Shown here: positions 1-64,000 of the stretch, one piece after another | How the letters are laid out: each line of letters opens with the position of its first letter | How positions within the stretch are numbered: position 1 is the first letter of the stretch | Assembly (NCBI GenBank): GCA_000509225.1 | Contig: BAOK01000001.1 | Span: forward strand, 2,074,245-2,138,244 | DNA from: Parvibaculaceae bacterium Mf 1.05b.01 | GTDB taxonomy: Bacteria > Pseudomonadota > Alphaproteobacteria > Parvibaculales > Parvibaculaceae | Direction of reading: 5' to 3' | DNA length: 64,000 bases | The notes under the pieces: generated by a model | What the model was told of the DNA's origin: nothing | Databases searched by the model: none | The model's input: only the letters and a program-made list of their open reading frames with translations | Program-made: the position numbers and the translations under genes

Positions 1-119
1 TGAGACAGGCGCGGCCAGGATGCAGGCACATAAAGGCCGCCGTCTCGGGCAAGCCCGGTCAGCAATGCCTCTTCAAAATCAAGCTCGGGGGCCTGGCCCC
101 TGGTGCTCACATATTTCAC
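1..119 (-). CDS. thrC: Threonine synthase, N-terminal fragment (runs off the window)
   Basis: Reading the complement from a GTG at 119 gives 39 codons whose product begins MKYVSTRGQAPELDF and continues through GLARDGGLYVP, the characteristic N-terminus of bacterial threonine synthase (O-phosphohomoserine to threonine, PLP enzyme). A good AGGAG ribosome binding site lies 7 bases before the GTG. The catalytic domain with the PLP lysine is outside the window. It lies 54 bases downstream of the SURF1 gene on the same strand, a common alphaproteobacterial order after the cox operon, so it is probably read from the same transcript. GTG rather than ATG is chosen because no in-frame ATG exists nearby. 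Confidence 0.88.
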   Translation of the reverse strand, partial: MKYVSTRGQAPELDFEEALLTGLARDGGLYVPASWPRLS

Positions 120-173
120 GCCTGTCTCCTGAAATTCGGCCACACACTATCCGCGCCGACGCTGCGCCACAAG

Positions 174-899
174 TCACTCTATTGGGCGGCCCAATCTGCC
201 CTGAGACCGGTGAAAAACGAGGTAAATCACCACCAACACAAGCGCCAGCCCATACCATGTCAGGGCATAGTCCAGGTGATTGTTGACCAAGGTGACCTTT
301 GCAGCTCCTGGTTTAGGCCAAACCTCCTCTGGCACAACGCCTGCTTTCTCCAGATAGATGGGGAGATAACGGCCGCCGCCTGCCAGAGCGGCCATGGCAG
401 CAATGTCTCTTGTGAACCAGATATTGGCGGCAAGATCATTGGTCGCATCAAGCGCACCCGGTGTTTCCGGCACGCGGGCAATGGCCTCAAACGCCTCTCT
501 GCCGCCCCGCCTGTCATCCAGGGCCTCTTTCAGCGGCGATGGGACAAATCCCCTGTTCACAATGACCTTGCGACCATCCTCCAGGGTCAAAGGGCTAAAG
601 ATCAGGTAGCCAATTCCATAGGTCTCTGATGTGGCAAGCCAGTGGAATTCAGTGGCCTCATCAAACGTGCCAGACACACGGTACCGGCGAAACTCATCAT
701 CGACACCCGGATTGACGTCTTCTATGGCAATCGCCGGCGCATCCAAACGTGCCTCCATCTGCTCAACCAGTCCAAGCTTCCACTCCAATCTCTGTAGCTG
801 CCAGGTGCCAAGCCAAAGCAGAATCGGCAAGGACGCGATCAAAAAAAGAGTGGGCCAAAGGCTTGGGCGAAAATAGGAGTTGCTCTCAAGGAATTGCAT
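174..899 (-). CDS. SURF1 family cytochrome oxidase assembly protein
   Basis: The 241-residue protein has the SURF1 layout: a first membrane helix at about residues 14-33, a periplasmic domain, and a second helix at about 211-230. Family signatures are visible: LGTWQLQRLEWK at 30-41, VNRGFVP at 114-120 and NNHLDYALTWYG at 206-217. SURF1 (Shy1) assists insertion of heme a into subunit I of aa3-type oxidases. An in-frame reading extends upstream to 1079, but that part overlaps the DUF983 gene; ATG 899 leaves a 4-base gap after the DUF983 stop and begins right at the family N-terminus. It is near the end of the cox operon. Confidence 0.93.
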   Translation of the reverse strand: MQFLESNSYFRPSLWPTLFLIASLPILLWLGTWQLQRLEWKLGLVEQMEARLDAPAIAIEDVNPGVDDEFRRYRVSGTFDEATEFHWLATSETYGIGYLIFSPLTLEDGRKVIVNRGFVPSPLKEALDDRRGGREAFEAIARVPETPGALDATNDLAANIWFTRDIAAMAALAGGGRYLPIYLEKAGVVPEEVWPKPGAAKVTLVNNHLDYALTWYGLALVLVVIYLVFHRSQGRLGRPIE

Positions 900-903
900 G
901 TAC

Positions 904-1278
904 CTAATCCTCCCGCCGACCTTCACGGGCCTTGTGTCGAAACATTTGGGCCACGAGCCAGGCTTTGAGTATAGGAAGCAAGACGAGTGGCAGCGCGACC
1001 GACAGGGGCAACCACAAAATTGCATGCACCCAATAGTCTGGACGGAAGGCCACTTCGACATAGAGCACCAGCCCCACAATTACGAAGCCGGTGATCATGA
1101 TGATGAAAACTGCTGGACCATCGCCGGAATCAAACTCAGAAAAGTCCAGGTCGCATCGATCACACTTATCGGCAATCGTCAGAAAGCTCTTATAGAGCCT
1201 GCCCTCCCCACAGCGCGGACAGCGGCGTTTGAGACCCAAGCTGATCGATGATTGCTGTTGAAAACTGCTGTCATCCAT
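904..1278 (-). CDS. DUF983 family membrane protein with two CxxC knuckles
   Basis: The 124-residue protein carries two CxxC pairs near the N-terminus (CPRC at 20-23, CDRC at 39-42), which probably form a small zinc ribbon, followed by two membrane helices at about 56-76 and 86-106. This is the DUF983 pattern; the family sits in alphaproteobacterial cox operons, but its function is not established. I chose ATG 1278, which has GGAAAG 10 bases upstream; ATG 1287 or an even earlier start at 1353 is possible. It lies between ctaE and SURF1 on the same strand. Confidence 0.85.
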   Translation of the reverse strand: MDDSSFQQQSSISLGLKRRCPRCGEGRLYKSFLTIADKCDRCDLDFSEFDSGDGPAVFIIMITGFVIVGLVLYVEVAFRPDYWVHAILWLPLSVALPLVLLPILKAWLVAQMFRHKAREGRRED

Positions 1279-1404
1279 TCCGAGCATTCTTTCCGTATTG
1301 CCTGAGGGCATAGATGGCGAGTCCAAAATTGAAGAGGGCGGCCAACCGCTCACACGGTGCCGCCCCCCAAGATGATTTTCTGTGTCCCTGATCAGGATTG
1401 CTGA

Positions 1405-2235
1405 TCAGTGTGCTGGACCCGCGCCCCAGACGTAGATTGAGACAAACAGGAACAACCAGACCACGTCAACAAAGTGCCAGTACCAGGCAGCTGCTTCGAA
1501 GCCAAAGTGGTGCTTCTCAGTGAAGTGACCGCTATAGGCGCGTCCAAGACATACAGCCAGGAAGATGGTTCCGATGATCACGTGGAAGCCATGGAATCCA
1601 GTCGCCATGAAGAAGGTTGCACCATAAATGCTTCCGGAGAAGCCGAAGGCCGCATGGGAATACTCATAGGCCTGGAGAGCGGTAAAGATCATTCCCAGGA
1701 TTACCGTGAGCCAGAGGCCTTGCTTCAGACCTTTGCGGTCGCCGTGCTGCAGCGCATGGTGCGCCCAGGTGGCCGTCGTGCCAGAAGTGAGCAGGATCAC
1801 GGTGTTGATGAATGGCAGGTGCCAGGGATCAAAGGTCTCGATACCCACTGGCGGCCAAACACCACCGGTTGCTTCCGTGCGCTGGAACATAATGTCATTG
1901 CCCGGAAACAAGCTCGCATCAAAGTAAGCCCAGAACCATGCGACGAAGAACATCACTTCAGACGCGATGAACATGATCATGCCATAGCGCAGGTGCAGTT
2001 GAACCACCGGTGTGTGGTCGCCACCCTCTGCCTCAATGATGACGTCACGCCACCAGCCGGCCATGGTGTAAGCGATGCCAACAAACCCAGCGATCATGAT
2101 CCAAGGGGTCATCTCGCCGTGCATCCAGAAGATCGCGCCAACCGCAGTGATGAAAACTGCAATCGAACCGATGACCGGCCACGGGCTTGGGTCTACCAAA
2201 TGGTAGTCATGTTGTGGTGCGTGGGCGTCTGCCAT
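1405..2235 (-). CDS. ctaE: Cytochrome c oxidase subunit III
   Basis: The 276-residue protein has seven hydrophobic segments and subunit III signatures, including [17 protein letters not shown] in the third helix, with the conserved membrane glutamate, and the C-terminal [14 protein letters not shown]. Subunit III stabilises the catalytic core and supports proton uptake in the inner membrane. Length matches the family. GATGAGGGGAC before ATG 2235 supplies a ribosome binding site. It follows ctaG by 57 bases in the cox operon. Confidence 0.97.
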
Positions 2236-2292
2236 GTCCCCTCATCCTCATTGTTTGAAAGACCCAGTTTTTTGATGGGGTCTCTCGATCGG

Positions 2293-2868
2293 TTAGTTCG
2301 CCGCGCTTGCGACGTCCCGTTTGGGATAAAATGTATAGGACAATGTGATTGTGGTCACATGATCCAAATTCTTGTCGTCTTCAATCTCAGGATCAACAAA
2401 ATATGTTACTGGCATGTCAACGGTTTCGCCGGGGCGCAGGACCTGCTCGGTAAAGCAAAAGCAGTCAATTTTGTTGAAATAGTAGCCCGCTGATTGGGGC
2501 GTCACATTATAGGTCGCCGTACCAACCAGGGTTTCGTCAGAAAGATTGCGTGCCTGATAGAAGGCAAGGCCGGACTCGCCAACTTTGATCTCCTGACTCA
2601 GTTCGACCGGCTTGAATTCCCAGGCAAGACCACGATTGATGTTGCTGTCAAAGCGGATGGTCATGGTGCGATCGATCGCCGCAACGGGCGCAACATCTGC
2701 TGTGTTCGTTGTGCCGCCATATCCCGTAACCCGACAGAATAGATCGTAAAGCGGTACTGCCGCATAGGCCATGCCGACCATGCCCACAACCAGCGCGGAG
2801 AGCAGGAGTGCTACTTTCCGGTGCTGACGCTGCTGCGTCTCGATTGTGTCTGCGGTCGCAAGGCTCAT
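2293..2868 (-). CDS. ctaG: Cytochrome c oxidase assembly copper chaperone CtaG/Cox11
   Basis: The 191-residue protein has one N-terminal membrane anchor (about 18-38), a conserved LFCRVTGYGG segment containing Cys45, and the copper-binding pair Cys136/Cys138 in DCFCFTEQ, as in Cox11. The domain after the helix faces the periplasm and delivers copper to the CuB site of subunit I. The ATG is preceded by GAGGAAG. It lies 12 bases downstream of the small CoxF-like gene and upstream of ctaE. Confidence 0.96.
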   Translation of the reverse strand: MSLATADTIETQQRQHRKVALLLSALVVGMVGMAYAAVPLYDLFCRVTGYGGTTNTADVAPVAAIDRTMTIRFDSNINRGLAWEFKPVELSQEIKVGESGLAFYQARNLSDETLVGTATYNVTPQSAGYYFNKIDCFCFTEQVLRPGETVDMPVTYFVDPEIEDDKNLDHVTTITLSYTFYPKRDVASAAN

Positions 2869-2880
2869 TCGATCACTTCC

Positions 2881-3069
2881 TCACATTGAGCGGTCAAGGA
2901 CGTTGGCGCCAAGCTTCACCAAGGTCACTGCAAAAACGAGCGCCATAAATCCCAACAGCGCCCAAGCCATTGCTTTAGCGCGCGCGCGTCGCTGCTTCAG
3001 CATGTCTTCCGACCAAACTGGTGTTTCAATCTCGTGGCGTGATTTTTCGTCCATATGAGCAAGAGCCAT
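2881..3069 (-). CDS. Small single-helix protein, CoxF-like, in the cox operon
   Basis: This 62-residue product has a charged N-terminal half (KQRRARAK) followed by one membrane helix at about 34-54. Small single-helix proteins at exactly this place between ctaB and ctaG are known in alphaproteobacterial cox operons as CoxF; their role is not well defined. It starts 3 bases after the ctaB stop and ends 12 bases before ctaG, so it is probably translationally coupled. No clear Shine-Dalgarno precedes either ATG 3069 or ATG 3054. The assignment rests mainly on position and topology. Confidence 0.8.
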   Translation of the reverse strand: MALAHMDEKSRHEIETPVWSEDMLKQRRARAKAMAWALLGFMALVFAVTLVKLGANVLDRSM

Positions 3070-3072
3070 TGG

Positions 3073-4023
3073 TTAGATCACCGGCAGATAAAGGCCTGGC
3101 ACGCGTTCAACCAGGAACAGTGCGAAGATCAGGAAGAGATAGAAAATTGAGAACAGGAAAAGGCGTTTTGCGCGCGCGTCGCTATCAGGTTCGTCCCCGC
3201 GCTTGCCTGCCTGCCAAATCTGCCAGGCGAGTGCCAAGAAAACTGCGCCAGCAGACGCTGTTACCGCGCCATAGATCGCGCCAGCGAAGCCAAGAGCCAC
3301 CGGCAGCAATGTCAGCGGCACCAAAAGCGCTGAATAGATGAGAATCTGCTTACGTGTCTCATGCTTGCCCGCGACAACAGGCAGCATCGGAACACCAACG
3401 CTCGCATAATCGCCCTTGCGATAAAGGGCCAGCGCCCAGAAATGTGGCGGTGTCCACATGAAGATAATGAGAAACAGGATAATTGATTCCCATGATACGG
3501 AACCTGTAACTGCAGCCCATCCGATCATAGGAGGGAATGCCCCAGCCGCGCCACCAATCACGATGTTCTGAGGCGTCCGCCGCTTCAGCCACATTGTGTA
3601 GACAAACAAGTAGAACCCGATCGTAATTGCCAGCAAGGCAGCGGCCACGTAGTTCACAAAGAGACCCATTGCAACCACAGAGACGACGGAGAGCGTCGCC
3701 CCAAAACCAAGCGCTTCACCGGCCGTCACCCGTCCCTGGGGGATCGGGCGTTCTGCGGTCCGCATCATTCGAGCGTCAATGTCGGCGTCGTACCACATGT
3801 TCAGTGCCCCGGAGGCACCTGCCCCAACAGCAATGCAAAGCAGGGCTGCGAATGCGATCACAGGGTGCAGCGTACCCGGAGCTACAGCAATGCCGACAAA
3901 CCCCGTGAACACGACAAGTGACATCACCCGTGGTTTCAGAAGCGCAAAAAAATCGCCGGCTGTGCCAACTTCCTGGCGACTAGCACCTGCGTTTTCTGCT
4001 GTTTCTATGGCTACGTCAGACAT
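3073..4023 (-). CDS. ctaB: Protoheme IX farnesyltransferase (heme O synthase)
   Basis: The 316-residue multi-helix UbiA-superfamily prenyltransferase converts heme B to heme O, the precursor of heme A for the oxidase coded in the same operon. The first aspartate motif is NMWYDADID (N75, D79, D83) followed by [12 protein letters not shown]; a second YAS region contains [12 protein letters not shown]. About eight to nine hydrophobic segments follow the [14 protein letters not shown] start of the domain. ATG 4023 gives the usual family length; ATG 4032 and 4080 also lie in frame and none has a strong ribosome binding site. The gene follows ctaD closely. Confidence 0.95.
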
Positions 4024-4087
4024 ATGGACCATTTGTGCAAAATGAGGAGCTGGCACTTGGAGACCCACGCGCCAGCCCATACAGAGT

Positions 4088-5722
<1,635 letters not shown>

Positions 5723-5750
5723 TCAAAAATCAAATGCGGTTCCCGGCGCG

Positions 5751-6593
5751 TTAGCGCTGAGCGTCCGCCACATCATAGGCAGACGGAGCCGCCGCATATT
5801 CTTCTTTGGCCCAGAGGATCCATTCGTCGAATTCCTCCTGGGTCACAACTTTAACTGTGATCGGCATATAGGCATGCCGGATCCCACACAGCTCAGAACA
5901 TTGACCATAATAGGTGCCAACTTCCGTTGCGCGGAACCATGTCTCATTCAGACGACCTGGAACGGCGTCCATTTTCACGCCAAACGATGGGATTGCCCAA
6001 GCGTGGATCACATCTTCCGATGTGATTTGCAGACGCACGGTCGCGTTCACCGGCACGACAACTTCTGTGTCGGTCGCAAGCAGACGCGGTTGGCCTTCTG
6101 CCAATTCATCGTCTTCCAGCATCAGCGCTTCAAAGAAGAGACCGTCATGGTCTGGATATTCGTAGCCCCAGTACCATTGGTAACCGATCGCCTTAATCGT
6201 CAGGTCCGCTTCGGGCACTTCCATCTGCTTATAAAGAAGGCGGAAGGACGGTACAGCGACCACGATCAGGATCAGGATTGGCACGACGGTCCACAATACT
6301 TCGATCAGTGTGTTGTGGGTTGTCTTTGACGGCTCCGGGTTCTTCTTCGCGTTAAAGCGCACCATGATGATGATGAGCAATGCCAACACAAAGAGCGAGA
6401 TCACTGTGATCAGGACCAGCAGGAAATTATCGAACCAGACCAGATCGTCCATTACAGGACTTCTGGAATCCTGGAACCCAAGGGCCCAATCGGTCGGCTG
6501 ACCCGCCGCGGCAAATGCCATATCTGCCGATCCAGTTACGATCCCCGCAACCAGAGCCACGACTGTCGCCGCCAAAAGTGTCGTCACGCGCAT
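5751..6593 (-). CDS. ctaC: Cytochrome c oxidase subunit II with CuA site
   Basis: The 280-residue protein begins with a cleavable signal peptide (about 1-29), then two membrane helices (about 56-79 and 97-118) and a periplasmic cupredoxin domain. The aromatic patch YQWYWGYEYP and the CuA ligands His197, Cys232, Cys236, His240 and Met243 are intact. It accepts electrons from cytochrome c. There is no C-terminal heme c motif, so it is not a caa3 type. It is the first gene of the operon; GAGG lies 7-10 bases before the ATG. Confidence 0.97.
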   Translation of the reverse strand: MRVTTLLAATVVALVAGIVTGSADMAFAAAGQPTDWALGFQDSRSPVMDDLVWFDNFLLVLITVISLFVLALLIIIMVRFNAKKNPEPSKTTHNTLIEVLWTVVPILILIVVAVPSFRLLYKQMEVPEADLTIKAIGYQWYWGYEYPDHDGLFFEALMLEDDELAEGQPRLLATDTEVVVPVNATVRLQITSEDVIHAWAIPSFGVKMDAVPGRLNETWFRATEVGTYYGQCSELCGIRHAYMPITVKVVTQEEFDEWILWAKEEYAAAPSAYDVADAQR

Positions 6594-7068
6594 TTCTGTG
6601 CCTCGCTCTTCACATCAAATTCTGATGGCGCCAATTTTGTGTGCTTTGTCACAACCGGCTGCCCCCTCCACAAACTGGCTCCTGGAATTTTGTCCAATCG
6701 TCCACTTCGCGGTCAATCTCTCGCGTCAAAAACCACAATCAGCCGCAGGTCGCAAGCGGTCGAATGAGAAAAAAAGAGGAAATCCGCCCCTTAACGGTTC
6801 CAGGCTGACGCCCCTACACCAAAGCGGGTCTTCCCCTCGCCTCATTCAACGGACGCAGATCCGCTGGGCCGCATTTGGCTCCTGAGTCGCTTGTGAGTAT
6901 AGACCGCCCTTGTGCCCATGTGACAGAGGGGGTGCCTCACGCGACTTTTTGCCACGCTTTTGACCTGCTCATATCAATGCACCTCGAGGATTCCTGTGAA
7001 ACTGCGGATCAGAAGGTGTCGAAACAGCCAAATCAGCCTAGAATGGCCTGAAATCAGGGAGGTCGGCG
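6594..7068. promoter_or_regulatory. 475-base divergent intergenic region upstream of ctaC and the 7069 gene
   Basis: No convincing gene is present here. The region separates the minus-strand cox operon from a plus-strand gene and should hold both promoters. On the minus strand TTGACC (complement of 6711-6716) could act as a -35 element, but the matching -10 is weak. A dyad resembling a CRP/FNR-family site is at 6637-6654. A 24-codon frame starting at 6977 lacks a ribosome binding site and was not accepted. Confidence 0.5.
6637..6654. promoter_or_regulatory. CRP/FNR-family-like dyad upstream of ctaC
   Basis: TTGTG, eight bases, CACAA forms an 18-base inverted repeat, with the right half TCACA matching the classic CRP half-site. 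It lies 44 bases before the ctaC start codon, in the probable leader or promoter. The regulator is unknown and chance occurrence is possible. Confidence 0.35.
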
Positions 7069-7485
7069 ATGCGCGATGAAGCGCTTATCCATTTTCACTA
7101 CGGACGGCATATTTCGTCGGGCGTGCATTTGCACGCCAATGGCGGAGCGGCGCCTGAGCTGATCAGCGAAGCCGCCCCCTATCTCGACCCCAAAGCGCCC
7201 GGACGCTGCGTCGTGGGTTTCTGTGCGGCGCACCCGTCAGCAGTTGATGACGTCACAAATGCCCCTTCTGCGGGTTGGGAAACCTGGACATTCCGCGAAT
7301 GGGATGACTGGTTTGGCCGGATCAACGGCGTTTTTCTGGTGGATTTGGCTCAACTTCAGGTGACTCAGTATCCCCTTTACAGCTGCAGCCCCCATATAGT
7401 GCGGTGTGACCTATCCAATCTGCCGGGGCGGCTTGTCCCCGTGGCGGACTGGCTGCCAAGCGAAGCGCCCCAACAGGACCGCTAA
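7069..7485 (+). CDS. Hypothetical protein, 138 residues
   Basis: I do not recognise this protein. It is preceded by a strong GGGAGG ribosome binding site 7 bases before the ATG and has a balanced, soluble composition with several His, Trp and Cys residues (for example HFHYGRHISSGVHLHANGG near the start and YSCSPHIVRCDL near the end). There is no signal peptide or membrane helix. It is the first gene of a plus-strand run containing a VOC protein and tldD, and is divergent from ctaC. It is likely real on its start signal and composition; function is unknown. Confidence 0.6.
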   Translation: MRDEALIHFHYGRHISSGVHLHANGGAAPELISEAAPYLDPKAPGRCVVGFCAAHPSAVDDVTNAPSAGWETWTFREWDDWFGRINGVFLVDLAQLQVTQYPLYSCSPHIVRCDLSNLPGRLVPVADWLPSEAPQQDR

Positions 7486-7596
7486 TCAAGACATAAATGT
7501 CGCGCGTCTTCTCGCTCATCAGGACATCGGGAGCGGCGGGCTCATACAATGATAGGGACGCTCAATATGTCCCGGTGTTTCAGAAAGGGCTTACAC

Positions 7597-7968
7597 GTGA
7601 TCGGATATGTGACGATTGGAACGAATGACTTTGACCGGGCGACCGACTTCTATGACCAACTTCTGGCGGTTGTTGGCATCTCGCGTCTTTGGCAACACGA
7701 ATCAATGGCAGCGTGGGGCCGGTCTCGAGATGAAATCGCCTTGTGCATCACCACCCCCCATGATGGCAATGACGCTACTGTCGGCAACGGCGTGATGGTC
7801 GCCCTCAGAATGGAAAACCGCGACCAGGTAGATGCCGTTCACGCTAAATGCGTTGAGTTAGGCGGAGCCGATGACGGCAAACCGGGACCGCGGGGCGATC
7901 ATGGGTTTTATGGTGGCTATTTCCGCGACTTGGACGGCAACAAATTAAATGCCTATCTTCCTGGGTAA
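7597..7968 (+). CDS. VOC (glyoxalase/bleomycin resistance) superfamily protein
   Basis: The product starts VIGYVTIGTNDFDRATDFYD, the usual first strand and helix of small VOC-fold proteins, and ends GGYFRDLDGNKLNAYLPG, the second metal-side motif. At 124 residues it is one VOC module pair. I chose the GTG at 7597 because AAAGGG lies 8 bases upstream and the family N-terminus starts there; an in-frame ATG at 7549 would add 16 poorly conserved residues. Substrate cannot be inferred: the family includes lyases, isomerases and dioxygenases. It lies upstream of tldD, gap 42 bases. Confidence 0.85.
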   Translation: MIGYVTIGTNDFDRATDFYDQLLAVVGISRLWQHESMAAWGRSRDEIALCITTPHDGNDATVGNGVMVALRMENRDQVDAVHAKCVELGGADDGKPGPRGDHGFYGGYFRDLDGNKLNAYLPG

Positions 7969-8010
7969 CATCAGGTCCTGCCCCCACACTCTGAGGAATA
8001 CCTAAATCCC

Positions 8011-9438
8011 ATGACATCATCTTCCGACGATCTTTTCTTTGAACCTGCTGGCCTTGACCGTTCCCGCGTGGAGCGCCTTGTGGACGACACGCTGGCGGAG
8101 GCAGACGATGGCGAGCTCTATCTTGAGTATCGGCTGTCTGAGGCGCTGGCCTTTGACGATGGGCGCCTGAAGACAGCGACCTATGACACGAACCAGGGCT
8201 TTGGCCTAAGGTGCGTGGCGGACGAAAGCACCGGCTATGCTCATTCGTCAGACATGTCAGAAGCCTCGCTGATGCGCGCATCAGACGCCGTACAGGCTGT
8301 GAAGTCCGGCCATTCCGGCACATTGGCGGATGGTCCAGCGCGCACAAACACGCAGCTTTATGGGGATGAAAACCCACTCGGGGACCAGACTTTCGAGCAA
8401 AAGGTCGAACTGCTTCAGGAAATCGATGCCTATGCACGGGCGAAAGACCCACGCGTGCGGCAGGTGACTGCCTCCATGGCAGGTGAATGGCAGGCAGTGG
8501 AGATCATCCGCGCTGGCGGACAGGTGGTGCGCGACATTCGTCCTCTTGTGCGTGTGAATGTGTCCGTGGTTGTCGGCGAAGGCGACCGGCAGGAAAGCGG
8601 CTCCTATGGTGTCGGCGGTCGCGAAGGCTATAGCGCCTGGATCAGCCCGGATCAGTGGCAGGGACAGGTGGACGAAGCGTTGCGCCAAGCGCTTGTGAAC
8701 CTCGACAGCGTTCCGGCCCCGGCAGGTGAAATGGAAGTCGTGCTGGGCAATGGCTGGCCGGGTATTTTACTGCATGAAGCCATTGGCCACGGGCTTGAAG
8801 GGGATTTCAACCGCAAGAAGACGAGTGCGTTTGCGGGGTTACTGGGAGAACGGGTCGCCTCACCCGGCGTGACCGTAGTGGATGACGGCACGATTGCCAA
8901 ACGCCGTGGCTCCCTCTCCGTGGATGACGAAGGCACGCCAACTTCCAACACCGTGCTCATCGAAGACGGTATTCTCAAAGGCTATATGCAGGACCGGATG
9001 AATGCGCGGCTCATGGGTATGGACCCGACGGGCAATGGACGGCGCGAGAGTTTTGCGCATCAGCCCATGCCGCGCATGACCAACACCTACATGCTGGATG
9101 GCGACAAAGACCCGGAAGAAATTCTGAAGAGTGTCAAAGACGGTCTTTATGCCGTGTCCTTCGGCGGCGGTCAGGTGGACATCACGTCCGGCAAATTCGT
9201 CTTCACGGTGACCGAAGCCTATATGATTGAGAATGGTAAAGTCGGCGCACCGGTGAAAGGCGCAACGCTTATCGGAAATGGTCCAGACGTGCTCACCAAG
9301 GTCTCCATGATCGGCAATGACATGAAACTTGATCCCGGCATCGGCACCTGCGGCAAAGCGGGCCAGGGCGTGCCGGTTGGCGTCGGCCAACCCACTTTGA
9401 AACTCAGTGGACTGACGGTTGGCGGGACGGCTGCTTAG
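8011..9438 (+). CDS. tldD: Metalloprotease TldD
   Basis: The 475-residue protein is the catalytic subunit of the TldD/TldE (PmbA) heterodimeric zinc protease, which processes modified peptides and degrades unfolded peptides in other bacteria. The active-site motif HEAIGH is at 255-260, followed by GLEGD; the C-terminal GTCGKAGQGVPVGVGQPT stretch is typical and supplies the metal-ligand cysteine. Length is normal. TldD is often next to the ctaC operon in alphaproteobacteria, and here it is only 1.4 kb away but divergent. Its partner PmbA is in the same window at 20822-22165. Confidence 0.96.
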   Translation: MTSSSDDLFFEPAGLDRSRVERLVDDTLAEADDGELYLEYRLSEALAFDDGRLKTATYDTNQGFGLRCVADESTGYAHSSDMSEASLMRASDAVQAVKSGHSGTLADGPARTNTQLYGDENPLGDQTFEQKVELLQEIDAYARAKDPRVRQVTASMAGEWQAVEIIRAGGQVVRDIRPLVRVNVSVVVGEGDRQESGSYGVGGREGYSAWISPDQWQGQVDEALRQALVNLDSVPAPAGEMEVVLGNGWPGILLHEAIGHGLEGDFNRKKTSAFAGLLGERVASPGVTVVDDGTIAKRRGSLSVDDEGTPTSNTVLIEDGILKGYMQDRMNARLMGMDPTGNGRRESFAHQPMPRMTNTYMLDGDKDPEEILKSVKDGLYAVSFGGGQVDITSGKFVFTVTEAYMIENGKVGAPVKGATLIGNGPDVLTKVSMIGNDMKLDPGIGTCGKAGQGVPVGVGQPTLKLSGLTVGGTAA

Positions 9439-9441
9439 CAG

Positions 9442-10035
9442 ATGAGTGTGTTTTCACCGCTATCCGATCATTTGGCCGTCCTAGCAGGAGAGAAGATTGC
9501 CCCGCTAGACTCTCGCGGCGGATGGCAGGAAACCGCTTTGGACGTTCGACAAATCCCTATTGAGCTGGATCTTTCTCCCAGCAAGATCGGACCTTGGGTG
9601 CTCCTGTGTGGGGGGCCTGCCTTTTTTCTTTTTGGGTTAATCGAGTTAATCAGCAGCGGCGACGCTCCTTGGTACTTGGCAGTGGGATTCTCCGCATTCG
9701 GTTCATTCGCAACCTACACGGGATACATAGCCGCGAATACATACGTCACTGCCTTGTTTGGCAACGAAAGCGTTCGAGTCAAATACCAATCGCCAAGAAA
9801 GATTGAAGAATGGACCGCGTTTTACAAACAATTTCACGGTCTTCAGCATCGTCGCCACAAGTTCAAACCCAATGGAAGTGGGAGCCGCAAATTCCATATT
9901 GTGGAACTTGTTCATTCAACTTCCTCACGCACTTTACCGATCTTCGTTACTGAAGGCGAATGGTTGTATGATGACTGGCTTGAACGCTACCAAGGTTTTT
10001 TTGGCTTGCCACTGCTAAGAAGTGATTTCGACTAG
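9442..10035 (+). CDS. Hypothetical two-helix membrane protein
   Basis: The 197-residue product has two hydrophobic segments (about 52-70 and 77-105) followed by a soluble basic C-terminal half with KFKPNGSGSRKFHIVEL. I do not recognise the family. The ATG is 3 bases after the tldD stop, so it could be translated by coupling; I see no independent strong ribosome binding site. The coding region is clearly more AT-rich than its neighbours (runs of T around 9620-9640, many A/T-ending codons), which suggests later acquisition or relaxed selection. It ends 32 bases before the convergent DUF1801 gene. Confidence 0.7.
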   Translation: MSVFSPLSDHLAVLAGEKIAPLDSRGGWQETALDVRQIPIELDLSPSKIGPWVLLCGGPAFFLFGLIELISSGDAPWYLAVGFSAFGSFATYTGYIAANTYVTALFGNESVRVKYQSPRKIEEWTAFYKQFHGLQHRRHKFKPNGSGSRKFHIVELVHSTSSRTLPIFVTEGEWLYDDWLERYQGFFGLPLLRSDFD

Positions 10036-10067
10036 CGGTTAGTAGCCAATACAGCCCCTGGAATATC

Positions 10068-10484
10068 TCAACTGTAATTTTTCCGGATCCATTTCATGGA
10101 TTCACGCGCAAGTTTTTCCAGCACTTTCATGTCTATGTCTTCGAGCTTTTTCACATAGAGGCAGGACTTGCCGGTTTTGTATTTCCCGAGCTCTGCCATC
10201 AGGTCCTCATACGCGCTGAAGCCCTGCATGATGTAGACGGTGAGCGCCTGCTTACGAGGACTGACGCCTGTGACAAACCATGTACCACTGCGTCCGGATT
10301 CATAGGTGTAGTCATAGCTATCAAACCCGATAATGCTGGTGCCCCACATTTTCGGCGGGTGGCCGGTGACGCGCTCCAACATTTCCATCACCACGCGGGT
10401 GTCGGCCTTGCGCTTTTCGTCGGTCACTGTCTCAAGGAACGCTTCGACACTCCCGTCATTCTCTTTGGTTTTCAGTTCGGCCAT
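10068..10484 (-). CDS. DUF1801 domain protein
   Basis: The 138-residue protein matches the DUF1801 pattern: KRKADTRVVMEMLERVTG, then GFDSYDYTYESGRSG, TGVSPRKQALTVYIMQGF and a lysine-rich C-terminus ending KWIRKNYS. Members are small cytosolic proteins without assigned activity. ATG 10484 is favoured because AGAGGAAG lies 5-6 bases upstream; an earlier start at 10538 would run up against the preceding P-loop gene. It probably forms a two-gene unit with that gene. Confidence 0.85.
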   Translation of the reverse strand: MAELKTKENDGSVEAFLETVTDEKRKADTRVVMEMLERVTGHPPKMWGTSIIGFDSYDYTYESGRSGTWFVTGVSPRKQALTVYIMQGFSAYEDLMAELGKYKTGKSCLYVKKLEDIDMKVLEKLARESMKWIRKNYS

Positions 10485-10534
10485 AAGTTCTTCCTCTTCT
10501 GAAGAGGGAAGTGAAGAGGACCGCGGCAAAAAGG

Positions 10535-11053
10535 TCAATTGGTCTTTGGGTTGATCGTGTCCAGAAAGGCGCGGGCCTCTGTATCGCTCGTAATGGTGAT
10601 CTGGCTCGCATGAGCGCCGATGGTCGCCATGACCTCGTCAATGCGCGGCAGCGAGCGGTTCGGGAAATCCCATATCCATTTGTAGAAAGCCGGATCAAAC
10701 TTCTCGGGACACCCGTTCGCCAAATCAGGCCGCGTCTCGCCGCGATATTTGAGATAACGCAGGAATACGCGCCAAAGACAGTGCAGGCGTGGACGGATCA
10801 CCAGAATGATCGTGTCGGCCCTTGGCATCCGAAGGTTGAAAGTGGAGGAGAAGTTTCCTTCGATGATCCAGCTGTCGCGGGCAACAAGGTCGGAGACAAT
10901 GGGGGCCCATTCCTCATCCAGCGTCGGAACCCACTTAGGGCGCCAATATTCTGTATCGAGATGAATAAGGGGGAGGCCCGTCTTTTCGGCAAGTGCTGTC
11001 GCAAGGGTCGTTTTCCCTGCGCCGGAGGGGCCGATGACCAGAACACGTTTCAT
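10535..11053 (-). CDS. P-loop NTPase, adenylate-kinase-like (FlaR/topology modulation type)
   Basis: The 172-residue product starts with MKRVLVIGPSGAGKTTLA, giving a Walker A motif at 8-16, followed by LIHLDTEYWRP and a middle WIIEGNFSSTFNLRM segment typical of small nucleotide-kinase-like proteins annotated as topology modulation protein FlaR. The real phosphate acceptor is not known. ATG 11053 has an excellent GGGGAGG site 6 bases upstream; an in-frame extension to 11077 is unlikely. A candidate promoter lies at 11107-11135. Confidence 0.85.
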   Translation of the reverse strand: MKRVLVIGPSGAGKTTLATALAEKTGLPLIHLDTEYWRPKWVPTLDEEWAPIVSDLVARDSWIIEGNFSSTFNLRMPRADTIILVIRPRLHCLWRVFLRYLKYRGETRPDLANGCPEKFDPAFYKWIWDFPNRSLPRIDEVMATIGAHASQITITSDTEARAFLDTINPKTN

Positions 11054-11106
11054 AAATACCTCCCCATTGCCCAACAAGCAGGTGGCCGTCCCCGAATGGG
11101 ACGCGG

Positions 11107-11135
11107 GTTCTAGGCCCGGGGGGTTATTGGGTCAA
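11107..11135 (-). promoter_or_regulatory. Candidate sigma-70 promoter for the P-loop/DUF1801 unit
   Basis: On the minus strand TTGACC (complement of 11130-11135) and TAGAAC (complement of 11107-11112) are separated by 17 bases. The predicted start would give a leader of about 45 bases to ATG 11053. The -10 element is imperfect. Confidence 0.35.
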
Positions 11136-11139
11136 GAGA

Positions 11140-12507
11140 TTAAAACGCGTACTCATCATAGATGGGATCGGTCTTACCGCCCCAGCGGCCGTTATAGGCA
11201 TCGAGCTGTTCGTCAGCGCGGGTCTTACCCTTGTCGAGAATTTCTTCGAGCGTTGAGAGGAAGATGGTTTCGTCAGCACCGACACCGTCTGTCTGACCGC
11301 GCGCCTTGAGACCGGCCCGGCTCATGTCGACCATCTCGCGGGCAATGTCCATGACGTTGACGCCAGCGGCTTTCGTGGCGAGTGCTGTCTTTGGTACTTC
11401 CCAGCGCAGTTCTTCGCGGGTGTCCGGCGTCCACTTCTTCACCATGTCCCAGGCCGCATCCAGCACACCACCATCATAAAGAAGGCCCACCCACAAAGCG
11501 GGCAGCGCACAGATGGAATTCCACGGGCCGCTGTCAGCGCCGCGCATTTCCATGAACTTCTTGATGCGCACTTCCGGGAAAATGGTGGTGAGATGGTTGG
11601 ACCAATCGCCGATGGTTGGCATCTCGCCTTCAAATCCTTCGAGCTTGCCCGCCATGAAATCGCGGAAGCTTTTGCCTGTCACATCATGGTACTCACCATC
11701 GCGATAGACAAAATACATGGGCACGTCGAGCGCATAGTCCACATAGCGCTCGTAGGAAAAGCCGTCTTCAAAAACAAAGGGCAGCATGCCGGTGCGCGCC
11801 TTGTCTGTGTCTGTCCAGATCTGGCTGCGGAACGAGGCAAAGCCGTTGGGCTTGCCTTCCGTAAAGGGGGAGTTGGCAAAAAGGGCCGTCGCAATCGGCT
11901 GCAAAGCCAGCGCCACACGAAACTTTTTCACCATGTCGCTTTCCGCGGACCAGTCCAGGTTCACCTGAACCGTGCAGGAGCGGTACATCATATCGAGGCC
12001 GTAGGAGCCCACCTTTTTCATGTACTCGGTCATGATGCCATAGCGGCCCTTGGGCATGACCGGGATCTCTTCGCGGCTCCAATCCGGCGTAAAGCCTGTG
12101 CCCAAGAAACAGATATCGAGTTCGCCACCGACCTCTTTCACCTGAGCCAGATGGTCGTGCACTTCAGAACATGTCTGGTGCAGCATTTCCAGCGGTGCGC
12201 CGGAAAGCTCAAACTGTCCGCCGGGCTCAAGCGATACGTTGGCGAGACTGTCTGGACAGGTGAGACCGATAATGTGGTCGCCTTCATGGACAGGCTGCCA
12301 GCCAAAGCGGGTCATGCCTTCCAGCATGGCGCGGATGCCCTTAGGGCCATCATAGGGAATTGGGATTCTGTCTTGTGTGCGGAAAGGGAACTTCTCGTGC
12401 TCGGTGCCGATGCGCCAGTCAGCTTTCGGCTTCTCGCCCGCCTCAATATAGGAGACCAGGTCGTCATAGCCTGAAATGGGATCGGCTCCCGCCACCAGAA
12501 TGCTCAT
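11140..12507 (-). CDS. gshA: Glutamate-cysteine ligase
   Basis: The 455-residue protein is the class 3 (plant/alphaproteobacterial) glutamate-cysteine ligase, the first step of glutathione synthesis. Family markers include DWRIGTEHEKFPFR at about 30-43 (the ATP/metal-binding glutamate), LEPGGQFELSGAP near 94-106, MMYRSCTVQVNLDW with the conserved cysteine, and MRGADSGPWNSICALPALWVGLLYD. It ends with YDEYAF. Glutathione-linked genes elsewhere in the window (GST, glutathione peroxidase) fit. An inverted repeat 52 bases upstream may be regulatory. Confidence 0.95.
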   Translation of the reverse strand: MSILVAGADPISGYDDLVSYIEAGEKPKADWRIGTEHEKFPFRTQDRIPIPYDGPKGIRAMLEGMTRFGWQPVHEGDHIIGLTCPDSLANVSLEPGGQFELSGAPLEMLHQTCSEVHDHLAQVKEVGGELDICFLGTGFTPDWSREEIPVMPKGRYGIMTEYMKKVGSYGLDMMYRSCTVQVNLDWSAESDMVKKFRVALALQPIATALFANSPFTEGKPNGFASFRSQIWTDTDKARTGMLPFVFEDGFSYERYVDYALDVPMYFVYRDGEYHDVTGKSFRDFMAGKLEGFEGEMPTIGDWSNHLTTIFPEVRIKKFMEMRGADSGPWNSICALPALWVGLLYDGGVLDAAWDMVKKWTPDTREELRWEVPKTALATKAAGVNVMDIAREMVDMSRAGLKARGQTDGVGADETIFLSTLEEILDKGKTRADEQLDAYNGRWGGKTDPIYDEYAF

Positions 12508-12558
12508 GCTCCCCCAGCCTTCCTGCCCTTTTCAGGCTACGTCTCATCGCGCAGTTAT

Positions 12559-12572
12559 TGACGCCTGCGTCA
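12559..12572. promoter_or_regulatory. Inverted repeat upstream of gshA
   Basis: TGACGC-CT-GCGTCA is a perfect 6+6 inverted repeat with a two-base centre, in the 154-base gap between rsmE and gshA. It could be an operator for gshA; no T-run follows, so it is not a terminator. The binding protein is unknown. Confidence 0.35.
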
Positions 12573-12661
12573 CTCTTTAGGTCAGTGCCATGTAAGGGAC
12601 GACCCTAACGCGCACAAGGTCTTTTCTGAAACTCTGCAAAAACGTGAACATAAATATGAGA

Positions 12662-13468
12662 TTAGCCCTGCCAATCGCCCAGAACCAGCTGTATGGCGGC
12701 CAATGCCGCAACCGCTGCAGTGTCTGCCCGCATGATGCGGGGACCCAAGGAAATCGCGTGCGTATCGTCGCGGTTTAGCAGTTGCTCCCGCTCCGACGGC
12801 GAAAACCCGCCTTCCGGACCGATCAGAACTGCCAAAGGACCCGCAGTGCCGAGTGCTTGCAGCTGTTCCAGTGTGCTCGCTTTCGGCGCTGCCTCATCGC
12901 AGAAGATGATCCGACGCCCGCCCATATTGGCGGACCAGGTGCTCAAAAGCGCACTCAAGCTCTGAGGTTCTGCCACTTCAGGGACAGACATAAGGCCACA
13001 CTGCTCTGCAGCCTCTACCGCATTGGCGCGCAGCCGGTCCTGTTTGATGCGCGCCACATTGGTACGTGCCGTGTTCACGGGCAGCAGGCGCCCTGCCCCC
13101 ATTTCAACGGCCTTCTGGACCATAAAGTCGAGACGGGCCCTTTTGACCGGCGCAAAAAGCAGCCAGATGTCGGGCAGTACATCCTGCTCTCTGGTCTTCT
13201 TTTCCAGGGCAATCAGGCAGGACCGCTTTTTAACTTCGTCCAACCGGCCAAGCCATTCACCGTCGCGGCCATTAAAGAGCCGCACATGGTCGCCATCGCT
13301 CATGCGCATGACATTCAGGAGATAGTGGATCTGATCGCGGTTCGGCACGACGCCCAGGCCGTCGCCCAGGCCCGCCTCCACAAAGAGGCGCACTTTGCCG
13401 GTCCCACAATGGTCTAGGCCGGTTCCGCAATGATCTGCCGTTTCCTGAGGGTCGTGTTTGTTGTTCAT
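12662..13468 (-). CDS. rsmE: 16S rRNA (uracil1498-N3)-methyltransferase
   Basis: The 268-residue SPOUT-class methyltransferase methylates U1498 of 16S rRNA. The SAM knot signatures are LIGPEGGFSPSERE and SLGPRIMRADTAAVAALAAIQ near the C-terminus; HYLLNVMRMSDGDHVRLFNG is the N-terminal RNA-binding barrel. An unusual N-terminal extension contains a tandem DHCGTG-LDHCGTG repeat before the normal RLFV start. ATG 13468 has AAGGGG just upstream, supporting translation of the extension, but an in-frame GTG at 13393 would give the usual length of about 243. Confidence 0.94.
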   Translation of the reverse strand: MNNKHDPQETADHCGTGLDHCGTGKVRLFVEAGLGDGLGVVPNRDQIHYLLNVMRMSDGDHVRLFNGRDGEWLGRLDEVKKRSCLIALEKKTREQDVLPDIWLLFAPVKRARLDFMVQKAVEMGAGRLLPVNTARTNVARIKQDRLRANAVEAAEQCGLMSVPEVAEPQSLSALLSTWSANMGGRRIIFCDEAAPKASTLEQLQALGTAGPLAVLIGPEGGFSPSEREQLLNRDDTHAISLGPRIMRADTAAVAALAAIQLVLGDWQG

Positions 13469-13576
13469 CCCCCCTTATAGAAGAAGTCAATTTGCAGGTG
13501 AAGCCTAGGTTTTTTGAGGCAGATGGGGAGAGAAGCTCTTAAGAAAGAACAAACATGTTTTGGCTAAGCTTGCCCC

Positions 13577-14278
13577 ATGATCGGTAGTGTCGGCGGCCCC
13601 CAGACGTCATTCAATCCATATCTTCAGAGTGCGAGTCTGGATTCCTCTCGCGCGGGCGGCGTTTTTGTGCCCAGCGCACCGGGGGTCGATCCCGCACAGC
13701 AGGCTCAGGCGACTGGTGCCAGCCGGGGGCTTCTCGAGCAGACGGGCAATAGCCGCAAGGTGGAAGGTGGTTCGTCTGCAGCGAAGGCCGGTTCTCAGGA
13801 CGACCTCACGCCTGAGGAAGAAGCCGAGGTCGAACGGCTTAAGAAACGAGAAGAAGAGGTCAAAGCCCACGAGGCTGCCCATGCAGCGGCAGGCGGCGGG
13901 GTCACCGGTGCTATCAGCTACAGCTACACGACCGGGCCGGACGACAAGGAATATATCACCGACGGCGAAATCCAGATTGATACCTCTGCCGGGGGCAGTG
14001 ATCCAGAAGCGGTCATTGCCAAAATGGAAGCGGTCATTCGCTCTGCTTATGCGCCCGCTGAACCCTCATCCAAAGACCGCCAGGTGGCCGCACAGGCGCA
14101 GCAGATCCTCGCCGCTGCCGAACTTCAAGCCAAAGAACAGAAGAGCGCTGAAGAAGAAGCAGACGCAGGTGACGATGCTGTCGCTGAGGAGGGTGGCCTT
14201 TCCTCTGCCCTTTCACAGGCGATCAAAGCCTATGAAGCGCCCACCACAGACCGGCGGCAGGCTGATCTTTCTGTATAG
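13577..14278 (+). CDS. SprA-related putative metalloprotease
   Basis: The 233-residue protein has a low-complexity N-terminal third, then an acidic/basic helix (LTPEEEAEVERLKKREEEVK) leading into HEAAHAAAGGGV, a HExxH zinc site, and the block ISYSYTTGPDDKEYITDGEI. This is the SprA-related family (named after a Shewanella protein), where the helix and HEAAH motif are diagnostic. No signal peptide is visible. Function in alphaproteobacteria is not known. The initiation signal is weak. It is divergent from rsmE. Confidence 0.85.
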   Translation: MIGSVGGPQTSFNPYLQSASLDSSRAGGVFVPSAPGVDPAQQAQATGASRGLLEQTGNSRKVEGGSSAAKAGSQDDLTPEEEAEVERLKKREEEVKAHEAAHAAAGGGVTGAISYSYTTGPDDKEYITDGEIQIDTSAGGSDPEAVIAKMEAVIRSAYAPAEPSSKDRQVAAQAQQILAAAELQAKEQKSAEEEADAGDDAVAEEGGLSSALSQAIKAYEAPTTDRRQADLSV

Positions 14279-14360
14279 CGCCGAGATCGAACGACCCCAG
14301 CGCCTTCCAAATGATGCTATGAACCTCCTACGTATTGAGTTTTCGTAAGAGACCTTTTGG

Positions 14361-15335
14361 ATGACAGACCCCCATCGACAACCCAATGATAGCCGCGTTG
14401 CCGACGCATCCTTTGATAATTGGGTCGATTTTTATGCGCCAGAAAAGACGAAGCCCTATCTGCGGCTGATGCGCGCCGACCGCCCCATCGGTACCTGGCT
14501 GCTGCTATGGCCCTGTCTTTGGTCCATTGCGCTTGCTGCCCCCCTTGGCGACGGCTGGTCCGTTCTGTCGCTTCTCTATTTGCCAGAACCCGGCACCATG
14601 CTGCTGTTTGCCCTTGGTGCGTTTGTCATGCGCGGCGCCGGCTGCACCATCAATGACATTATTGACCATGAGTTTGACGCGAAGGTCGCCCGGACACGAT
14701 CACGACCCATTCCTTCAGGCGCTGTCAGTCTCCGGCAGGCGTGGATTTTCCTGATCGCGCTTTGTCTTGTTGGTCTCGCGATCCTGGTGCAGTTCAATCT
14801 CTTCACCATCCTGCTGGGTGCTTCCTCGCTGTTGCTCGTCGGGCTCTACCCGTTTGCCAAGCGCTTTACCTATTGGCCACAGGTGATGCTCGGGCTCACC
14901 TTCAACTGGGGCGCTCTTCTCGGCTGGGCTGCCGTTGCCGGCAGTCTTAGTCTTCCGCCGGTGCTGCTCTATATCGGCTGCATCTGCTGGACGGTCGGCT
15001 ATGACACGATCTACGCCCATCAGGACAAAGAGGATGATGCGCTCCTCGGCCTCAAGTCGACGGCGCTTCGATTTGGGGACAATACGAAGACCTGGCTCTA
15101 TGGGTTCTATGGAGCGGCCCTTCTTTTCTTTGGTCTGGCGGGCATGGCGGCGGCCATTGGATGGATTTTCTATCTGGGTCTTGTCATCGGCGGCTGGCAT
15201 CTCATGCGCCAGGTCACGCGCACTAAGATTGATGATGCCGCCAGGTGTCTCGCTGTTTTCAAATCCAATCGCGACTTTGGCGTGATCCTGTTTGCATCCA
15301 TCCTTGCGGGCACGCTGGGCTCCGGTCTGCACTAG
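14361..15335 (+). CDS. ubiA: 4-hydroxybenzoate polyprenyltransferase
   Basis: The 324-residue integral membrane prenyltransferase attaches the polyprenyl tail to 4-hydroxybenzoate in ubiquinone synthesis. The two aspartate motifs are intact: NDIIDHEFD at 98-106 followed by RTRSRPIPSG, and YDTIYAHQDKEDD at about 217-229. The N-terminal PYLRLMRADRPIGTWLLLWP is typical. About eight to nine hydrophobic segments follow. Ubiquinone supply suits an organism with a full aa3 respiratory chain. It stands 82 bases after the SprA gene. Confidence 0.97.
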   Translation: MTDPHRQPNDSRVADASFDNWVDFYAPEKTKPYLRLMRADRPIGTWLLLWPCLWSIALAAPLGDGWSVLSLLYLPEPGTMLLFALGAFVMRGAGCTINDIIDHEFDAKVARTRSRPIPSGAVSLRQAWIFLIALCLVGLAILVQFNLFTILLGASSLLLVGLYPFAKRFTYWPQVMLGLTFNWGALLGWAAVAGSLSLPPVLLYIGCICWTVGYDTIYAHQDKEDDALLGLKSTALRFGDNTKTWLYGFYGAALLFFGLAGMAAAIGWIFYLGLVIGGWHLMRQVTRTKIDDAARCLAVFKSNRDFGVILFASILAGTLGSGLH

Positions 15336-15385
15336 TCGGCCCAGGTCCCTCTTAACCCTGAGCGTAGATGTCGCAGCAGACGAGC

Positions 15386-15414
15386 TTGAACCATATTGCA
15401 CCGCACCATATATA
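15386..15414 (+). promoter_or_regulatory. Strong sigma-70-like promoter of the 38-codon unit
   Basis: TTGAAC (15386-15391), a 17-base spacer and TATATA (15409-15414) form the best promoter match I see in the window. The predicted start is near 15421, inside the hairpin at 15417-15436. Confidence 0.6.
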
Positions 15415-15416
15415 TC

Positions 15417-15436
15417 GCACAGCAACATAGCTGTGC
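15417..15436 (+). other. Hairpin at the predicted transcript start
   Basis: GCACAGC and GCTGTGC form a perfect seven-base-pair stem with a six-base loop (AACATA). It overlaps the predicted transcription start of the small unit, so it may be an operator at the start site or a 5' stabilising stem. Confidence 0.5.
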
Positions 15437-15488
15437 TTCACGCCAATTCCGACGCGCTGGTGCAGCTAGACCATCAAGGAGCGAACCT

Positions 15489-15605
15489 ATGTTCAAGCAA
15501 TGGTTCCATGGTGCCGCAGTTGCAGCGAGCCTCTTTTCCGGCATGCCTTACTGGCGTGACGAAGGAGTCCGCTCTGCAAAACGCGCTTCAGCACACAAAG
15601 GGTAA
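15489..15605 (+). CDS. Putative 38-residue small protein
   Basis: An ATG 7 bases after a textbook AAGGAG opens a 38-codon frame ending in TAA. The product starts MFKQWFHGAAVAASLF, with a hydrophobic first 22 residues, and ends with a basic tail containing RSAKRASAHKG; it could associate with membranes. I recognise no family. The frame sits between a strong promoter (15386-15414) and a terminator (15646-15680), so it has its own transcript of about 260 bases. An alternative is that the transcript is a regulatory RNA and the frame incidental, but the Shine-Dalgarno argues for translation. Confidence 0.5.
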   Translation: MFKQWFHGAAVAASLFSGMPYWRDEGVRSAKRASAHKG

Positions 15606-15645
15606 GCTCATTTCCTGAGCTATTCTGCCAAAAACTTAAAAATCG

Positions 15646-15680
15646 AACCCCAGTTCATTTCTATGGCCTGGGGTTTTGTT
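15646..15680 (+). terminator. Rho-independent terminator
   Basis: AACCCCAG (15646-15653) pairs with CTGGGGTT (15668-15675) across a 14-base loop and is followed by a T-rich TTGTT tail. It closes the small unit and insulates the TetR control region. Confidence 0.65.
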
Positions 15681-15691
15681 TGGTTCAAAAT

Positions 15692-15707
15692 ATGAATCTA
15701 TTTTCAT
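15692..15707. promoter_or_regulatory. TetR operator copy 1
   Basis: ATGAA, TCTATT, TTCAT: a 5-6-5 inverted repeat just upstream of the predicted -35 element. It matches copies 2 and 3 in spacing and half-sites. Confidence 0.6.
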
Positions 15708-15709
15708 TT

Positions 15710-15737
15710 TTTACGCGCGCCCTCTTGATTTTATAAA
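15710..15737 (+). promoter_or_regulatory. Candidate promoter of the tetR-desaturase operon
   Basis: TTTACG (15710-15715) and TATAAA (15732-15737) are 16 bases apart. Operator 1 abuts the -35 side and operator 2 begins at the base after the -10, an arrangement expected for repression. Confidence 0.45.
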
Positions 15738-15753
15738 GTGAATCTGTTTTCAT
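15738..15753. promoter_or_regulatory. TetR operator copy 2
   Basis: GTGAA, TCTGTT, TTCAT: the same 5-6-5 dyad as copy 1, 46 bases further on, covering the predicted transcription start. Confidence 0.6.
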
Positions 15754-15779
15754 TAATAAATCAAGGAGACCGCCATCAA

Positions 15780-15795
15780 CTGAATTGGATTTCAT
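15780..15795. promoter_or_regulatory. TetR operator copy 3
   Basis: CTGAA, TTGGAT, TTCAT: a third dyad of the same form, 42 bases after copy 2 and ending four bases before the TetR start codon. Confidence 0.5.
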
Positions 15796-15799
15796 ATCT

Positions 15800-16447
15800 A
15801 TGGCCTATCGGCAAACGGAGCACGTGGCGCAGCGCCTCGAGGAAAACAGGCGCCGAATTCTGAAGGCTGCGCGCGAGCTTGTCGCGGAAGGCGGGTTCGC
15901 AAAAGCGCAGATCACGGCCGTGGCCAAAAGGGCAGGTCTCGCGACGGGCACGCTTTATCGCTATTTCCCGTCAAAAGATGATCTCTGTCGTCAGGTGTTC
16001 CGGGAAGTCTCCTCTCGGGAAATGAATATCCTTGCGGGCATTGCCGCGGCAGACCATCCGGCACTTGATCGCTTTGATCTGGTGCTGCGTACCTTTTCGG
16101 GACGCGCGCTCAAAAGCCGTCGCCTCGCCTACGCCCTTCTGGCAGAGCCTGTTGATGTTGCCCTCGCCGAAGAACGCACCCGGTTCAGGAAGACCCACGC
16201 GGCGATTTTTGCGCGCATTATTGATGATGCCATCGCCGAGGGAAGTGTGAGCCCACGCGATAGCAAGCTTGTTGCCGCTTGCATTGCGGGCGCCATCCCA
16301 ACAGCGCTGGTAGGCCCGCTTGCACCAGAAACCGATGCGCAGGGAAGCGATGATGTCCTCAACAGCATCGTTCAATTCTGCTTCGGGGCACTGGGTGTAA
16401 CCGCCCGACAGACTGCGACAAAGACACAATTGGAGAGCCGGCTATGA
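15800..16447 (+). CDS. TetR/AcrR family transcriptional regulator
   Basis: The 215-residue protein has an N-terminal TetR helix-turn-helix (about residues 13-58) with ITAVAKRAGLATGTLYRYFPSKDDL, and a ligand-binding C-terminal domain. It overlaps the downstream desaturase by 4 bases (ATGA), so the two are translationally coupled and the regulator very likely controls its own operon through the three operators at 15692-15795. ATG 15800 is preferred; an in-frame TTG at 15785 is closer to the AAGGAG at 15763-15768 but would still be poorly spaced. Confidence 0.93.
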   Translation: MAYRQTEHVAQRLEENRRRILKAARELVAEGGFAKAQITAVAKRAGLATGTLYRYFPSKDDLCRQVFREVSSREMNILAGIAAADHPALDRFDLVLRTFSGRALKSRRLAYALLAEPVDVALAEERTRFRKTHAAIFARIIDDAIAEGSVSPRDSKLVAACIAGAIPTALVGPLAPETDAQGSDDVLNSIVQFCFGALGVTARQTATKTQLESRL

Positions 16448-17457
16448 ACAAGGTCAAGGCACAAGACATTCTCACCGAGGACCAGATTGCAGTTGTACGC
16501 AAGCGCTCTGATCTTCGCGCCATATGGATCGCCGCTCACGCTTGGGGAACCTGTTTCGCCGCGATGGCCCTATTCGTCTATTTCCCAAATCCGATCACCT
16601 TCCTTCTGGCGTTCTTGATTATCGGCAGTCGTCAGCTGGGTCTGGCCATTCTCATGCATGATGCATCTCACGGCGTTCTGGCGAAATCCCCCAAGCTCAA
16701 TGAATTCATCGGTCAATGGCTCGGTGCCTATCCCTTGATGGCGGAGACGTGGTCCTATCGGCGCTATCATCTGCAGCACCACAACAATACACAGCAAGCG
16801 GACGATCCGGATCTGATCCTTTCCGCGCCCTTCCCCATCACGAAGAAGAGTTTCCGGCGGAAAATGTGGCGGGATATTACCGGCCAGACCGGGTACCAGC
16901 AGCGCAAGGCTCAGATCCTGAGCGCGATCGGCTCTTCTGACATGCCCGTTGCTGATCGAGTCAGACGCTATTGGTCAAAACTGGGTCGGGCGACCGTTGT
17001 CCACCTCATTCTGTTGACTGGCCTCGCTGCGACAGGTCACTGGTATCTCTATTTTGTTCTATGGCTGCTCCCGTTCCTGACATGGCATCAGGTGATCACG
17101 CGCATTCGAAATATTGCGGAACACGCCATGGTGCCTGATAGCGATGATGTCTTTCGCTCGTCGCGGACAACTGTGCTTAGCCTTTTGGAGCGCGCATTTT
17201 TCGGACCCTATTGGGTCAACTATCATGTTGAACATCATCTCATGATGTGGATCCCTTGCTACAATCTCCCCAAAGCGCAGGAATTCCTCAAGGCCAATGG
17301 GCATTGGGACAGAATGGAAACCATGAACGGATATTGGGAAGTGATCAAAATGGCGACCTCTAAGCCAGATGATCAGGACCAACCAGGCGAGGTCATTCAC
17401 AACACGCGACGCCGGGTTGCCGGGATCACGTCGGAAGGGTTTGAAGCTGCAAACTGA
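16444..17457 (+). CDS. Membrane fatty acid desaturase
   Basis: The 337-residue diiron membrane desaturase has the three histidine boxes: HDASH at 72-76, HLQHH at 109-113 and HVEHH at 261-265, plus an extra His227 in NIAEHAM. Hydrophobic segments lie at about 27-63 and 180-215. The likely substrate is a fatty acyl chain in membrane lipid or acyl carrier, though lipid hydroxylases share these boxes. It is co-translated with the TetR gene, which suggests control of membrane fluidity or response to a fatty acid ligand. The C-terminal 60 residues are hydrophilic. Confidence 0.92.
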   Translation: MNKVKAQDILTEDQIAVVRKRSDLRAIWIAAHAWGTCFAAMALFVYFPNPITFLLAFLIIGSRQLGLAILMHDASHGVLAKSPKLNEFIGQWLGAYPLMAETWSYRRYHLQHHNNTQQADDPDLILSAPFPITKKSFRRKMWRDITGQTGYQQRKAQILSAIGSSDMPVADRVRRYWSKLGRATVVHLILLTGLAATGHWYLYFVLWLLPFLTWHQVITRIRNIAEHAMVPDSDDVFRSSRTTVLSLLERAFFGPYWVNYHVEHHLMMWIPCYNLPKAQEFLKANGHWDRMETMNGYWEVIKMATSKPDDQDQPGEVIHNTRRRVAGITSEGFEAAN

Positions 17458-18115
17458 CGACCTATCCGCGGCCAAGGAAGACCCGTCAGCGTTCATCCGC
17501 GCGCATACGGCATTGCACGAGCCCCCTCTCGTTCCGGAGCTTCGTTTGCATCTGGCCACTGAGGGCGATGACCTCTGGCACATGGGCGAGGAAGAGCTGA
17601 CGGCTACGGGGCTCCCTGCCCCCTTCTGGGCATTTGCCTGGGCAGGTGGACAGGCACTCGCGCGTTTTCTGCTGGATAGTCCGGAAATCATTGCTCAGCA
17701 GAGAGTGCTCGACTTTGGGTCCGGGTCGGGCCTTGTGGGCCTCGCCGCCCTGCGCGCCGGGGCCAGGTCAGCACTTGCAGCCGATATTGATGTCTTTGCC
17801 TGCGCCGCGGCAGAGCTCAATGCTCAGGCCAACCATGTTTCCCTCACCACGACCGCGCAAGATCTCGTCGGTCAAGGTGGTCCGTGGGACGTCATCCTTG
17901 TCGGCGACATGTGCTACGAACAACCGCTTGCCGGTGAAGTTGAGGCTTGGCTGCTGGCCCAAGCATCCAAAGGGATTGATGTGTTCATCGGTGATCCAGG
18001 CCGCACTTATCTTCCCAAGGACAGGCTTCGGAAAGTCATCTCCTATGCGGTGAAAACGTCGCGAGAGCTGGAAGATACGGACGTGCGAAACACGTCTGTT
18101 TGGCAGTTTTCCTGA
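17441..18115 (+). CDS. Class I SAM methyltransferase, COG3897 (ETF-beta/nicotinamide methylase-like)
   Basis: The protein shows a SAM motif I (VLDFGSGSGLVGLAALRAGA), an acidic second strand (ALAADIDVFACAAAELNA) and the family start FIRAHTALHEPPLVPELRL followed by LPAPFWAFAWAGGQALAR. These match the COG3897 group related to mammalian ETF-beta lysine methyltransferase, so a protein lysine is a plausible target but unproven. The start is uncertain: TTG 17441 gives about 224 residues, the family norm, with GGAAGG just upstream; ATG 17369 would add 24 residues. Either overlaps the desaturase end, making this the third gene of the TetR operon. Confidence 0.85.
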   Translation: MKLQTDDLSAAKEDPSAFIRAHTALHEPPLVPELRLHLATEGDDLWHMGEEELTATGLPAPFWAFAWAGGQALARFLLDSPEIIAQQRVLDFGSGSGLVGLAALRAGARSALAADIDVFACAAAELNAQANHVSLTTTAQDLVGQGGPWDVILVGDMCYEQPLAGEVEAWLLAQASKGIDVFIGDPGRTYLPKDRLRKVISYAVKTSRELEDTDVRNTSVWQFS

Positions 18116-18159
18116 CGTTTTGACCACATAATTCATTCTGCTTGCCAAGGAGCCATTTA

Positions 18160-18173
18160 GTTCATATATGAAC
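18160..18173. promoter_or_regulatory. Perfect palindrome over the marR start codon
   Basis: GTTCATATATGAAC is a perfect 14-base palindrome that contains the ATG at 18168. Position and symmetry fit an autoregulatory MarR operator. Its half-site shares the TTCAT/ATGAA words with the TetR operators 2.4 kb away but in the opposite arrangement. Confidence 0.5.
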
Positions 18174-18638
18174 CATATGGCTCAACAACCCCGCATATTT
18201 CATCTCATGCAGCTTGCCCACAGAGCGCTTTTCCGGGCCGCGGATCAGCGTTTGCAAGCGTCGCTGGGCATCAGTGCCGTTCAACAGGGTGCGCTGTTCA
18301 TCATCGGAAAGCAGGCACCCTGCAAGCCGTCTGCAATCGCCAAAGCTTTGGACATGAACAAATCTGCGGTGACAACACTTGTCGCACGACTTGAGACAGG
18401 CGGCTTCATTCACCGTGGTGCGGACAAGCAAGATGGACGGGCGCAACGCATCAGCCTGACCCCCAAAGGCCGAGAGGCGATCCAGAAATCTGTCCCGCTT
18501 ACCAAACAGGCCAATGCAGACCTTCTCAAGGGATTTGAGCCCCACGAAATTGAAACCATTGAGCGGTTTCTCACCCAAGTTATTTCAACATCGGCCCGCG
18601 CTGCGTCACTGACGAATGCCGTGCCGTCCCCTAAATAG
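18168..18638 (+). CDS. MarR family transcriptional regulator
   Basis: The 156-residue winged-helix regulator has the recognition region KPSAIAKALDMNKSAVTTLVARLETGGFI (residues about 45-73) followed by the wing GADKQDGRAQRISLTPKGRE. MarR proteins bind as dimers to palindromes and release on binding small phenolic or acyl ligands. The start is at 18168 or ATG 18177; AAGGAG at 18147-18152 is distant from both. The enoyl-CoA hydratase gene follows 17 bases later, so it probably regulates that gene and itself. Confidence 0.92.
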   Translation: MNHMAQQPRIFHLMQLAHRALFRAADQRLQASLGISAVQQGALFIIGKQAPCKPSAIAKALDMNKSAVTTLVARLETGGFIHRGADKQDGRAQRISLTPKGREAIQKSVPLTKQANADLLKGFEPHEIETIERFLTQVISTSARAASLTNAVPSPK

Positions 18639-18655
18639 TCAAAAGGATTTTCACC

Positions 18656-19441
18656 ATGATTACGACATCTGACCATATTCAGGTCCAGAACGAGGCTGGC
18701 GTCCTCACCCTCACCATGAACCGGCCGGAAAAGAAAAATGCGCTGACGCAGGATATGTATGCAGCACTTGCCGACAATGTTGTCGCCGCCCAAACCGATC
18801 CCGACATTCGCGTGGTCCTGATCACCGGCACGGGCGACTCATTTACCGCCGGGAACGATCTGGGGGATTTTGCGGGCAGCGATGATGCGCCCAAAGGTGA
18901 AAATGAACTGCCGCCCGTCGGGCGCTACCTTCAGGCCATCCTCACTGCTGAAAAACCCATCGTCGCAGCGGTCAATGGCCTTGCTATCGGTGTCGGTGTG
19001 ACGATGTTGTTGCATTGCGACCTGGTTTACGCCTCTCTCAAGGCAACCTTCCAGACACCCTTTGTCAATTTGGGGTTGGTTCCAGAGGCCGGGTCCAGTC
19101 TTCTACTCCCCAACTTGATTGGCACTCAAAAAGCGAATGACATGTTTCTGCTTGGAACAAAAGTCAGCGCCGAGGATGCCGAGAAGATGGGCCTCGTCTG
19201 CTCTATCTTCGACGAAAACGCTCTGCTTGATGAAGCCTCCAGCCGTGCGCACGCCCTCGCCGCCAAAGCCCCAAATGCGGTGAAACTTACGAAACAGCTT
19301 GTGCGCCAAGACCATGCAAATGTTGCGCAGCAGATGGCAGACGAGAGTGTGCATTTTTCAGCACAGCTTAAGACCGCTGAGTTTGCCGAAGCGGCAATGG
19401 CGTTTGCAGAACGAAGAGCGCCTGATTTCTCAAAAATCTAA
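18656..19441 (+). CDS. Enoyl-CoA hydratase/isomerase family protein
   Basis: The 261-residue crotonase-fold protein has the CoA oxyanion-hole segments FTAGNDLGDFAG and AVNGLAIGVGVTMLLHCDL, and NLGLVPEAGSSLLLP, where the glutamate fits an isomerase- or hydratase-type active site. The short form of the C-terminus and the PEAGSS motif resemble enoyl-CoA isomerase/hydratase relatives used in unsaturated fatty acid breakdown; exact reaction is not fixed. AAAGGA precedes the ATG. It ends two bases before the convergent DUF6101-like gene. Confidence 0.92.
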   Translation: MITTSDHIQVQNEAGVLTLTMNRPEKKNALTQDMYAALADNVVAAQTDPDIRVVLITGTGDSFTAGNDLGDFAGSDDAPKGENELPPVGRYLQAILTAEKPIVAAVNGLAIGVGVTMLLHCDLVYASLKATFQTPFVNLGLVPEAGSSLLLPNLIGTQKANDMFLLGTKVSAEDAEKMGLVCSIFDENALLDEASSRAHALAAKAPNAVKLTKQLVRQDHANVAQQMADESVHFSAQLKTAEFAEAAMAFAERRAPDFSKI

Positions 19442-19443
19442 GA

Positions 19444-20043
19444 TCAATAAGCCTGTGGCCGGGAGGCAGATACCCGGTCACTCCATTGCCTTGGCCGTCC
19501 GGTAAAGCCAAAGCTCAAGGGACGACGTGTCGTCAGTGGGCTTGCGCCACGGTGCGGCTGGGGCGGTTGTGTTTTAAGTGCGCCGACCTGCTCTGATGTT
19601 TCGCGCAGATCGCCACTTCGGTCCTGCACAAGCAAAGGCAGGTTCATGACGCTTGCCCAAGAGCGCCAGCGAGCGCCTGCATCCGCGCCATCAAAGGACG
19701 CGTGGACCGTCACTGTCTTTGTGGGATCAGGATGGCATAGTTCTATCAGGATCGCAGGCACCTCGCGGTCCCGGTCCTTATAGGCAATTGCCATCACCAC
19801 GCCGGTAAACGCTGTCACCGGTGCTTCCCATTCCCACACACCAAGAGGTGGTGAGCTGTCTTGCACCACGACACGATCCCGGTAGATGGTCGCATAGCGG
19901 ATGAACCCGAAGGCACGACGCCAAATTGGCTGAAACGGGACTGTCAGGCTGGCGGGAAGGCGGTAGGGATCGGCATCAAACTCTGGTGATGTCCAGCGTC
20001 TGCGAAACCGGTCTGCATCGTCTTTGTGAGCGAAAAACCGCAT
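19444..20043 (-). CDS. DUF6101-like protein
   Basis: The 199-residue soluble protein resembles the alphaproteobacterial DUF6101 group: a central VTAFTGVVMAI segment, a DPTKTVTVHASFDGADAGARWRSWASVMNLPLLV block, and a basic C-terminus with TTRRPLSFGFTGRP. The function is unknown and the family call comes from recollection of this pattern, so it is tentative. ATG 20043 is preceded by AGGGACGTTTG. It stands alone on the minus strand and converges with the enoyl-CoA hydratase gene with almost no gap. Confidence 0.65.
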   Translation of the reverse strand: MRFFAHKDDADRFRRRWTSPEFDADPYRLPASLTVPFQPIWRRAFGFIRYATIYRDRVVVQDSSPPLGVWEWEAPVTAFTGVVMAIAYKDRDREVPAILIELCHPDPTKTVTVHASFDGADAGARWRSWASVMNLPLLVQDRSGDLRETSEQVGALKTQPPQPHRGASPLTTRRPLSFGFTGRPRQWSDRVSASRPQAY

Positions 20044-20265
20044 CAAACGTCCCTGCCCTATCGGCCTGTCCTGCTGGTCGGGCGAACTGCCCGTGAAGCC
20101 CGAAGAATAGGGAGTGCATGCTTTCTATCTCTTTAACGTCGGCTTCAAACTTTTGTGGGAGGTCCAGAAGTCGCGAAAACTCAGCTCTGCTTCGTGCTAA
20201 GTTTTCCGGGAAGTGTCGAATCAGCACCCAAATCCAACGATGCTGAGCCACGAAGGAACCGAGAT

Positions 20266-20673
20266 ATGATCGACAACCCGCTTCAAATGGTCGGGCTCTA
20301 TATTGCGATCAACCTGCTTTTGAACCTGGTACTGGCCTACCGGGTGTCTGCCACCCGTCTCAAGACAAATGTCATGACGGGGACAGGCGATCATGAGCCG
20401 CTCTACAAGTCGACGCGGGCACACATCGTCAACAGCGAATACACGCCCATCGGCCTGATTGGTCTGATCGGGCTCTTCATACTCTCTGCCTCTATTTGGA
20501 TCATTCACGCCGCTGGCATTGCGCTCACCATGGGCCGCATTTTGCACGCGATCGGGCTCTATATTTCCGCTGACAGCACACGGCCAAGACTCTGGGGGAC
20601 CTTGCTCACCTGGCTTGGGCAGCTCATCACGGGTGTCGGGTGCCTCTATTTCTCGCTTACCTACACAATCTGA
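20266..20673 (+). CDS. MAPEG family membrane protein
   Basis: The 135-residue protein has four hydrophobic segments and the MAPEG pattern: MVGLYIAINLLLNLVLAYRV, then an ARLxxN-like region with TRAHIVNSEYTPIGLIGLIGL, and GRILHAIGLYI. Members include microsomal glutathione transferases and uncharacterised bacterial proteins; substrate is unknown. AAGGAACC lies before ATG 20266; an in-frame extension back to 20155 has no support. Confidence 0.88.
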   Translation: MIDNPLQMVGLYIAINLLLNLVLAYRVSATRLKTNVMTGTGDHEPLYKSTRAHIVNSEYTPIGLIGLIGLFILSASIWIIHAAGIALTMGRILHAIGLYISADSTRPRLWGTLLTWLGQLITGVGCLYFSLTYTI

Positions 20674-20821
20674 GTGAAATTGCAGCTGCGTCCGCGGTTC
20701 GCTGAAAAGCGCACCCGTGTCGCTCTCCGAATGGCGCCAGCGCGACATTCATGCATTTTCTGGTATAAGACCCTCAAAACCGGGGCTCCAATGCCCCGCC
20801 CTGTCACGGAAATTCTCTCAT

Positions 20822-22165
20822 ATGCAGCAAAGTCAGAACCGTACCGATCTCCTTCAAGACCTCATCACCCGCGCCAAAAAGGCAGGCGCAGACGCCGCAG
20901 ACGCCTTGATGGTGGAAAGCACCATGTTTGGAGCGACGTGGCGGTTAGGCAATCTGGAAGACATTGAGCGTTCTGAAACGCAGGACCTGGGTCTGAGAGT
21001 GATGGTCGGAAAGCAACAAGCTGTTGTCTCCACCACGGATGTGGCACCCAAAGCCTTTGACTCCCTTGTCGAACGTGTAATTGCCATGGCAAAGGTCGCG
21101 CCGGAAGATCCTTATTGCGGTCTGGCAGATCCTGCGCTCCTTGCAAAAACAATCGCAGATCTTGAGCTTGATGACGGTAGTGATCCGAAAGCAGATGAGC
21201 TGGTGGCGCGTGCGCAAGCCGCAGAAGAGGCCGCACTTGCTGTCAAAGGGGTAACGAATTCCGGTGGCGCAGGATCAAGCTTTGGCCGCGCGGCGATAAC
21301 CCTTGCCACGAGCGACGGGTTTGCCGGTCACTATGGTGGTAGCACCCATTCTGTTTCCTGTTCCGTGCTTGCAGGCACAGGCACTGAGATGGAGCGCGAC
21401 TATGACTATTCAACAGCGCGCCATTTTTCAGACCTTGAAGACCCCATCAAAATCGGACGGGAAGCCGGCGAAAAAGCCGTCCGGCGATTGGGGGCTCGCA
21501 AGGTTGAGAGCTGTCAGGTTCCAATCATTTACGACCCGCGGGTTTCTGGCGGGCTAGTGGGGCATCTCGCAGGCGCAATCTCAGGGGCATCCGTTGCCAG
21601 GGGGACGAGCTTCCTGAAAGACAGCTTGGACACACAATTGTTCGCAAAGGGGATCCGGATCACCGATGATCCCTTGAAGAAACGAGGCCGTGGCTCAAAG
21701 CCCTTTGACGGTGAAGGCGTGCGGACAGAAGCGCTCACGCTGATTGACGATGGCCGTCTCACCACCTGGCTGCTCGATACGTCCACCGGCAAACAGCTGG
21801 GTTTGCCAAGCAATGGGCGTGCCGCACGAGGCACCGGTGGATCGCCGTCTCCCTCAACCACCAACCTGACGCTTGAAGCTGGGTCTCTATCACCTGAGGA
21901 GTTGATGGCCGATATTACATCGGGCTTTTATGTGACGGAGATGATCGGCATGGGGGTCAATGGTGTTACCGGCGATTATTCCCGCGGCGCGTCGGGTTTC
22001 TGGATCGAGAATGGGGAGCTGACCTTCCCGGTGAGTGAAATCACCATCGCCGGGAACCTGAAAGACATGTTTGCGAACCTGACACCCGCGAGCGATCTGG
22101 AATTCAAGGCAGCGACCAACGCGCCCACCGTGCGGATCGAAGGGATGACCCTTGCCGGAACTTGA
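20822..22165 (+). CDS. pmbA: PmbA/TldE, partner subunit of the TldD protease
   Basis: The 447-residue product is the non-catalytic TldE/PmbA subunit: it has the family start KKAGADAADALMVES, the ETQDLGLRVMVGKQQA segment and the C-terminal FPVSEITIAGNLKDMF block, but no HExxxH motif. With TldD it forms the heterodimeric metalloprotease. ATG 20822 gives the usual length; the frame could extend to 20717 in a region without a ribosome binding site. The downstream phosphatase gene starts inside its last codons, and this pmbA-phosphatase-DUF4170 order is common in alphaproteobacteria. Confidence 0.95.
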   Translation: MQQSQNRTDLLQDLITRAKKAGADAADALMVESTMFGATWRLGNLEDIERSETQDLGLRVMVGKQQAVVSTTDVAPKAFDSLVERVIAMAKVAPEDPYCGLADPALLAKTIADLELDDGSDPKADELVARAQAAEEAALAVKGVTNSGGAGSSFGRAAITLATSDGFAGHYGGSTHSVSCSVLAGTGTEMERDYDYSTARHFSDLEDPIKIGREAGEKAVRRLGARKVESCQVPIIYDPRVSGGLVGHLAGAISGASVARGTSFLKDSLDTQLFAKGIRITDDPLKKRGRGSKPFDGEGVRTEALTLIDDGRLTTWLLDTSTGKQLGLPSNGRAARGTGGSPSPSTTNLTLEAGSLSPEELMADITSGFYVTEMIGMGVNGVTGDYSRGASGFWIENGELTFPVSEITIAGNLKDMFANLTPASDLEFKAATNAPTVRIEGMTLAGT

Positions 22166-22967
22166 TCTATCGTCCCTTCCGGGTCTTAAAGAAGACCATA
22201 AGCTGCTATGCGATGCCGTCCGGGCCGCAGGTGCGCTGGCGCTTACCTATTATCAGCGCGACATTGAGCAATGGGACAAGGATGACGACACGCCAGTGAG
22301 TGAAGCCGACCATGCGGTCAATGCGTTGCTTCATGAGCGCTTACAGGGGCCGCGCCCAGATTACGGATGGCTGTCGGAAGAAACAGACGATGATCCAGTG
22401 CGGTTGGAGCGGGATTTTGTTTGGGTCGTCGATCCCATAGATGGCACCCGTGCCTTCCTTAAAGGACGGCCGCATTTCACCATCTGCGTTGCCTTGGTCT
22501 TCCAGGGCAAACCTGTTTTGGCGGCGGTTTTCAATCCTGCGTCCGATGAGTTCTTCGAAGCTCAGCTGGGCAATGGCGCGCTCCTGAACGGCACCCCGAT
22601 CTCGCCCAGCAAACGCCGCGACATCTCGGGCTGCCGCATGGCTGCCTTCGCGCCCATGTTCAAGCACCCTGCCTGGCCAGAGCCGTGGCCGGAAATGGAT
22701 ATTGTGAGCCGAAATTCCGTTGCCTATCGTTTGGTGCTGGTTGCCAACGGATTTGTTGACGCTTGCATGGCCCTTAACCGCAAAAGCGATTGGGACCTTG
22801 CGGCGGCAGACCTCATTGTCCGTGAGGCTGGCGGACGCATGACAACCCATGATGGCAGGCCCTTTGTTTACAATAAGAGCTTCACCAAGCATCGCAGCCT
22901 CGTCGCGGCGGGGCCTGCGCTCTATGACGCCCTGTTTGAGCGCGTCGGTGGCTTGACCCTGCCTTAA
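22152..22967 (+). CDS. Inositol monophosphatase family protein (CysQ-like)
   Basis: The 271-residue phosphatase has the metal-site motifs of the IMPase superfamily: WLSEETDDD (glutamate motif), WVVDPIDGTRAFLKG (DPIDGT) and SDWDLAAADLIVREAGGRM near the C-terminus. The RAFLKGRPHF variant leans to 3'(2'),5'-bisphosphate nucleotidase (CysQ) rather than inositol phosphatase. It starts with TTG at 22152, 14 bases inside the end of pmbA, with GAAGGG upstream. Li-sensitive Mg-dependent phosphatase activity is expected. Confidence 0.9.
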   Translation: MPELDLSSLPGLKEDHKLLCDAVRAAGALALTYYQRDIEQWDKDDDTPVSEADHAVNALLHERLQGPRPDYGWLSEETDDDPVRLERDFVWVVDPIDGTRAFLKGRPHFTICVALVFQGKPVLAAVFNPASDEFFEAQLGNGALLNGTPISPSKRRDISGCRMAAFAPMFKHPAWPEPWPEMDIVSRNSVAYRLVLVANGFVDACMALNRKSDWDLAAADLIVREAGGRMTTHDGRPFVYNKSFTKHRSLVAAGPALYDALFERVGGLTLP

Positions 22968-23052
22968 GATCCCTGCCTTATCCTGTTGGCCAGCTGACAG
23001 AAATCGAGGCATACTTCCTTGATCATTCAGCCTGTTTTCGGGAGAAACACTG

Positions 23053-23292
23053 ATGTCAGACGAGCAACTTCTTCATCTCGTATTCGGCGGCGAACTTGAA
23101 GACCTTGAGGGCATCCGATTCAGCGACCTGGATAAGCTCGACATTGTCGGCATCTTTCCAAGCTTTGCCGAAGCGGAGGCTGCCTGGCGACAAGCCGCGC
23201 AGCGGACCGTTGACAGCGCTCAGATGCGGTATTTCATTGTCCACCTTCATCGTCTGATGGATCCTGATAATGACCATCCTCACGACGACTAA
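23053..23292 (+). CDS. DUF4170 domain protein
   Basis: The 79-residue acidic protein has LLHLVFGGELEDLEGIRF, IVGIFPSFAEAEAAWRQAAQRTVDSAQMRYFIVHLHRLMDP, the alphaproteobacterial DUF4170 pattern. It always seems to sit near an IMPase gene and lipid A/KDO genes, as here, but has no known function. CGGGAGAAACACTG before the ATG gives a good ribosome binding site. Confidence 0.88.
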   Translation: MSDEQLLHLVFGGELEDLEGIRFSDLDKLDIVGIFPSFAEAEAAWRQAAQRTVDSAQMRYFIVHLHRLMDPDNDHPHDD

Positions 23293-23425
23293 AGGTCGAT
23301 GAGAGGCCTAAAAAGGCTTGCAAAACCGTTGGTTAGGAGCCGCCCTGCGAGGTGACGCGCCTCATTGTGCGTGATAGTATCCGGCAACTTCCAACCAACC
23401 TTCCTGGCCAACGAAAGCCCTGCAG

Positions 23426-25309
23426 TTGAGCGTACATACTGGCGATCCCACAATTCGAGAGGCAGCCGAAGAGGCTCGGGAGGCAGCTGCGTCCCGTGGG
23501 TCGTCGCGGCAGGAGCCGGTGCCATCAGAGATTGTAGCTCCGCTAAAGACCATGGTCGCCGTCAGGCGGATTGCTTCGAGTTACCTCAAGCCTCATTCCG
23601 CACTGATTGCAATGGCCATCTTCGCCAACCTGATAATTGCTGCGACTACAAGCGTGCTGCCGTTTTTGATTGAGCAGACTGTCGAGTTGATTTTCGAACA
23701 GAAACGCGAGGACGTGTTGCTTATCCTCGCCCTTGGTGCGCTGGGTGCACAGAGCCTTCGAGCAGTTACCACCTATGTTTCAAATGTGATTATGAACTAT
23801 GTCGGCCAGCGCATGGTCGTTGCGGTTCAAACGCACCTTTTTTCGAAACTCATGACCGCCGATCTTGGCTGGATCCAACAAACCCATTCGGGTCGGTTTA
23901 TCTCGACTTTTATGACCGACGTTATCCGGCTCCGGGATTCAACTGCGCAGTCAATCATAAATCTCAGTCGGCACCTGGCCGTGCTCGTATTTCTTATTGG
24001 CTATATGTATTACCTCGATTGGCTGATGGCGATCATCGCTACCGGCGTCATCCCAGTTGCCGCGATTTTTATGCGCCGGCTTGGTCGCAAGACACGCAAG
24101 GCAACAAACAAGGGACTGGAGGAAACCGGATCGCTTTCCACGCTGATCCTGGAAGCCCTTGGGGGCATTCGGGTCGTCAAAGCCTATGGGCGAGAAGACG
24201 CAGAAATCAAGCGGGCGACGGGTACCATTGCGCTTGTGCTTGAACATACGATGCGGTCTGTCAAAGCAAAGGCAGCCGCGGGGCCGATCACTGAAGCGTT
24301 GACCGGCATCGGGATTGCCGCTGTGATTGGCTATGCGGGCATGCAGGCCATTAGTGGCGCAATGACATCTGGCTCCTTCTTTGCGTTTATGGCGGCGGTG
24401 ATGCTGGCTTACCAGCCCCTCAAAGCCGTCGCCAATCAGCAAACCGTCCTGCAGGAAGGTGTTGCGGCCGCTTCGCGGCTCTTCCCGGTCCTGGATGTAG
24501 AAGCAAAAATCGTCGACGGAACGGATAGCAAAGAGCTGAAAGTGAGCGACGGCGCCATCAGCCTTGATCGCGTCAGTTTCCACTATGATGACGGCACCAG
24601 GGCGCTGGACAATGTGACGATTGATGTGCCTGCAGGCCAGACAGTGGCACTTGTAGGTCCGAGCGGTGCGGGCAAGAGCACCATTCTCAATCTGGTGCCC
24701 CGTTTCTATGATGTCAGCGAGGGAACAGTCTCCATTGACGGGCAGAACCTGAAATCTGTGACGCTGACATCATTGCGCAATGCCAGTGCTCTGGTTACCC
24801 AGGAACCCTTCCTGTTTGATGACACCATTCGCGCGAACATCGCCTATGGCAGTCCAGATGCGGGCCAAGATGAGATAGAAGCAGCGGCACGAAACGCTGC
24901 AGCCCACGATTTTATCCTGCAACTCTCTCATGGCTATGACACCCATGTCGGTGAAGCCGGTCTCAAGCTTTCTGGCGGACAACGTCAGCGGATTGCTATC
25001 GCGCGCGCCATGCTCAAGAATGCGCCTATCCTGCTTTTAGATGAGGCCACGTCGGCGCTGGATACAGCATCGGAATTACAGGTCCAAAAAGCGCTCCAGA
25101 CACTCATGCGGGGCCGCACAACCCTTGTCATCGCCCACCGCCTTTCCACTATCATGCATGCAGACAATATTTATGTCATCGACCATGGGCGCGTCATTGA
25201 GCAGGGTCGTCATGCAGATCTCATCGCGCAAGGCGGCGTTTATGCGGAACTTTCCCGATCTCAGTTCGACCGGAACGACGATCCCACACCAGCGCTTGCT
25301 GGAGAATAG
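23426..25309 (+). CDS. MsbA-like ABC exporter (fused permease-ATPase)
   Basis: The 627-residue half-transporter has six membrane helices at about 55-350 and a nucleotide-binding domain: Walker A GPSGAGKST at about 411, Q-loop VTQEPFLF, signature LSGGQ at about 515, Walker B ILLLDEATSALD at about 534 and IAHRLST at about 569. Position between DUF4170 and waaA/lpxK points to export of a lipid A precursor or another envelope lipid across the inner membrane. The start is TTG 23426, with no strong ribosome binding site, so the N-terminus is uncertain. The acyltransferase gene overlaps its stop by one base. Confidence 0.92.
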   Translation: MSVHTGDPTIREAAEEAREAAASRGSSRQEPVPSEIVAPLKTMVAVRRIASSYLKPHSALIAMAIFANLIIAATTSVLPFLIEQTVELIFEQKREDVLLILALGALGAQSLRAVTTYVSNVIMNYVGQRMVVAVQTHLFSKLMTADLGWIQQTHSGRFISTFMTDVIRLRDSTAQSIINLSRHLAVLVFLIGYMYYLDWLMAIIATGVIPVAAIFMRRLGRKTRKATNKGLEETGSLSTLILEALGGIRVVKAYGREDAEIKRATGTIALVLEHTMRSVKAKAAAGPITEALTGIGIAAVIGYAGMQAISGAMTSGSFFAFMAAVMLAYQPLKAVANQQTVLQEGVAAASRLFPVLDVEAKIVDGTDSKELKVSDGAISLDRVSFHYDDGTRALDNVTIDVPAGQTVALVGPSGAGKSTILNLVPRFYDVSEGTVSIDGQNLKSVTLTSLRNASALVTQEPFLFDDTIRANIAYGSPDAGQDEIEAAARNAAAHDFILQLSHGYDTHVGEAGLKLSGGQRQRIAIARAMLKNAPILLLDEATSALDTASELQVQKALQTLMRGRTTLVIAHRLSTIMHADNIYVIDHGRVIEQGRHADLIAQGGVYAELSRSQFDRNDDPTPALAGE

Positions 25310-26103
25310 TGGATAGATATTTCGCCATGTCCTGGTTCAAATCACTCACGAAAGACGTATTGAAAAGCAGTGCCGTGCAAGGCGGCTTGGCATTGTCGAT
25401 TGCCAGCTATGTCCGTTTGGTGCACCTCACCTGCCGTTTCAATCAAAGGCGCGCTGACATTCCAGAACGGTTTTGGGCAGAAGATGAAACCTTCATCTGC
25501 GCGACATGGCACGGCCAGAATGTCATTCTTCCGATGTTTTGGCACAATTGGCGGACCCTCAAAATACTTGTTTCGAAGCATGGCGATGGCGAGATCATTG
25601 CGAGGCTGATGCACAGCCTTGGACTTGGCACCATTCGCGGGTCGGGTGCGCCCAAAGGAAAAACTGCAAAGTCGAAGGAAAAGGGAGGCGCCGCGGCCCT
25701 GCGTGCAATGGTGCGCGCTCTGCAAAACGGCGCCTCTATCGGGCTGACGGCTGATATGCCGCCGGGGCCACGTCGCATTGCCGGTCTGGGCATTGTGACG
25801 ATGGCACGGCTCTCCGGTCGTCCCATTCTTCCTATTGTAGCCACCACGCGCGCGCGCCTGGTGCTTGGCAATACCTGGGATAAATTCACGATACCGCTGC
25901 CGTTTAATCGTGGCGCGGTTGTATGGGGTGACCCGATATATGTGCCGCGGGACGCCGACGACGCTACAATCGAATCCTGTCGACAGCAGGTAGAGGATGC
26001 GTTGAACCAACTGACCCGCGAAGCCGATGCGATGGTTGGCAGGAGATCTGAGGTGTCTTCTGGTACGTCAGACTCTCTCACCGATACACGAGAAGTGGGA
26101 TAG
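25309..26103 (+). CDS. DUF374 lysophospholipid acyltransferase-like protein
   Basis: The 264-residue protein has the DUF374 layout: FICATWHGQNVILPMFW with the catalytic-type histidine, SKHGDGEIIARLMHSLGLGTIRGS, and LTADMPPGPRRIAGLGIVTMARLSGRPILP. DUF374 belongs to the LPLAT acyltransferase group and is found with waaA in alphaproteobacteria. Acyl donor and acceptor are not known; a lipid A or phospholipid acceptor is inferred from context. GTG 25309 overlaps the ABC stop; ATG 25327 is an alternative start. Confidence 0.88.
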   Translation: MDRYFAMSWFKSLTKDVLKSSAVQGGLALSIASYVRLVHLTCRFNQRRADIPERFWAEDETFICATWHGQNVILPMFWHNWRTLKILVSKHGDGEIIARLMHSLGLGTIRGSGAPKGKTAKSKEKGGAAALRAMVRALQNGASIGLTADMPPGPRRIAGLGIVTMARLSGRPILPIVATTRARLVLGNTWDKFTIPLPFNRGAVVWGDPIYVPRDADDATIESCRQQVEDALNQLTREADAMVGRRSEVSSGTSDSLTDTREVG

Positions 26104-26125
26104 CTCCTTGGTCTCCCCGGTTAAG

Positions 26126-27433
26126 ATGACGCTGGGTTTGAGGACCTACCGCAGGCTTGCTGCCAGCGCTGGCCCGCTTTTTCGGCTCATCCTCAAACGA
26201 CGCACTCTTCAAGGTAAAGAAAATCCTGACCGGGTCACGGAGAAGCAGGGTTTTGCGTCAGCGGTGCGGCCCGAGGGGCCCCTGGTTTGGTTGCATGGAG
26301 CAAGCGTTGGTGAATCCCTATCCATGCTTCCGCTCATTGAGACCCTGTCAGAGGCACGACCCGATCTTCGTTTCTTGGTCACAACCGGCACCCTCACGTC
26401 GGCGGAACTAATGGACGAGCGTCTTCCCACGTCAGCCTGCCACCAATTTGTCCCGCTGGATCACCCGAGATATTGGGATCGATTTTTTGCCCATTGGCGG
26501 CCGGATCTCGCTGTTATCATTGAGTCTGAGCTTTGGCCCAATATGATCATGGGCTGCGCGACCCATGACATTCCATTGGTTCTTGCCAATGCCCGCCTGT
26601 CGGAAAAGTCTGCCACCAGTTGGGGCCGCGTCCGCCGCTCGATCGAGCAGTTGCTCAGCTCTTTTGATCTTGTGCTTGCTCAGGATGAACGATCCGCCGC
26701 ACGCCTTAGTGCGTTGAGGGCAGATCCGGTTGAGACCCCTGGCAATCTCAAGTCTGACGCGCAACCGCTCCCCGCAGACAGCGCTATACTTCAAGACCTC
26801 CGAGCGCAGATCGGCGATCGACCCTGCTGGATCGCTGCAAGCACACATGAGGGTGAGGAAGCACTTGTCGGGCGCGTCCATCTAGAACTCCGGAAAGAGT
26901 TTCCAGAGCTTCTAACCATTCTTGCGCCACGACACCCCACCCGCGGGGCAGCTGTTGCGTGCGAGATGGTGGAACTTGGCCTGTCAGTCGCGCAGCGTTC
27001 GAAGTCAGATGCGATTGCAGAAGATACCAATGTTTATCTGGCGGACACGCTTGGCGAGATGGGTCTGCTTTTTCAGCTTGTGCCTATTGCCTTCATTGGC
27101 GGGTCCTTCGTTGATATTGGAGGACACAATCCTCTTGAGGCTGCTCGCCTTGATACTGCAATTCTGTTTGGACCCCATATGTTCAATTTCGAGGAGGCAG
27201 CAAGCCTGCTACTTGATGCTGGCGCTGCTGTTCAAGTGGCGACAGAAGTTGAGGCAACCGAGCGATTGACGACCTGGCTGTCAGCACCGGCTGAGGCAAA
27301 CCTGGCGGCAAAAAGGGGCAAAGAAGTCGTCTCCGGGTCAACGCACGTCGCTGAACGGATAACGCAAAAGCTTCTCCCCCTCTTGCCCAAGACCGCGACA
27401 CCCAAGGCCGCGAAACCCAAGGCAGGCCAATAA
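26126..27433 (+). CDS. waaA: 3-deoxy-D-manno-octulosonic acid transferase
   Basis: The 435-residue glycosyltransferase (GT30) adds KDO from CMP-KDO to the lipid A precursor at the inner membrane. Signatures are LVWLHGASVGES near residue 55 with the catalytic glutamate, VIIESELWPNMI, and the nucleotide-binding IGGSFVDIGGHNPLEAA. ATG 26126 starts the family N-terminal basic/hydrophobic anchor; the frame extends to 26027 inside the DUF374 gene. Its TAA overlaps the ATG of lpxK (TAATG). The last 20 residues are a KAAKPK-type lysine/proline tail. Confidence 0.95.
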   Translation: MTLGLRTYRRLAASAGPLFRLILKRRTLQGKENPDRVTEKQGFASAVRPEGPLVWLHGASVGESLSMLPLIETLSEARPDLRFLVTTGTLTSAELMDERLPTSACHQFVPLDHPRYWDRFFAHWRPDLAVIIESELWPNMIMGCATHDIPLVLANARLSEKSATSWGRVRRSIEQLLSSFDLVLAQDERSAARLSALRADPVETPGNLKSDAQPLPADSAILQDLRAQIGDRPCWIAASTHEGEEALVGRVHLELRKEFPELLTILAPRHPTRGAAVACEMVELGLSVAQRSKSDAIAEDTNVYLADTLGEMGLLFQLVPIAFIGGSFVDIGGHNPLEAARLDTAILFGPHMFNFEEAASLLLDAGAAVQVATEVEATERLTTWLSAPAEANLAAKRGKEVVSGSTHVAERITQKLLPLLPKTATPKAAKPKAGQ

Positions 27434-28503
27434 TGCGCAGTCCCTCATTCTGGTACCCGCCTGCCAGGCCAACATTACGCGACCAGCTTTTGCGCCTCGC
27501 AATGACACCCTTCGCCGCCCTCTATTCTGCTGGCGCTGGCATGAGGCATCGGATGACGGTGCCCGAGCGCATCAGTGTCCCGGTTATCTGTATCGGCAAC
27601 TTCACTGCAGGCGGCGCGGGCAAGACGCCAACCGCAATCGCCATTGCCAAAAGACTGGAGACGATGGGCGAGACGCCCCATTTTGTCAGTCGGGGATATG
27701 GCGGTCAGGAAGCCGGTCCGGTATGTGTCGATCCCGAGCGACACAGCTCGGCAGATGTGGGCGACGAGCCTCTGCTCTTGAGCAAACACAGCACGACATG
27801 GGTATCCCAGGACCGGGTCGCTGGCGCACTCGCGGCAGAACGGGCGGGGGCCAGTGTCATCGTGCTGGATGACGGGTTTCAAAACCCAGCCCTCCACAAA
27901 GATCTTTCCCTTTTGGTTGTGGATACTGGTGCTGGTATCGGCAACGGTTCCGTTATCCCCGCTGGTCCTTTGCGGGAGCCTATGGAAGCGGCTTTCAAGC
28001 GAACCCACGGCATTGTGGCGCTTGGCGCCGAACCGCTATCAAAGGATCTCGTGCAGCGCGCGAAGCAGGCGGCTGTTCCGATCTGTTGTGCCACCCTTCA
28101 GCCGAGCATCGATGTCGGCCCAAACCTTACCGGGACAAAGTTCATCGCATTCGCCGGCATCGGTCGCCCGGAAAAGTTCTTTTCGACACTCCGCGAGTTG
28201 GGCGTCATCCTCGCCCAGACGAGGTCCTTTCCGGATCATCACTCCTTTTCAAACAAGGAGGCGCAGGATCTTCTGGATCTTGCCAATCGGGAGGAAGCCA
28301 GCCTTATCACTACAGAAAAAGATGCCGCACGGCTTCGCAGAGCCGACAGCGCGGCTGGGAAAAAGCTCCGCGAGCAGACCGAGGTTTTGCCGGTCACAGC
28401 CCTATTCAGCGATTTACCTGGACTTGATGCGCTGCTGATCCAGCACCTCACCGCCGCCCGGGCAAGTCACACCTACGCGCCACCCGGAACACGAAGGGAC
28501 TGA
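27433..28503 (+). CDS. lpxK: Tetraacyldisaccharide 4'-kinase
   Basis: The 356-residue kinase phosphorylates the lipid A precursor at the 4' position. The P-loop GNFTAGGAGKTPT is at 55-67, preceded by a membrane-associating helix; VLDDGFQNPALHKDLSLLVVD is the family DDGFQ block, and LITTEKDAARL lies near the C-terminus. It is translationally coupled to waaA by a TAATG overlap. Lipid A synthesis continues with the acyltransferase gene 39 bases downstream. Confidence 0.96.
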   Translation: MRSPSFWYPPARPTLRDQLLRLAMTPFAALYSAGAGMRHRMTVPERISVPVICIGNFTAGGAGKTPTAIAIAKRLETMGETPHFVSRGYGGQEAGPVCVDPERHSSADVGDEPLLLSKHSTTWVSQDRVAGALAAERAGASVIVLDDGFQNPALHKDLSLLVVDTGAGIGNGSVIPAGPLREPMEAAFKRTHGIVALGAEPLSKDLVQRAKQAAVPICCATLQPSIDVGPNLTGTKFIAFAGIGRPEKFFSTLRELGVILAQTRSFPDHHSFSNKEAQDLLDLANREEASLITTEKDAARLRRADSAAGKKLREQTEVLPVTALFSDLPGLDALLIQHLTAARASHTYAPPGTRRD

Positions 28504-28541
28504 CCCTTAGAGGCTGACCTGCTATAAGCTTCCCCTCTCTT

Positions 28542-29453
28542 TTGATCTGGAATTGTTTCTTGTCAAATAAAGCCATCAGATACCGCCTCGAAGCGGTTGC
28601 AGCCCTTCTTCCAATCGGAGTCTTTAAACTCCTTGGGTTGGAACGCGCTTCTGCCTTTGGCGGCTGGCTGCTTAAAACAATCGGCCCGCGAGTTGGTGTC
28701 AGCCGACGCGCTCGGAACAATATCAGACGCGCGATGCCTGAGCTCACCCATGCTGAGGTTGAGACAATCATTCGCGACATGTGGGAAAACCTCGGACGAA
28801 CCATCGCGGAATATGCGCACCTGGACAGGTTCAAAGAACCGGCTTACCGGGATCGCGTGTCCCTCTCCGGCGCTGAATATGTTGAAGCCTTGAAAGACAA
28901 AGGCGGCATCCTGGTGTCCGGACATTTTGCCAATTGGGAGTTGATGCCACTCTACCTGCACCTGCTCGGCTATGAAGGCGGTGAGGTGTACAGACATGCC
29001 AACAATCCGCTGATCGACAAATGGATTGTGAAGCTGCGCTCCCGCGCCATTCAGCCTGTGCAAATCCCAAAAGGCCCAAAAGGGGCGCGTAACGTGCTGC
29101 GTGTGATCCGGAAAAAGGGCTTCGTCTGCATGCTGGTTGACCAGAAGATGAATGATGGAATTGAAGCGACTCTCTTCGGCATGAAAGCCATGACTCCCGC
29201 AACACCCGGCGGATTGGCGGTGCGGTATGGTGTCGGCGTAATTCCAGCAACCTTTCGGCGAACAAATGGCGTCCATTTTGAGCAGGTCTTGCATGAACCG
29301 ATCTTCGCGGACCCGGACGCCGAGCCGCTCGCGGAAACCGCCCGCATCACCCAGAGATTGAATGATTTTCTGGAAGCAGAGATCAGAGAAAATCCAGCTC
29401 AGTGGCTTTGGCTACACAATCGCTGGCCCAAAGATGCCGAAAAAGATGCCTGA
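28542..29453 (+). CDS. LpxL/HtrB-type lipid A late acyltransferase
   Basis: The 303-residue protein has an N-terminal membrane segment, the active-site motif GHFANWELMP (HX4E), the LVDQKMNDGIEATLFG block and a C-terminal WLWLHNRWP typical of lauroyl/myristoyl acyltransferases. It transfers an acyl chain from acyl-ACP onto KDO-lipid A. The start is a TTG, either 28542 or 28560 (MSNKAIRYRLE); the latter has GGAA at a fair distance. It ends exactly one base before the end of the convergent M23 gene. Confidence 0.92.
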   Translation: MIWNCFLSNKAIRYRLEAVAALLPIGVFKLLGLERASAFGGWLLKTIGPRVGVSRRARNNIRRAMPELTHAEVETIIRDMWENLGRTIAEYAHLDRFKEPAYRDRVSLSGAEYVEALKDKGGILVSGHFANWELMPLYLHLLGYEGGEVYRHANNPLIDKWIVKLRSRAIQPVQIPKGPKGARNVLRVIRKKGFVCMLVDQKMNDGIEATLFGMKAMTPATPGGLAVRYGVGVIPATFRRTNGVHFEQVLHEPIFADPDAEPLAETARITQRLNDFLEAEIRENPAQWLWLHNRWPKDAEKDA

Positions 29454-30320
29454 TTAGGGCGCTTCTGTTGGTCGTTCCAGAGGTTTGGGCGCCGGCATGT
29501 CGCCAACCAGCAAAGCTGGATCAACATGCGCCGTGCGCCAATACATGCGCCAGTCGAGATGCGGCCCTGTCACTCTTCCGGTTGCCCCGACAGCTCCAAT
29601 GATCTCGCCCTGTTCTACTTGCTGGCCGACTTCAACATCCACACGGCTCAAATGCATCATGACACCGATCATGCCATGACCATGGTCCAGGAAGATCGCG
29701 CCACCTTCGAAATAGAGGTCAGGATGTGCAAGGCGTACGATCCCAGCGGCAGGTGCGGCCACCGGCGTACCCGTGGTGGCTGCAACATCGACACCGTAAT
29801 GAGGCCGCCTTGGTTGACCGTTGAAAAAACGTTGTAGGCCGAAAGTGCCAGTGATCACGCCCTTGACGGGCCAGATAAAATCATCCGCGAACCAGTCTTG
29901 GGCGGTATCGACCGGCCGCGCCACCCGCTTCAAATTTCGATCCCGCGCGATCCGCTCCATCTGTTCAGCTGACGGACTGACATATTTCGACGCCACACCT
30001 TCGATCCGCTGCACGTCATATTCGCGTGTTGCAACGTCAATGGACAGGCTCTCGCGCTCTTCATCTGGATATTCAAGATCCAGATGGACTGTGCCTTCAT
30101 GATCACGATCGAAGGCGAAGAGAAAATGCCCACGCTCCGAGACCATTAGCGGTTCGCCGTCCAGGATGACTTTTGTCCCAGGCTCGGTGGTGCCGATAAT
30201 GATCCCGCCCTGAATTGCCTCGCCCGTGAGCGCAACACGCCCCTCCGCCCAGGCGGCGTGCCCGGCAAAAAGTGAGGCAACAGCTAGAAGCAAAAGATTG
30301 CGCAGGAATTTCAATTTCAT
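29454..30320 (-). CDS. M23 family (LytM) peptidoglycan metallopeptidase
   Basis: The 288-residue protein has a signal peptide (about 1-25), a small beta-domain at 27-100 and a C-terminal LytM domain. Zinc ligands are His174 and Asp178 in HYGVD, and His254 in GPHLDWRM; His223 is in MMHLS. In classical LytM proteins the last motif is HxH; here it reads H-L-D, so one usual active-site histidine is Asp, a variant I associate with alphaproteobacterial members. It is exported to the periplasm and probably cleaves peptidoglycan cross-links or activates amidases. It overlaps the upstream DUF2093 gene by 4 bases. Confidence 0.92.
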   Translation of the reverse strand: MKLKFLRNLLLLAVASLFAGHAAWAEGRVALTGEAIQGGIIIGTTEPGTKVILDGEPLMVSERGHFLFAFDRDHEGTVHLDLEYPDEERESLSIDVATREYDVQRIEGVASKYVSPSAEQMERIARDRNLKRVARPVDTAQDWFADDFIWPVKGVITGTFGLQRFFNGQPRRPHYGVDVAATTGTPVAAPAAGIVRLAHPDLYFEGGAIFLDHGHGMIGVMMHLSRVDVEVGQQVEQGEIIGAVGATGRVTGPHLDWRMYWRTAHVDPALLVGDMPAPKPLERPTEAP

Positions 30321-30538
30321 TCCTGGCCTCTCAGCTCAAGCTCGCGCTTCAAGGCAGCGGCGGCATCCACATAGGCTTCCTGGCGATCCGCGTGCCAATA
30401 GCGCAAATCCTCAAGAGGTATGTTCGCGCCTGTAACCGCACAGACAACAAAGGTGCCCTTGCGAACCACATGGTACTCGCCATCTCCATAAACCAGCTCT
30501 GCTTTGCTTCCACCGAAGCCATTTTCATGTCGATTCAT
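30317..30538 (-). CDS. DUF2093 domain protein
   Basis: The 73-residue soluble protein contains AELVYGDGEYHVVRKGTFVV followed by CAVTGANIPLEDLRYW, the DUF2093 pattern of alphaproteobacteria. The conserved Cys and two-strand core suggest a small binding domain, but no function is known. It sits between xseA and the M23 gene and overlaps the latter by ATGA. Confidence 0.9.
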   Translation of the reverse strand: MNRHENGFGGSKAELVYGDGEYHVVRKGTFVVCAVTGANIPLEDLRYWHADRQEAYVDAAAALKRELELRGQE

Positions 30539-30617
30539 AGGCTCAACCTACCTGTGGGGCGCGGCGATGTCATTCCTGCAGTGCAAATATGGTTTCCCGC
30601 CCGCCCAAGCACCACCA

Positions 30618-32087
30618 TCAGAAAAGCTGCCCCTGATCGCCGCCTGGCGCTGATTTCTTTTTTGAAACTGAGCGTTTGGCTTTCGGTGCGGCCTTCGGCG
30701 CGACAGTGGATGCAGTGCCTGCCTTGTCCGTGCTTGGGCCCGTCGTCACCGCCAATTTGTCACTGCCAGCGAATTCAAGTTCCAACTCTGTCCCCTGTTC
30801 GATCCCAGCCGACCCGCGGACCGGCTCACCGTTCTTGTCTCGAACCAACGCAAATCCGCGGCTGAGCACCCCTTGGTAGCTCAATGTGTCGAGCAAACGC
30901 CCGGCCTGTCCCAGGCGTTTCCCCAAATCTGTCAAATGCCTTTGCTCCGCCCGAGTAGCTCTGGCAGCAAGATCCTGGGTCCGCTGATGCCCATTGGCCA
31001 ATTTGGATGTCAGCACCTGGCCGGAAAGGCGGCCTGCTATACGCTCAAGTTGACTGCGCTTGGCCGACGCGGCGGCTCCAAGGCCCAATCCCAGGCGTTG
31101 GCTTGCATGGTCCAATCGCTGGCCCGGCAGCGCAAAAAGATCGTCCGGTTTAGGGAGACCGCGACCCAGCCCCTCCAGGCGCGCACTCAATTCTGTTACT
31201 TTTCGTGTTTCCCCCCGCACAAGGCGGCGTGCATTGTCTAAAACACGGGCAACCAGGTCAGCCCGGACAGGCACTGCCATCTCTGCGGCAGCCGTCGGCG
31301 TTGGGGCTCGCTGATCAGACGCAAAGTCGATGAGGGTCGTGTCGGTTTCGTGTCCCACCGCTGAAATAAGCGGAATTTCGCTCGCTGCGGCGGCCCGCAC
31401 CACCATTTCCTCGTTGAACGACCAGAGATCCTCCAGGGACCCGCCCCCACGCGCCACGATCAGCAGATCTGGCCGCGGCACTGGCCCGCCTGGTTTAAGT
31501 TCATTGAACCCTTTGATGGCAGCCGTGACTTCTTCAGCAGACTGTTCACCCTGGACGCGAACCGGCCAGACGAGAACATGGCGGGGAAATCTGTCACAGA
31601 GACGATGTAGAATGTCCCGAATGACAGCGCCTGACGGGCTCGTCACCACACCGATGGTCGCAGGCAGAAATGGCAGGGGTCGCTTCCTGGCGGGATCGAA
31701 CAGGCCCTCCGCTGTCAGCGCTTTTTTGCGCTGTTCCAACAGCGCCATAAGGGCACCGACGCCTGCCAGTTCCATGCTTTCAATGACAATCTGATAGCGC
31801 GACTGCCCCGGGAAGGTTGTGAGCTTGCCGGTGCAGACAACCTCAAGTCCCTGTTCCGGCTTCACCTTCAGTCTTGAGGCGACCCCCTTCCAGATCACGC
31901 CATTCAGGACCGACTTGTCGTCTTTGAGATCGAGGTAGAGGTGGCCTGAAGCCGGACGGCTGACCCGCCCCAACTCGCCCTTCACCCGTACATAGCCGTA
32001 TGTGTCCTCTACCGTGCGCTTCAGCGCCATTGACAGCTCGCTTACGGAGAATTCGTAGGCATTTCCGGGGGTTAGATTGTCAGCCAT
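30618..32087 (-). CDS. xseA: Exodeoxyribonuclease VII large subunit
   Basis: The 489-residue protein starts with an OB-fold DNA-binding domain ([20 protein letters not shown]) and has the catalytic block [17 protein letters not shown] and [19 protein letters not shown] long helical region with many Arg and Leu follows, and the C-terminus is a lysine-rich low-complexity tail ([15 protein letters not shown]). With XseB it degrades single-stranded DNA to oligonucleotides. ATG 32087 is used; a GTG at 32105 would add six residues. It precedes DUF2093 on the same strand by 79 bases. Confidence 0.95.
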
Positions 32088-32275
32088 GGGTGCGGCGTCT
32101 TTCACTTTAAGTCTTTGATTTTACTTCAAAATTTGTAGAACCCTGGAGGTGCCAGAGCAGTTTGCCGGAATCGCCCACCATGATACAAGATTGGCCGGGG
32201 ATTGCTCAGGGAATGCCCAGGGAATAGTGAGGACCGACAAACGGTTCAACATTGGAATTCAAGGATCGAAGTCGA

Positions 32276-33559
32276 ATGAACGTTCTGATTATAGGATCAG
32301 GCGGGCGCGAACATGCTCTCGCATGGGCGATTGCCTCAAGCCCCTTGCTGGGCGAGCTCTATTGCGCCCCGGGGAATGCCGGGATCGCCGATGTGGCTAC
32401 GTGCGTGGACATTGGCGTGAACGACTTCGATGGCATCATCGCCTTTTGCAAGGACACCGGCATCGATTTTGTTGTTGTCGGCCCAGAAGACCCGCTGGTT
32501 GGCGGCATTGTTGATCGACTGGATGACGCTGGGATCAAGAACTTCGGTCCAAACGCGGCAGCGGCCCAACTGGAAGGCTCTAAAGGCTTCACCAAGGACC
32601 TTTGCGCAGATTATGACATTCCCACAGCCGCCTATGGACGATTTGCGGATGCCAATGAGGCCAAAGCCTATCTGGACAAGCATGCTGCGCCCATCGTGAT
32701 CAAAGCTGATGGTCTTGCCGCCGGTAAGGGCGTGATCATGGCAGAGACCGACGATGAAGCGCTTGCGGCGGTCGACGAAATTTTCGGCGGCAAGTTTGGC
32801 GGCGCAGGCGCGGAACTCGTCATCGAAGAGTGGCTTGAGGGCGAAGAAGCGAGTTTCTTTGCACTTTGCGACGGGAAAACAGCCGTGCCGCTGGTTGGTG
32901 CACAAGATCACAAGCGCGTCGGCGACGGGGATGTCGGGCTGAACACGGGCGGTATGGGCGCCTATTCCCCTACCCCTGTGCTGTCCATGAGCATGCAGTT
33001 TGCGTTGATGGATCGCATCGTCAACCCCACGCTTGCTGCAATGGCGGACAAGGGCATGCCCTTTAAAGGTGTGCTTTTCGTGGGCCTCATGATCACCAAA
33101 GATGGTCCCAAACTCATTGAATTTAATGTGCGGTTCGGCGATCCGGAATGCCAGGTTCTGATGATGCGGCTCATGTCAGACATTCTTCCAGCGCTGGTCG
33201 CCTGTCATGATGGAACACTTGATCAGATTGACCTTGAATGGAATGACGAGGCTGCGCTCAGCGTCGTGATGGCAACGGAAGGCTATCCGGAGGCTTATGA
33301 AAAGGGCTCTGAGATCAAAAACCTGAAAGCCGCTTCTGCCGAAGACAGCATCGAAATCTTTCACGCGGGCACAAAACTGGACGGCAAAAAGGTCACGGCC
33401 CATGGCGGCCGGGTGTTGGCCGTCACCGCGCTCGGAAAATCCGTCGCTGCGGCTCAAGCGCGCGCCTATAAAGCAGTGGACGCTGTCGACTGGCCAGAAG
33501 GTTTTTGCCGACGCGACATTGGCTACCGCGCCGTCGCGCGCGAAAAACAATCCGCATAA
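32276..33559 (+). CDS. purD: Phosphoribosylamine-glycine ligase
   Basis: The 427-residue ATP-grasp enzyme catalyses the second step of purine synthesis. It begins [17 protein letters not shown] and contains [44 protein letters not shown] and [12 protein letters not shown], all diagnostic. AAGGA lies 10 bases before ATG 32276. It is divergent from xseA, an arrangement common in alphaproteobacteria, and 30 bases before the first APH-type kinase. Confidence 0.97.
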
Positions 33560-33589
33560 TCATCCATAAGAAATAAGGGAGATGGGCCC

Positions 33590-34684
33590 ATGAGTGAGCC
33601 TGTATCAAGTGGCAAGCAGGAGCAATTTTCCGGTACTCAGGCGGTGATGGCGCAGCACCGCTTTGATGAAAAGACCTTGGAAGACTATCTGGCTGCCAAT
33701 GTTGAGGGCTTCCAAGGTCCACTTGAGGTTCGAGAATTCAAGGGCGGGCAATCCAACCCGACCTATCAGCTTGTGACGCCCAACAAGAAATATGTTCTGC
33801 GACGCAAGCCTCCCGGCAAGCTTCTCCCGTCTGCCCATGCAGTTGACCGGGAATACAAAGTGATCACCGCACTTGGCAAGGTTGGATATCCGGTCGCCAA
33901 GACCTACTGCCTCTGCATGGATGAAAGTGTCATCGGCACGATCTTCTATGTGATGGATATGGTCGAAGGCCGCATCCTGTGGGAACCATTGCTGCCGGGA
34001 TACGAGCCAGCGCGCCGAAAGGCAATTTTTGAAGCCAAAAACCAGACAATGGCCCAGCTTCACATGGTGGATTATGAGGCGATCGGTCTTGGCGATTTCG
34101 GAAAGCCTGGCAACTATTTTGCCCGCCAGATTTCCCGCTGGTCAAAGCAGTATGTTGCCTCAGAATCTGAAAGCATCAGCGAAATGGACAAGCTGATGGA
34201 TTGGTTGCCGGGCAATATTCCCGAAGATGATGCGGTGAGTATCGTCCATGGGGACTACCGACTGGATAATATGGTGCTGCATCCAACTGAAGACCGCGTT
34301 CTCGCGGTCCTTGATTGGGAGCTCTCTACTCTTGGACACCCACTCGGCGATTTCACCTACCACATGATGCAATGGATCATGCCAAGCATGGGAGACACGC
34401 CAGGCACCCAGACTCTCGGGGATGCTGATCTGCCAGCACTCGGCATTCCCACGCTCGATGAGTATGTCAAAATGTATTGTGATCAGACCGGCCGCAGCGG
34501 TATCGACAATCTCGACTATTACTTCGCCTACAATCTTTTCAGACTAGGTGGTATTTTACAGGGCATTGTTGGCCGGGTGCGCGACGGGACTGCTGCCAGC
34601 GAACATGCGGCACAGGATGCGTCTCAGGTTCGCACACTCGCAGAGCTTGGCTGGCACTATGCTCAGAAAGCCGGCGCCGTTTAG
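33590..34684 (+). CDS. APH-type phosphotransferase, ACAD10/11 kinase-like (copy 1)
   Basis: The 364-residue protein has the aminoglycoside-kinase-like fold found in ACAD10/ACAD11: GGQSNPTYQL (nucleotide loop), YVLRRKPPGKLLPSAHAVDREYKV with the ATP lysine, VHGDYRLDNMVLHP (catalytic HGDxxxxN) and AVLDWELSTLGHPLGD (metal-binding Asp). Recent work on the eukaryotic fusions indicates phosphorylation of 4-hydroxyacyl-CoA; that role here is inferred. A close paralog follows at 34805, and an ACAD11-like dehydrogenase lies 4 kb downstream. Confidence 0.9.
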   Translation: MSEPVSSGKQEQFSGTQAVMAQHRFDEKTLEDYLAANVEGFQGPLEVREFKGGQSNPTYQLVTPNKKYVLRRKPPGKLLPSAHAVDREYKVITALGKVGYPVAKTYCLCMDESVIGTIFYVMDMVEGRILWEPLLPGYEPARRKAIFEAKNQTMAQLHMVDYEAIGLGDFGKPGNYFARQISRWSKQYVASESESISEMDKLMDWLPGNIPEDDAVSIVHGDYRLDNMVLHPTEDRVLAVLDWELSTLGHPLGDFTYHMMQWIMPSMGDTPGTQTLGDADLPALGIPTLDEYVKMYCDQTGRSGIDNLDYYFAYNLFRLGGILQGIVGRVRDGTAASEHAAQDASQVRTLAELGWHYAQKAGAV

Positions 34685-34804
34685 ACGATTTGCTGCATTG
34701 CTAGAGAGCCAGGTCATCCCTACGGATTGCCCGGCTTTTTTTGACCCTTTGCATGCGCTTGGATCCCTTGCTATCCCTAACTCAAAGAGATTTAGGAGAG
34801 AGAC

Positions 34805-35866
34805 ATGGCCGAGCCAGACGCCCCAAACGCTGAAACCATTGATATTCGCGACGCACACCGATTTGACGTCGGGCAGCTGGAGGATTTCTGCCGAGCAGAG
34901 GTTGATGGTTTTTCAGGAAATTTGGACGTCCGCCAGTTTTCAGGGGGACAGTCCAATCCAACCTTCATGCTCTGTGCTGGTGGCCAACGCTATGTGATGC
35001 GCAAAAAACCGCCTGGGACGCTGCTTGCCAGTGCTCATCAGGTGGACCGGGAATACCGGGTTATGAAGGCTCTGGCTGACACGGATGTGCCCGTCCCCAC
35101 CATGCGCGCGCTTTGCACAGATCCGGAGATTATCGGCACCGAATTTTACATTATGGATTTTCTGGATGGTCGTGTGTTGCGTGATCCGCAATTGCCGGGT
35201 TTCAGCGCAGAGGAGCGCAGCGCCATCTATGATCAGATGAATGATGTGCTCGCCCGACTGCATAAGGTCGACTACAAGGCCATCGGTCTCGAAGATTACG
35301 GGCGTCCGGGCAATTATTACGAACGGCAGATTGGTCGTTGGATCAAACAATACCGCGCCGCAGAGACCGAAACTGTTGAGCCTATGGAAGATCTGATTGC
35401 CTTTCTTCCCGCGCATATTCCGGCAGACGATGCGACGAGCATCGCTCATGGCGATTATAGGCTTGAAAACACCATGTTCCATGCAACAGAGCCCAAGATG
35501 ATCGCTGTTCTGGATTGGGAACTGTCAACCATCGGGCACCCGCTCGCCGACCTTGCCTATAATTGCATGCTCTATAACTTCAACAGTCCAAGTCAGGGCA
35601 CCATTATGGACCTGGATTATGCATCACTCGGCATCCCAAGCGAGGAGGCATATGTGGATGCGTACTGCAAACGCACCGGGCGCGATGGCATTGAAGACTG
35701 GGATTTTTACCTTTCATTTTCCATCTTCCGCCTCGCCTCGATTACTCAGGGTGTCTACAAACGCGGACTCGATGGCAATGCCAGCTCAGAAAAGGCGACG
35801 CAGTATGGCGATATGTGCCGCCGCCTTGCTGAAACCGCCTGGAAGGTTGCGCAAAGAAACCGTTAA
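34805..35866 (+). CDS. APH-type phosphotransferase, ACAD10/11 kinase-like (copy 2)
   Basis: The 353-residue paralog of the preceding gene keeps GGQSNPTFML, YVMRKKPPGTLLASAHQVDREYRV, AHGDYRLENTMFHA and AVLDWELSTIGHPLAD, so all kinase motifs are intact. The two proteins share the same length, motif spacing and C-terminal layout, pointing to tandem duplication with divergence. TTTAGGAGAGAGAC before the ATG is a strong ribosome binding site, so this copy is translated independently. Substrate difference from copy 1 is unknown. Confidence 0.9.
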   Translation: MAEPDAPNAETIDIRDAHRFDVGQLEDFCRAEVDGFSGNLDVRQFSGGQSNPTFMLCAGGQRYVMRKKPPGTLLASAHQVDREYRVMKALADTDVPVPTMRALCTDPEIIGTEFYIMDFLDGRVLRDPQLPGFSAEERSAIYDQMNDVLARLHKVDYKAIGLEDYGRPGNYYERQIGRWIKQYRAAETETVEPMEDLIAFLPAHIPADDATSIAHGDYRLENTMFHATEPKMIAVLDWELSTIGHPLADLAYNCMLYNFNSPSQGTIMDLDYASLGIPSEEAYVDAYCKRTGRDGIEDWDFYLSFSIFRLASITQGVYKRGLDGNASSEKATQYGDMCRRLAETAWKVAQRNR

Positions 35867-35969
35867 CCTTCCCGCATCCCTTTAACGCTTCCTTTCCTTG
35901 CGGCCCTTATCCTCCGAGTAGAGATAAATCCGGTTCGAGCCGGCTAAGCAAGGCGAGGGGGCACGTCCG

Positions 35970-37904
35970 GTGACGGACCAGAAGCAACCAGCGGAAAGTT
36001 CTGCAGACAAAGCAAGAACCCACACGCGTGGAGCGAAGTTCTTTGAGGCTTTGCTCGCGAACTCTGGCGACGTGCTGACCTTGCTCGACGATAAGGGCCA
36101 CTACATCTATCACAGCCCGGCCATCAAGGAGATGATCGGCATCGAACCTGAAGAAGCGTTGGGCTTTTTCGCCGCTGACATTGTCCATAGCGAAGATCGC
36201 GACCGGGTTGCCGACAGGATCCGCTACTGCCTGGCCAACAGGGGTGTGCGGCTGAGCGAGAATTTCCGCTTGCCCCATGCTGACGGGTCATGGCGCTGGG
36301 TAGAAGCAGATGTACGCAATCTGCTCGATGACCCAGACATACAAGGTGTGCTTGTCGTCAGTCGTGACGTGACTTCCCGCCGACGCATTGAAGATCATTT
36401 TTCAATCGCAGAACACACAGCAGGTTTTGGTACATACCGGTGGGACAAAGGCTGCGATGCCCCCGCTATCTCTCCAGCCCTCGCGCGCATGCTTGATCTG
36501 CCAGATGAGGCTGAGAAACTTCCTGACGCCGCTATGTACGAACTCCTGCACCCAGACGATGTGGACCGGGTCAGCTCAACATTCGCATCACTCGAAGATG
36601 ACCCTAAACCCTTCTCGCTCGCTATGCGCCTGCGGCAACAAGATGGAAGCTATCGGCATTTTGTCTCTCACGGATTCCCAGAACTCGACACCAACAATGA
36701 AATCACAAGTGTTGTGGGCATCATGGATGATGTCACGGAAAGCCTGAATACAGAACTCTCGCTGAAGCGCACGGCGGAAGAATACAAGCTGATCGCGGAC
36801 CACGCTCACGATATGTTTGCGCGCCATGCGCCTGACGGACGCGTGAACTTTATCTCGCCAGCTATCAAAACAGTTCTCGGCTACACGCCTGAAGATGCCA
36901 TTGGTCAGAAGATGATCGATTGGGCACATCGCGACGACAAAGCGATGGTTGAACAGAAAATGGAGGAGCTCAGGAACGGTGCAGAGAGCGTTCTCATGAC
37001 TTTCCGATTGTGGAATGCGGCTGGAAATTTCGTCTGGCTCGAAAGCACTGCCCATCGTATCGACGATGACCAGACCGGCGAAATGGTTGAGGCGATCGCC
37101 ATCACCCGGGACATTTCTGAACGCAAAGAATATGAACAGCGCTTGCTAGACGCCCGGGAGAAGGCGGAAACAGCGAACCGGACCAAGTCGACTTTTCTTG
37201 CGAATATGAGTCATGAACTCCGCACACCCCTCAATGCGGTGATTGGATTTTCTGAAATCCTCAAACGGAAGATGTACGGGCCGCTAGGCGACCCCGTATA
37301 TGATGAATATGCCAACCTTATTCATGAGTCCGGCACCCACCTTCTTGACCTCATCAACGACATTCTCGATATGTCGAAAGTTGAAGCTGGCAAGATGGAG
37401 ATCAGTCCCGAACCCATTGATATGGTTGAAACCATCGAAACCTGTATGCGTTTCCTGGAATCGAAATCAGCGGCCAAAAACCAGCATATGCAATTGAACG
37501 TTTTGACTCCCCAAAGCGACAATACAGCATATGCCGACATACGAGCGACGAAACAGATCCTGATCAATCTCCTTTCCAACGCAGTCAAGTATACCGGCGA
37601 AGGCGGGGTGATCAGGGTGGATGTTCAAACCCAGTCCGATGGATTGGAGGTGAGCGTTTGTGACAATGGGGTTGGCATTGATCCGGTGGATATTCCCCGG
37701 CTTTTGAGGCCTTTTGAGCAGGTTGCCGACAAATCAAGCCAGGCCGAAGAAGGATCTGGCCTTGGGCTCGCACTCACCAAATCGTTTGCAGAGTTACAGG
37801 GCGGAACATTCCATCTCGAAAGCGAGAAGGGCCAAGGCACCCGCGCCATCGTTATCCTTCCCAGTGCACAAGGTGATCTAACACCCAGTGCCGTGAGCGC
37901 CTGA
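35970..37904 (+). CDS. Soluble PAS-PAS-PAS hybrid-free sensor histidine kinase
   Basis: The 644-residue kinase has three PAS/PAC units (about 22-134, 138-258 and 264-386), a HisKA domain with NMSHELRTPLNAVIGFSEIL (phospho-acceptor His415) and an HATPase domain with NLLSNAVKYT (N box), DNGVGID (G1) and EGSGLGLAL (G2). No membrane helix or receiver domain is present, so it senses a cytosolic signal and passes phosphate to a separate regulator. The kinase core resembles the PleC/DivJ group of alphaproteobacteria. It begins with GTG 35970 after AGGCGAGGGG. No response regulator gene is adjacent. Confidence 0.92.
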   Translation: MTDQKQPAESSADKARTHTRGAKFFEALLANSGDVLTLLDDKGHYIYHSPAIKEMIGIEPEEALGFFAADIVHSEDRDRVADRIRYCLANRGVRLSENFRLPHADGSWRWVEADVRNLLDDPDIQGVLVVSRDVTSRRRIEDHFSIAEHTAGFGTYRWDKGCDAPAISPALARMLDLPDEAEKLPDAAMYELLHPDDVDRVSSTFASLEDDPKPFSLAMRLRQQDGSYRHFVSHGFPELDTNNEITSVVGIMDDVTESLNTELSLKRTAEEYKLIADHAHDMFARHAPDGRVNFISPAIKTVLGYTPEDAIGQKMIDWAHRDDKAMVEQKMEELRNGAESVLMTFRLWNAAGNFVWLESTAHRIDDDQTGEMVEAIAITRDISERKEYEQRLLDAREKAETANRTKSTFLANMSHELRTPLNAVIGFSEILKRKMYGPLGDPVYDEYANLIHESGTHLLDLINDILDMSKVEAGKMEISPEPIDMVETIETCMRFLESKSAAKNQHMQLNVLTPQSDNTAYADIRATKQILINLLSNAVKYTGEGGVIRVDVQTQSDGLEVSVCDNGVGIDPVDIPRLLRPFEQVADKSSQAEEGSGLGLALTKSFAELQGGTFHLESEKGQGTRAIVILPSAQGDLTPSAVSA

Positions 37905-37968
37905 CCCTTATTGCCTCATCCGCTGAGCGTTGGAAACGCTGCCGAATGAAACCCGGTCGTGCGGATTT

Positions 37969-38646
37969 CTATTCCGCAGGTTGTTTTTGCGATTCTGTCT
38001 TGGGGCCCATCATCTTGGCAAACGCGTCTTCCAGCTCCGCGACTACGCGGCCAACAGCGGGGTCTTCCAGAGTTTTCGTGAAGTAATTATGGATTAGGGG
38101 CGTTTCACACAAGACACATTCACGACCAAAGAGAGGCGTGATGTTGGACGCGAAAAACAGCATCGGCACAAGCGTACAATCCGCCAAACTCAACCTGTCG
38201 CCGACAGCATATTTCGAGCCATCAACATAGTGCGCCAGCCAGGCCATTGCCTTATCCAGCTCACCAAACATGTATTGAACGAGCTTCGGGTCTCGGCCCT
38301 TCGGGTTTACCTGCCCAAAAAGCTTGCCCAAGGGCATCATGAGATAGAGATCCCCGATACGCGAAAGAAGTCGCACCTGTGCGCGTTCTGCAGGGTCAGC
38401 GGGCAGAAGCGGCACATCCGTTTCCATCTCTTCAAGATATTCCGCGATGACCTGAGACTCCGGCAGAATCAGGCCGTCGACGTCAAGTACGGGCACTTTT
38501 TTGAGCGGCGTCAGACGGGCGAACTCCTCCGGACTGAGGGTCTCAAACGGGCTCACGGCTTCGAAATCGAGGCCTTTTGCGTACATTTGCATGCGACACC
38601 TGGCCGAATAGGGCGACAGCTGCGCGTTGTAGAGTTTGTATGCCAT
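37969..38646 (-). CDS. Glutathione S-transferase family protein
   Basis: The 225-residue protein has an N-terminal thioredoxin fold beginning LYNAQLSPYSARCRMQMY (Ser/Cys in the usual active-site region), KKVPVLDVDGLILPESQVIAEYLEE (cis-Pro and ESxxI glutathione motif) and a helical C-terminal domain with YAVGDRLSLADCTLVPML. This is a cytosolic GST; substrate unknown. The tail is a hydrophilic TESQKQPAE. It lies after the terminator of the acyl-CoA dehydrogenase gene. Confidence 0.9.
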   Translation of the reverse strand: MAYKLYNAQLSPYSARCRMQMYAKGLDFEAVSPFETLSPEEFARLTPLKKVPVLDVDGLILPESQVIAEYLEEMETDVPLLPADPAERAQVRLLSRIGDLYLMMPLGKLFGQVNPKGRDPKLVQYMFGELDKAMAWLAHYVDGSKYAVGDRLSLADCTLVPMLFFASNITPLFGRECVLCETPLIHNYFTKTLEDPAVGRVVAELEDAFAKMMGPKTESQKQPAE

Positions 38647-38689
38647 TTCTTCCTCCCATCCCCGTTTGCCAATATAGGGGGTGCCAATG

Positions 38690-38727
38690 AAAAAGGCGGC
38701 CGTACCCCCATGTGGAGCCGACCGCCT
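38690..38727 (-). terminator. Rho-independent terminator after the acyl-CoA dehydrogenase
   Basis: On the minus strand AGGCGGTCG pairs with CGGCCGCCT (complement of 38719-38727 and 38694-38702; one T-G wobble) and is followed by TTTTT. It ends transcription from 38793 before the GST gene. Confidence 0.7.
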
Positions 38728-38792
38728 GATTCTTCAAGGCCTTAAAGACATTTGTGACCTATTGACTGTCACTTGATTGTCCCTGGGGCCGA

Positions 38793-40031
38793 TTACTCGG
38801 CCGCGGCCTTTAGCTGTTCCTTGTGCTTGCGAAACTCCAGTTTCGCAATGGTGCGTGCATGTACTTCATCGGGACCATCTGCCAAGCGCAGCGTCCGCAT
38901 GCCGGAGTACATTTTGGCAAGACCGAAGTCAGACGTCACACCGCCACCACCATGTGCCTGAATGGCATCGTCGATGATCTGCAGCGCAATATTTGGAGCA
39001 TGCACCTTGATCATGGCGATTTCAGCCCGAGCAACCTTGTTGCCGACTGTGTCCATCATGTACGCCGCTTTCAGCGTCAGCAGACGGGCACATTCAATGT
39101 CGATCCGCGCACGTGCAATCCGCTCTTCCCATACGGAATGTTCTGCAACAGTTTTGCCGAAGGCAGTCCGGGACAGGAGACGCTGGCACATTTTTTCAAG
39201 TGCACGTTCTGCAACACCAATGGTGCGCATGCAGTGGTGAATACGACCAGGGCCAAGCCGGCCTTGTGAAATCTCAAAGCCACGGCCTTCACCCAGAACA
39301 ATGTTCTCAGCTGGGACGCGAACATCTTTGAGGATCACTTCGGCATGACCATGCGGCGCATCGTCATAACCGAAAACCGGCAGCATACGGACCACTTCAA
39401 CGCCAGGCGCATCCATTGGAACGATGATCTGAGATTGCTGACGGTAGAGGTCCGCATCAGGATCCGTTTTACCCATCACAATCGCAACAACGCAGCGTGG
39501 ATCACCAACGCCCGACGACCACCATTTGCGGCCATTGATGACGTAATCATCGCCATCGCGTTCAATCCGTGTTTCGATGTTTGTGGCATCCGAAGACGCA
39601 ACAAGCGGTTCAGTCATCAGGAAGGCGGACCGGATTTCGCCGTTGAGCAGCGGCTGAAGATATTTCTCCTTCAGTCCTTCGCTCGCATAGCGCTCAAATA
39701 CTTCCATGTTGCCCGTGTCCGGCGCGGAGCAGTTGAATACCTCCGATGCCCAGCCTACGCGGCCCATGATTTCACAGAGAGGTGCGTATTCGAGGTTGGT
39801 CAGACCACCACCGAGCTCTGATTCCGGCAGGAACAGGTTCCAGAGGCCAGCTTCCTTGGCCTTTGGCTTCAGGTCTTCCAGAATCTGCGGTACCTGCCAT
39901 GGATTGCCTTCTGCGCGGAAAGCGTCCATTTGGTCGTTATAGGTTTTCTCATTTGGATGAATGTGAGCGTCCATAAACGCCTCAAGGCGGTCAATCAGCT
40001 CACGAGTCTTGTCTGAATAGGCAAAATCCAT
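38793..40031 (-). CDS. Acyl-CoA dehydrogenase, ACAD11-like
   Basis: The 412-residue flavoprotein has the acyl-CoA dehydrogenase fold: [16 protein letters not shown] (FAD loop), [17 protein letters not shown], and the C-terminal [20 protein letters not shown] and [17 protein letters not shown], the latter typical of the ACAD10/11 group. It oxidises an acyl-CoA and passes electrons to ETF. ATG 40031 has AAGGAAG upstream; the frame runs on to 40307 without support. The presence of two ACAD10/11-type kinases 3-5 kb away suggests a split version of the eukaryotic fusion. Confidence 0.94.
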
Positions 40032-40188
40032 CGGACTTCCTTTCATGTTCTTATGATGTTCTATGGGAAGCCATTGGCTGGCCCCCCGGTTCCAATACCA
40101 ATGGGGGCATATTAGCTCGTTGCCCTCCTGGAAGCACGCAAAAGAGTCTTTTGGGCGGGCCTCTGTGGGTGAGCCATTTAGTCGCTCT

Positions 40189-40653
40189 CTAGCTGCGGCG
40201 GGCTGCGAAAAACTGCCTAAGCAGCTCACTGGCCGGCCCTTCGGACAATCCGCCATAGACCTCTGGTGCGTGATGGCAGGTGGGCTGACCAAAAAAGCGG
40301 GGACCATTGTCTACAGCGCCGCCCTTCGGGTCCTCAGCGCCGTAATAGAGACGCCTGATGCGCGCAAAGGAGATCGCGCCAGCGCACATGGCACAGGGCT
40401 CCAAGGTGACATAGAGATCGCAACCGATCAGCCTTTCGCTCCCCAGGCGCTCCGCCGCCGCGCGAATGGCAAGAATCTCTGCGTGGGCTGTTGGATCTTT
40501 GAGCTCCACGATCCGGTTGCCGGCTGTGGCCAAAAGCTCCCCATCCGCGCTGAGGATCACCGCCCCCACAGGCACTTCGCCCCGGCCTGCCGCGGCTTCT
40601 GCCGCCGCGAGGGCGATGGCCATGGGTGTATCTGTCGTCTCGTCGGTGCTCAT
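40189..40653 (-). CDS. tadA: tRNA adenosine(34) deaminase
   Basis: The 154-residue zinc deaminase makes inosine 34 in tRNA-Arg. The active-site motifs are [12 protein letters not shown] (HAE) and [17 protein letters not shown] (PCxxC), followed by [15 protein letters not shown], which favours TadA over general cytosine deaminases. ATG 40653 gives a sensible start; the frame extends to 40689. It is divergent from the pseudouridine synthase gene. Confidence 0.93.
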
Positions 40654-40727
40654 GGCCGGACCCTGCCGTGTCCCCTCACCAGCCGTCAAGCTTTCCTGGG
40701 TGGCGCCTGAGTGCTATGCACCCTCTT

Positions 40728-41792
40728 ATGACGGACAACAAAGACCCATCAGCTGAGCCCCCAGAAGCAGCAAAAACACCGCAGGGTGAGCGGATCGCCA
40801 AAGTGCTCGCGCGCGCTGGCGTCTGCTCGAGGCGGGATGCAGAGCGGATGATAGAAGCCGGGCGCATTTCGGTGAACGGTGTGCTGCTGACGAGCCCTGC
40901 CCTCAACGTCACCTCAACAGACAAAATCATTGTGGATGGCAAGCCTTTGCCCTCCAGAGAACCCACACGGCTCTGGCGCTACCACAAACCCCGCGGCAAG
41001 GTCACAACGGCCCGCGATCCAGAGGGGCGCCCCACGGTTTTTGACGCACTGCCCAAGGATCTACCCCGGGTCATCAGCATTGGGCGCCTTGATGTGAATA
41101 CGGAGGGGCTGTTGCTCCTTACCAATGATGGAGAGCTCGCTCGCAAGCTTGAGCTTCCTTCTACCGGATGGGCTCGGCGCTACCGGGTGCGCGCCTATGG
41201 CCGGACAGACCAGGCGAAGCTTGACGCGCTCCAAAAAGGGATCGAAGTCGACGGCATTCGCTATGGCCCCATCCAGGCACGACTTGAGCGCGACCAAGGG
41301 ACCAATGTCTGGATCAACATGACTCTTCGGGAAGGCAAAAATCGAGAAATCAAGCGGGTGCTTGAGAAACTCGGGCTTGATGTGAACCGCCTTATCCGAA
41401 CGTCCTATGGCCCCTTCCAACTGGGCGATCTGGAGGAAGGCGTTGTGCAAGAGGTCCCTGAGCGCGTTTTGATGGATCAGCTAGGGGAAACAGACCGTCA
41501 AAAAAATGCCGATCAGACAGGTCGCGCGAAGAAAAATTCGACTGACAAAAACACATCCGGAACTCGGGGCACACGAAGCGGTGGCAAAAAACCGTTCGGC
41601 AAGAAACCTCTTGGAAAGAAGCCGATCAGCAAACAGTCTGATGGGGACAGGCCAGCAGGCAAAGGCCCTACAAAAAAGACAAGCATGACGAAGAAGGCCG
41701 GCTCAAAACCAGGATCGAAGCCTGGATCAAAATCTGGATCAAAATTTGGGCCAAGGCCAGGAACGGGAAAGAATGCGGATCGTCGGCGGTGA
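40728..41792 (+). CDS. rluB: RluB/RsuA-family 23S rRNA pseudouridine synthase
   Basis: The product of about 354 residues has an N-terminal S4 domain (RIAKVLARAGVCSRRDAERMI, GRISVNGV), the catalytic GRLDVNTEGLLLLTNDGELARKL with the active aspartate, and REGKNREIKRVLEKLGLDVNRLIRTSYGP. It probably modifies U2605 of 23S rRNA. The C-terminal 90 residues are a basic low-complexity tail of Lys, Gly and Ser with GSKPGSKPGSKSGSK repeats, absent from E. coli RluB. ATG 40716 or 40728 may be used. The rsmD start lies inside its end. Confidence 0.92.
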   Translation: MTDNKDPSAEPPEAAKTPQGERIAKVLARAGVCSRRDAERMIEAGRISVNGVLLTSPALNVTSTDKIIVDGKPLPSREPTRLWRYHKPRGKVTTARDPEGRPTVFDALPKDLPRVISIGRLDVNTEGLLLLTNDGELARKLELPSTGWARRYRVRAYGRTDQAKLDALQKGIEVDGIRYGPIQARLERDQGTNVWINMTLREGKNREIKRVLEKLGLDVNRLIRTSYGPFQLGDLEEGVVQEVPERVLMDQLGETDRQKNADQTGRAKKNSTDKNTSGTRGTRSGGKKPFGKKPLGKKPISKQSDGDRPAGKGPTKKTSMTKKAGSKPGSKPGSKSGSKFGPRPGTGKNADRRR

Positions 41793-42342
41793 GTTAAGAG
41801 GCCGGAAGCTCCAGAACCCGACCGATGACCGGGTTCGTCCGACGAGTGACCGCATACGCGAAGCCCTTTTTAATGTGCTCGCGCACGGGAATTTTGGTGA
41901 CTTCTCGCTCCAGAACGCCCGGGTGCTTGATCTCTTCGCAGGAACCGGTGCGCTCGGTCTTGAGGCTGTTTCTAGAGGTGCCCCGTTTGCGCTCTTTGTG
42001 GACGATCACACGGCCTCACGCGGCCTCATTCGGACCAATGCAGAAGAGCTTGGCGTTACTGGGTGCATCAAGCTCTATAAGCGCGACGCCACAAAGCTTG
42101 GGCCGCGACCAACAAGTGCAGGTCCAGCCTTTAATCTCGTCTTCGCAGACCCACCCTATGGCAAGGGCCTCGGCGAAAAGGCGCTCGCTGCAGCGCTTGA
42201 AGGGGATTGGATTGCGCCGAATGCATTGATCGTTCTGGAAGAAGATCGCGACCAGACCCTTTCGCCGCCACCGGGTTTTGTGGAGGTGGACCGACGCACC
42301 TATGCCACAACCCAAATCCTTATGATGCAGCTGGCAACCTAA
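41773..42342 (+). CDS. rsmD: 16S rRNA (guanine966-N2)-methyltransferase
   Basis: The 189-residue methyltransferase begins MRIVGGELRGRKL, has RPTSDRIREALFNVLAHG, the SAM motif VLDLFAGTGALGLEAVSRGA and the catalytic FADPPYGKG (DPPY). It modifies G966 of 16S rRNA. ATG 41773 follows GGGAAAGA and overlaps the last 20 bases of the pseudouridine synthase gene, making a coupled rRNA-modification pair. Confidence 0.95.
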   Translation: MRIVGGELRGRKLQNPTDDRVRPTSDRIREALFNVLAHGNFGDFSLQNARVLDLFAGTGALGLEAVSRGAPFALFVDDHTASRGLIRTNAEELGVTGCIKLYKRDATKLGPRPTSAGPAFNLVFADPPYGKGLGEKALAAALEGDWIAPNALIVLEEDRDQTLSPPPGFVEVDRRTYATTQILMMQLAT

Positions 42343-42395
42343 TCCACTGACCTCCCTCAAGCGTATACACTCTCAGCAGCTAGCGAGGGGTTTCC

Positions 42396-42986
42396 ATGGG
42401 CCAGAACACTGAACCAGTCCGACTATATTTCGCATTCCGTAGCCCTTATTCCTGGATGGCAACGGAGCGGATCGCGCAGGAAGGGATCGCGATTGATCCG
42501 GTCGCCTTCATAAAACCCCCAGCTGACACGCCGCCGCCCAATCCCATTACCAGCCCGGCCAAAGGTGCCTATGTGGCAAAGGATGTGGTGCGCCTTGCCA
42601 AACGTCTCGGCTTCGATTTTGCCTTGCCAGACCCGTTCGATATTGATTTCGTGCGACCCAATAATGTCTTTCGGCTTGCAAAAGAGGAAGACAAGGCGCT
42701 TGCCTTTATGTTGGCTGCCTATCGGGCCCGTTTTGTCGGGGGCCTGAATATCTCTGAAGATGATGTTCTTTGTGACATTGCTGTTGAGGCTGGGCTTGAT
42801 CCGGATGCCACGCTGGTTGCCGCCGATAGCACCGACCTTCGCGCGCGCTCATGCATGGAGCTTGAAAAGACGTTGGAAATCGACCGACCGTTTGGCGTCC
42901 CGTTTTTTGTCTATCAGGGAGAACCCTTCTGGGGTCAGGACCGGATTGATCTTCTGCTTGAAGCAGTACGACGCGCCGAGGCTTAA
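42396..42986 (+). CDS. DsbA-family/2-hydroxychromene-2-carboxylate isomerase-like protein
   Basis: The 196-residue thioredoxin-fold protein has [18 protein letters not shown] at the start, where Ser replaces the CxxC active site, and [30 protein letters not shown] and [20 protein letters not shown]. These match kappa-class GST-like isomerases (2-hydroxychromene-2-carboxylate isomerase). A glutathione-dependent isomerisation is likely, with unknown substrate. Its stop codon overlaps that of the convergent mutL gene. Confidence 0.85.
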
Positions 42987-44848
42987 CGCCGTCCGAAGAG
43001 CCGCTCGATATCTGCGAGCTTGAGCTCCACATAGGTCGGGCGCCCGTGGTTGCACTGCCCTGAATGAGGTGTCGCTTCCATCTCGCGCAAGAGGGCGTTC
43101 ATTTCTTCTGCCGTCAGGCGACGCCCTGCCCTGACAGATCCGTGACAGGCAATGGTGCTGCAAACATCTTCCAGCCGTTCCTTGAGAGACAAGGCCTCAT
43201 CAAGTTCTGTCAGGTCATCTGCCAGGTCCCGCACGAGACCTGTCACATTGAGCTTGCCCAGAAGTGCCGGTGTTTCCCGCACAACGACAGCCCCCTCACC
43301 AAACTTCTCAAGCACAAACCCAAGTTCTGCAAGATCCTCCGCGCGGCGCGCCAGGCGATCGGCGGCGTCGCCTTCCAGTTCCACAACTTCGGGGATTAAG
43401 AGCATCTGCCGGGTAAGCCCATTGGCAGCAATGGCTTCCTTCATCCGCTCATACACGAGACGCTCATGGGCCGCGTGCTGATCCACAATGACGATGCCAT
43501 CTGCGGTTTGGGCCACGACATAGGTCTCATGCAACTGTCCTCGTGCAACACCTAAGGGACGCGCCTCCAGCGCCTGTGACTGGATATTCTCCGGTTCCAC
43601 ACGGGCACTGGTGCCAAAACCGCTGCCCCAGTCTGCCTGGGGCGCTTGTTGATGAGGCATTTGCGCGGAAGCGTGGGCCTGCAGGGCAGAGGATGATGGC
43701 ACCCAATCGCGCGCGCCATCCTGCCAGCCTGAACCGGCGGGAGACCCGGCAGCCCCGCCCTGGGCGCTGCCCGGAAACTCTGCTTGAATGGCGCCCAAGG
43801 CGGTTTCAGCCACGGTGGTGGATGCTCGGTGACCTGCCTCTGCCAGTGCTTGACGCAGTGCGCCGACAATCAACCCGCGGACAAGCCCCGCGTCGCGGAA
43901 GCGCACTTCGGTTTTTGCCGGATGTACATTGACGTCCACAAGTGCTGGGTCGATTTCCAGAAAGAGCGCGACAACGGGATGCCGGTTGCGCGCCAAGAAA
44001 TCCATATAAGCCCCACGCACCGCTCCGGTAAGCAGCTTGTCACGTACCGGGCGCCCGTTCACAAACAGATACTGGTATTGTGCTGTCCCGCGGTTAAACG
44101 TTGGCAGGCCCGCATAGCCGGTGAGCCGCACCCCTTCGCGCTCTGCATCAACGCGAAGCGCATTCGCCGCAAAATCATTGCCCATGATGCCGGACAGTCG
44201 CGAGAGGCGCGCTTCAAAGAGATCCCCTTGGGCAGGCGGCAGGCGCAGCAGATTGCGATCACCGCTTGTAAGGGAAAAGCCGACGGTCTCATGGGCCATC
44301 GCCAACCGTTTCACAACATCCGACACAGCCTGGGTTTCGGCCCCTTCGGATTTCAGGAACTTCAACCGGGCGGGCGTCGCGAAAAACAGATCACGCACCT
44401 CAATGCGCGTGCCTTCCGGCCCGGCTGCCGGTTCAACCGACCCAAGCGTCCCGCCTTCGACGGTCAGCTTAGAGGCTGTGTCGGCGGCCGCATCGCGTGT
44501 GGTGATGCTGAGCCGGGCAACGGCGCCAATAGACGGCAGGGCCTCACCGCGAAAACCCAGCGTGTCGATGTCATGCAGATCTTCGCGACCGGTCTCATCC
44601 TGCTTCAGCTTTGAGGTTGCATGACGCTCAACAGCGGTGAGCAGGTCTTCGGGTGACATGCCGCAGCCATCATCGGACACCCGAATGAGGTCGCGTCCGC
44701 CACTGACAACAACTATGTCGATTTGGCCCGAGCCTGCATCGATGGCGTTTTCGACAAGTTCTTTAACCGCGCTCGCAGGCCGCTCGACCACTTCACCTGC
44801 CGCGATGCGGTTGATGGTTCCTTCACTAAGACGTCTGACCTTGTTCAT
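42983..44848 (-). CDS. mutL: DNA mismatch repair protein MutL (endonuclease type)
   Basis: The 621-residue protein has the GHKL ATPase motifs [27 protein letters not shown] and [13 protein letters not shown], a linker rich in Ala, Gly, Ser and Gln at about 350-420, and a C-terminal domain with the endonuclease motif [12 protein letters not shown] plus a [12 protein letters not shown] zinc-side motif. The latter marks it as a nicking MutL, as expected where MutH is absent. It acts with MutS. It overlaps pgi by 4 bases. Confidence 0.96.
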
Positions 44849-46164
44849 GTCGCCGACCCACCGCTGTCCGCCAGGTAGTCGCGCGCCAGAATTTTTCCTT
44901 CTTCAACGGCCGGCTGATCAAACGGGTCGACACCCAACATATCCGCCACAAGAATTGTTTCGAGCATGAAGTGCATGAGGAGTGCGCCCATGCTTTCTTC
45001 ATTTAGCGTCGCTACATTCAGGTGCCGGACTGGGCGACCATTTTTTGCCAGCGTCGCAAGCGTTGCGCGTTGTTCCGCGTCCAGCAGATCCCCCATTGTG
45101 GTTCCTGCATAGGCCCTTAAAGGGCCTGCGGCAAAATCAGAGACGGGCAGAGGTCCCTCGCCCTTCACGTCGCGTGTAATGATGGTGTGGAGCTTGTCGT
45201 TCGGGCCCGCGAGGTAGAGCTGAAGCTGGCTGTGCTGATCGACAGGGCCCACTCCAGCGAGCGGCGTCAGGCCTTTGCCCTCTTTTCCAAGGCTTTCCCC
45301 CCAAAGCTGCCGAAACCAAAGACCAAAGCGCTGCAAGCGGTCGTCATAGGAAGTGAGTGCGCTCAAACTTACGCCGCGCTGCGCCAGCAATCCCACAGTC
45401 GTCGCGGCACAGAGCACGACCGGCGATTTTTCGTCCGATAGAGTGGCGTCCAGCGTGCTCGCGGCCCCCAACCTCAGCCTCAGACCATCTATGCCCAACA
45501 GCTCTGCCGGTAAAAGCCCCGTATTGCTCAAAACCGAGAAACGCCCCCCTACGTCGGCATGATCAAGGGTCGGCAGGCCATGATTGTTCGCAACCTGGCG
45601 AAGTGGATTGCTATCACCAGGGCTCGTCAGCGCGAAAAAATGGTGCGCCAGATGTTCGCCGCTGCCTGCTTGTTCAATCGCTGTCATTGCTGCCAGCATC
45701 TGGGTCAGTGGCTCCGCTGTGCCGCCAGACTTTGAGACTATCAGGAACCGTGTGGTTCGCAGATCGCACGAGGCAAGCAAACGCTCAAATGTCAGCGGAT
45801 CGAGGTTTTCCGGCAGATGCACTGTCGGGCGATTATCAGCGGACTGGTATCCCGGCAGGCCCCACCCTTTCAGTTGGGCCAAGGCCTGAGCACCGAGGCT
45901 GGACCCCCCAATACCCAGGATCACCAGATCGGTCGTGTCTTTCGTGAGGGCCGCCGCGAAGACTTTCACGTCTGCGAGGTCATCGCGCTCAGAGGGAAGC
46001 TGTGTGAGCATCAGCTCACCTGCTGCGTGCTTCTGTTTCAGGCGCTTTGCTGCGCCTTCTGCCTGCTTGAGAGCCGCATCGAAAGCAGATCCCGTCAGCC
46101 CGCCGGTCCCGATCTCTGCTTCCAGAGTCTGGCTGATATCACATGCGTAATAGGGCTTTGTCAT
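44845..46164 (-). CDS. pgi: Glucose-6-phosphate isomerase
   Basis: The 439-residue enzyme interconverts glucose 6-phosphate and fructose 6-phosphate. Signatures are [33 protein letters not shown] (sugar-phosphate loop) and the C-terminal [16 protein letters not shown] with the conserved glutamine and lysine region. It is of the shorter bacterial type, about 440 residues rather than 550. The mutL ATG overlaps its stop. The upstream gap to the M16 gene is 76 bases. Confidence 0.94.
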
Positions 46165-46240
46165 GAGAATCGCAGTTGCGCCGATTTGAGGAGGACTGAG
46201 CCTACCTAAATCACTATGAGCAAGCCAGTCGGGCGGCCAA

Positions 46241-47584
46241 TCAGTTGGCTTCTAAGCCTTCTGGCTGACCCACAACGGTCACGATAAGGTTTTCAGGCCC
46301 CAGCAAGCGTTTTGCGACACGCTTGATATCGTCTTGTGTCACCGCCTCGATCAAGCCATTGCGCCGGGTAATATAGTCAATTCCCAGATCGGCTTCCTGA
46401 ATGGCGATCAGCTGGCCAGCGATTTTGTCGTTGGTGTCAAACCGCAGCGGGTAGGAACCGGTCAAATAGGTCTTTGCGTCCGCCAGCTCTTTCTCCGTGA
46501 CCCCTTCAGCCGCCAGCCGCGCGATCTCAGCGCGGATGACGTCCAGAGATTCAGATACGCGTTCATTCTCAGTGGCCACCTGCCCAATAAAGAGCGCGGC
46601 ATGGCGGAGTGGATAGAGATAGGTTGCAACGGAGTAAGCAAGGCCGCGCTTCTCGCGCACTTCGGTCATAAGACGGGAAGAAAAGCCGCCACCGCCCAGA
46701 ATGTAATTCATGACATAGGCGGGAATGAAGTCATCATCCTCTCGGGCGATACCTGCATGACCAAACAGGACCACGCTTTGCGGCATGTTCCGCTCAATGA
46801 TCTGCAATTGAGCCTCGGGGTTAACTTCCGCAAGGGCAACTTCCTCTAGAGGTGTCGCATCGGACAGGCCACCAAAGACATCATCAAGGAGCTCGCTCAG
46901 GGCTTCGGGCCCAATATCCCCAACGACGGCAATATTGACATTGTCTTTTGCAAAGAGGCGCTCCCGATGAGCAATGAGATCATCGCGACCAAGCGTGGCA
47001 ATGCTGTCCAGTGTCCCCTTAGAGGGACGCGTATAAGGATGGTCGGCAAGCGCCGTGCTGTACCAAGCATCAGCGGCAATTTTGTCGGGGCTTTCGGCAT
47101 CTCTTAGGATTGCCACCTTCAACTGACCCCGGATCTGCTCGATGGGCCCTTGATCAAATCGTGGTTCGGTCAATGCGAACCTCAGAAGCTCGACAGCTTC
47201 TTCCCGATTTTCGGTCAGGGTTTTGAAGGATAGGGACAATCTGTCTCTGCTTGCCCGAAACGATAGATTGGCGGCAAGGCGCTCAAGCTCACCCTGAAAG
47301 GCCTGGCTCTCAAGGTCGCCGGCGCCTTCATTCATGAGCCCAGCCATCATGTAGGTGAGGCCTGCCTTGTCTTCGGGGTCCTGAAGGGTGCCATTTTCCC
47401 ATGCGGCTTCAATCACGACAAATGGAAGCGAATGTTCTTCAACGAGCCAGGCCGTAATTCCACCTGGACTGGTGACTTCCTGTATTTCCGTCGCTGCAAA
47501 GGCGGGAGGTGTTGCACCCAGAGTGAGGGTGCCAATGGCAACGCTGCCCATAACCGCCAGCGATTTGGTGATCTGCATGAACAT
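46241..47584 (-). CDS. M16 family peptidase-like subunit lacking the zinc motif
   Basis: The 447-residue exported protein (signal peptide about 1-30) has the M16 double domain, including YILGGGGFSSRLMTEVREKRGLAYSV, the Arg/Tyr substrate-carboxylate site of beta-subunit partners. The position of HxxEH is occupied by GLTYMMAGLMNEGAG, so the zinc ligands are lost. By analogy with other two-subunit M16 proteases, it should pair with the active subunit whose stop overlaps its start by one base, and act in the periplasm. Confidence 0.92.
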   Translation of the reverse strand: MFMQITKSLAVMGSVAIGTLTLGATPPAFAATEIQEVTSPGGITAWLVEEHSLPFVVIEAAWENGTLQDPEDKAGLTYMMAGLMNEGAGDLESQAFQGELERLAANLSFRASRDRLSLSFKTLTENREEAVELLRFALTEPRFDQGPIEQIRGQLKVAILRDAESPDKIAADAWYSTALADHPYTRPSKGTLDSIATLGRDDLIAHRERLFAKDNVNIAVVGDIGPEALSELLDDVFGGLSDATPLEEVALAEVNPEAQLQIIERNMPQSVVLFGHAGIAREDDDFIPAYVMNYILGGGGFSSRLMTEVREKRGLAYSVATYLYPLRHAALFIGQVATENERVSESLDVIRAEIARLAAEGVTEKELADAKTYLTGSYPLRFDTNDKIAGQLIAIQEADLGIDYITRRNGLIEAVTQDDIKRVAKRLLGPENLIVTVVGQPEGLEAN

Positions 47585-48984
47585 TAGATATCTCCCGCTG
47601 GCTTCAATATCCCGGTCACAGAGCGGGAGAGATCAAGGTACTTTTTGGCGGCGGCCATGACATCATCAGGTGTGACTTTCCGCAGATTGTCCGGCCAGTC
47701 GAGCACGTCCTGAACGGTGCCACCGGTCGTCAAGGCAACGCCATAAATCCGCGCCATGTCTTGCTGATCATCACGTGCGTAAATCGCCTCTGCCAGAAGC
47801 AGATTGACGGTGCGGTCCACGTCTTCCTGGCTAACGCCTTCTTCTATAAAGGCAGCAATTTCTGCATCCAGGGCCGCTTCAACATCAGCGATTGTGTGTC
47901 CAGGCGCTGGAATGGCATAGATGCCCAAGGTTGCATCGTCGAGCGCCGTCCCGGAGTACCAGCTTCCCGCATTGGCAGCGACGCGGCTGCCGACGACCAG
48001 GTTGCGGTACAAACGGCTCGTGGCGCTGCCGCCCAACAGCGTTGCGAGAACATCCATGGCTTCACTGTCTAAGCCCGGTGCGTTGCGATAGCTGGGCACG
48101 CGGTATTGGCGCTGCACAGTTGCCTGTCGCACCCGCTGGTCAGCATGTTCCACCCTCAAAGGCCCGTCCGGGCCCACTGACGTCTCACGCACCCTGGGTG
48201 GGGTATCTGCGCGGCGTTCGATGGATCCGTAATATTTTTCTGCGAGCGGCTGCAGTTCAGCAGCTGTGATGTCTCCCGCGACAATCAGGATGGCATTGTT
48301 GGGCGTGTAAAACCTGTCGTAAAAGGCAATGGCATTTTCAGTCGACAGAGCCGCGATTTCTCGCTCCCAGCCAATGACTGGCGTGCCATAGGGGTGTACC
48401 GGAAACAGAGCCTGATTGATCTTTTCAGACAAAAGTGAGCGGGGATTGTTGTCCACCCGCATGCTGCGTTCTTCCAGTACCACGTCGCGCTCTGGCATCA
48501 CTTCCGCATCCGTCAAAACCAGGTTCGACATACGGTCAGCTTCCATTTCCATAACCAATGGCAGGCGATCGATGGCCACGCGCTGGAAATAGGCGGTGAA
48601 GTCCGATGACGTAAAGGCGTTGTCCTGCCCGCCGTTGCGCGCAACGATTTTGGACAGTTCCCCTGGCGGGATTGTTTCGGTGCCTTTGAACATTAGGTGT
48701 TCGAGAAAATGCGCCACACCTGACATGCCTTCAGGTTCGTCGGCTGCACCAACCCGATACCAGACCATATGGGTCACCACTGGTGCTCGGCGGTCGGGAA
48801 TCACAACAACCTGCATCCCGTTTGAGAGTTCGAAAGTCTCAGGCGCGCCCGGCTCCTCTCCGTGAATTATCGGCTCGGAGCTTAGCGCTGTCTTCTCCTC
48901 TTCAGAGCAAGCGCCTAAAACAAGAGCGACGGAAAAAAGCGCGCCTAAGGCAAGCTTGGATAGGAAAAATGACCGGTTGAGCAA
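47584..48984 (-). CDS. M16 family zinc protease, catalytic lipoprotein
   Basis: The 466-residue protein has a lipoprotein signal peptide with lipobox LGAC (Cys26) and the inverted zinc motif HFLEH at 92-96 in GVAHFLEHLMFKGT, with the distal glutamate in EKINQALFPVHPYG. It is therefore the active subunit of an envelope-located pitrilysin-like peptidase. Acidic residues at +2 to +4 (SEEE) after the lipid Cys do not tell whether it is kept at the inner or outer membrane. The inactive partner gene follows with a one-base overlap. Confidence 0.94.
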   Translation of the reverse strand: MLNRSFFLSKLALGALFSVALVLGACSEEEKTALSSEPIIHGEEPGAPETFELSNGMQVVVIPDRRAPVVTHMVWYRVGAADEPEGMSGVAHFLEHLMFKGTETIPPGELSKIVARNGGQDNAFTSSDFTAYFQRVAIDRLPLVMEMEADRMSNLVLTDAEVMPERDVVLEERSMRVDNNPRSLLSEKINQALFPVHPYGTPVIGWEREIAALSTENAIAFYDRFYTPNNAILIVAGDITAAELQPLAEKYYGSIERRADTPPRVRETSVGPDGPLRVEHADQRVRQATVQRQYRVPSYRNAPGLDSEAMDVLATLLGGSATSRLYRNLVVGSRVAANAGSWYSGTALDDATLGIYAIPAPGHTIADVEAALDAEIAAFIEEGVSQEDVDRTVNLLLAEAIYARDDQQDMARIYGVALTTGGTVQDVLDWPDNLRKVTPDDVMAAAKKYLDLSRSVTGILKPAGDI

Positions 48985-49215
48985 CCTCTGAAACCTCCGC
49001 GTGACCAGACCTTATCGTACCAGACCCACCTACACTCACCTGGCGCATAGTCTGGTGGCGTCACTCAACAGGTCTTTTGTGCCCAAATTGGGGCCAAGAC
49101 CGTCAAAGTCCGGGATTTCTCGGGCGCAAGCAAGAGGAGATCGCGCGACAAGGTGTTGCCACGCGCGATTGTGATCGTCTGAGAGGCGGTCGAACTTGGC
49201 TGCCGTTTCAGTCTA

Positions 49216-49806
49216 TCAGTCGAAGAAGTAGTCCAGGAGACCACCGCCCTCAGTGTCATCAAACTCCGGTGTCTCACCGTCGGTCACAGGACGACCGAGT
49301 GCCTCATTTTCCCGGAGACGCTGTGCCTCACCTGAGGCGTTGACCACACGGTTTGGCTCAGACGGTTTCTGCCAAAACAGGACTTCATCCAGGAACTTTT
49401 CGTCTTTCTGCTTGAGCGCACGGGTCTCATCGTCAATCAGGTCACGAACAGCCGGGTCTGCATTCAAAGCACCCGCATTGGAGAGAAGCGCCAGTTCGCC
49501 GGCCGATGGCCCGCCCGAGGTTTGGCCGCCAGTGGTGGATCCGAGCAACGCGGTTTGTGCCAAAGCGCCGGGCGCTGTTTCACGAGGACTTGGCGCTCCC
49601 GGCCGTGGCGGCCGAAGTGAGTAATCAGGTGGAATCACCAAAGGTGCTTTTGTAACAATGGCAAACTCATCCGGCGCCTCTTTGCCATAGCCAAGTGACT
49701 CTGAGAGAGAGTTCCCGCATGCTGACAGCGCTGCCGCTGAGAGTCCCAATAGGACGATACGGGTAAGAGTGCGGGGAGTGGAACCTGTCCTGATACGCAT
49801 AGTCAT
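49216..49806 (-). CDS. DUF3035 lipoprotein, BamF-like
   Basis: The 197-residue product has a signal peptide ending in lipobox LSAC (Cys30) and then the family pattern DEFAIVTKAPLVIPPDYSLRPPRPG, with a proline-rich region and a C-terminus ending GGLLDYFFD. Pfam links this family to BamF, a lipoprotein of the alphaproteobacterial outer-membrane beta-barrel assembly complex; I rely on memory for that link. ATG 49806 has GAAGG upstream; ATG 49800 is close. It lies after lspA, whose product processes lipoproteins. Confidence 0.85.
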   Translation of the reverse strand: MTMRIRTGSTPRTLTRIVLLGLSAAALSACGNSLSESLGYGKEAPDEFAIVTKAPLVIPPDYSLRPPRPGAPSPRETAPGALAQTALLGSTTGGQTSGGPSAGELALLSNAGALNADPAVRDLIDDETRALKQKDEKFLDEVLFWQKPSEPNRVVNASGEAQRLRENEALGRPVTDGETPEFDDTEGGGLLDYFFD

Positions 49807-49851
49807 ATTTGCCTTCGGCACCTTGTTGAATCTGCTTGCTCAGCTGTCAGT

Positions 49852-50397
49852 CTATTTCTTCCCAGATTGACCAGCTTCGGTCTCTTCTGCAACAGGGAAG
49901 AATGAATCATAAATCATCAGGATCACGCCAAACGCAATCCAGATGTCCGCTATATTGAAGATATACCAATAATATCCGTATGCGTGGAGACTAAAAAAGT
50001 CAGCAACAGCCCCAAAAACGATTCTGTCGTAAATATTGCCAATCGCCCCGCCAATAATCAGACCAATCGACAGCGCCATGAGCCGGTGGTTAATGCGGGC
50101 CAACCAGAGCGTCAGCGCCGCGGTCACCACAATCGCAAAACTTGCCAGGAGCGCTACGCCCACCGCCGTATCCGCCTGAAACAGGCCATAGGAAATGCCC
50201 CGGTTCCACGCCATGACCAGGTCAAAAAATGGCAGAACCGTTACGATTCCCCGTTCAGCAATGCCATATATTTCGATCAACCACCATTTAGACAGGCGAT
50301 CGACCAGAAACGCTGCAAGGGCGATCGAAAGACCAAACGCTGTGAGCGGGCCCTTCAACGGCATATCGGAAAGCCAACCGATGAGCTTCTCCCTCAT
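49852..50397 (-). CDS. lspA: Lipoprotein signal peptidase II
   Basis: The 181-residue aspartic membrane peptidase has four hydrophobic helices and the catalytic aspartates in GNIYDR and FNIADIWIAFG. The N-terminal VDRLSKWW and NRGISYG motifs are also present. It cleaves lipoprotein signal peptides; at least three lipoprotein substrates are coded in this window (48984, 49806, 59870). Its ATG overlaps the ileS stop (ATGA). Confidence 0.95.
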   Translation of the reverse strand: MREKLIGWLSDMPLKGPLTAFGLSIALAAFLVDRLSKWWLIEIYGIAERGIVTVLPFFDLVMAWNRGISYGLFQADTAVGVALLASFAIVVTAALTLWLARINHRLMALSIGLIIGGAIGNIYDRIVFGAVADFFSLHAYGYYWYIFNIADIWIAFGVILMIYDSFFPVAEETEAGQSGKK

Positions 50398-53246
50398 GAT
50401 GCCCTATCAAACTCAGCGACGGCTGCGGCGTCGCGCGGGGTGAGATCTGGATATCCTTCGACGGAACCAACCTCGGGCAAAATTTTCCAGGACCGGGCAC
50501 ATTTGTTTCCGACGGCCAAGCTGGGCACAACCGCCACGCCTGCGACTTCTTCCAGCGTGAAGGCCTCCGCGGGCGCTGCATCCGTGCTCAAGGTCGCCTG
50601 CGACGTGATTGCGATTTCCGCCAGATCGATGCCAGCCATCGCTTCAACATAGCTTTCATCAGACACATAGACGGTGGGTGCGGCCTCAAGGCTTGAGCCA
50701 ATCCGCTTTTCTCGCCGTTCAATCTCAAGCGCGCCGGTTACAACGCGGCGCAGGTCTCTAACCTTTGACCATTTCGCTGCCAAGGCATCATCCTGCCAAT
50801 CAGCCGGCACATCGGGGAAAGTCCGCAAATGCACCGACCCGTCCTCTGACGGGAAGCGTGAGAGCCATACTTCTTCGGTTGTGAAGGTCATGATCGGCGC
50901 CAACCATGCGGTGAGACACATGAAGATCTCATCCATCACCGTCTGACAGGCCCGTCGAACCGGGCTCGACTGCGGATCGCAATAGAGTGCATCTTTACGG
51001 ATATCGAAATAGAGCGCCGACAGATCCACGGTCATGAAGTTCGACAGGGCGTGGAACACTTTTTTGAAATCATAGTCCAGGTACGCCTGACGCACTAGCG
51101 CATCAAGCTCGCTGAGCTTATGGAGCATATAGCGTTCGAGCTCTGGCATATCTGTCAGTGCTACCCGGTTCTCAGCATCATAGCCGTCGAGATTTCCAAG
51201 CAGGAAGCGAAAGGTGTTACGCAGCTTGCGATAGGCATCCGTGTTCGACTTGATGACCTCTGGCCCCACCCGCATATCCTCGGTGAAATCTGAGCTGCCC
51301 ACCCAAAGGCGGATGATCTCAGCGCCGCTCTGGTCTGCGATCTTGTCCGGGGATACGGCGTTTTTGCCGCTCTTGGCCATTTTCAGACCCTTCTCGTCCA
51401 GCAGGAAGCCGTGCGTCACAACCTGTTTGTAGGGTGCCCGCCCACGGGTGCCGCAACTCTCCAACAAGGAAGACTGGAACCAGCCGCGATGCTGATCCGA
51501 CCCTTCCAGATAGAGGTCAGCTGGAGAATGGTGATCCTCCCGGGCCTCCAGAACAAAGGCGTGGGTACAGCCTGAGTCAAACCAGACATCGAGAATGTCG
51601 TCCACCTTCTCATAATCGTCTGCTGCGTAGTCATTGCCCAGATAGGTCTGCGGGTCATCTTCAAACCAGGCGTCTGCGCCGCGATCAGCCACCGCTTCGA
51701 CAATGCGTTTATTCACTGCTTCATCGCGCAGGATCTCGCCGGTCTCTTTATGCATGAAGACAGTCAGCGGCACGCCCCAGGCACGTTGCCGGGACAGAAC
51801 CCAGTCGGGGCGTCCCTCAACCATGGAGCGGATCCGGTTGCGACCGGTTTCGGGCACAAAGCGCGTTTTATCGATTTCCGCGAGCGCTGTTTTCCGCAGA
51901 TCATTTGTTTCCATCGACACAAACCATTGCGGCGTGTTGCGGAAGATAAGCGGTGCTTTTGAACGCCAGGAATGCGGATAGGAGTGCTCCAGTTTGCCGC
52001 GGGTGAGCAGTTTGCCTGCCTCTTTCAGCGCTTCGATGACGGCATTGTTGGCGTCGCCATCCTTGCCGTTTGGTTTCAGCACGCGCTTCCCGGCAAAGAG
52101 CGGCACGTCATCATAGTAGATGCCCGCTTCATCGACGGTGAAGGGCACGTCTACTCCGTGTTTCATGCCAAGCAGATAGTCATCCTGACCATGGCCAGGC
52201 GCGATGTGCACAAAGCCCGTGCCGGTCTCATCGGTAACGAAGTCGCCTGGATACAGATTGACGTCGAAATCATAGCCCTGCCCGCGGAACGGATGCGCGC
52301 ACACTGTTCCCGTAAGATCTGGCGCATTACCAAGCCGTGTCCAGCTCACGATCCGCGCATCTTCGCGCACCAGATCTGCAAGGCCATCAGCCAACACCAA
52401 AGTCTCGCCTACCTCTGCCCAGCTTTCTTCCTGGGTCTCGTCGATTTTGTAGAGCCCATAGGCAATCTTGTCGGAATAGCCAATTGCCCGGTTGCCAGGG
52501 ATCGTCCAGGGCGTTGTCGTCCAGATGACAATTGTTGCGCCGTCGAGTTCCGGTGCGCCACTCACAACCGGGAAGCGTACCCAGATTGTCGGCGACACAT
52601 GATCGTGATATTCGACTTCCGCTTCTGCCAAGGCCGTCTTCTCAACGACCGACCACATAACCGGCTTTGAGCCGCGATAGAGGCCGCCATTCATGATGAA
52701 CTTTTGGAACTCAGCGACGGTCGTGGCTTCCGCATCATAAGACATGGTGAGGTAGGGATTATCCCACTCAGCCTGAATGCCGAGACGCTTGAAGCCATCG
52801 CGCTGAACGTCGACCCACTCTGTGGCAAATTCCCGGCATTCCTTGCGGAATTCGAGAACGGGCACACTGTCCTTGTCTACGCCTTTGGAACGGTATTTCT
52901 CTTCGATTTTCCACTCGATGGGCAAGCCATGGCAGTCCCAGCCCGGCACGAAGAGCGCGTCTTTGCCCATCATCTGTTGGGAGCGCACCACAATGTCTTT
53001 CAGAATGTGGTTCAACGCATGGCCCATGTGGACTGCGCCGTTGGCGTAGGGTGGGCCATTGTGGAAGATGAATTTTTCGCGTCCTGCGCTCTCTTTGCGG
53101 AGGCGGTCATAGAGGTTGAGCTTTGCCCAACGCTCCAGCATTTCGGGTTCGCGCTTGGGAAGGCCGGCCTTCATTGGGAAGTCGGTTTTCGGTAGCCGTA
53201 GTGTGTCTCGATAGTCGCGGGTATCAGTTGTTTGGTCAGCAGACAT
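50394..53246 (-). CDS. ileS: Isoleucyl-tRNA synthetase
   Basis: The 950-residue class I synthetase has HMGH (HIGH motif) at about residue 72 in AVHMGHALNHILKD, an editing domain, and KMAKS as its KMSKS loop at about 620 (GLKMAKSGKN). At the C-terminus, where E. coli IleS has a four-cysteine zinc finger, only one Cys remains (NKCARSWKILPEVG), so zinc is probably not bound there. ATG 53246 is chosen; an in-frame TTG at 53267 is possible. A leader ORF with several Ile codons precedes it. It is followed by lspA with a 4-base overlap. Confidence 0.96.
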   Translation of the reverse strand: MSADQTTDTRDYRDTLRLPKTDFPMKAGLPKREPEMLERWAKLNLYDRLRKESAGREKFIFHNGPPYANGAVHMGHALNHILKDIVVRSQQMMGKDALFVPGWDCHGLPIEWKIEEKYRSKGVDKDSVPVLEFRKECREFATEWVDVQRDGFKRLGIQAEWDNPYLTMSYDAEATTVAEFQKFIMNGGLYRGSKPVMWSVVEKTALAEAEVEYHDHVSPTIWVRFPVVSGAPELDGATIVIWTTTPWTIPGNRAIGYSDKIAYGLYKIDETQEESWAEVGETLVLADGLADLVREDARIVSWTRLGNAPDLTGTVCAHPFRGQGYDFDVNLYPGDFVTDETGTGFVHIAPGHGQDDYLLGMKHGVDVPFTVDEAGIYYDDVPLFAGKRVLKPNGKDGDANNAVIEALKEAGKLLTRGKLEHSYPHSWRSKAPLIFRNTPQWFVSMETNDLRKTALAEIDKTRFVPETGRNRIRSMVEGRPDWVLSRQRAWGVPLTVFMHKETGEILRDEAVNKRIVEAVADRGADAWFEDDPQTYLGNDYAADDYEKVDDILDVWFDSGCTHAFVLEAREDHHSPADLYLEGSDQHRGWFQSSLLESCGTRGRAPYKQVVTHGFLLDEKGLKMAKSGKNAVSPDKIADQSGAEIIRLWVGSSDFTEDMRVGPEVIKSNTDAYRKLRNTFRFLLGNLDGYDAENRVALTDMPELERYMLHKLSELDALVRQAYLDYDFKKVFHALSNFMTVDLSALYFDIRKDALYCDPQSSPVRRACQTVMDEIFMCLTAWLAPIMTFTTEEVWLSRFPSEDGSVHLRTFPDVPADWQDDALAAKWSKVRDLRRVVTGALEIERREKRIGSSLEAAPTVYVSDESYVEAMAGIDLAEIAITSQATLSTDAAPAEAFTLEEVAGVAVVPSLAVGNKCARSWKILPEVGSVEGYPDLTPRDAAAVAEFDRAS

Positions 53247-53328
53247 TGGCGGATAGCTCTCGCTCAAGAATATAGGTCAAAGGTGGCGGTTGAAGACCCG
53301 GTCCTGTGCCTGCGCCCTCGTCCAGGCG

Positions 53329-53409
53329 TCAGCGACAGGCCGGGACGATAATTCGCGTCCCGGAGCTCTCAATGGGGGTGCAATCCCCGTCTATCCACTC
53401 GATCATCAT
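53329..53409 (-). CDS. Possible isoleucine-rich leader peptide before ileS
   Basis: On the minus strand, between ribF and ileS, a 26-codon frame opens with two ATGs and ends TGA, 82 bases before the ileS ATG. Five of the 26 residues are Ile (positions 3, 6, 13, 20 and 21), including a tandem pair encoded within a hairpin. The ribosome binding site is weak. It could report isoleucine or charged tRNA-Ile supply to ileS, or be a chance frame. No match to a known family is possible at this length. Confidence 0.3.
   Translation of the reverse strand: MMIEWIDGDCTPIESSGTRIIVPACR
53340..53363 (-). other. Hairpin in the ileS leader
   Basis: CCGGGACG and CGTCCCGG make a perfect eight-base-pair stem with an eight-base loop. 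It spans codons 16-23 of the leader frame, including the tandem Ile codons. No U-run follows, so it is not a standard terminator. Confidence 0.45.
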
Positions 53410-53456
53410 GATGCCGTCTTGTACCAGCGGCGGCGAACCCCGTCCAGCAGATCACT

Positions 53457-54419
53457 TCATTCTGCAGACACCCATGGTTCGTCGACCTTCTTCAGGCGCC
53501 CTCGAGCCTGCTCGCTATCAAGAGCGATCTGGGCCTTCAGGCTGTCCAATCCGTCAAATTTGCGCTCTGGACGTAAATATTCAACAAACGACACCGCCGC
53601 ATGGGCCCCATAGAGATCCCCCTCAAAATCAAACAGGTGGGCTTCCAGGAGCACATCTGACTTGTTGAAGGTCGGTCTGCGGCCAATATTGGCCACACCC
53701 TTGTAGCTGCCTTTGTGCGGCCCATCCTCGATTTCGATCAAAACAGCATAGACCCCAAGGGCGGGCTCAACATGCTCTTCGAGAGGCAGGTTGATGGTGG
53801 GAAAGCCGATGGTTCGGCCCCGTTGATCTCCCGTCACAATATGGGTCTCCACGGACCACCAATGCCCAAGGAGCCGTGCAGCGCCGAGAGGGTCGCCGTC
53901 CGCCAGACGTTCACGAATGCGCGTAGACGAGTAGGTCTCGCCCCCGTTGGTGACCTCATCAACGATGGTCACGCCAAATCCGAGGTCACCGCCCATTTTC
54001 TGCAGAAGAGCGCCATCGCCAGCTCGGCCTTTGCCGAAACGAAAATCATACCCAACCACAATGTGCGATGCGCCGAGCCCGTCTACCAGGATGTCTCGGA
54101 CAAAACTCTCAGCCGTGCGCTCCGCCATTGTTGCGTCAAAAGGCAAGGCAGCCAGGACATCAACCCCCAGCCGTTCCAGAAGGCGCGTTTTCGCGCGGAA
54201 GGGGGTCAGGCGGAAGAAAGGCTTGTCCGGGAAAAAATACTGTTGTGGGTGAGGCTCAAAAATCAGGACGCCACTTGGAACAGACTTCTCTGCAGCGACC
54301 GCAAAGGCGCTCCCGATGACCTGCTGATGGCCCAAATGCACACCGTCGAAATTGCCGAGCGCAAAAGCACCGCCACGTTCAGCGGTTGCCATATCTACTG
54401 TATGACGGATGACATGCAT
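53457..54419 (-). CDS. ribF: Bifunctional riboflavin kinase/FAD synthetase
   Basis: The 320-residue enzyme makes FMN and FAD. The N-terminal FAD synthetase nucleotidyltransferase motif is ALGNFDGVHLGHQ, and the C-terminal flavokinase has GRTIGFPTINLPL and GVANIGRRPTF with LLEAHLFDFEGDLYG. ATG 54419 follows GTCCGGGG; an alternative at 54443 adds eight residues. It stands upstream of ileS on the same strand, the usual ribF-ileS-lspA order. Confidence 0.95.
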   Translation of the reverse strand: MHVIRHTVDMATAERGGAFALGNFDGVHLGHQQVIGSAFAVAAEKSVPSGVLIFEPHPQQYFFPDKPFFRLTPFRAKTRLLERLGVDVLAALPFDATMAERTAESFVRDILVDGLGASHIVVGYDFRFGKGRAGDGALLQKMGGDLGFGVTIVDEVTNGGETYSSTRIRERLADGDPLGAARLLGHWWSVETHIVTGDQRGRTIGFPTINLPLEEHVEPALGVYAVLIEIEDGPHKGSYKGVANIGRRPTFNKSDVLLEAHLFDFEGDLYGAHAAVSFVEYLRPERKFDGLDSLKAQIALDSEQARGRLKKVDEPWVSAE

Positions 54420-54668
54420 CCCCGGACACTCTCTTTCATTCACGCAAAAGCAAGCGTGCGCAGTCTTTTTGCCTCAGTGGTGATAACCATCCAGGGGCGA
54501 ACGTCAAGTGTCGGCGCTGTTTGGTGAAACGTCGAACGCGGCAGTAACCCTTCGCTAACCCAGTCATTTAACCAAAAATTTAAAGCCACTGCCGTAGGTT
54601 GTGGCAGGGGCCAAGAGCGAGCATAGCGCGAAAAGCTGGGTTCGCTTTGGTGTAAGGCACACGATTCG

Positions 54669-54688
54669 GGGCGCTTCAAAGAGCGCCC
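54669..54688 (+). other. Hairpin in the cheY leader
   Basis: GGGCGCT and AGCGCCC form a perfect seven-base-pair stem with a six-base loop (TCAAAG), ending 18 bases before the cheY ATG and just before its GGAG ribosome binding site. It may affect translation or mRNA stability. Confidence 0.45.
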
Positions 54689-54706
54689 TTCACATGGAGA
54701 ATAACC

Positions 54707-55093
54707 ATGGCAGTAGATCTCTCAATGCCCGTTCTGGTGGTCGACGACTACAAGACAATGATCCGCATCATCCGCAACCTGCTGAAGCAGCTTGGCTTCA
54801 CCAATGTTGACGATGCTGCAGACGGCACCGAAGCGCTGGCTAAGATGCGCGGCAAGCGCTATGGACTGGTCATCTCCGACTGGAACATGGAGCCAATGAC
54901 CGGGTATGAGCTTCTCAAAGAAGTACGGAGCGATGAAGGGCTGAAGCCAACACCGTTCATTATGATCACCGCTGAGTCGAAGACGGAGAACGTCATCGCA
55001 GCGAAGAAGGCTGGTGTAAACAATTACATCGTGAAGCCCTTCAATGCGGCAACGCTCAAAACGAAGATCACCGCAGTTATCGGCGACTTCTAA
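54707..55093 (+). CDS. CheY-like single-domain response regulator
   Basis: The 128-residue protein is a lone receiver domain with the phospho-acceptor Asp58 (LVISDWNM), acidic pair Asp13-Asp14, Thr88 and Lys110 all in place. With no output domain it should act by binding a target such as the flagellar switch FliM. GGAGAATAACC precedes the ATG. The CheZ gene follows 30 bases later, which supports a chemotaxis role. Confidence 0.93.
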   Translation: MAVDLSMPVLVVDDYKTMIRIIRNLLKQLGFTNVDDAADGTEALAKMRGKRYGLVISDWNMEPMTGYELLKEVRSDEGLKPTPFIMITAESKTENVIAAKKAGVNNYIVKPFNAATLKTKITAVIGDF

Positions 55094-55123
55094 TCCTTCT
55101 AAAAACGAGAGCGGTTTTACGCC

Positions 55124-55810
55124 ATGAGTGTGCCTGAAAAGTCAGTTGATTCACGTCTCGACGAAGTTGCCGGTCATATCCGTGACATGAAAACGGATAG
55201 CCTTTCGCTTCCCGATATCCTGAACCTCGCCGAGATTATGGTCGGGTCTATGCAGGGCTTCTTTGGCCATGTGGACACCGCCATCTACAAAGAGCTGACG
55301 GATATTTCTGATTTCATCGATACGACAAGAACAGAAATCGGACGCCTACAGCCCGGCAATCTGAAAGACAAGCACATTCCTGAAGCAGGGCTTGAGCTGG
55401 AAGCCATTGTTCAGTCGACGGAAACTGCAACCAATACGATCATGGAACAAGCAGAACTGATTATGTCTGCCGACCCTGATGATATGCCTGCCTATCATGA
55501 CACTGTGCAGGGCGCCGTCATGGAGATCTTTGAAGCCTGTTCCTTTCAAGACATTACTGGTCAACGGATCAGCAAGGTCGTCAGCACGCTTGTTCACATT
55601 GAAACCAAAATCAGCACACTTGCTGAAGCCCTTGGTTCTGCGCTGAGTGAAACAATAGAAGACGAAGAAGAAACAGCAGAAGAGAAGCGGAAACGCGAAC
55701 TTATCCTGAATGGCCCTGCCCTTGAGGGCCAGGGTATCGATCAATCAGATGTCGATGACATATTGAGCGATGGTGCCAGTCAGGATGATATCGACGCGCT
55801 CTTCGACTGA
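55124..55810 (+). CDS. cheZ: CheZ-like protein phosphatase
   Basis: The 228-residue mostly helical protein has the CheZ active-site block CSFQDITGQRISKV; Asp143 and Gln147 coincide in number with the catalytic pair of E. coli CheZ. A helical hairpin spans about 30-175. An acidic linker leads to a C-terminus with two short CheY-binding-type motifs, SDVDDIL and DDIDALF, where E. coli has one. It should dephosphorylate the CheY coded just upstream. CheZ homologues of this kind are known in alphaproteobacteria such as Azorhizobium. Confidence 0.88.
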   Translation: MSVPEKSVDSRLDEVAGHIRDMKTDSLSLPDILNLAEIMVGSMQGFFGHVDTAIYKELTDISDFIDTTRTEIGRLQPGNLKDKHIPEAGLELEAIVQSTETATNTIMEQAELIMSADPDDMPAYHDTVQGAVMEIFEACSFQDITGQRISKVVSTLVHIETKISTLAEALGSALSETIEDEEETAEEKRKRELILNGPALEGQGIDQSDVDDILSDGASQDDIDALFD

Positions 55811-55845
55811 CTGAGGCCTCATCCTCTTTCTATAGAGTCAGCCAC

Positions 55846-56712
55846 TTACCAAATCAGACGGGCCATCGCACCAATGGCGCGACCGTCAGTCTCCGCCAAC
55901 ACTTCGGTCACCAACTCAGATTGGGGGTCGTCTACCGTGGGCCCACAACGTTCGTAGGCAATGCCACCGGTGACAAAAAACGCGTCAAAACCTTGATCAT
56001 TTGCGCCCTTAATGTCTGTCAGCAGACCGTCACCGACTGCCAAGATCTGATTGTCCGCCAAATCAGCTAATCGCGCGCGCGCCAAGTCATAGATGGGGGC
56101 GTGAGGTTTGCCGAAATAGTGGGACCTGCCGCCGATTTCTGTATAGGCGCCGGCAATGGCCCCGCCGCAATAGACGCGCTTCTCGCCACGGTCGACAACA
56201 ATGTCCGGGTTGGCACATACAAGGTCTAGATCGCGTTCTTTAAGACGTGCGAGCGTTTCCTCATAGTCGTCGGCCGTCTCGACTTCGTCATCAAACAGGC
56301 CGGTACAGAGAACGAAATCGGCCTTGTCTTCATCTGTTTGGTTTAGGGGCAATCCTTCAAATGTCGGGCGATCGCGCTCTGGCCCCAAGTGCCAAAAAGA
56401 AGTGCCGAACTGGCCGGACGCAATACTCTCCCGCGTCGCATCCCCGGAAGTCAGGACATCGTCATAGGCATCACGAGGCACACCTAAGCCTTCAAGATGT
56501 CCTGGAATGCCGACCCCTGGCCGGGGTGCATTCGACAGAAGCAGGACCCGGCCACCGCTCGCGCGGTACCGCGTTAGCGTATCGACAATCCCGTCATATG
56601 CCGCGACGCCATTATGGAGTACGCCCCAAATGTCACAGAGGAGCGCCTTGTATTGCTGGGCGATAGGTTCAAAATGAGTGTGGATCGGCACCAAGCCAGA
56701 TGTATCGGTCAT
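55846..56712 (-). CDS. HAD superfamily hydrolase, TIGR01459 type
   Basis: The 288-residue protein has the HAD motifs LLCDIWGVLHNG (nucleophile Asp), LLLSNAPRPG (motif II) and ILAVGDGLLTDIKGAND (motif IV). The sequence matches the TIGR01459 (PGP-like/NagD-like) subgroup of alphaproteobacteria, with unknown phosphate substrate. ATG 56712 is chosen; the frame extends to 56865 inside the EAL gene. It forms an operon with the TipF-like gene and converges with cheZ. Confidence 0.88.
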   Translation of the reverse strand: MTDTSGLVPIHTHFEPIAQQYKALLCDIWGVLHNGVAAYDGIVDTLTRYRASGGRVLLLSNAPRPGVGIPGHLEGLGVPRDAYDDVLTSGDATRESIASGQFGTSFWHLGPERDRPTFEGLPLNQTDEDKADFVLCTGLFDDEVETADDYEETLARLKERDLDLVCANPDIVVDRGEKRVYCGGAIAGAYTEIGGRSHYFGKPHAPIYDLARARLADLADNQILAVGDGLLTDIKGANDQGFDAFFVTGGIAYERCGPTVDDPQSELVTEVLAETDGRAIGAMARLIW

Positions 56713-56770
56713 GGCCCCAAGTAGGACGTTCAGAGCCGGATCGTCAAGCCCTGGGAGCGCGCTCTGCTGG

Positions 56771-58009
56771 TCAAGCAACGTCCGCCAGGACTTCGTCGCG
56801 GACGGGGCGCGGCGTGCCGAAGAGATAGCCCTGCCCATAGTCGACATTGAAGTCGAGTACATCAACCACGGAGCGTTCTTTCTCGATCATGTCGACAATG
56901 AGGTTCATGCCGTAGCGAGCCATCAGTTCTTTGATGTCCTCCGGCCGGATATCCGTCCGGCCATCATCTGCCTGACCTACCAGCACGTGGGCTGCGATCT
57001 TCACATAGCGAACGTTCAGGTTGTGGAGGCGGCGATAGTCGAGATTAATGTCCGTCACCTGGTCCATGGAGAAGCGGAAGCCAAGCTTCGCGAGCGCATC
57101 AAGGCTCGCAATTTCGATTGGGCCACACGCGTCAATTGTTGCCTGGGAGAATTCAAAAACAAGCTGATCTGCGAGCATCGTATTGTGCTGCATGTATTCG
57201 ACAAATTGCGGGAAAAAATCACTGTCGAGTAGCGAGTTTGCAGAAATGTTGCAGAAGACACCGGTGTCTGAATCCCGTTCGTTCAGTTTGCGCACGATCT
57301 GCACACATCGAAACAGCAGCAGATTATCAATAGTCGGCATCATGCCCGCGGGCTCGGCCACCCGCATGTAATCGCCTGGCATAATGATTTCACCTGAACC
57401 ACCGCGCAGCCTCGTCAGCGCTTCATAATATTTCACTTTGCGCTGAGGCAGCGTCACGATCGGCTGCAGGTAAAGGTCCACACGATTTTCTTCCAATGCA
57501 TGGCGGATCACGTCCAGGAGATCAGTGTCATTCATTTGCTCGATCGGCACCGTGGTTGCAGCAACGCCCGGCAAAGGCACAACGCGGTTGGTCTGCTGTG
57601 AGGCAGCAACTTGTTTTGCCGGATGGCGTTCTTCGGCGAGACGTTTCACAAAAGTCTCAATGACACGCATCTCTGCGACAATCTCTTCATTGCGGGTTTT
57701 GGTTTCTGTTTCCAGACGCTCAGTCAGCGCTTCGATGTCAGCCTCTGCGCGTTCAAGGTCGCGGTTGAGACCGGCTGCAAAGGAATTAATGTCTGCAATG
57801 TTTTTGACGAACAGTTTGCGTTCGCTTGCGCGCGCCAAGGTCGCATGGGTCTGCGCAACAAGAAGGAAGATTACCCCGCCAACCAGCCAGGCCTCCATAT
57901 CTTTCAGTTCCCCGAAAACGATCAAGCCAAAGGACAGGGTCGCTGCCAAAATGGCCGATGTCATCACAAGCATGATCTTGTTCAAGCGCGACATGGCACT
58001 TTTCCTCAT
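56771..58009 (-). CDS. Degenerate EAL-domain membrane protein, TipF-like
   Basis: The 412-residue protein has two N-terminal membrane helices (about 12-34 and 40-58), a coiled-coil region (about 60-130) and a C-terminal EAL domain. EAL itself is present (YYEALTRLRG), as are FCNIS and GQGYLFG, but the DDFGTG loop reads MDQVTDIN, losing the second metal-binding aspartate. Phosphodiesterase activity is therefore doubtful, and c-di-GMP binding is more likely. The layout matches Caulobacter TipF, a flagellar positioning factor. GGAG precedes ATG 58009; ATG 57994 is an alternative. Confidence 0.85.
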   Translation of the reverse strand: MRKSAMSRLNKIMLVMTSAILAATLSFGLIVFGELKDMEAWLVGGVIFLLVAQTHATLARASERKLFVKNIADINSFAAGLNRDLERAEADIEALTERLETETKTRNEEIVAEMRVIETFVKRLAEERHPAKQVAASQQTNRVVPLPGVAATTVPIEQMNDTDLLDVIRHALEENRVDLYLQPIVTLPQRKVKYYEALTRLRGGSGEIIMPGDYMRVAEPAGMMPTIDNLLLFRCVQIVRKLNERDSDTGVFCNISANSLLDSDFFPQFVEYMQHNTMLADQLVFEFSQATIDACGPIEIASLDALAKLGFRFSMDQVTDINLDYRRLHNLNVRYVKIAAHVLVGQADDGRTDIRPEDIKELMARYGMNLIVDMIEKERSVVDVLDFNVDYGQGYLFGTPRPVRDEVLADVA

Positions 58010-58158
58010 CTGTCTCCAGGCTCGCCTCGGTAAGGCTTGAGCCGCCTATTTCCCAGTTTGAGACAGTGGCAGTGAGTCTTTGAGAAAGTGTTAACCATGC
58101 GCCTGCTGATCCGCATAAGATGTCCAAAACCTAAGGAAAACTCCCGAGGAGGCATGCC

Positions 58159-58635
58159 ATGAGCGCGCATCAGTTTGCTTTTCAGCACATTTCAGGGGGC
58201 GAACTTGCCCTTTCCGATTTTTCAGGTGGGCCCATGTTGATCGTCAACACTGCCAGCCAGTGCGGGTTCACGCCGCAATACCGAGATCTGCAGGGGCTTT
58301 GGGAGCGCTACACTGACAAAGGCCTTACCGTCATCGGCGTGCCCTCCAACGACTTCGGCGCGCAGGAACCGGGCACCGAAGCGGAAATTGTGAGCTTTTG
58401 CGAGGTGAACTATTCGGTCAGTTTTCCGATGGTGTCAAAGCAGGTTGTTCTGGGTGAAGAAGCGCACCCGTTCTACAAATGGATCGTGGCTGAAGCGGGC
58501 GAAGGGGCTGCCCCAAAGTGGAATTTCCACAAATACCTGATCGGGCCGAACGGTGAACTTGCCGGCACCTTCCCCAGCAAAGTCGGGCCGCTCGATGCAG
58601 CGCTTCTTGCTGAGATCGATAAGATACTCGCGTGA
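58159..58635 (+). CDS. Glutathione peroxidase
   Basis: The 158-residue thioredoxin-fold peroxidase has Cys35 in NTASQCGFTPQY, Gln69 in SNDFGAQEPG and the WNFHKYLIG block with Trp121 and Asn122, the catalytic tetrad. The usual CNQFGGQEPG is SNDFGAQEPG here, a variant common in alphaproteobacteria. It reduces peroxides with thioredoxin or glutathione. The DinB gene overlaps its stop by 4 bases. Confidence 0.94.
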   Translation: MSAHQFAFQHISGGELALSDFSGGPMLIVNTASQCGFTPQYRDLQGLWERYTDKGLTVIGVPSNDFGAQEPGTEAEIVSFCEVNYSVSFPMVSKQVVLGEEAHPFYKWIVAEAGEGAAPKWNFHKYLIGPNGELAGTFPSKVGPLDAALLAEIDKILA

Positions 58636-59135
58636 GTTACAAACCAACTGCCTGCGAAATGGCGCGGTATAATCAGTGGCAGAACGAAAACTTGCTGCAG
58701 GTATGCGACACGCTTTTACCGGAGATCCTGGAAGAAGACCGGGGCATTTTCTTCAATTCAATCCTGGCGACGTTTGATCACATTCTGAATGTGGATCAGG
58801 TGCTGTTGCAGATGACGAAGTCTGGCGAAATCCCCCCATTTGATCCAAACAAGCGCATAAACACGACCTATGAGGCTTTCAAAATGGCTCGGGTGCAGTT
58901 GGATGAGCAAATCACTCGTCTTTGTGAAGAAGCCGGACCCACATGGTTCGAAGATGACCTGCCACGCGAGAGCGCCGAATTGGGTCGGACGCGCCATTTT
59001 CCCCGCTGGTTCTATATTGCCCAGATGTTCAACCACCAGACACACCATCGAAGTCAGATAACGTCAGAGCTTCACCGGATGGGTGTTGACTATGGCAATA
59101 CCGACATGCCGTTCAATCCGCTGACCCCGTTCTGA
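58632..59135 (+). CDS. DinB family protein
   Basis: The 167-residue four-helix protein carries the DinB metal-site histidines in TFDHILNVDQ (His50) and FNHQTHHRSQI near residues 135-145. It starts ARYNQWQNENLLQVC, typical of the group. Members include metal-dependent thiol transferases; activity here is unknown. It starts with GTG overlapping the peroxidase stop (GTGA), so the two are co-translated. A bidirectional terminator follows. Confidence 0.9.
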   Translation: MSYKPTACEMARYNQWQNENLLQVCDTLLPEILEEDRGIFFNSILATFDHILNVDQVLLQMTKSGEIPPFDPNKRINTTYEAFKMARVQLDEQITRLCEEAGPTWFEDDLPRESAELGRTRHFPRWFYIAQMFNHQTHHRSQITSELHRMGVDYGNTDMPFNPLTPF

Positions 59136-59161
59136 CGGATAAAGAGCTTACAATCACAAAA

Positions 59162-59193
59162 AAGGGGTGCCCTGAGAAATCAGGACACCCCTT
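59162..59193. terminator. Bidirectional Rho-independent terminator
   Basis: A 14-position stem with one mismatch closes on a GAAA tetraloop; AAGGGGTG pairs with CACCCCTT and CCTGA with TCAGG. An A-run precedes it and T-rich sequence follows, so it can serve both the DinB gene and the convergent OmpA gene. Confidence 0.75.
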
Positions 59194-59213
59194 CTCTAAT
59201 CTGTCTGTTCAGA

Positions 59214-59870
59214 TTACGCCGTCAGAGGCGCGATCCGGATTTCAACGCGGCGGTTCTGAGCCTTGCCTGCCGCTGTTGAATTTGATGCAATTGGTTGGCT
59301 TTCGCCGAGACCACGAATGAAGAAACGGTCTCGCAAAACGCCGCGAGTTTGCAGGTACGCAGCAACAGACTGTGCGCGCCGCTCGGACAGAGACTGGTTG
59401 AACTGAGCCGACCCATCTGAATCCGTATGGCCATATACATCGACCAGCGACTTGTCATATTCGTCGAGCACGATGCCGACGGAATTCAACACTTCGTAGA
59501 AGTTGGCGTTGATATCAGCCGAACCCGATGCAAACGTAATGTTGCCCGGCATATTGAGAATGATGTCATTGCCAACACGGGTCACTGATACGCCTGTATT
59601 TTGCAGGCGCTGTCTTAGTTTTGCTTCCTGCTGATCCATATAGTAGCCAATGCCACCACCAGCGAGTGCGCCAACACCAGCGCCAATCAGCGCCCGCTTG
59701 CGCCAGTCGCCGCCACCAATGAGCGCGCCGGCGACACCACCTGCGAGAGCCCCAAGTCCGGCGCCAATGGTCGTATTGTTGACACCCTGTTCACCCGTGT
59801 ACGGGTCCGCCGAGGTACACGCTGAGAGCGCGAAGGCGCCCGCGACAAATAAGGTTGCGATACGTTTCAT
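59214..59870 (-). CDS. OmpA-family outer membrane lipoprotein with glycine zipper
   Basis: The 218-residue protein has a lipoprotein signal with LSAC (Cys18), a glycine-zipper region (about 37-76) with repeated GAGLGALAGG/GAGVGALAGG units, and a C-terminal OmpA peptidoglycan-binding domain with YGHTDSDGSAQFNQSLSERRA and SQPIASNSTAAGKAQNRRVEI. It probably links outer membrane and cell wall. CAGGAG precedes ATG 59870. Confidence 0.93.
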   Translation of the reverse strand: MKRIATLFVAGAFALSACTSADPYTGEQGVNNTTIGAGLGALAGGVAGALIGGGDWRKRALIGAGVGALAGGGIGYYMDQQEAKLRQRLQNTGVSVTRVGNDIILNMPGNITFASGSADINANFYEVLNSVGIVLDEYDKSLVDVYGHTDSDGSAQFNQSLSERRAQSVAAYLQTRGVLRDRFFIRGLGESQPIASNSTAAGKAQNRRVEIRIAPLTA

Positions 59871-60118
59871 AGAATAACTCCTGACTGTCCCATATCCGAG
59901 ATTAGTGCTGCTTCTTTGGGAAAGCCGCCCCTTTATCGGTTTCAGATCGTTTGCGTACCCCACGCATGGACCAAATCACCGGCCCGATTTGGGTACTCTA
60001 ACACGAAGTTCCAGCGCTTGTGTCTGGCAGATGTTCTCAAACGGTGTAAAAATGTCATCACAAAAATTCGACAAACCGGCGCGAACTGCCGGTATCTGAC
60101 AGGAAGGATCGCTTTTTC

Positions 60119-60883
60119 ATGGAACTTTTTGACCTTAGTGGCAAAACCGCCATCATTACCGGCTCCACCCGCGGCATTGGCGAGGCCATTGCCCATCGCA
60201 TGGCGGAACATGGTGCGAATGTCGTCATTTCCAGCCGCAAAGCGGATGCCTGCGAAAAGGTGACCGCAGAAATCAACGCAAAGTTCGCCGACAAGGCGAT
60301 GGCCGTCCCCTGCAATATTTCCTCAAAAGAGGATCTGCAGCGGCTGGTCGATACGACCAATGATAAGTGGGGCAAAGTTGACTCGCTCGTCTGCAATGCT
60401 GCGGTCAATCCGTTCTATGGATCAGCTGCTGACATTCCCGACGACGCGTTTGATAAGATCATGAGTTCCAACGTGAAAAGCAATCACTGGCTCTGCAACA
60501 TGGTCCTGCCGCAGATGATTGAGCGCAAAGATGGTAACATCACCATCGTCTCGTCCATTGGTGGCCTGAAGGGTTCCCCGGTTCTGGGCGCCTACTGCAT
60601 CTCAAAAGCTGCTGACTTCCAGCTTGCGCGGAACCTCGCTGTTGAATTCGGTCCGCACAATATCCGTGTGAACGCCATCGCACCTGGACTCATCAAGACA
60701 GACTTTGCAAAAGCACTGTGGGACAACCCTGAAACGCTCGAACGTTCTACCTCTACCGCCCCGCTTCGCCGCATCGGCCTGCCCGATGAGATTGCAGGCG
60801 CAGCCGTGTTCCTGTCTTCAAAGGCAGGCGCCTTCATGACCGGTCAGGGGCTGGTCATCGATGGCGGCGTGACCATTAGCTAA
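60119..60883 (+). CDS. SDR family oxidoreductase (dehydrogenase/reductase SDR4-like)
   Basis: The 254-residue short-chain dehydrogenase has the cofactor loop TGSTRGIGEA, CNAAVNPFYG, the catalytic Ser in VSSIGG and YCISKAA (YxxxK), and ends GQGLVIDGGVTIS. NADPH use is likely from SSRKAD after beta-2. The CNAAVNPF segment resembles DHRS4-type reductases. The substrate is not known. AGGAAGG precedes the ATG; a GNAT gene follows after 14 bases. Confidence 0.93.
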   Translation: MELFDLSGKTAIITGSTRGIGEAIAHRMAEHGANVVISSRKADACEKVTAEINAKFADKAMAVPCNISSKEDLQRLVDTTNDKWGKVDSLVCNAAVNPFYGSAADIPDDAFDKIMSSNVKSNHWLCNMVLPQMIERKDGNITIVSSIGGLKGSPVLGAYCISKAADFQLARNLAVEFGPHNIRVNAIAPGLIKTDFAKALWDNPETLERSTSTAPLRRIGLPDEIAGAAVFLSSKAGAFMTGQGLVIDGGVTIS

Positions 60884-60897
60884 GGCAGCGGCAGGCC

Positions 60898-61344
60898 ATG
60901 TCCGTGCAAGTCAGAGAGCTTCTGCCGGAGGATAAGCCCCAGTGGCTTCCCCTTTGGCAGGGCTATCTGACTTTCTACGAAACCGACCTCGCGCCCGAAA
61001 TCACAGAAGACACCTGGGCACGGCTCCTGCTTGCCAGCGGCAATATTTTTGGCCTCGGTGCCGTCAATACTGCCGGTGAGCTGATCGGCTTCACCCACTA
61101 TCTTCTTCATGGGGGCACTTGGGGACCGGGACCTATTTGCTATCTGGAAGATCTCTACGTTTCAGAAACCGCCCGGGGCACAGGCGCCGGACGCGCTTTG
61201 ATCGAAACGCTTGCTGATAAAGGACGCGTCTCTGGATGGCAAAGCATCTATTGGCAGACAGCGGCGAGCAATACGACTGCGCAGCACCTATATGACAAGC
61301 TGGCAATGCGCACAGACTGGGTGCGATATGAGATGGAGCTTTAA
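60898..61344 (+). CDS. GNAT family N-acetyltransferase
   Basis: The 148-residue acetyltransferase has the GNAT core ICYLEDLYVSETARGTGAGRALIETL (acetyl-CoA motif A, RGTGAG) and a C-terminal WQTAASNTTAQHLYDKLA. Substrate is unknown; similar proteins acetylate small amines or protein N-termini. It is 14 bases after the SDR gene and 44 before a second SDR, so all three may be one operon. Confidence 0.92.
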   Translation: MSVQVRELLPEDKPQWLPLWQGYLTFYETDLAPEITEDTWARLLLASGNIFGLGAVNTAGELIGFTHYLLHGGTWGPGPICYLEDLYVSETARGTGAGRALIETLADKGRVSGWQSIYWQTAASNTTAQHLYDKLAMRTDWVRYEMEL

Positions 61345-61388
61345 CCTCGAAGAAAATCGCGGGGTCGGGCGCAAGGGAGAAAAGGCAG

Positions 61389-62243
61389 ATGAAGTCAGTT
61401 GTGGTCACAGGTGTTTCCACCGGCATTGGCTGGGGAATAACCAAAGTTCTCACCAAAAATGGGGTTCATGTTTTTGGCAGTGTCCGGAAGCCGCAAGATG
61501 GTGAGCGCCTTAAATCGGAGTTTGGCGACCTGTTCACGCCACTCCTCTTTGACGTCACAGATGAAGCCGCGGTGGCGCAGGGTGCACGAACGGTCCGTGA
61601 CGCCTTGGGTGGCACGACACTCTTTGGGCTGGTCAACAATGCAGGCATTGCGGCACCTGGACCTGTTCTCAATCAACCGATCGATGAATTTCGACACCAG
61701 CTCGAAGTGAACATTACCGGCCAGGTGATTGTGACACAGGCTTTCGCACCTCTGCTTGGTGTCGACAAAGACCTTTCAGGTGAGCCTGGACGTATCGTGA
61801 TGATCAGTTCTGTCGCCGGGAAAAACGGGGCGCCTTTTCTTGGTGCCTATGCCGCATCCAAACATGGCCTGGAGGGCGTCAGCGAAAGTCTCCGCCGTGA
61901 GCTGATGCTGTTTGGCATAGATGTGGTGATTGTCGGACCCGGCGCTGTTGCAACAAAGATCTGGGACAAGGCGGAAGACGTCGACGTCACGCAATATCAA
62001 AACAGTCCCTTTGCGCCCGCCCTCGACCGGATCAAGGACTATATGATCGCAAACGGCAAAAAGGGTTTCCCACCTGAAAAGCTCGGCCGTGCGGTTTGGA
62101 AAGCACTGACAGTAGCAAATCCGAAAACACGCTATGCGGTTGTGCCAGGACGCCTGATGAACTGGACCCTTCCGGGCCTGCTTCCCAAACGCACTGTCGA
62201 TAAGATGATGGCCGGACGGTTGGGTCTTAAAAAGGAAGACTGA
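61389..62243 (+). CDS. SDR family NAD(P)-dependent oxidoreductase
   Basis: The 284-residue SDR has TGVSTGIGWGI, VNNAGIAAPGP, MISSVAGKNGAPFLGAYAASKHGLEG (Ser and YxxxK) and the VIVGPGAVATKIWDKAE segment of steroid/retinol-type SDRs, with a longer C-terminus than the first SDR. A lipid or secondary-alcohol substrate is plausible. AAAAGGCAG precedes the ATG. A terminator follows at 62252. Confidence 0.92.
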   Translation: MKSVVVTGVSTGIGWGITKVLTKNGVHVFGSVRKPQDGERLKSEFGDLFTPLLFDVTDEAAVAQGARTVRDALGGTTLFGLVNNAGIAAPGPVLNQPIDEFRHQLEVNITGQVIVTQAFAPLLGVDKDLSGEPGRIVMISSVAGKNGAPFLGAYAASKHGLEGVSESLRRELMLFGIDVVIVGPGAVATKIWDKAEDVDVTQYQNSPFAPALDRIKDYMIANGKKGFPPEKLGRAVWKALTVANPKTRYAVVPGRLMNWTLPGLLPKRTVDKMMAGRLGLKKED

Positions 62244-62251
62244 GATCACGC

Positions 62252-62275
62252 CTGGCGAAACGTCGCCGGTTTTGC
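62252..62275 (+). terminator. Rho-independent terminator after the SDR
   Basis: A seven-base-pair stem (CTGGCGA with TCGCCGG, one wobble) with an AACG loop is followed by TTTTGCTTTG. It ends the plus-strand operon. Confidence 0.55.
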
Positions 62276-62282
62276 TTTGCCC

Positions 62283-62318
62283 AAAAGAAAGCCCCCGGCG
62301 AGGGGAGCGCCAGGGGCT
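62283..62318 (-). terminator. Rho-independent terminator after the aminotransferase
   Basis: On the minus strand AGCCCC pairs with GGGGCT and GGCG with CGCC around one mismatch, followed by TTTCTTTT (complement of 62283-62290). It ends transcription of the aminotransferase gene, 168 bases past its stop. Confidence 0.5.
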
Positions 62319-62485
62319 GGGTGGGATCAGGCCTGCAGCGGGAGGGGGGGTGCTGCTTTGTTGGCCGATCGCCGTCTCATGCCAAAGAGATAAGATGGTC
62401 CAAGTGATTTACAAGGGTGTTTTGTCTCAATCCGCGTTGAAAATTTGTTTTGCGACAAAATGACACCAAACGTTCTTCCTGGTCT

Positions 62486-63844
62486 TTAGGAACACGCATC
62501 CAACACACGTCTGAACTTCTCAAACATTTCCATAATGTGGTCTTCCGTTGCCATAAGCGGCGGTGAGAAGGCGATGGTGTCCGCCGTCACGCGGATCATC
62601 ATGCCTTCCTCATGAAAGGCCCGGCACATGGCGTCATAGCCCCGCTTGCCCGGCAAACCGTCGACAGCAGCTAAATCAAACGCGGCGACTAGACCGATGG
62701 TTCTGATGTCGAGCATCAATGGATGGTCTTTGAGTGCATGCGCCGCGTCGGCCATGACCGTTTCGTTTGCTGCTGCCTGTTCAAAAAGACCTTCGTCCCT
62801 ATAGAGATCCAAGGTCGCCAGCGCTGCCGCCATGGCCAATGGATGGCCGGAATAGGTGTAGCCATGAAAGAGATCGATTGCGTGGTCTGGTCCGCCGTCG
62901 CCCTGGAAACTGTCATAGATCTCTTTCGACACCAGCACACCGCCCATGGGCACTGTGCCGCCTGTGACTCCTTTGGCAAAGGTCATGAGGTCCGGCGTTA
63001 CACCAAACCTTTCGGCCGCAGTCGCGGCGCCGAGGCGGCCGAACGCTGTAATGACCTCATCAAAAATCAGGAGAATGCCGTGGCGGGTACAAATGTCCCG
63101 CAAACGTTTGAGGTATCCTTGCGGCGGCGGCAGCACGCCTGTCGATCCCGCCATAGGTTCCACAATCACCGCGGCGACAGTTGAGGCATCATGGAGTTCG
63201 ACAATCTTCTCAAGCTCGTCAGCTAAATGGGCACCCCATTCCGGCTCGCCTTTGCTGAATGCCTGACGCTCCCGATTATAGGTATGCGGAAGATGATCCA
63301 CACCCGGCAGCAGGGAGCCATAGAATTTTCGGTTCGGCGAAATCCCGCCAACGGAAATGCCCCCAAAACCTGTACCGTGATAGCCGCGTGCGCGACCAAT
63401 AAACCGAGTCCGTGAGGCTTCGCCGTTCAAGCGGTGATAGGCGAGCGCCATTTTGAGTGCGGAGTCCGCTGCTTCCGATCCCGAGTTGCAGAAGAACGCA
63501 TAGTCGAGACCATCCGGTGCCATCGCCGTCAATCGGCTCGCGACCTCGAAAGCCTTCGGATGAGAGAATTGAAAAGTCGGTGCGAAATCCAACTCCGCGG
63601 CCTGCGCCTGGATCGCTTCGACAATCGGCTCTCGACAGTGGCCCGCATTGGAGCACCAGAGCCCCGCGGTCCCGTCCAGAACAGGCGACCCGTCGGGTTT
63701 GAAATAGTGCATATCCTTCGCACGTGAAACGATGCGCGGATCCCGCTTAAAATGCCTGTTGGGCGTAAAGGGGAGCCAGAAAGCTTCCAGGTCATTTGGC
63801 GCCCCGTTCGCCGACTGATTTTCTGTGGTTCCGGCCTCAGCCAT
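62486..63844 (-). CDS. Class III aminotransferase, omega-amino acid/pyruvate type
   Basis: The 452-residue PLP enzyme has FCNSGSEAADSALKMA, YHGTGFGGISVGG, LIFDEVITAFGR and the PLP lysine in LMTFAKGVTGG. The N-terminal FWLPFTPNRHFKRDPRI and DGTAGLWCSNAGH mark the omega-amino acid (beta-alanine):pyruvate aminotransferase group. It probably moves amino groups from beta-alanine or related amines to pyruvate. AGGCGAGGG precedes ATG 63844. A divergent gene with an inverted repeat at its start lies upstream. Confidence 0.92.
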   Translation of the reverse strand: MAEAGTTENQSANGAPNDLEAFWLPFTPNRHFKRDPRIVSRAKDMHYFKPDGSPVLDGTAGLWCSNAGHCREPIVEAIQAQAAELDFAPTFQFSHPKAFEVASRLTAMAPDGLDYAFFCNSGSEAADSALKMALAYHRLNGEASRTRFIGRARGYHGTGFGGISVGGISPNRKFYGSLLPGVDHLPHTYNRERQAFSKGEPEWGAHLADELEKIVELHDASTVAAVIVEPMAGSTGVLPPPQGYLKRLRDICTRHGILLIFDEVITAFGRLGAATAAERFGVTPDLMTFAKGVTGGTVPMGGVLVSKEIYDSFQGDGGPDHAIDLFHGYTYSGHPLAMAAALATLDLYRDEGLFEQAAANETVMADAAHALKDHPLMLDIRTIGLVAAFDLAAVDGLPGKRGYDAMCRAFHEEGMMIRVTADTIAFSPPLMATEDHIMEMFEKFRRVLDACS

Positions 63845-63947
63845 TGCGTGTCCCTCGCCTCAACAGGTGTTTTCTCTCGCTGCAATGGGCCAATTGAACG
63901 CGTTGGACCGCGCCCACGCAACCAAGAGAGCACGTGACAAATGCCGC

Positions 63948-63967
63948 TCGTTTAGTAAATTAAACGA
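63948..63967. promoter_or_regulatory. Inverted repeat at the divergent start
   Basis: TCGTTTA, six bases, TAAACGA is a perfect 7+7 dyad ending at the base before ATG 63968. It sits in the aminotransferase/regulator intergenic region and is a likely operator. Confidence 0.5.
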
Positions 63968-64000
63968 ATGACCAAGGATTTTCGTATCGCCCATGGGCAG
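63968..64000 (+). CDS. Start of a divergent gene (truncated by window end)
   Basis: Eleven codons from ATG 63968 read MTKDFRIAHGQ and run off the window. This is too short to identify. Divergence from the aminotransferase gene and the dyad at 63948-63967 suggest a transcriptional regulator, but that is inference only. Confidence 0.35.
   Translation, partial: MTKDFRIAHGQ

Follow-up and report, generated by a model that had tools for sequence, protein, structure and literature searches.

A conserved microprotein gene with predicted PhaR-type operators precedes a tetR–desaturase pair in the Parvibaculaceae

In the window, the 64-kb stretch of Parvibaculaceae DNA that was analyzed here, a short interval between a ubiA gene and a tetR gene carries what looks like a complete small transcription unit, and the question is what this unit produces, what controls it, and what its product might do. 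The original prediction described a self-contained unit, with its own predicted promoter and terminator and belonging to neither flanking gene, and this description is accurate for the transcript. Direct reading of the sequence places the promoter hexamers, the hairpin, the Shine-Dalgarno sequence, the frame, and the terminator at the positions originally given. The features of the locus are as follows.

15369..15376, + strand: upstream element TGTCGCAG, of the form TG[ACT]CGCA, which in 27 of 30 family members stands 17–18 bases ahead of a -35 TTG
15386..15391, + strand: -35 hexamer TTGAAC, read directly, with TTG at the equivalent place in aligned relatives
15391..15411, + strand: candidate operator 1 of PhaR type, fitting WNWDDNYGCRNYGCRNHHWNW at 20 of 21 positions
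15397-15405, + strand: core of operator 1, TGCACCGCA, inside the -35/-10 spacer
15409..15414, + strand: -10 hexamer TATATA, read directly and kept in relatives
15416..15424, + strand: candidate decayed operator 2, CGCACAGCA, with one mismatch to YGCRNYGCR, spanning the predicted transcription start
15417..15436, + strand: 7-bp hairpin GCACAGC-AACATA-GCTGTGC, overlapping operator 2, its perfect stem not conserved
15476..15481, + strand: Shine-Dalgarno sequence AAGGAG, 7 bases ahead of the ATG at 15489, with GGAG kept in relatives
15489..15605, + strand: microprotein gene, MFKQWFHGAAVAASLFSGMPYWRDEGVRSAKRASAHKG, 38 codons with the stop at 15603-15605, assigned from homologues, alignment, and codon constraint
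15646..15675, + strand: terminator AACCCCAG-(14)-CTGGGGTT, an 8-bp stem with a 14-base loop, then TTTTG
15693..15706, no strand assigned: TetR-operator-like sequence TGAATCTATTTTCA, first of three, from sequence pattern
15739..15752, no strand assigned: TetR-operator-like sequence TGAATCTGTTTTCA, from sequence pattern
15781..15794, no strand assigned: TetR-operator-like sequence TGAATTGGATTTCA, from sequence pattern
15800..16447, + strand: tetR-family regulator, conserved downstream neighbor
16444..17457, + strand: fatty acid desaturase, conserved second neighbor

The -35 and -10 hexamers are separated by a 17-base spacer. A consensus scan of 14300–17500 lists neither this promoter, whose TATATA fails the rule of the scan, nor the terminator (loop limit 8 bases), and returns no excess over shuffled sequence (promoters, 1 versus a mean of 1.6; terminators, 3 versus a mean of 3.5). 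Taken alone, the single parts of the unit are weak and not beyond chance. What does go beyond chance is the conservation of the frame, the start, and the promoter sites in relatives.

Homologues of the microprotein were found in 30 of 40 Parvibaculaceae genomes (E <= 1.3e-7) with a search profile built from five microproteins plus that of G010 (A2). The same profile gave a match in G004 (E 0.0093) among the family genomes, which was taken as chance and is not among the 30. A first DNA comparison across 61 genomes had revealed similar DNA in 6, and in G006 and G009, the latter from another genus, the DNA match covered no more than the beginning of the frame. The 30 members are 36–64 residues long and share a motif that reads roughly F[KR][QE]WLHxAAxAAxxF[TS]G, in which W5, A10, and A13 are invariant in the alignment and H7, A9, F16, G18, and W22 nearly so. 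Start sites align among members, one of which uses GTG in place of ATG. A second conserved piece, FxPxLRAAD-like, is present at the C terminus in g3 and in g5, a large genus, and has been lost in the window's genus. Of the hydrophobic head and basic tail originally described, the N-terminal block is conserved and the basic tail is not.

Constraint on the frame is seen at the level of codons. In a 21-codon block, chosen for gap-free alignment, mean pN is 0.234 and mean pS is 0.700, with pN the lower value in 432 of the 435 pairs, which are not independent of one another. Entropy is highest at the third codon position (1.20 versus 0.77 and 0.42). These codons are under purifying selection, and on such comparisons the gene is almost certainly protein-coding.

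As far as sampled, the microprotein family is restricted to the Parvibaculaceae. Among 385 genomes spread evenly over the class, 10 have a match at E <= 0.01, and 5 of these are Parvibaculaceae; the other five were set aside as chance matches to long unrelated frames without an operator core. A class search with a smaller profile (289 genomes) returned 51 at E <= 0.1, from which one new member, G010, was accepted; of the other extra-family matches, only L068 was inspected individually. In a collection of 84,980 species, 63 pattern stretches reduced to three loci, which were those of G006, G001, and G009 again. The earlier statement that no family is recognized agrees with the libraries: scans of the 30 members against Pfam and NCBIfam give nothing above cut-off, phasin families included, and the window protein matches 0 Pfam families. 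The literature searches made here returned no paper on the microprotein.

In the alignment of relatives, promoter conservation is highest between the hexamers and in the bases around them. At 15396 the window reads TTGCACCGCACCATA, with a near-copy, TCGCACAGCAACATA, at 15415; the core TGCACCGCA matches YGCRNYGCR, the center of the Sinorhizobium meliloti PhaR motif, which is reported as WNWDDNYGCRNYGCRNHHWNW in PMC12542648. In the same paper, S. meliloti PhaR sites are placed just after the -35 element (phaZ) or between the -10 element and the start (SMa1961). A YGCRNYGCR core is present within 100 bases upstream of the start in 29 of 30 members, against about 12% expected from background density; control patterns with altered spacing or letters, six in all, occur in 0–5 of the 30. 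G010 has the gene and no such core within 250 bases. Two full cores are found in G008, G012, G015, G022, G024, G026, and G033; those of G008 and G012 are 19 bases apart, which is the spacing of the intact and decayed sites in the window. Operator 2 is intact in G008, G012, G006, and many other relatives, and the window keeps one full core of the two. Across the family, 28 distinct 21-mers match the published WNWDDNYGCRNYGCRNHHWNW at 18–21 of 21 positions, although the consensus comes from Sinorhizobium, which belongs to another family. The ends of the core are fixed and its interior bases vary.

Several further observations concern these promoters. Divergent small frames ending in FKAAAD occupy the same place in G025 (L101) and G028 (L103), each with two operator cores; they were left out of the 30, their sequence similarity being not significant, and at these two loci the promoter seems better conserved than the protein. 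A lone PhaR-type core, CGCAATGCA, lies 81 bases before the tetR match in G031 (L106), which is without the microprotein. The TG[ACT]CGCA element is found 10–11 bases further away in G007 and G011. It is possibly a candidate activator site, and a literature search for its identity found nothing fitting.

The genomic neighborhood is asymmetric. A same-strand tetR lies within 1.5 kb downstream in 29 of 30 microprotein loci, and a desaturase gene follows downstream in 29 of 30. A ubiA gene lies within 1.5 kb upstream in only 8 of 30, and the link to ubiA was dropped; genes other than ubiA stand there even in the congeneric G001 and G003, and elsewhere the upstream gene is an MFS gene (G010), a transposase-like gene (G017; both named by eye), or others. 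Because tetR and the desaturase are constant and the upstream gene varies, the conserved linkage is with the downstream pair and not with ubiA. The independence from both flanks that was originally claimed holds for the transcript, but as a gene the microprotein is regularly accompanied by tetR and the desaturase. The gap between the microprotein gene and tetR is 81–430 bases (computed for 28 of 30). The linkage has two exceptions, G011, where the contig ends, and G061, a draft with a deletion or misassembly. In G061, tetR is missing, as is the first half of the desaturase gene, whose remainder directly follows the microprotein gene; no weight is put on this arrangement, as the draft is 71% complete. 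Of the 40 family genomes, 37 have a tetR. No microprotein was recognized ahead of it at the inspected loci of G005, G014, G019, G031, and G063, and G013, whose tetR locus is at a contig edge, also has no recognizable copy there, giving six tetR-bearing genomes without one. On the plus strand of the window, TGAAYN(4-6)TTCA occurs three times, in each case within 110 bases before tetR. These repeats are likely candidate TetR operators for the tetR–desaturase pair.

AlphaFold2, run with four sequences, gives two helices, 2–17 and 20–36, in a weak model (mean pLDDT 79.1, pTM 0.35). The microprotein is thus modeled as helical, with an arrangement of the helices that the weak model does not fix. The usual mark for a transmembrane segment is a hydropathy of 1.6, and no stretch of that strength is found over the 30 members, in which the maximum 19-residue hydropathy is 0.05–1.40. 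The N-terminal half is aromatic and alanine-rich and is moderately amphipathic, with a helical moment of 0.17–0.41. Composition, control, and linkage together suggest, tentatively and at somewhat less than even odds, that the peptide acts at a hydrophobic surface, either a membrane or a granule.

One role at such a surface would be that of a membrane-associated protein that modulates the neighboring desaturase or the lipid composition, with PhaR providing the link to carbon status. We regard this role as conceivable, at less than an even chance by a good distance. It is in keeping with a desaturase linkage that persists in 29 of 30 loci though the upstream gene changes, and with retention of the microprotein in genomes that lack PhaC (see below). 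Six tetR-bearing genomes have no recognizable copy, however, which means that the desaturase does not need the microprotein, and the linkage may reflect mere stability of gene order.

The other role to be weighed is that of a granule coat, a minimal phasin. PhaR normally senses the storage plastic PHB. Of the 21 genomes scanned, 15 have a PhaC_N match; the six without one are G000–G005, in which TIGR01836 matches only partially and far below cut-off. The window genome (G000) has phaR and no PhaC_N or Phasin_2 match. Phasin_2 is absent from G000–G003, which says little because it is also absent from the PhaC-bearing G008, G009, and G012. G000–G005 thus keep PhaR without a recognizable PHA synthase. 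The microprotein is present in G000–G003 and was not recognized in G004 or G005. By sequence it is found in 4 of 6 PhaC-negative and 11 of 15 PhaC-positive genomes (13 of 15 with the divergent G025 and G028), the PhaC-positive genomes without a sequence-recognized copy being G019, G025, G028, and G031. So far as sequence recognition reaches, its presence does not track PhaC. A minimal phasin would share PhaR-type control with the phasins, as well as the helical, moderately amphipathic N-terminal half; yet the microprotein is carried by G000–G003 without PhaC_N matches, it is missing from the locus in the PhaC-positive G019 and G031, and no Pfam or NCBIfam family, phasins included, matches it. 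On balance, a granule coat is an unlikely role.

Whether PhaR is in fact the regulator was addressed through phaR itself and other candidate targets. All 13 genomes tested encode PhaR (PF07879). A YGCRNYGCR core precedes the phaR domain by no more than 400 bases in 12 of them (controls, 2–6 of 13), and the window genome's own phaR (G000:C1:610208, L042) has three such cores upstream. The core is also found at 4 of 8 phasin loci (controls, 0–3), as pairs such as TGTGCATTGCACA, and at none of the other four. Ahead of tetR, it occurs in one of the 13 upstream regions sampled, out of 30 tetR loci. Upstream regions of phaC show no enrichment (8 of 15 versus 4–9 for controls) and are uninformative because the controls are equally frequent. 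The loose pattern WDDNYGCRNYGCRNHHW is mildly enriched genome-wide in G000 (112 sites versus 79 for the reversed control), and the core alone is therefore no proof of a site. The exact pattern TTGCNNNGCANCATA occurs four times in G000 (control, 1): in the microprotein promoter, at one intragenic position, and at the starts of an acyl-CoA thioesterase gene and an HpcH/HpaI aldolase family gene (L021, L022; G000:C2:895590 and 1187423). These two genes are candidate PhaR targets, and the small set would be consistent with a carbon regulon.

From these comparisons, the microprotein gene is very probably under PhaR control, with PhaR predicted to bind and repress it. That the promoter sites belong to a different regulator is quite improbable. 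Binding by PhaR is predicted here from sequence, and PhaR lacks an obvious signal in genomes without PhaC, both of which leave room for another protein; the same core, however, is found ahead of phaR in 12 of the 13 genomes and stands in pairs before several phasins.

Under PhaR control, the identity of the signal becomes the point of interest. PHB is unlikely to be the signal in the window's organism because no PhaC was found there. PhaR may have been retasked in this lineage without a PHB synthase, reading carbon overflow through another ligand, with the microprotein as an output that adjusts the membrane through the neighboring desaturase; this scenario is speculative, and we give it a low probability. 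On this scenario, the peptide would, in the wider family, link the storage of carbon with the lipid state of the membrane. G000–G003, which keep phaR, its upstream sites, and the microprotein target, provide a natural test of the PhaR ligand without a PHB synthase, and what PhaR reads in the PhaC-less genus is the most testable question that arises here.

The remaining alternatives place the function in the RNA. The predicted fold of a 220-base RNA, terminator excluded, is no more stable than those of shuffled sequences (z -0.80, with 39 of 200 shuffles folding as well), and the window has no Rfam match at gathering score. The perfect hairpin is not a selected RNA element: it overlaps the decayed PhaR-type operator, and among the six nearest carriers (G000, G001, G002, G003, G006, and G009) the perfect stem is found only in G000 and G002, that is, in one of the five other than the window genome. 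In several g5 members (e.g. G018, G032, and G016), the hairpin at the equivalent place is the operator palindrome itself, and we infer that the window hairpin is a by-product of a decayed operator. The suggested comparison of codon-level with stem-level conservation comes out for the codons, which are constrained, the perfect stem not being kept. It had also been asked whether orthologous regions would lack promoter, frame, and terminator together. Promoter and frame are kept; the terminator is weaker, a perfect-stem terminator following 10 of 30 members in a strict scan.

A leader peptide that controls the tetR–desaturase pair by attenuation at the intervening terminator would account for the invariant order of microprotein gene, tetR, and desaturase and for the terminator between them in the window. 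This alternative is very unlikely, as conservation bears on the amino acid sequence rather than on a string of regulatory codons, the window shows three TetR-operator-like repeats in an upstream region that belongs to tetR itself, and the strict scan places a terminator after only 10 of 30 members. An MmgR-like small regulatory RNA repressed by PhaR, with the frame present by chance, is slightly less probable still. In its favor are a short unit closed by a terminator and MmgR itself, described in PMC12542648 as a PhaR target that controls PHB and has a similar site, CAATTGTGCACCGCAGCATTA. Against it, constraint here is at the codon level, the fold is unremarkable, no Rfam family matches in the window, and the perfect hairpin is not conserved. 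The original choice between a 38-residue protein and a small RNA is thereby settled for the protein by codon constraint, with a dual-function RNA, both coding and regulatory, as a possible variant.

The explanation that we prefer, and consider probable as a whole, is a PhaR-controlled microprotein gene with a surface-acting product. Its comparative footing consists of the coding signal, the conservation, the linkage, the operator-like sites, and the presence of phaR; what we infer beyond it is that PhaR binds and represses, what it responds to, and where and how the product acts. The gene would be monocistronic and encode a microprotein of 36–64 residues, with one intact and one decayed operator of PhaR (AniA) type overlapping its promoter, where PhaR would block RNA polymerase until drawn off the DNA. 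PHB would be the signal that draws PhaR off in PHB-making relatives. In the window's genus, in which no PHB synthase is seen, PhaR would answer another signal or repress constantly. The short, mostly helical peptide would then most likely act at a hydrophobic surface, which may be the membrane close to the desaturase or, in PHB makers, the granule. A well-studied carbon-storage switch would thereby gain a conserved microprotein that went unrecognized in the family libraries searched.

Similar to this locus, the PhaR/AniA regulon of S. meliloti, as described in PMC12542648, uses a YGCRNYGCR core with AT-rich arms, has sites in the -35/-10 spacer or between the -10 element and the start, and includes uncharacterized small proteins, SMc03998 and SMc02051. 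The main differences from that regulon are that the target here is an unnamed microprotein beside tetR and a desaturase and that no PHB synthase is seen in the window's genus. The phasins (Pfam Phasin_2 and relatives) are likewise small and helical and under PhaR-type control, whereas the microprotein has no profile match, is present without PhaC, and is less than half the usual phasin size. MmgR is, as predicted for this unit, a short PhaR-controlled transcript, but the microprotein unit is coding. DesT/DesB of Pseudomonas is a TetR-controlled fatty acid desaturase operon and resembles the downstream pair in having a TetR regulator beside a desaturase with operator-like repeats; here, in contrast, a separately promoted microprotein gene precedes tetR and the desaturase.
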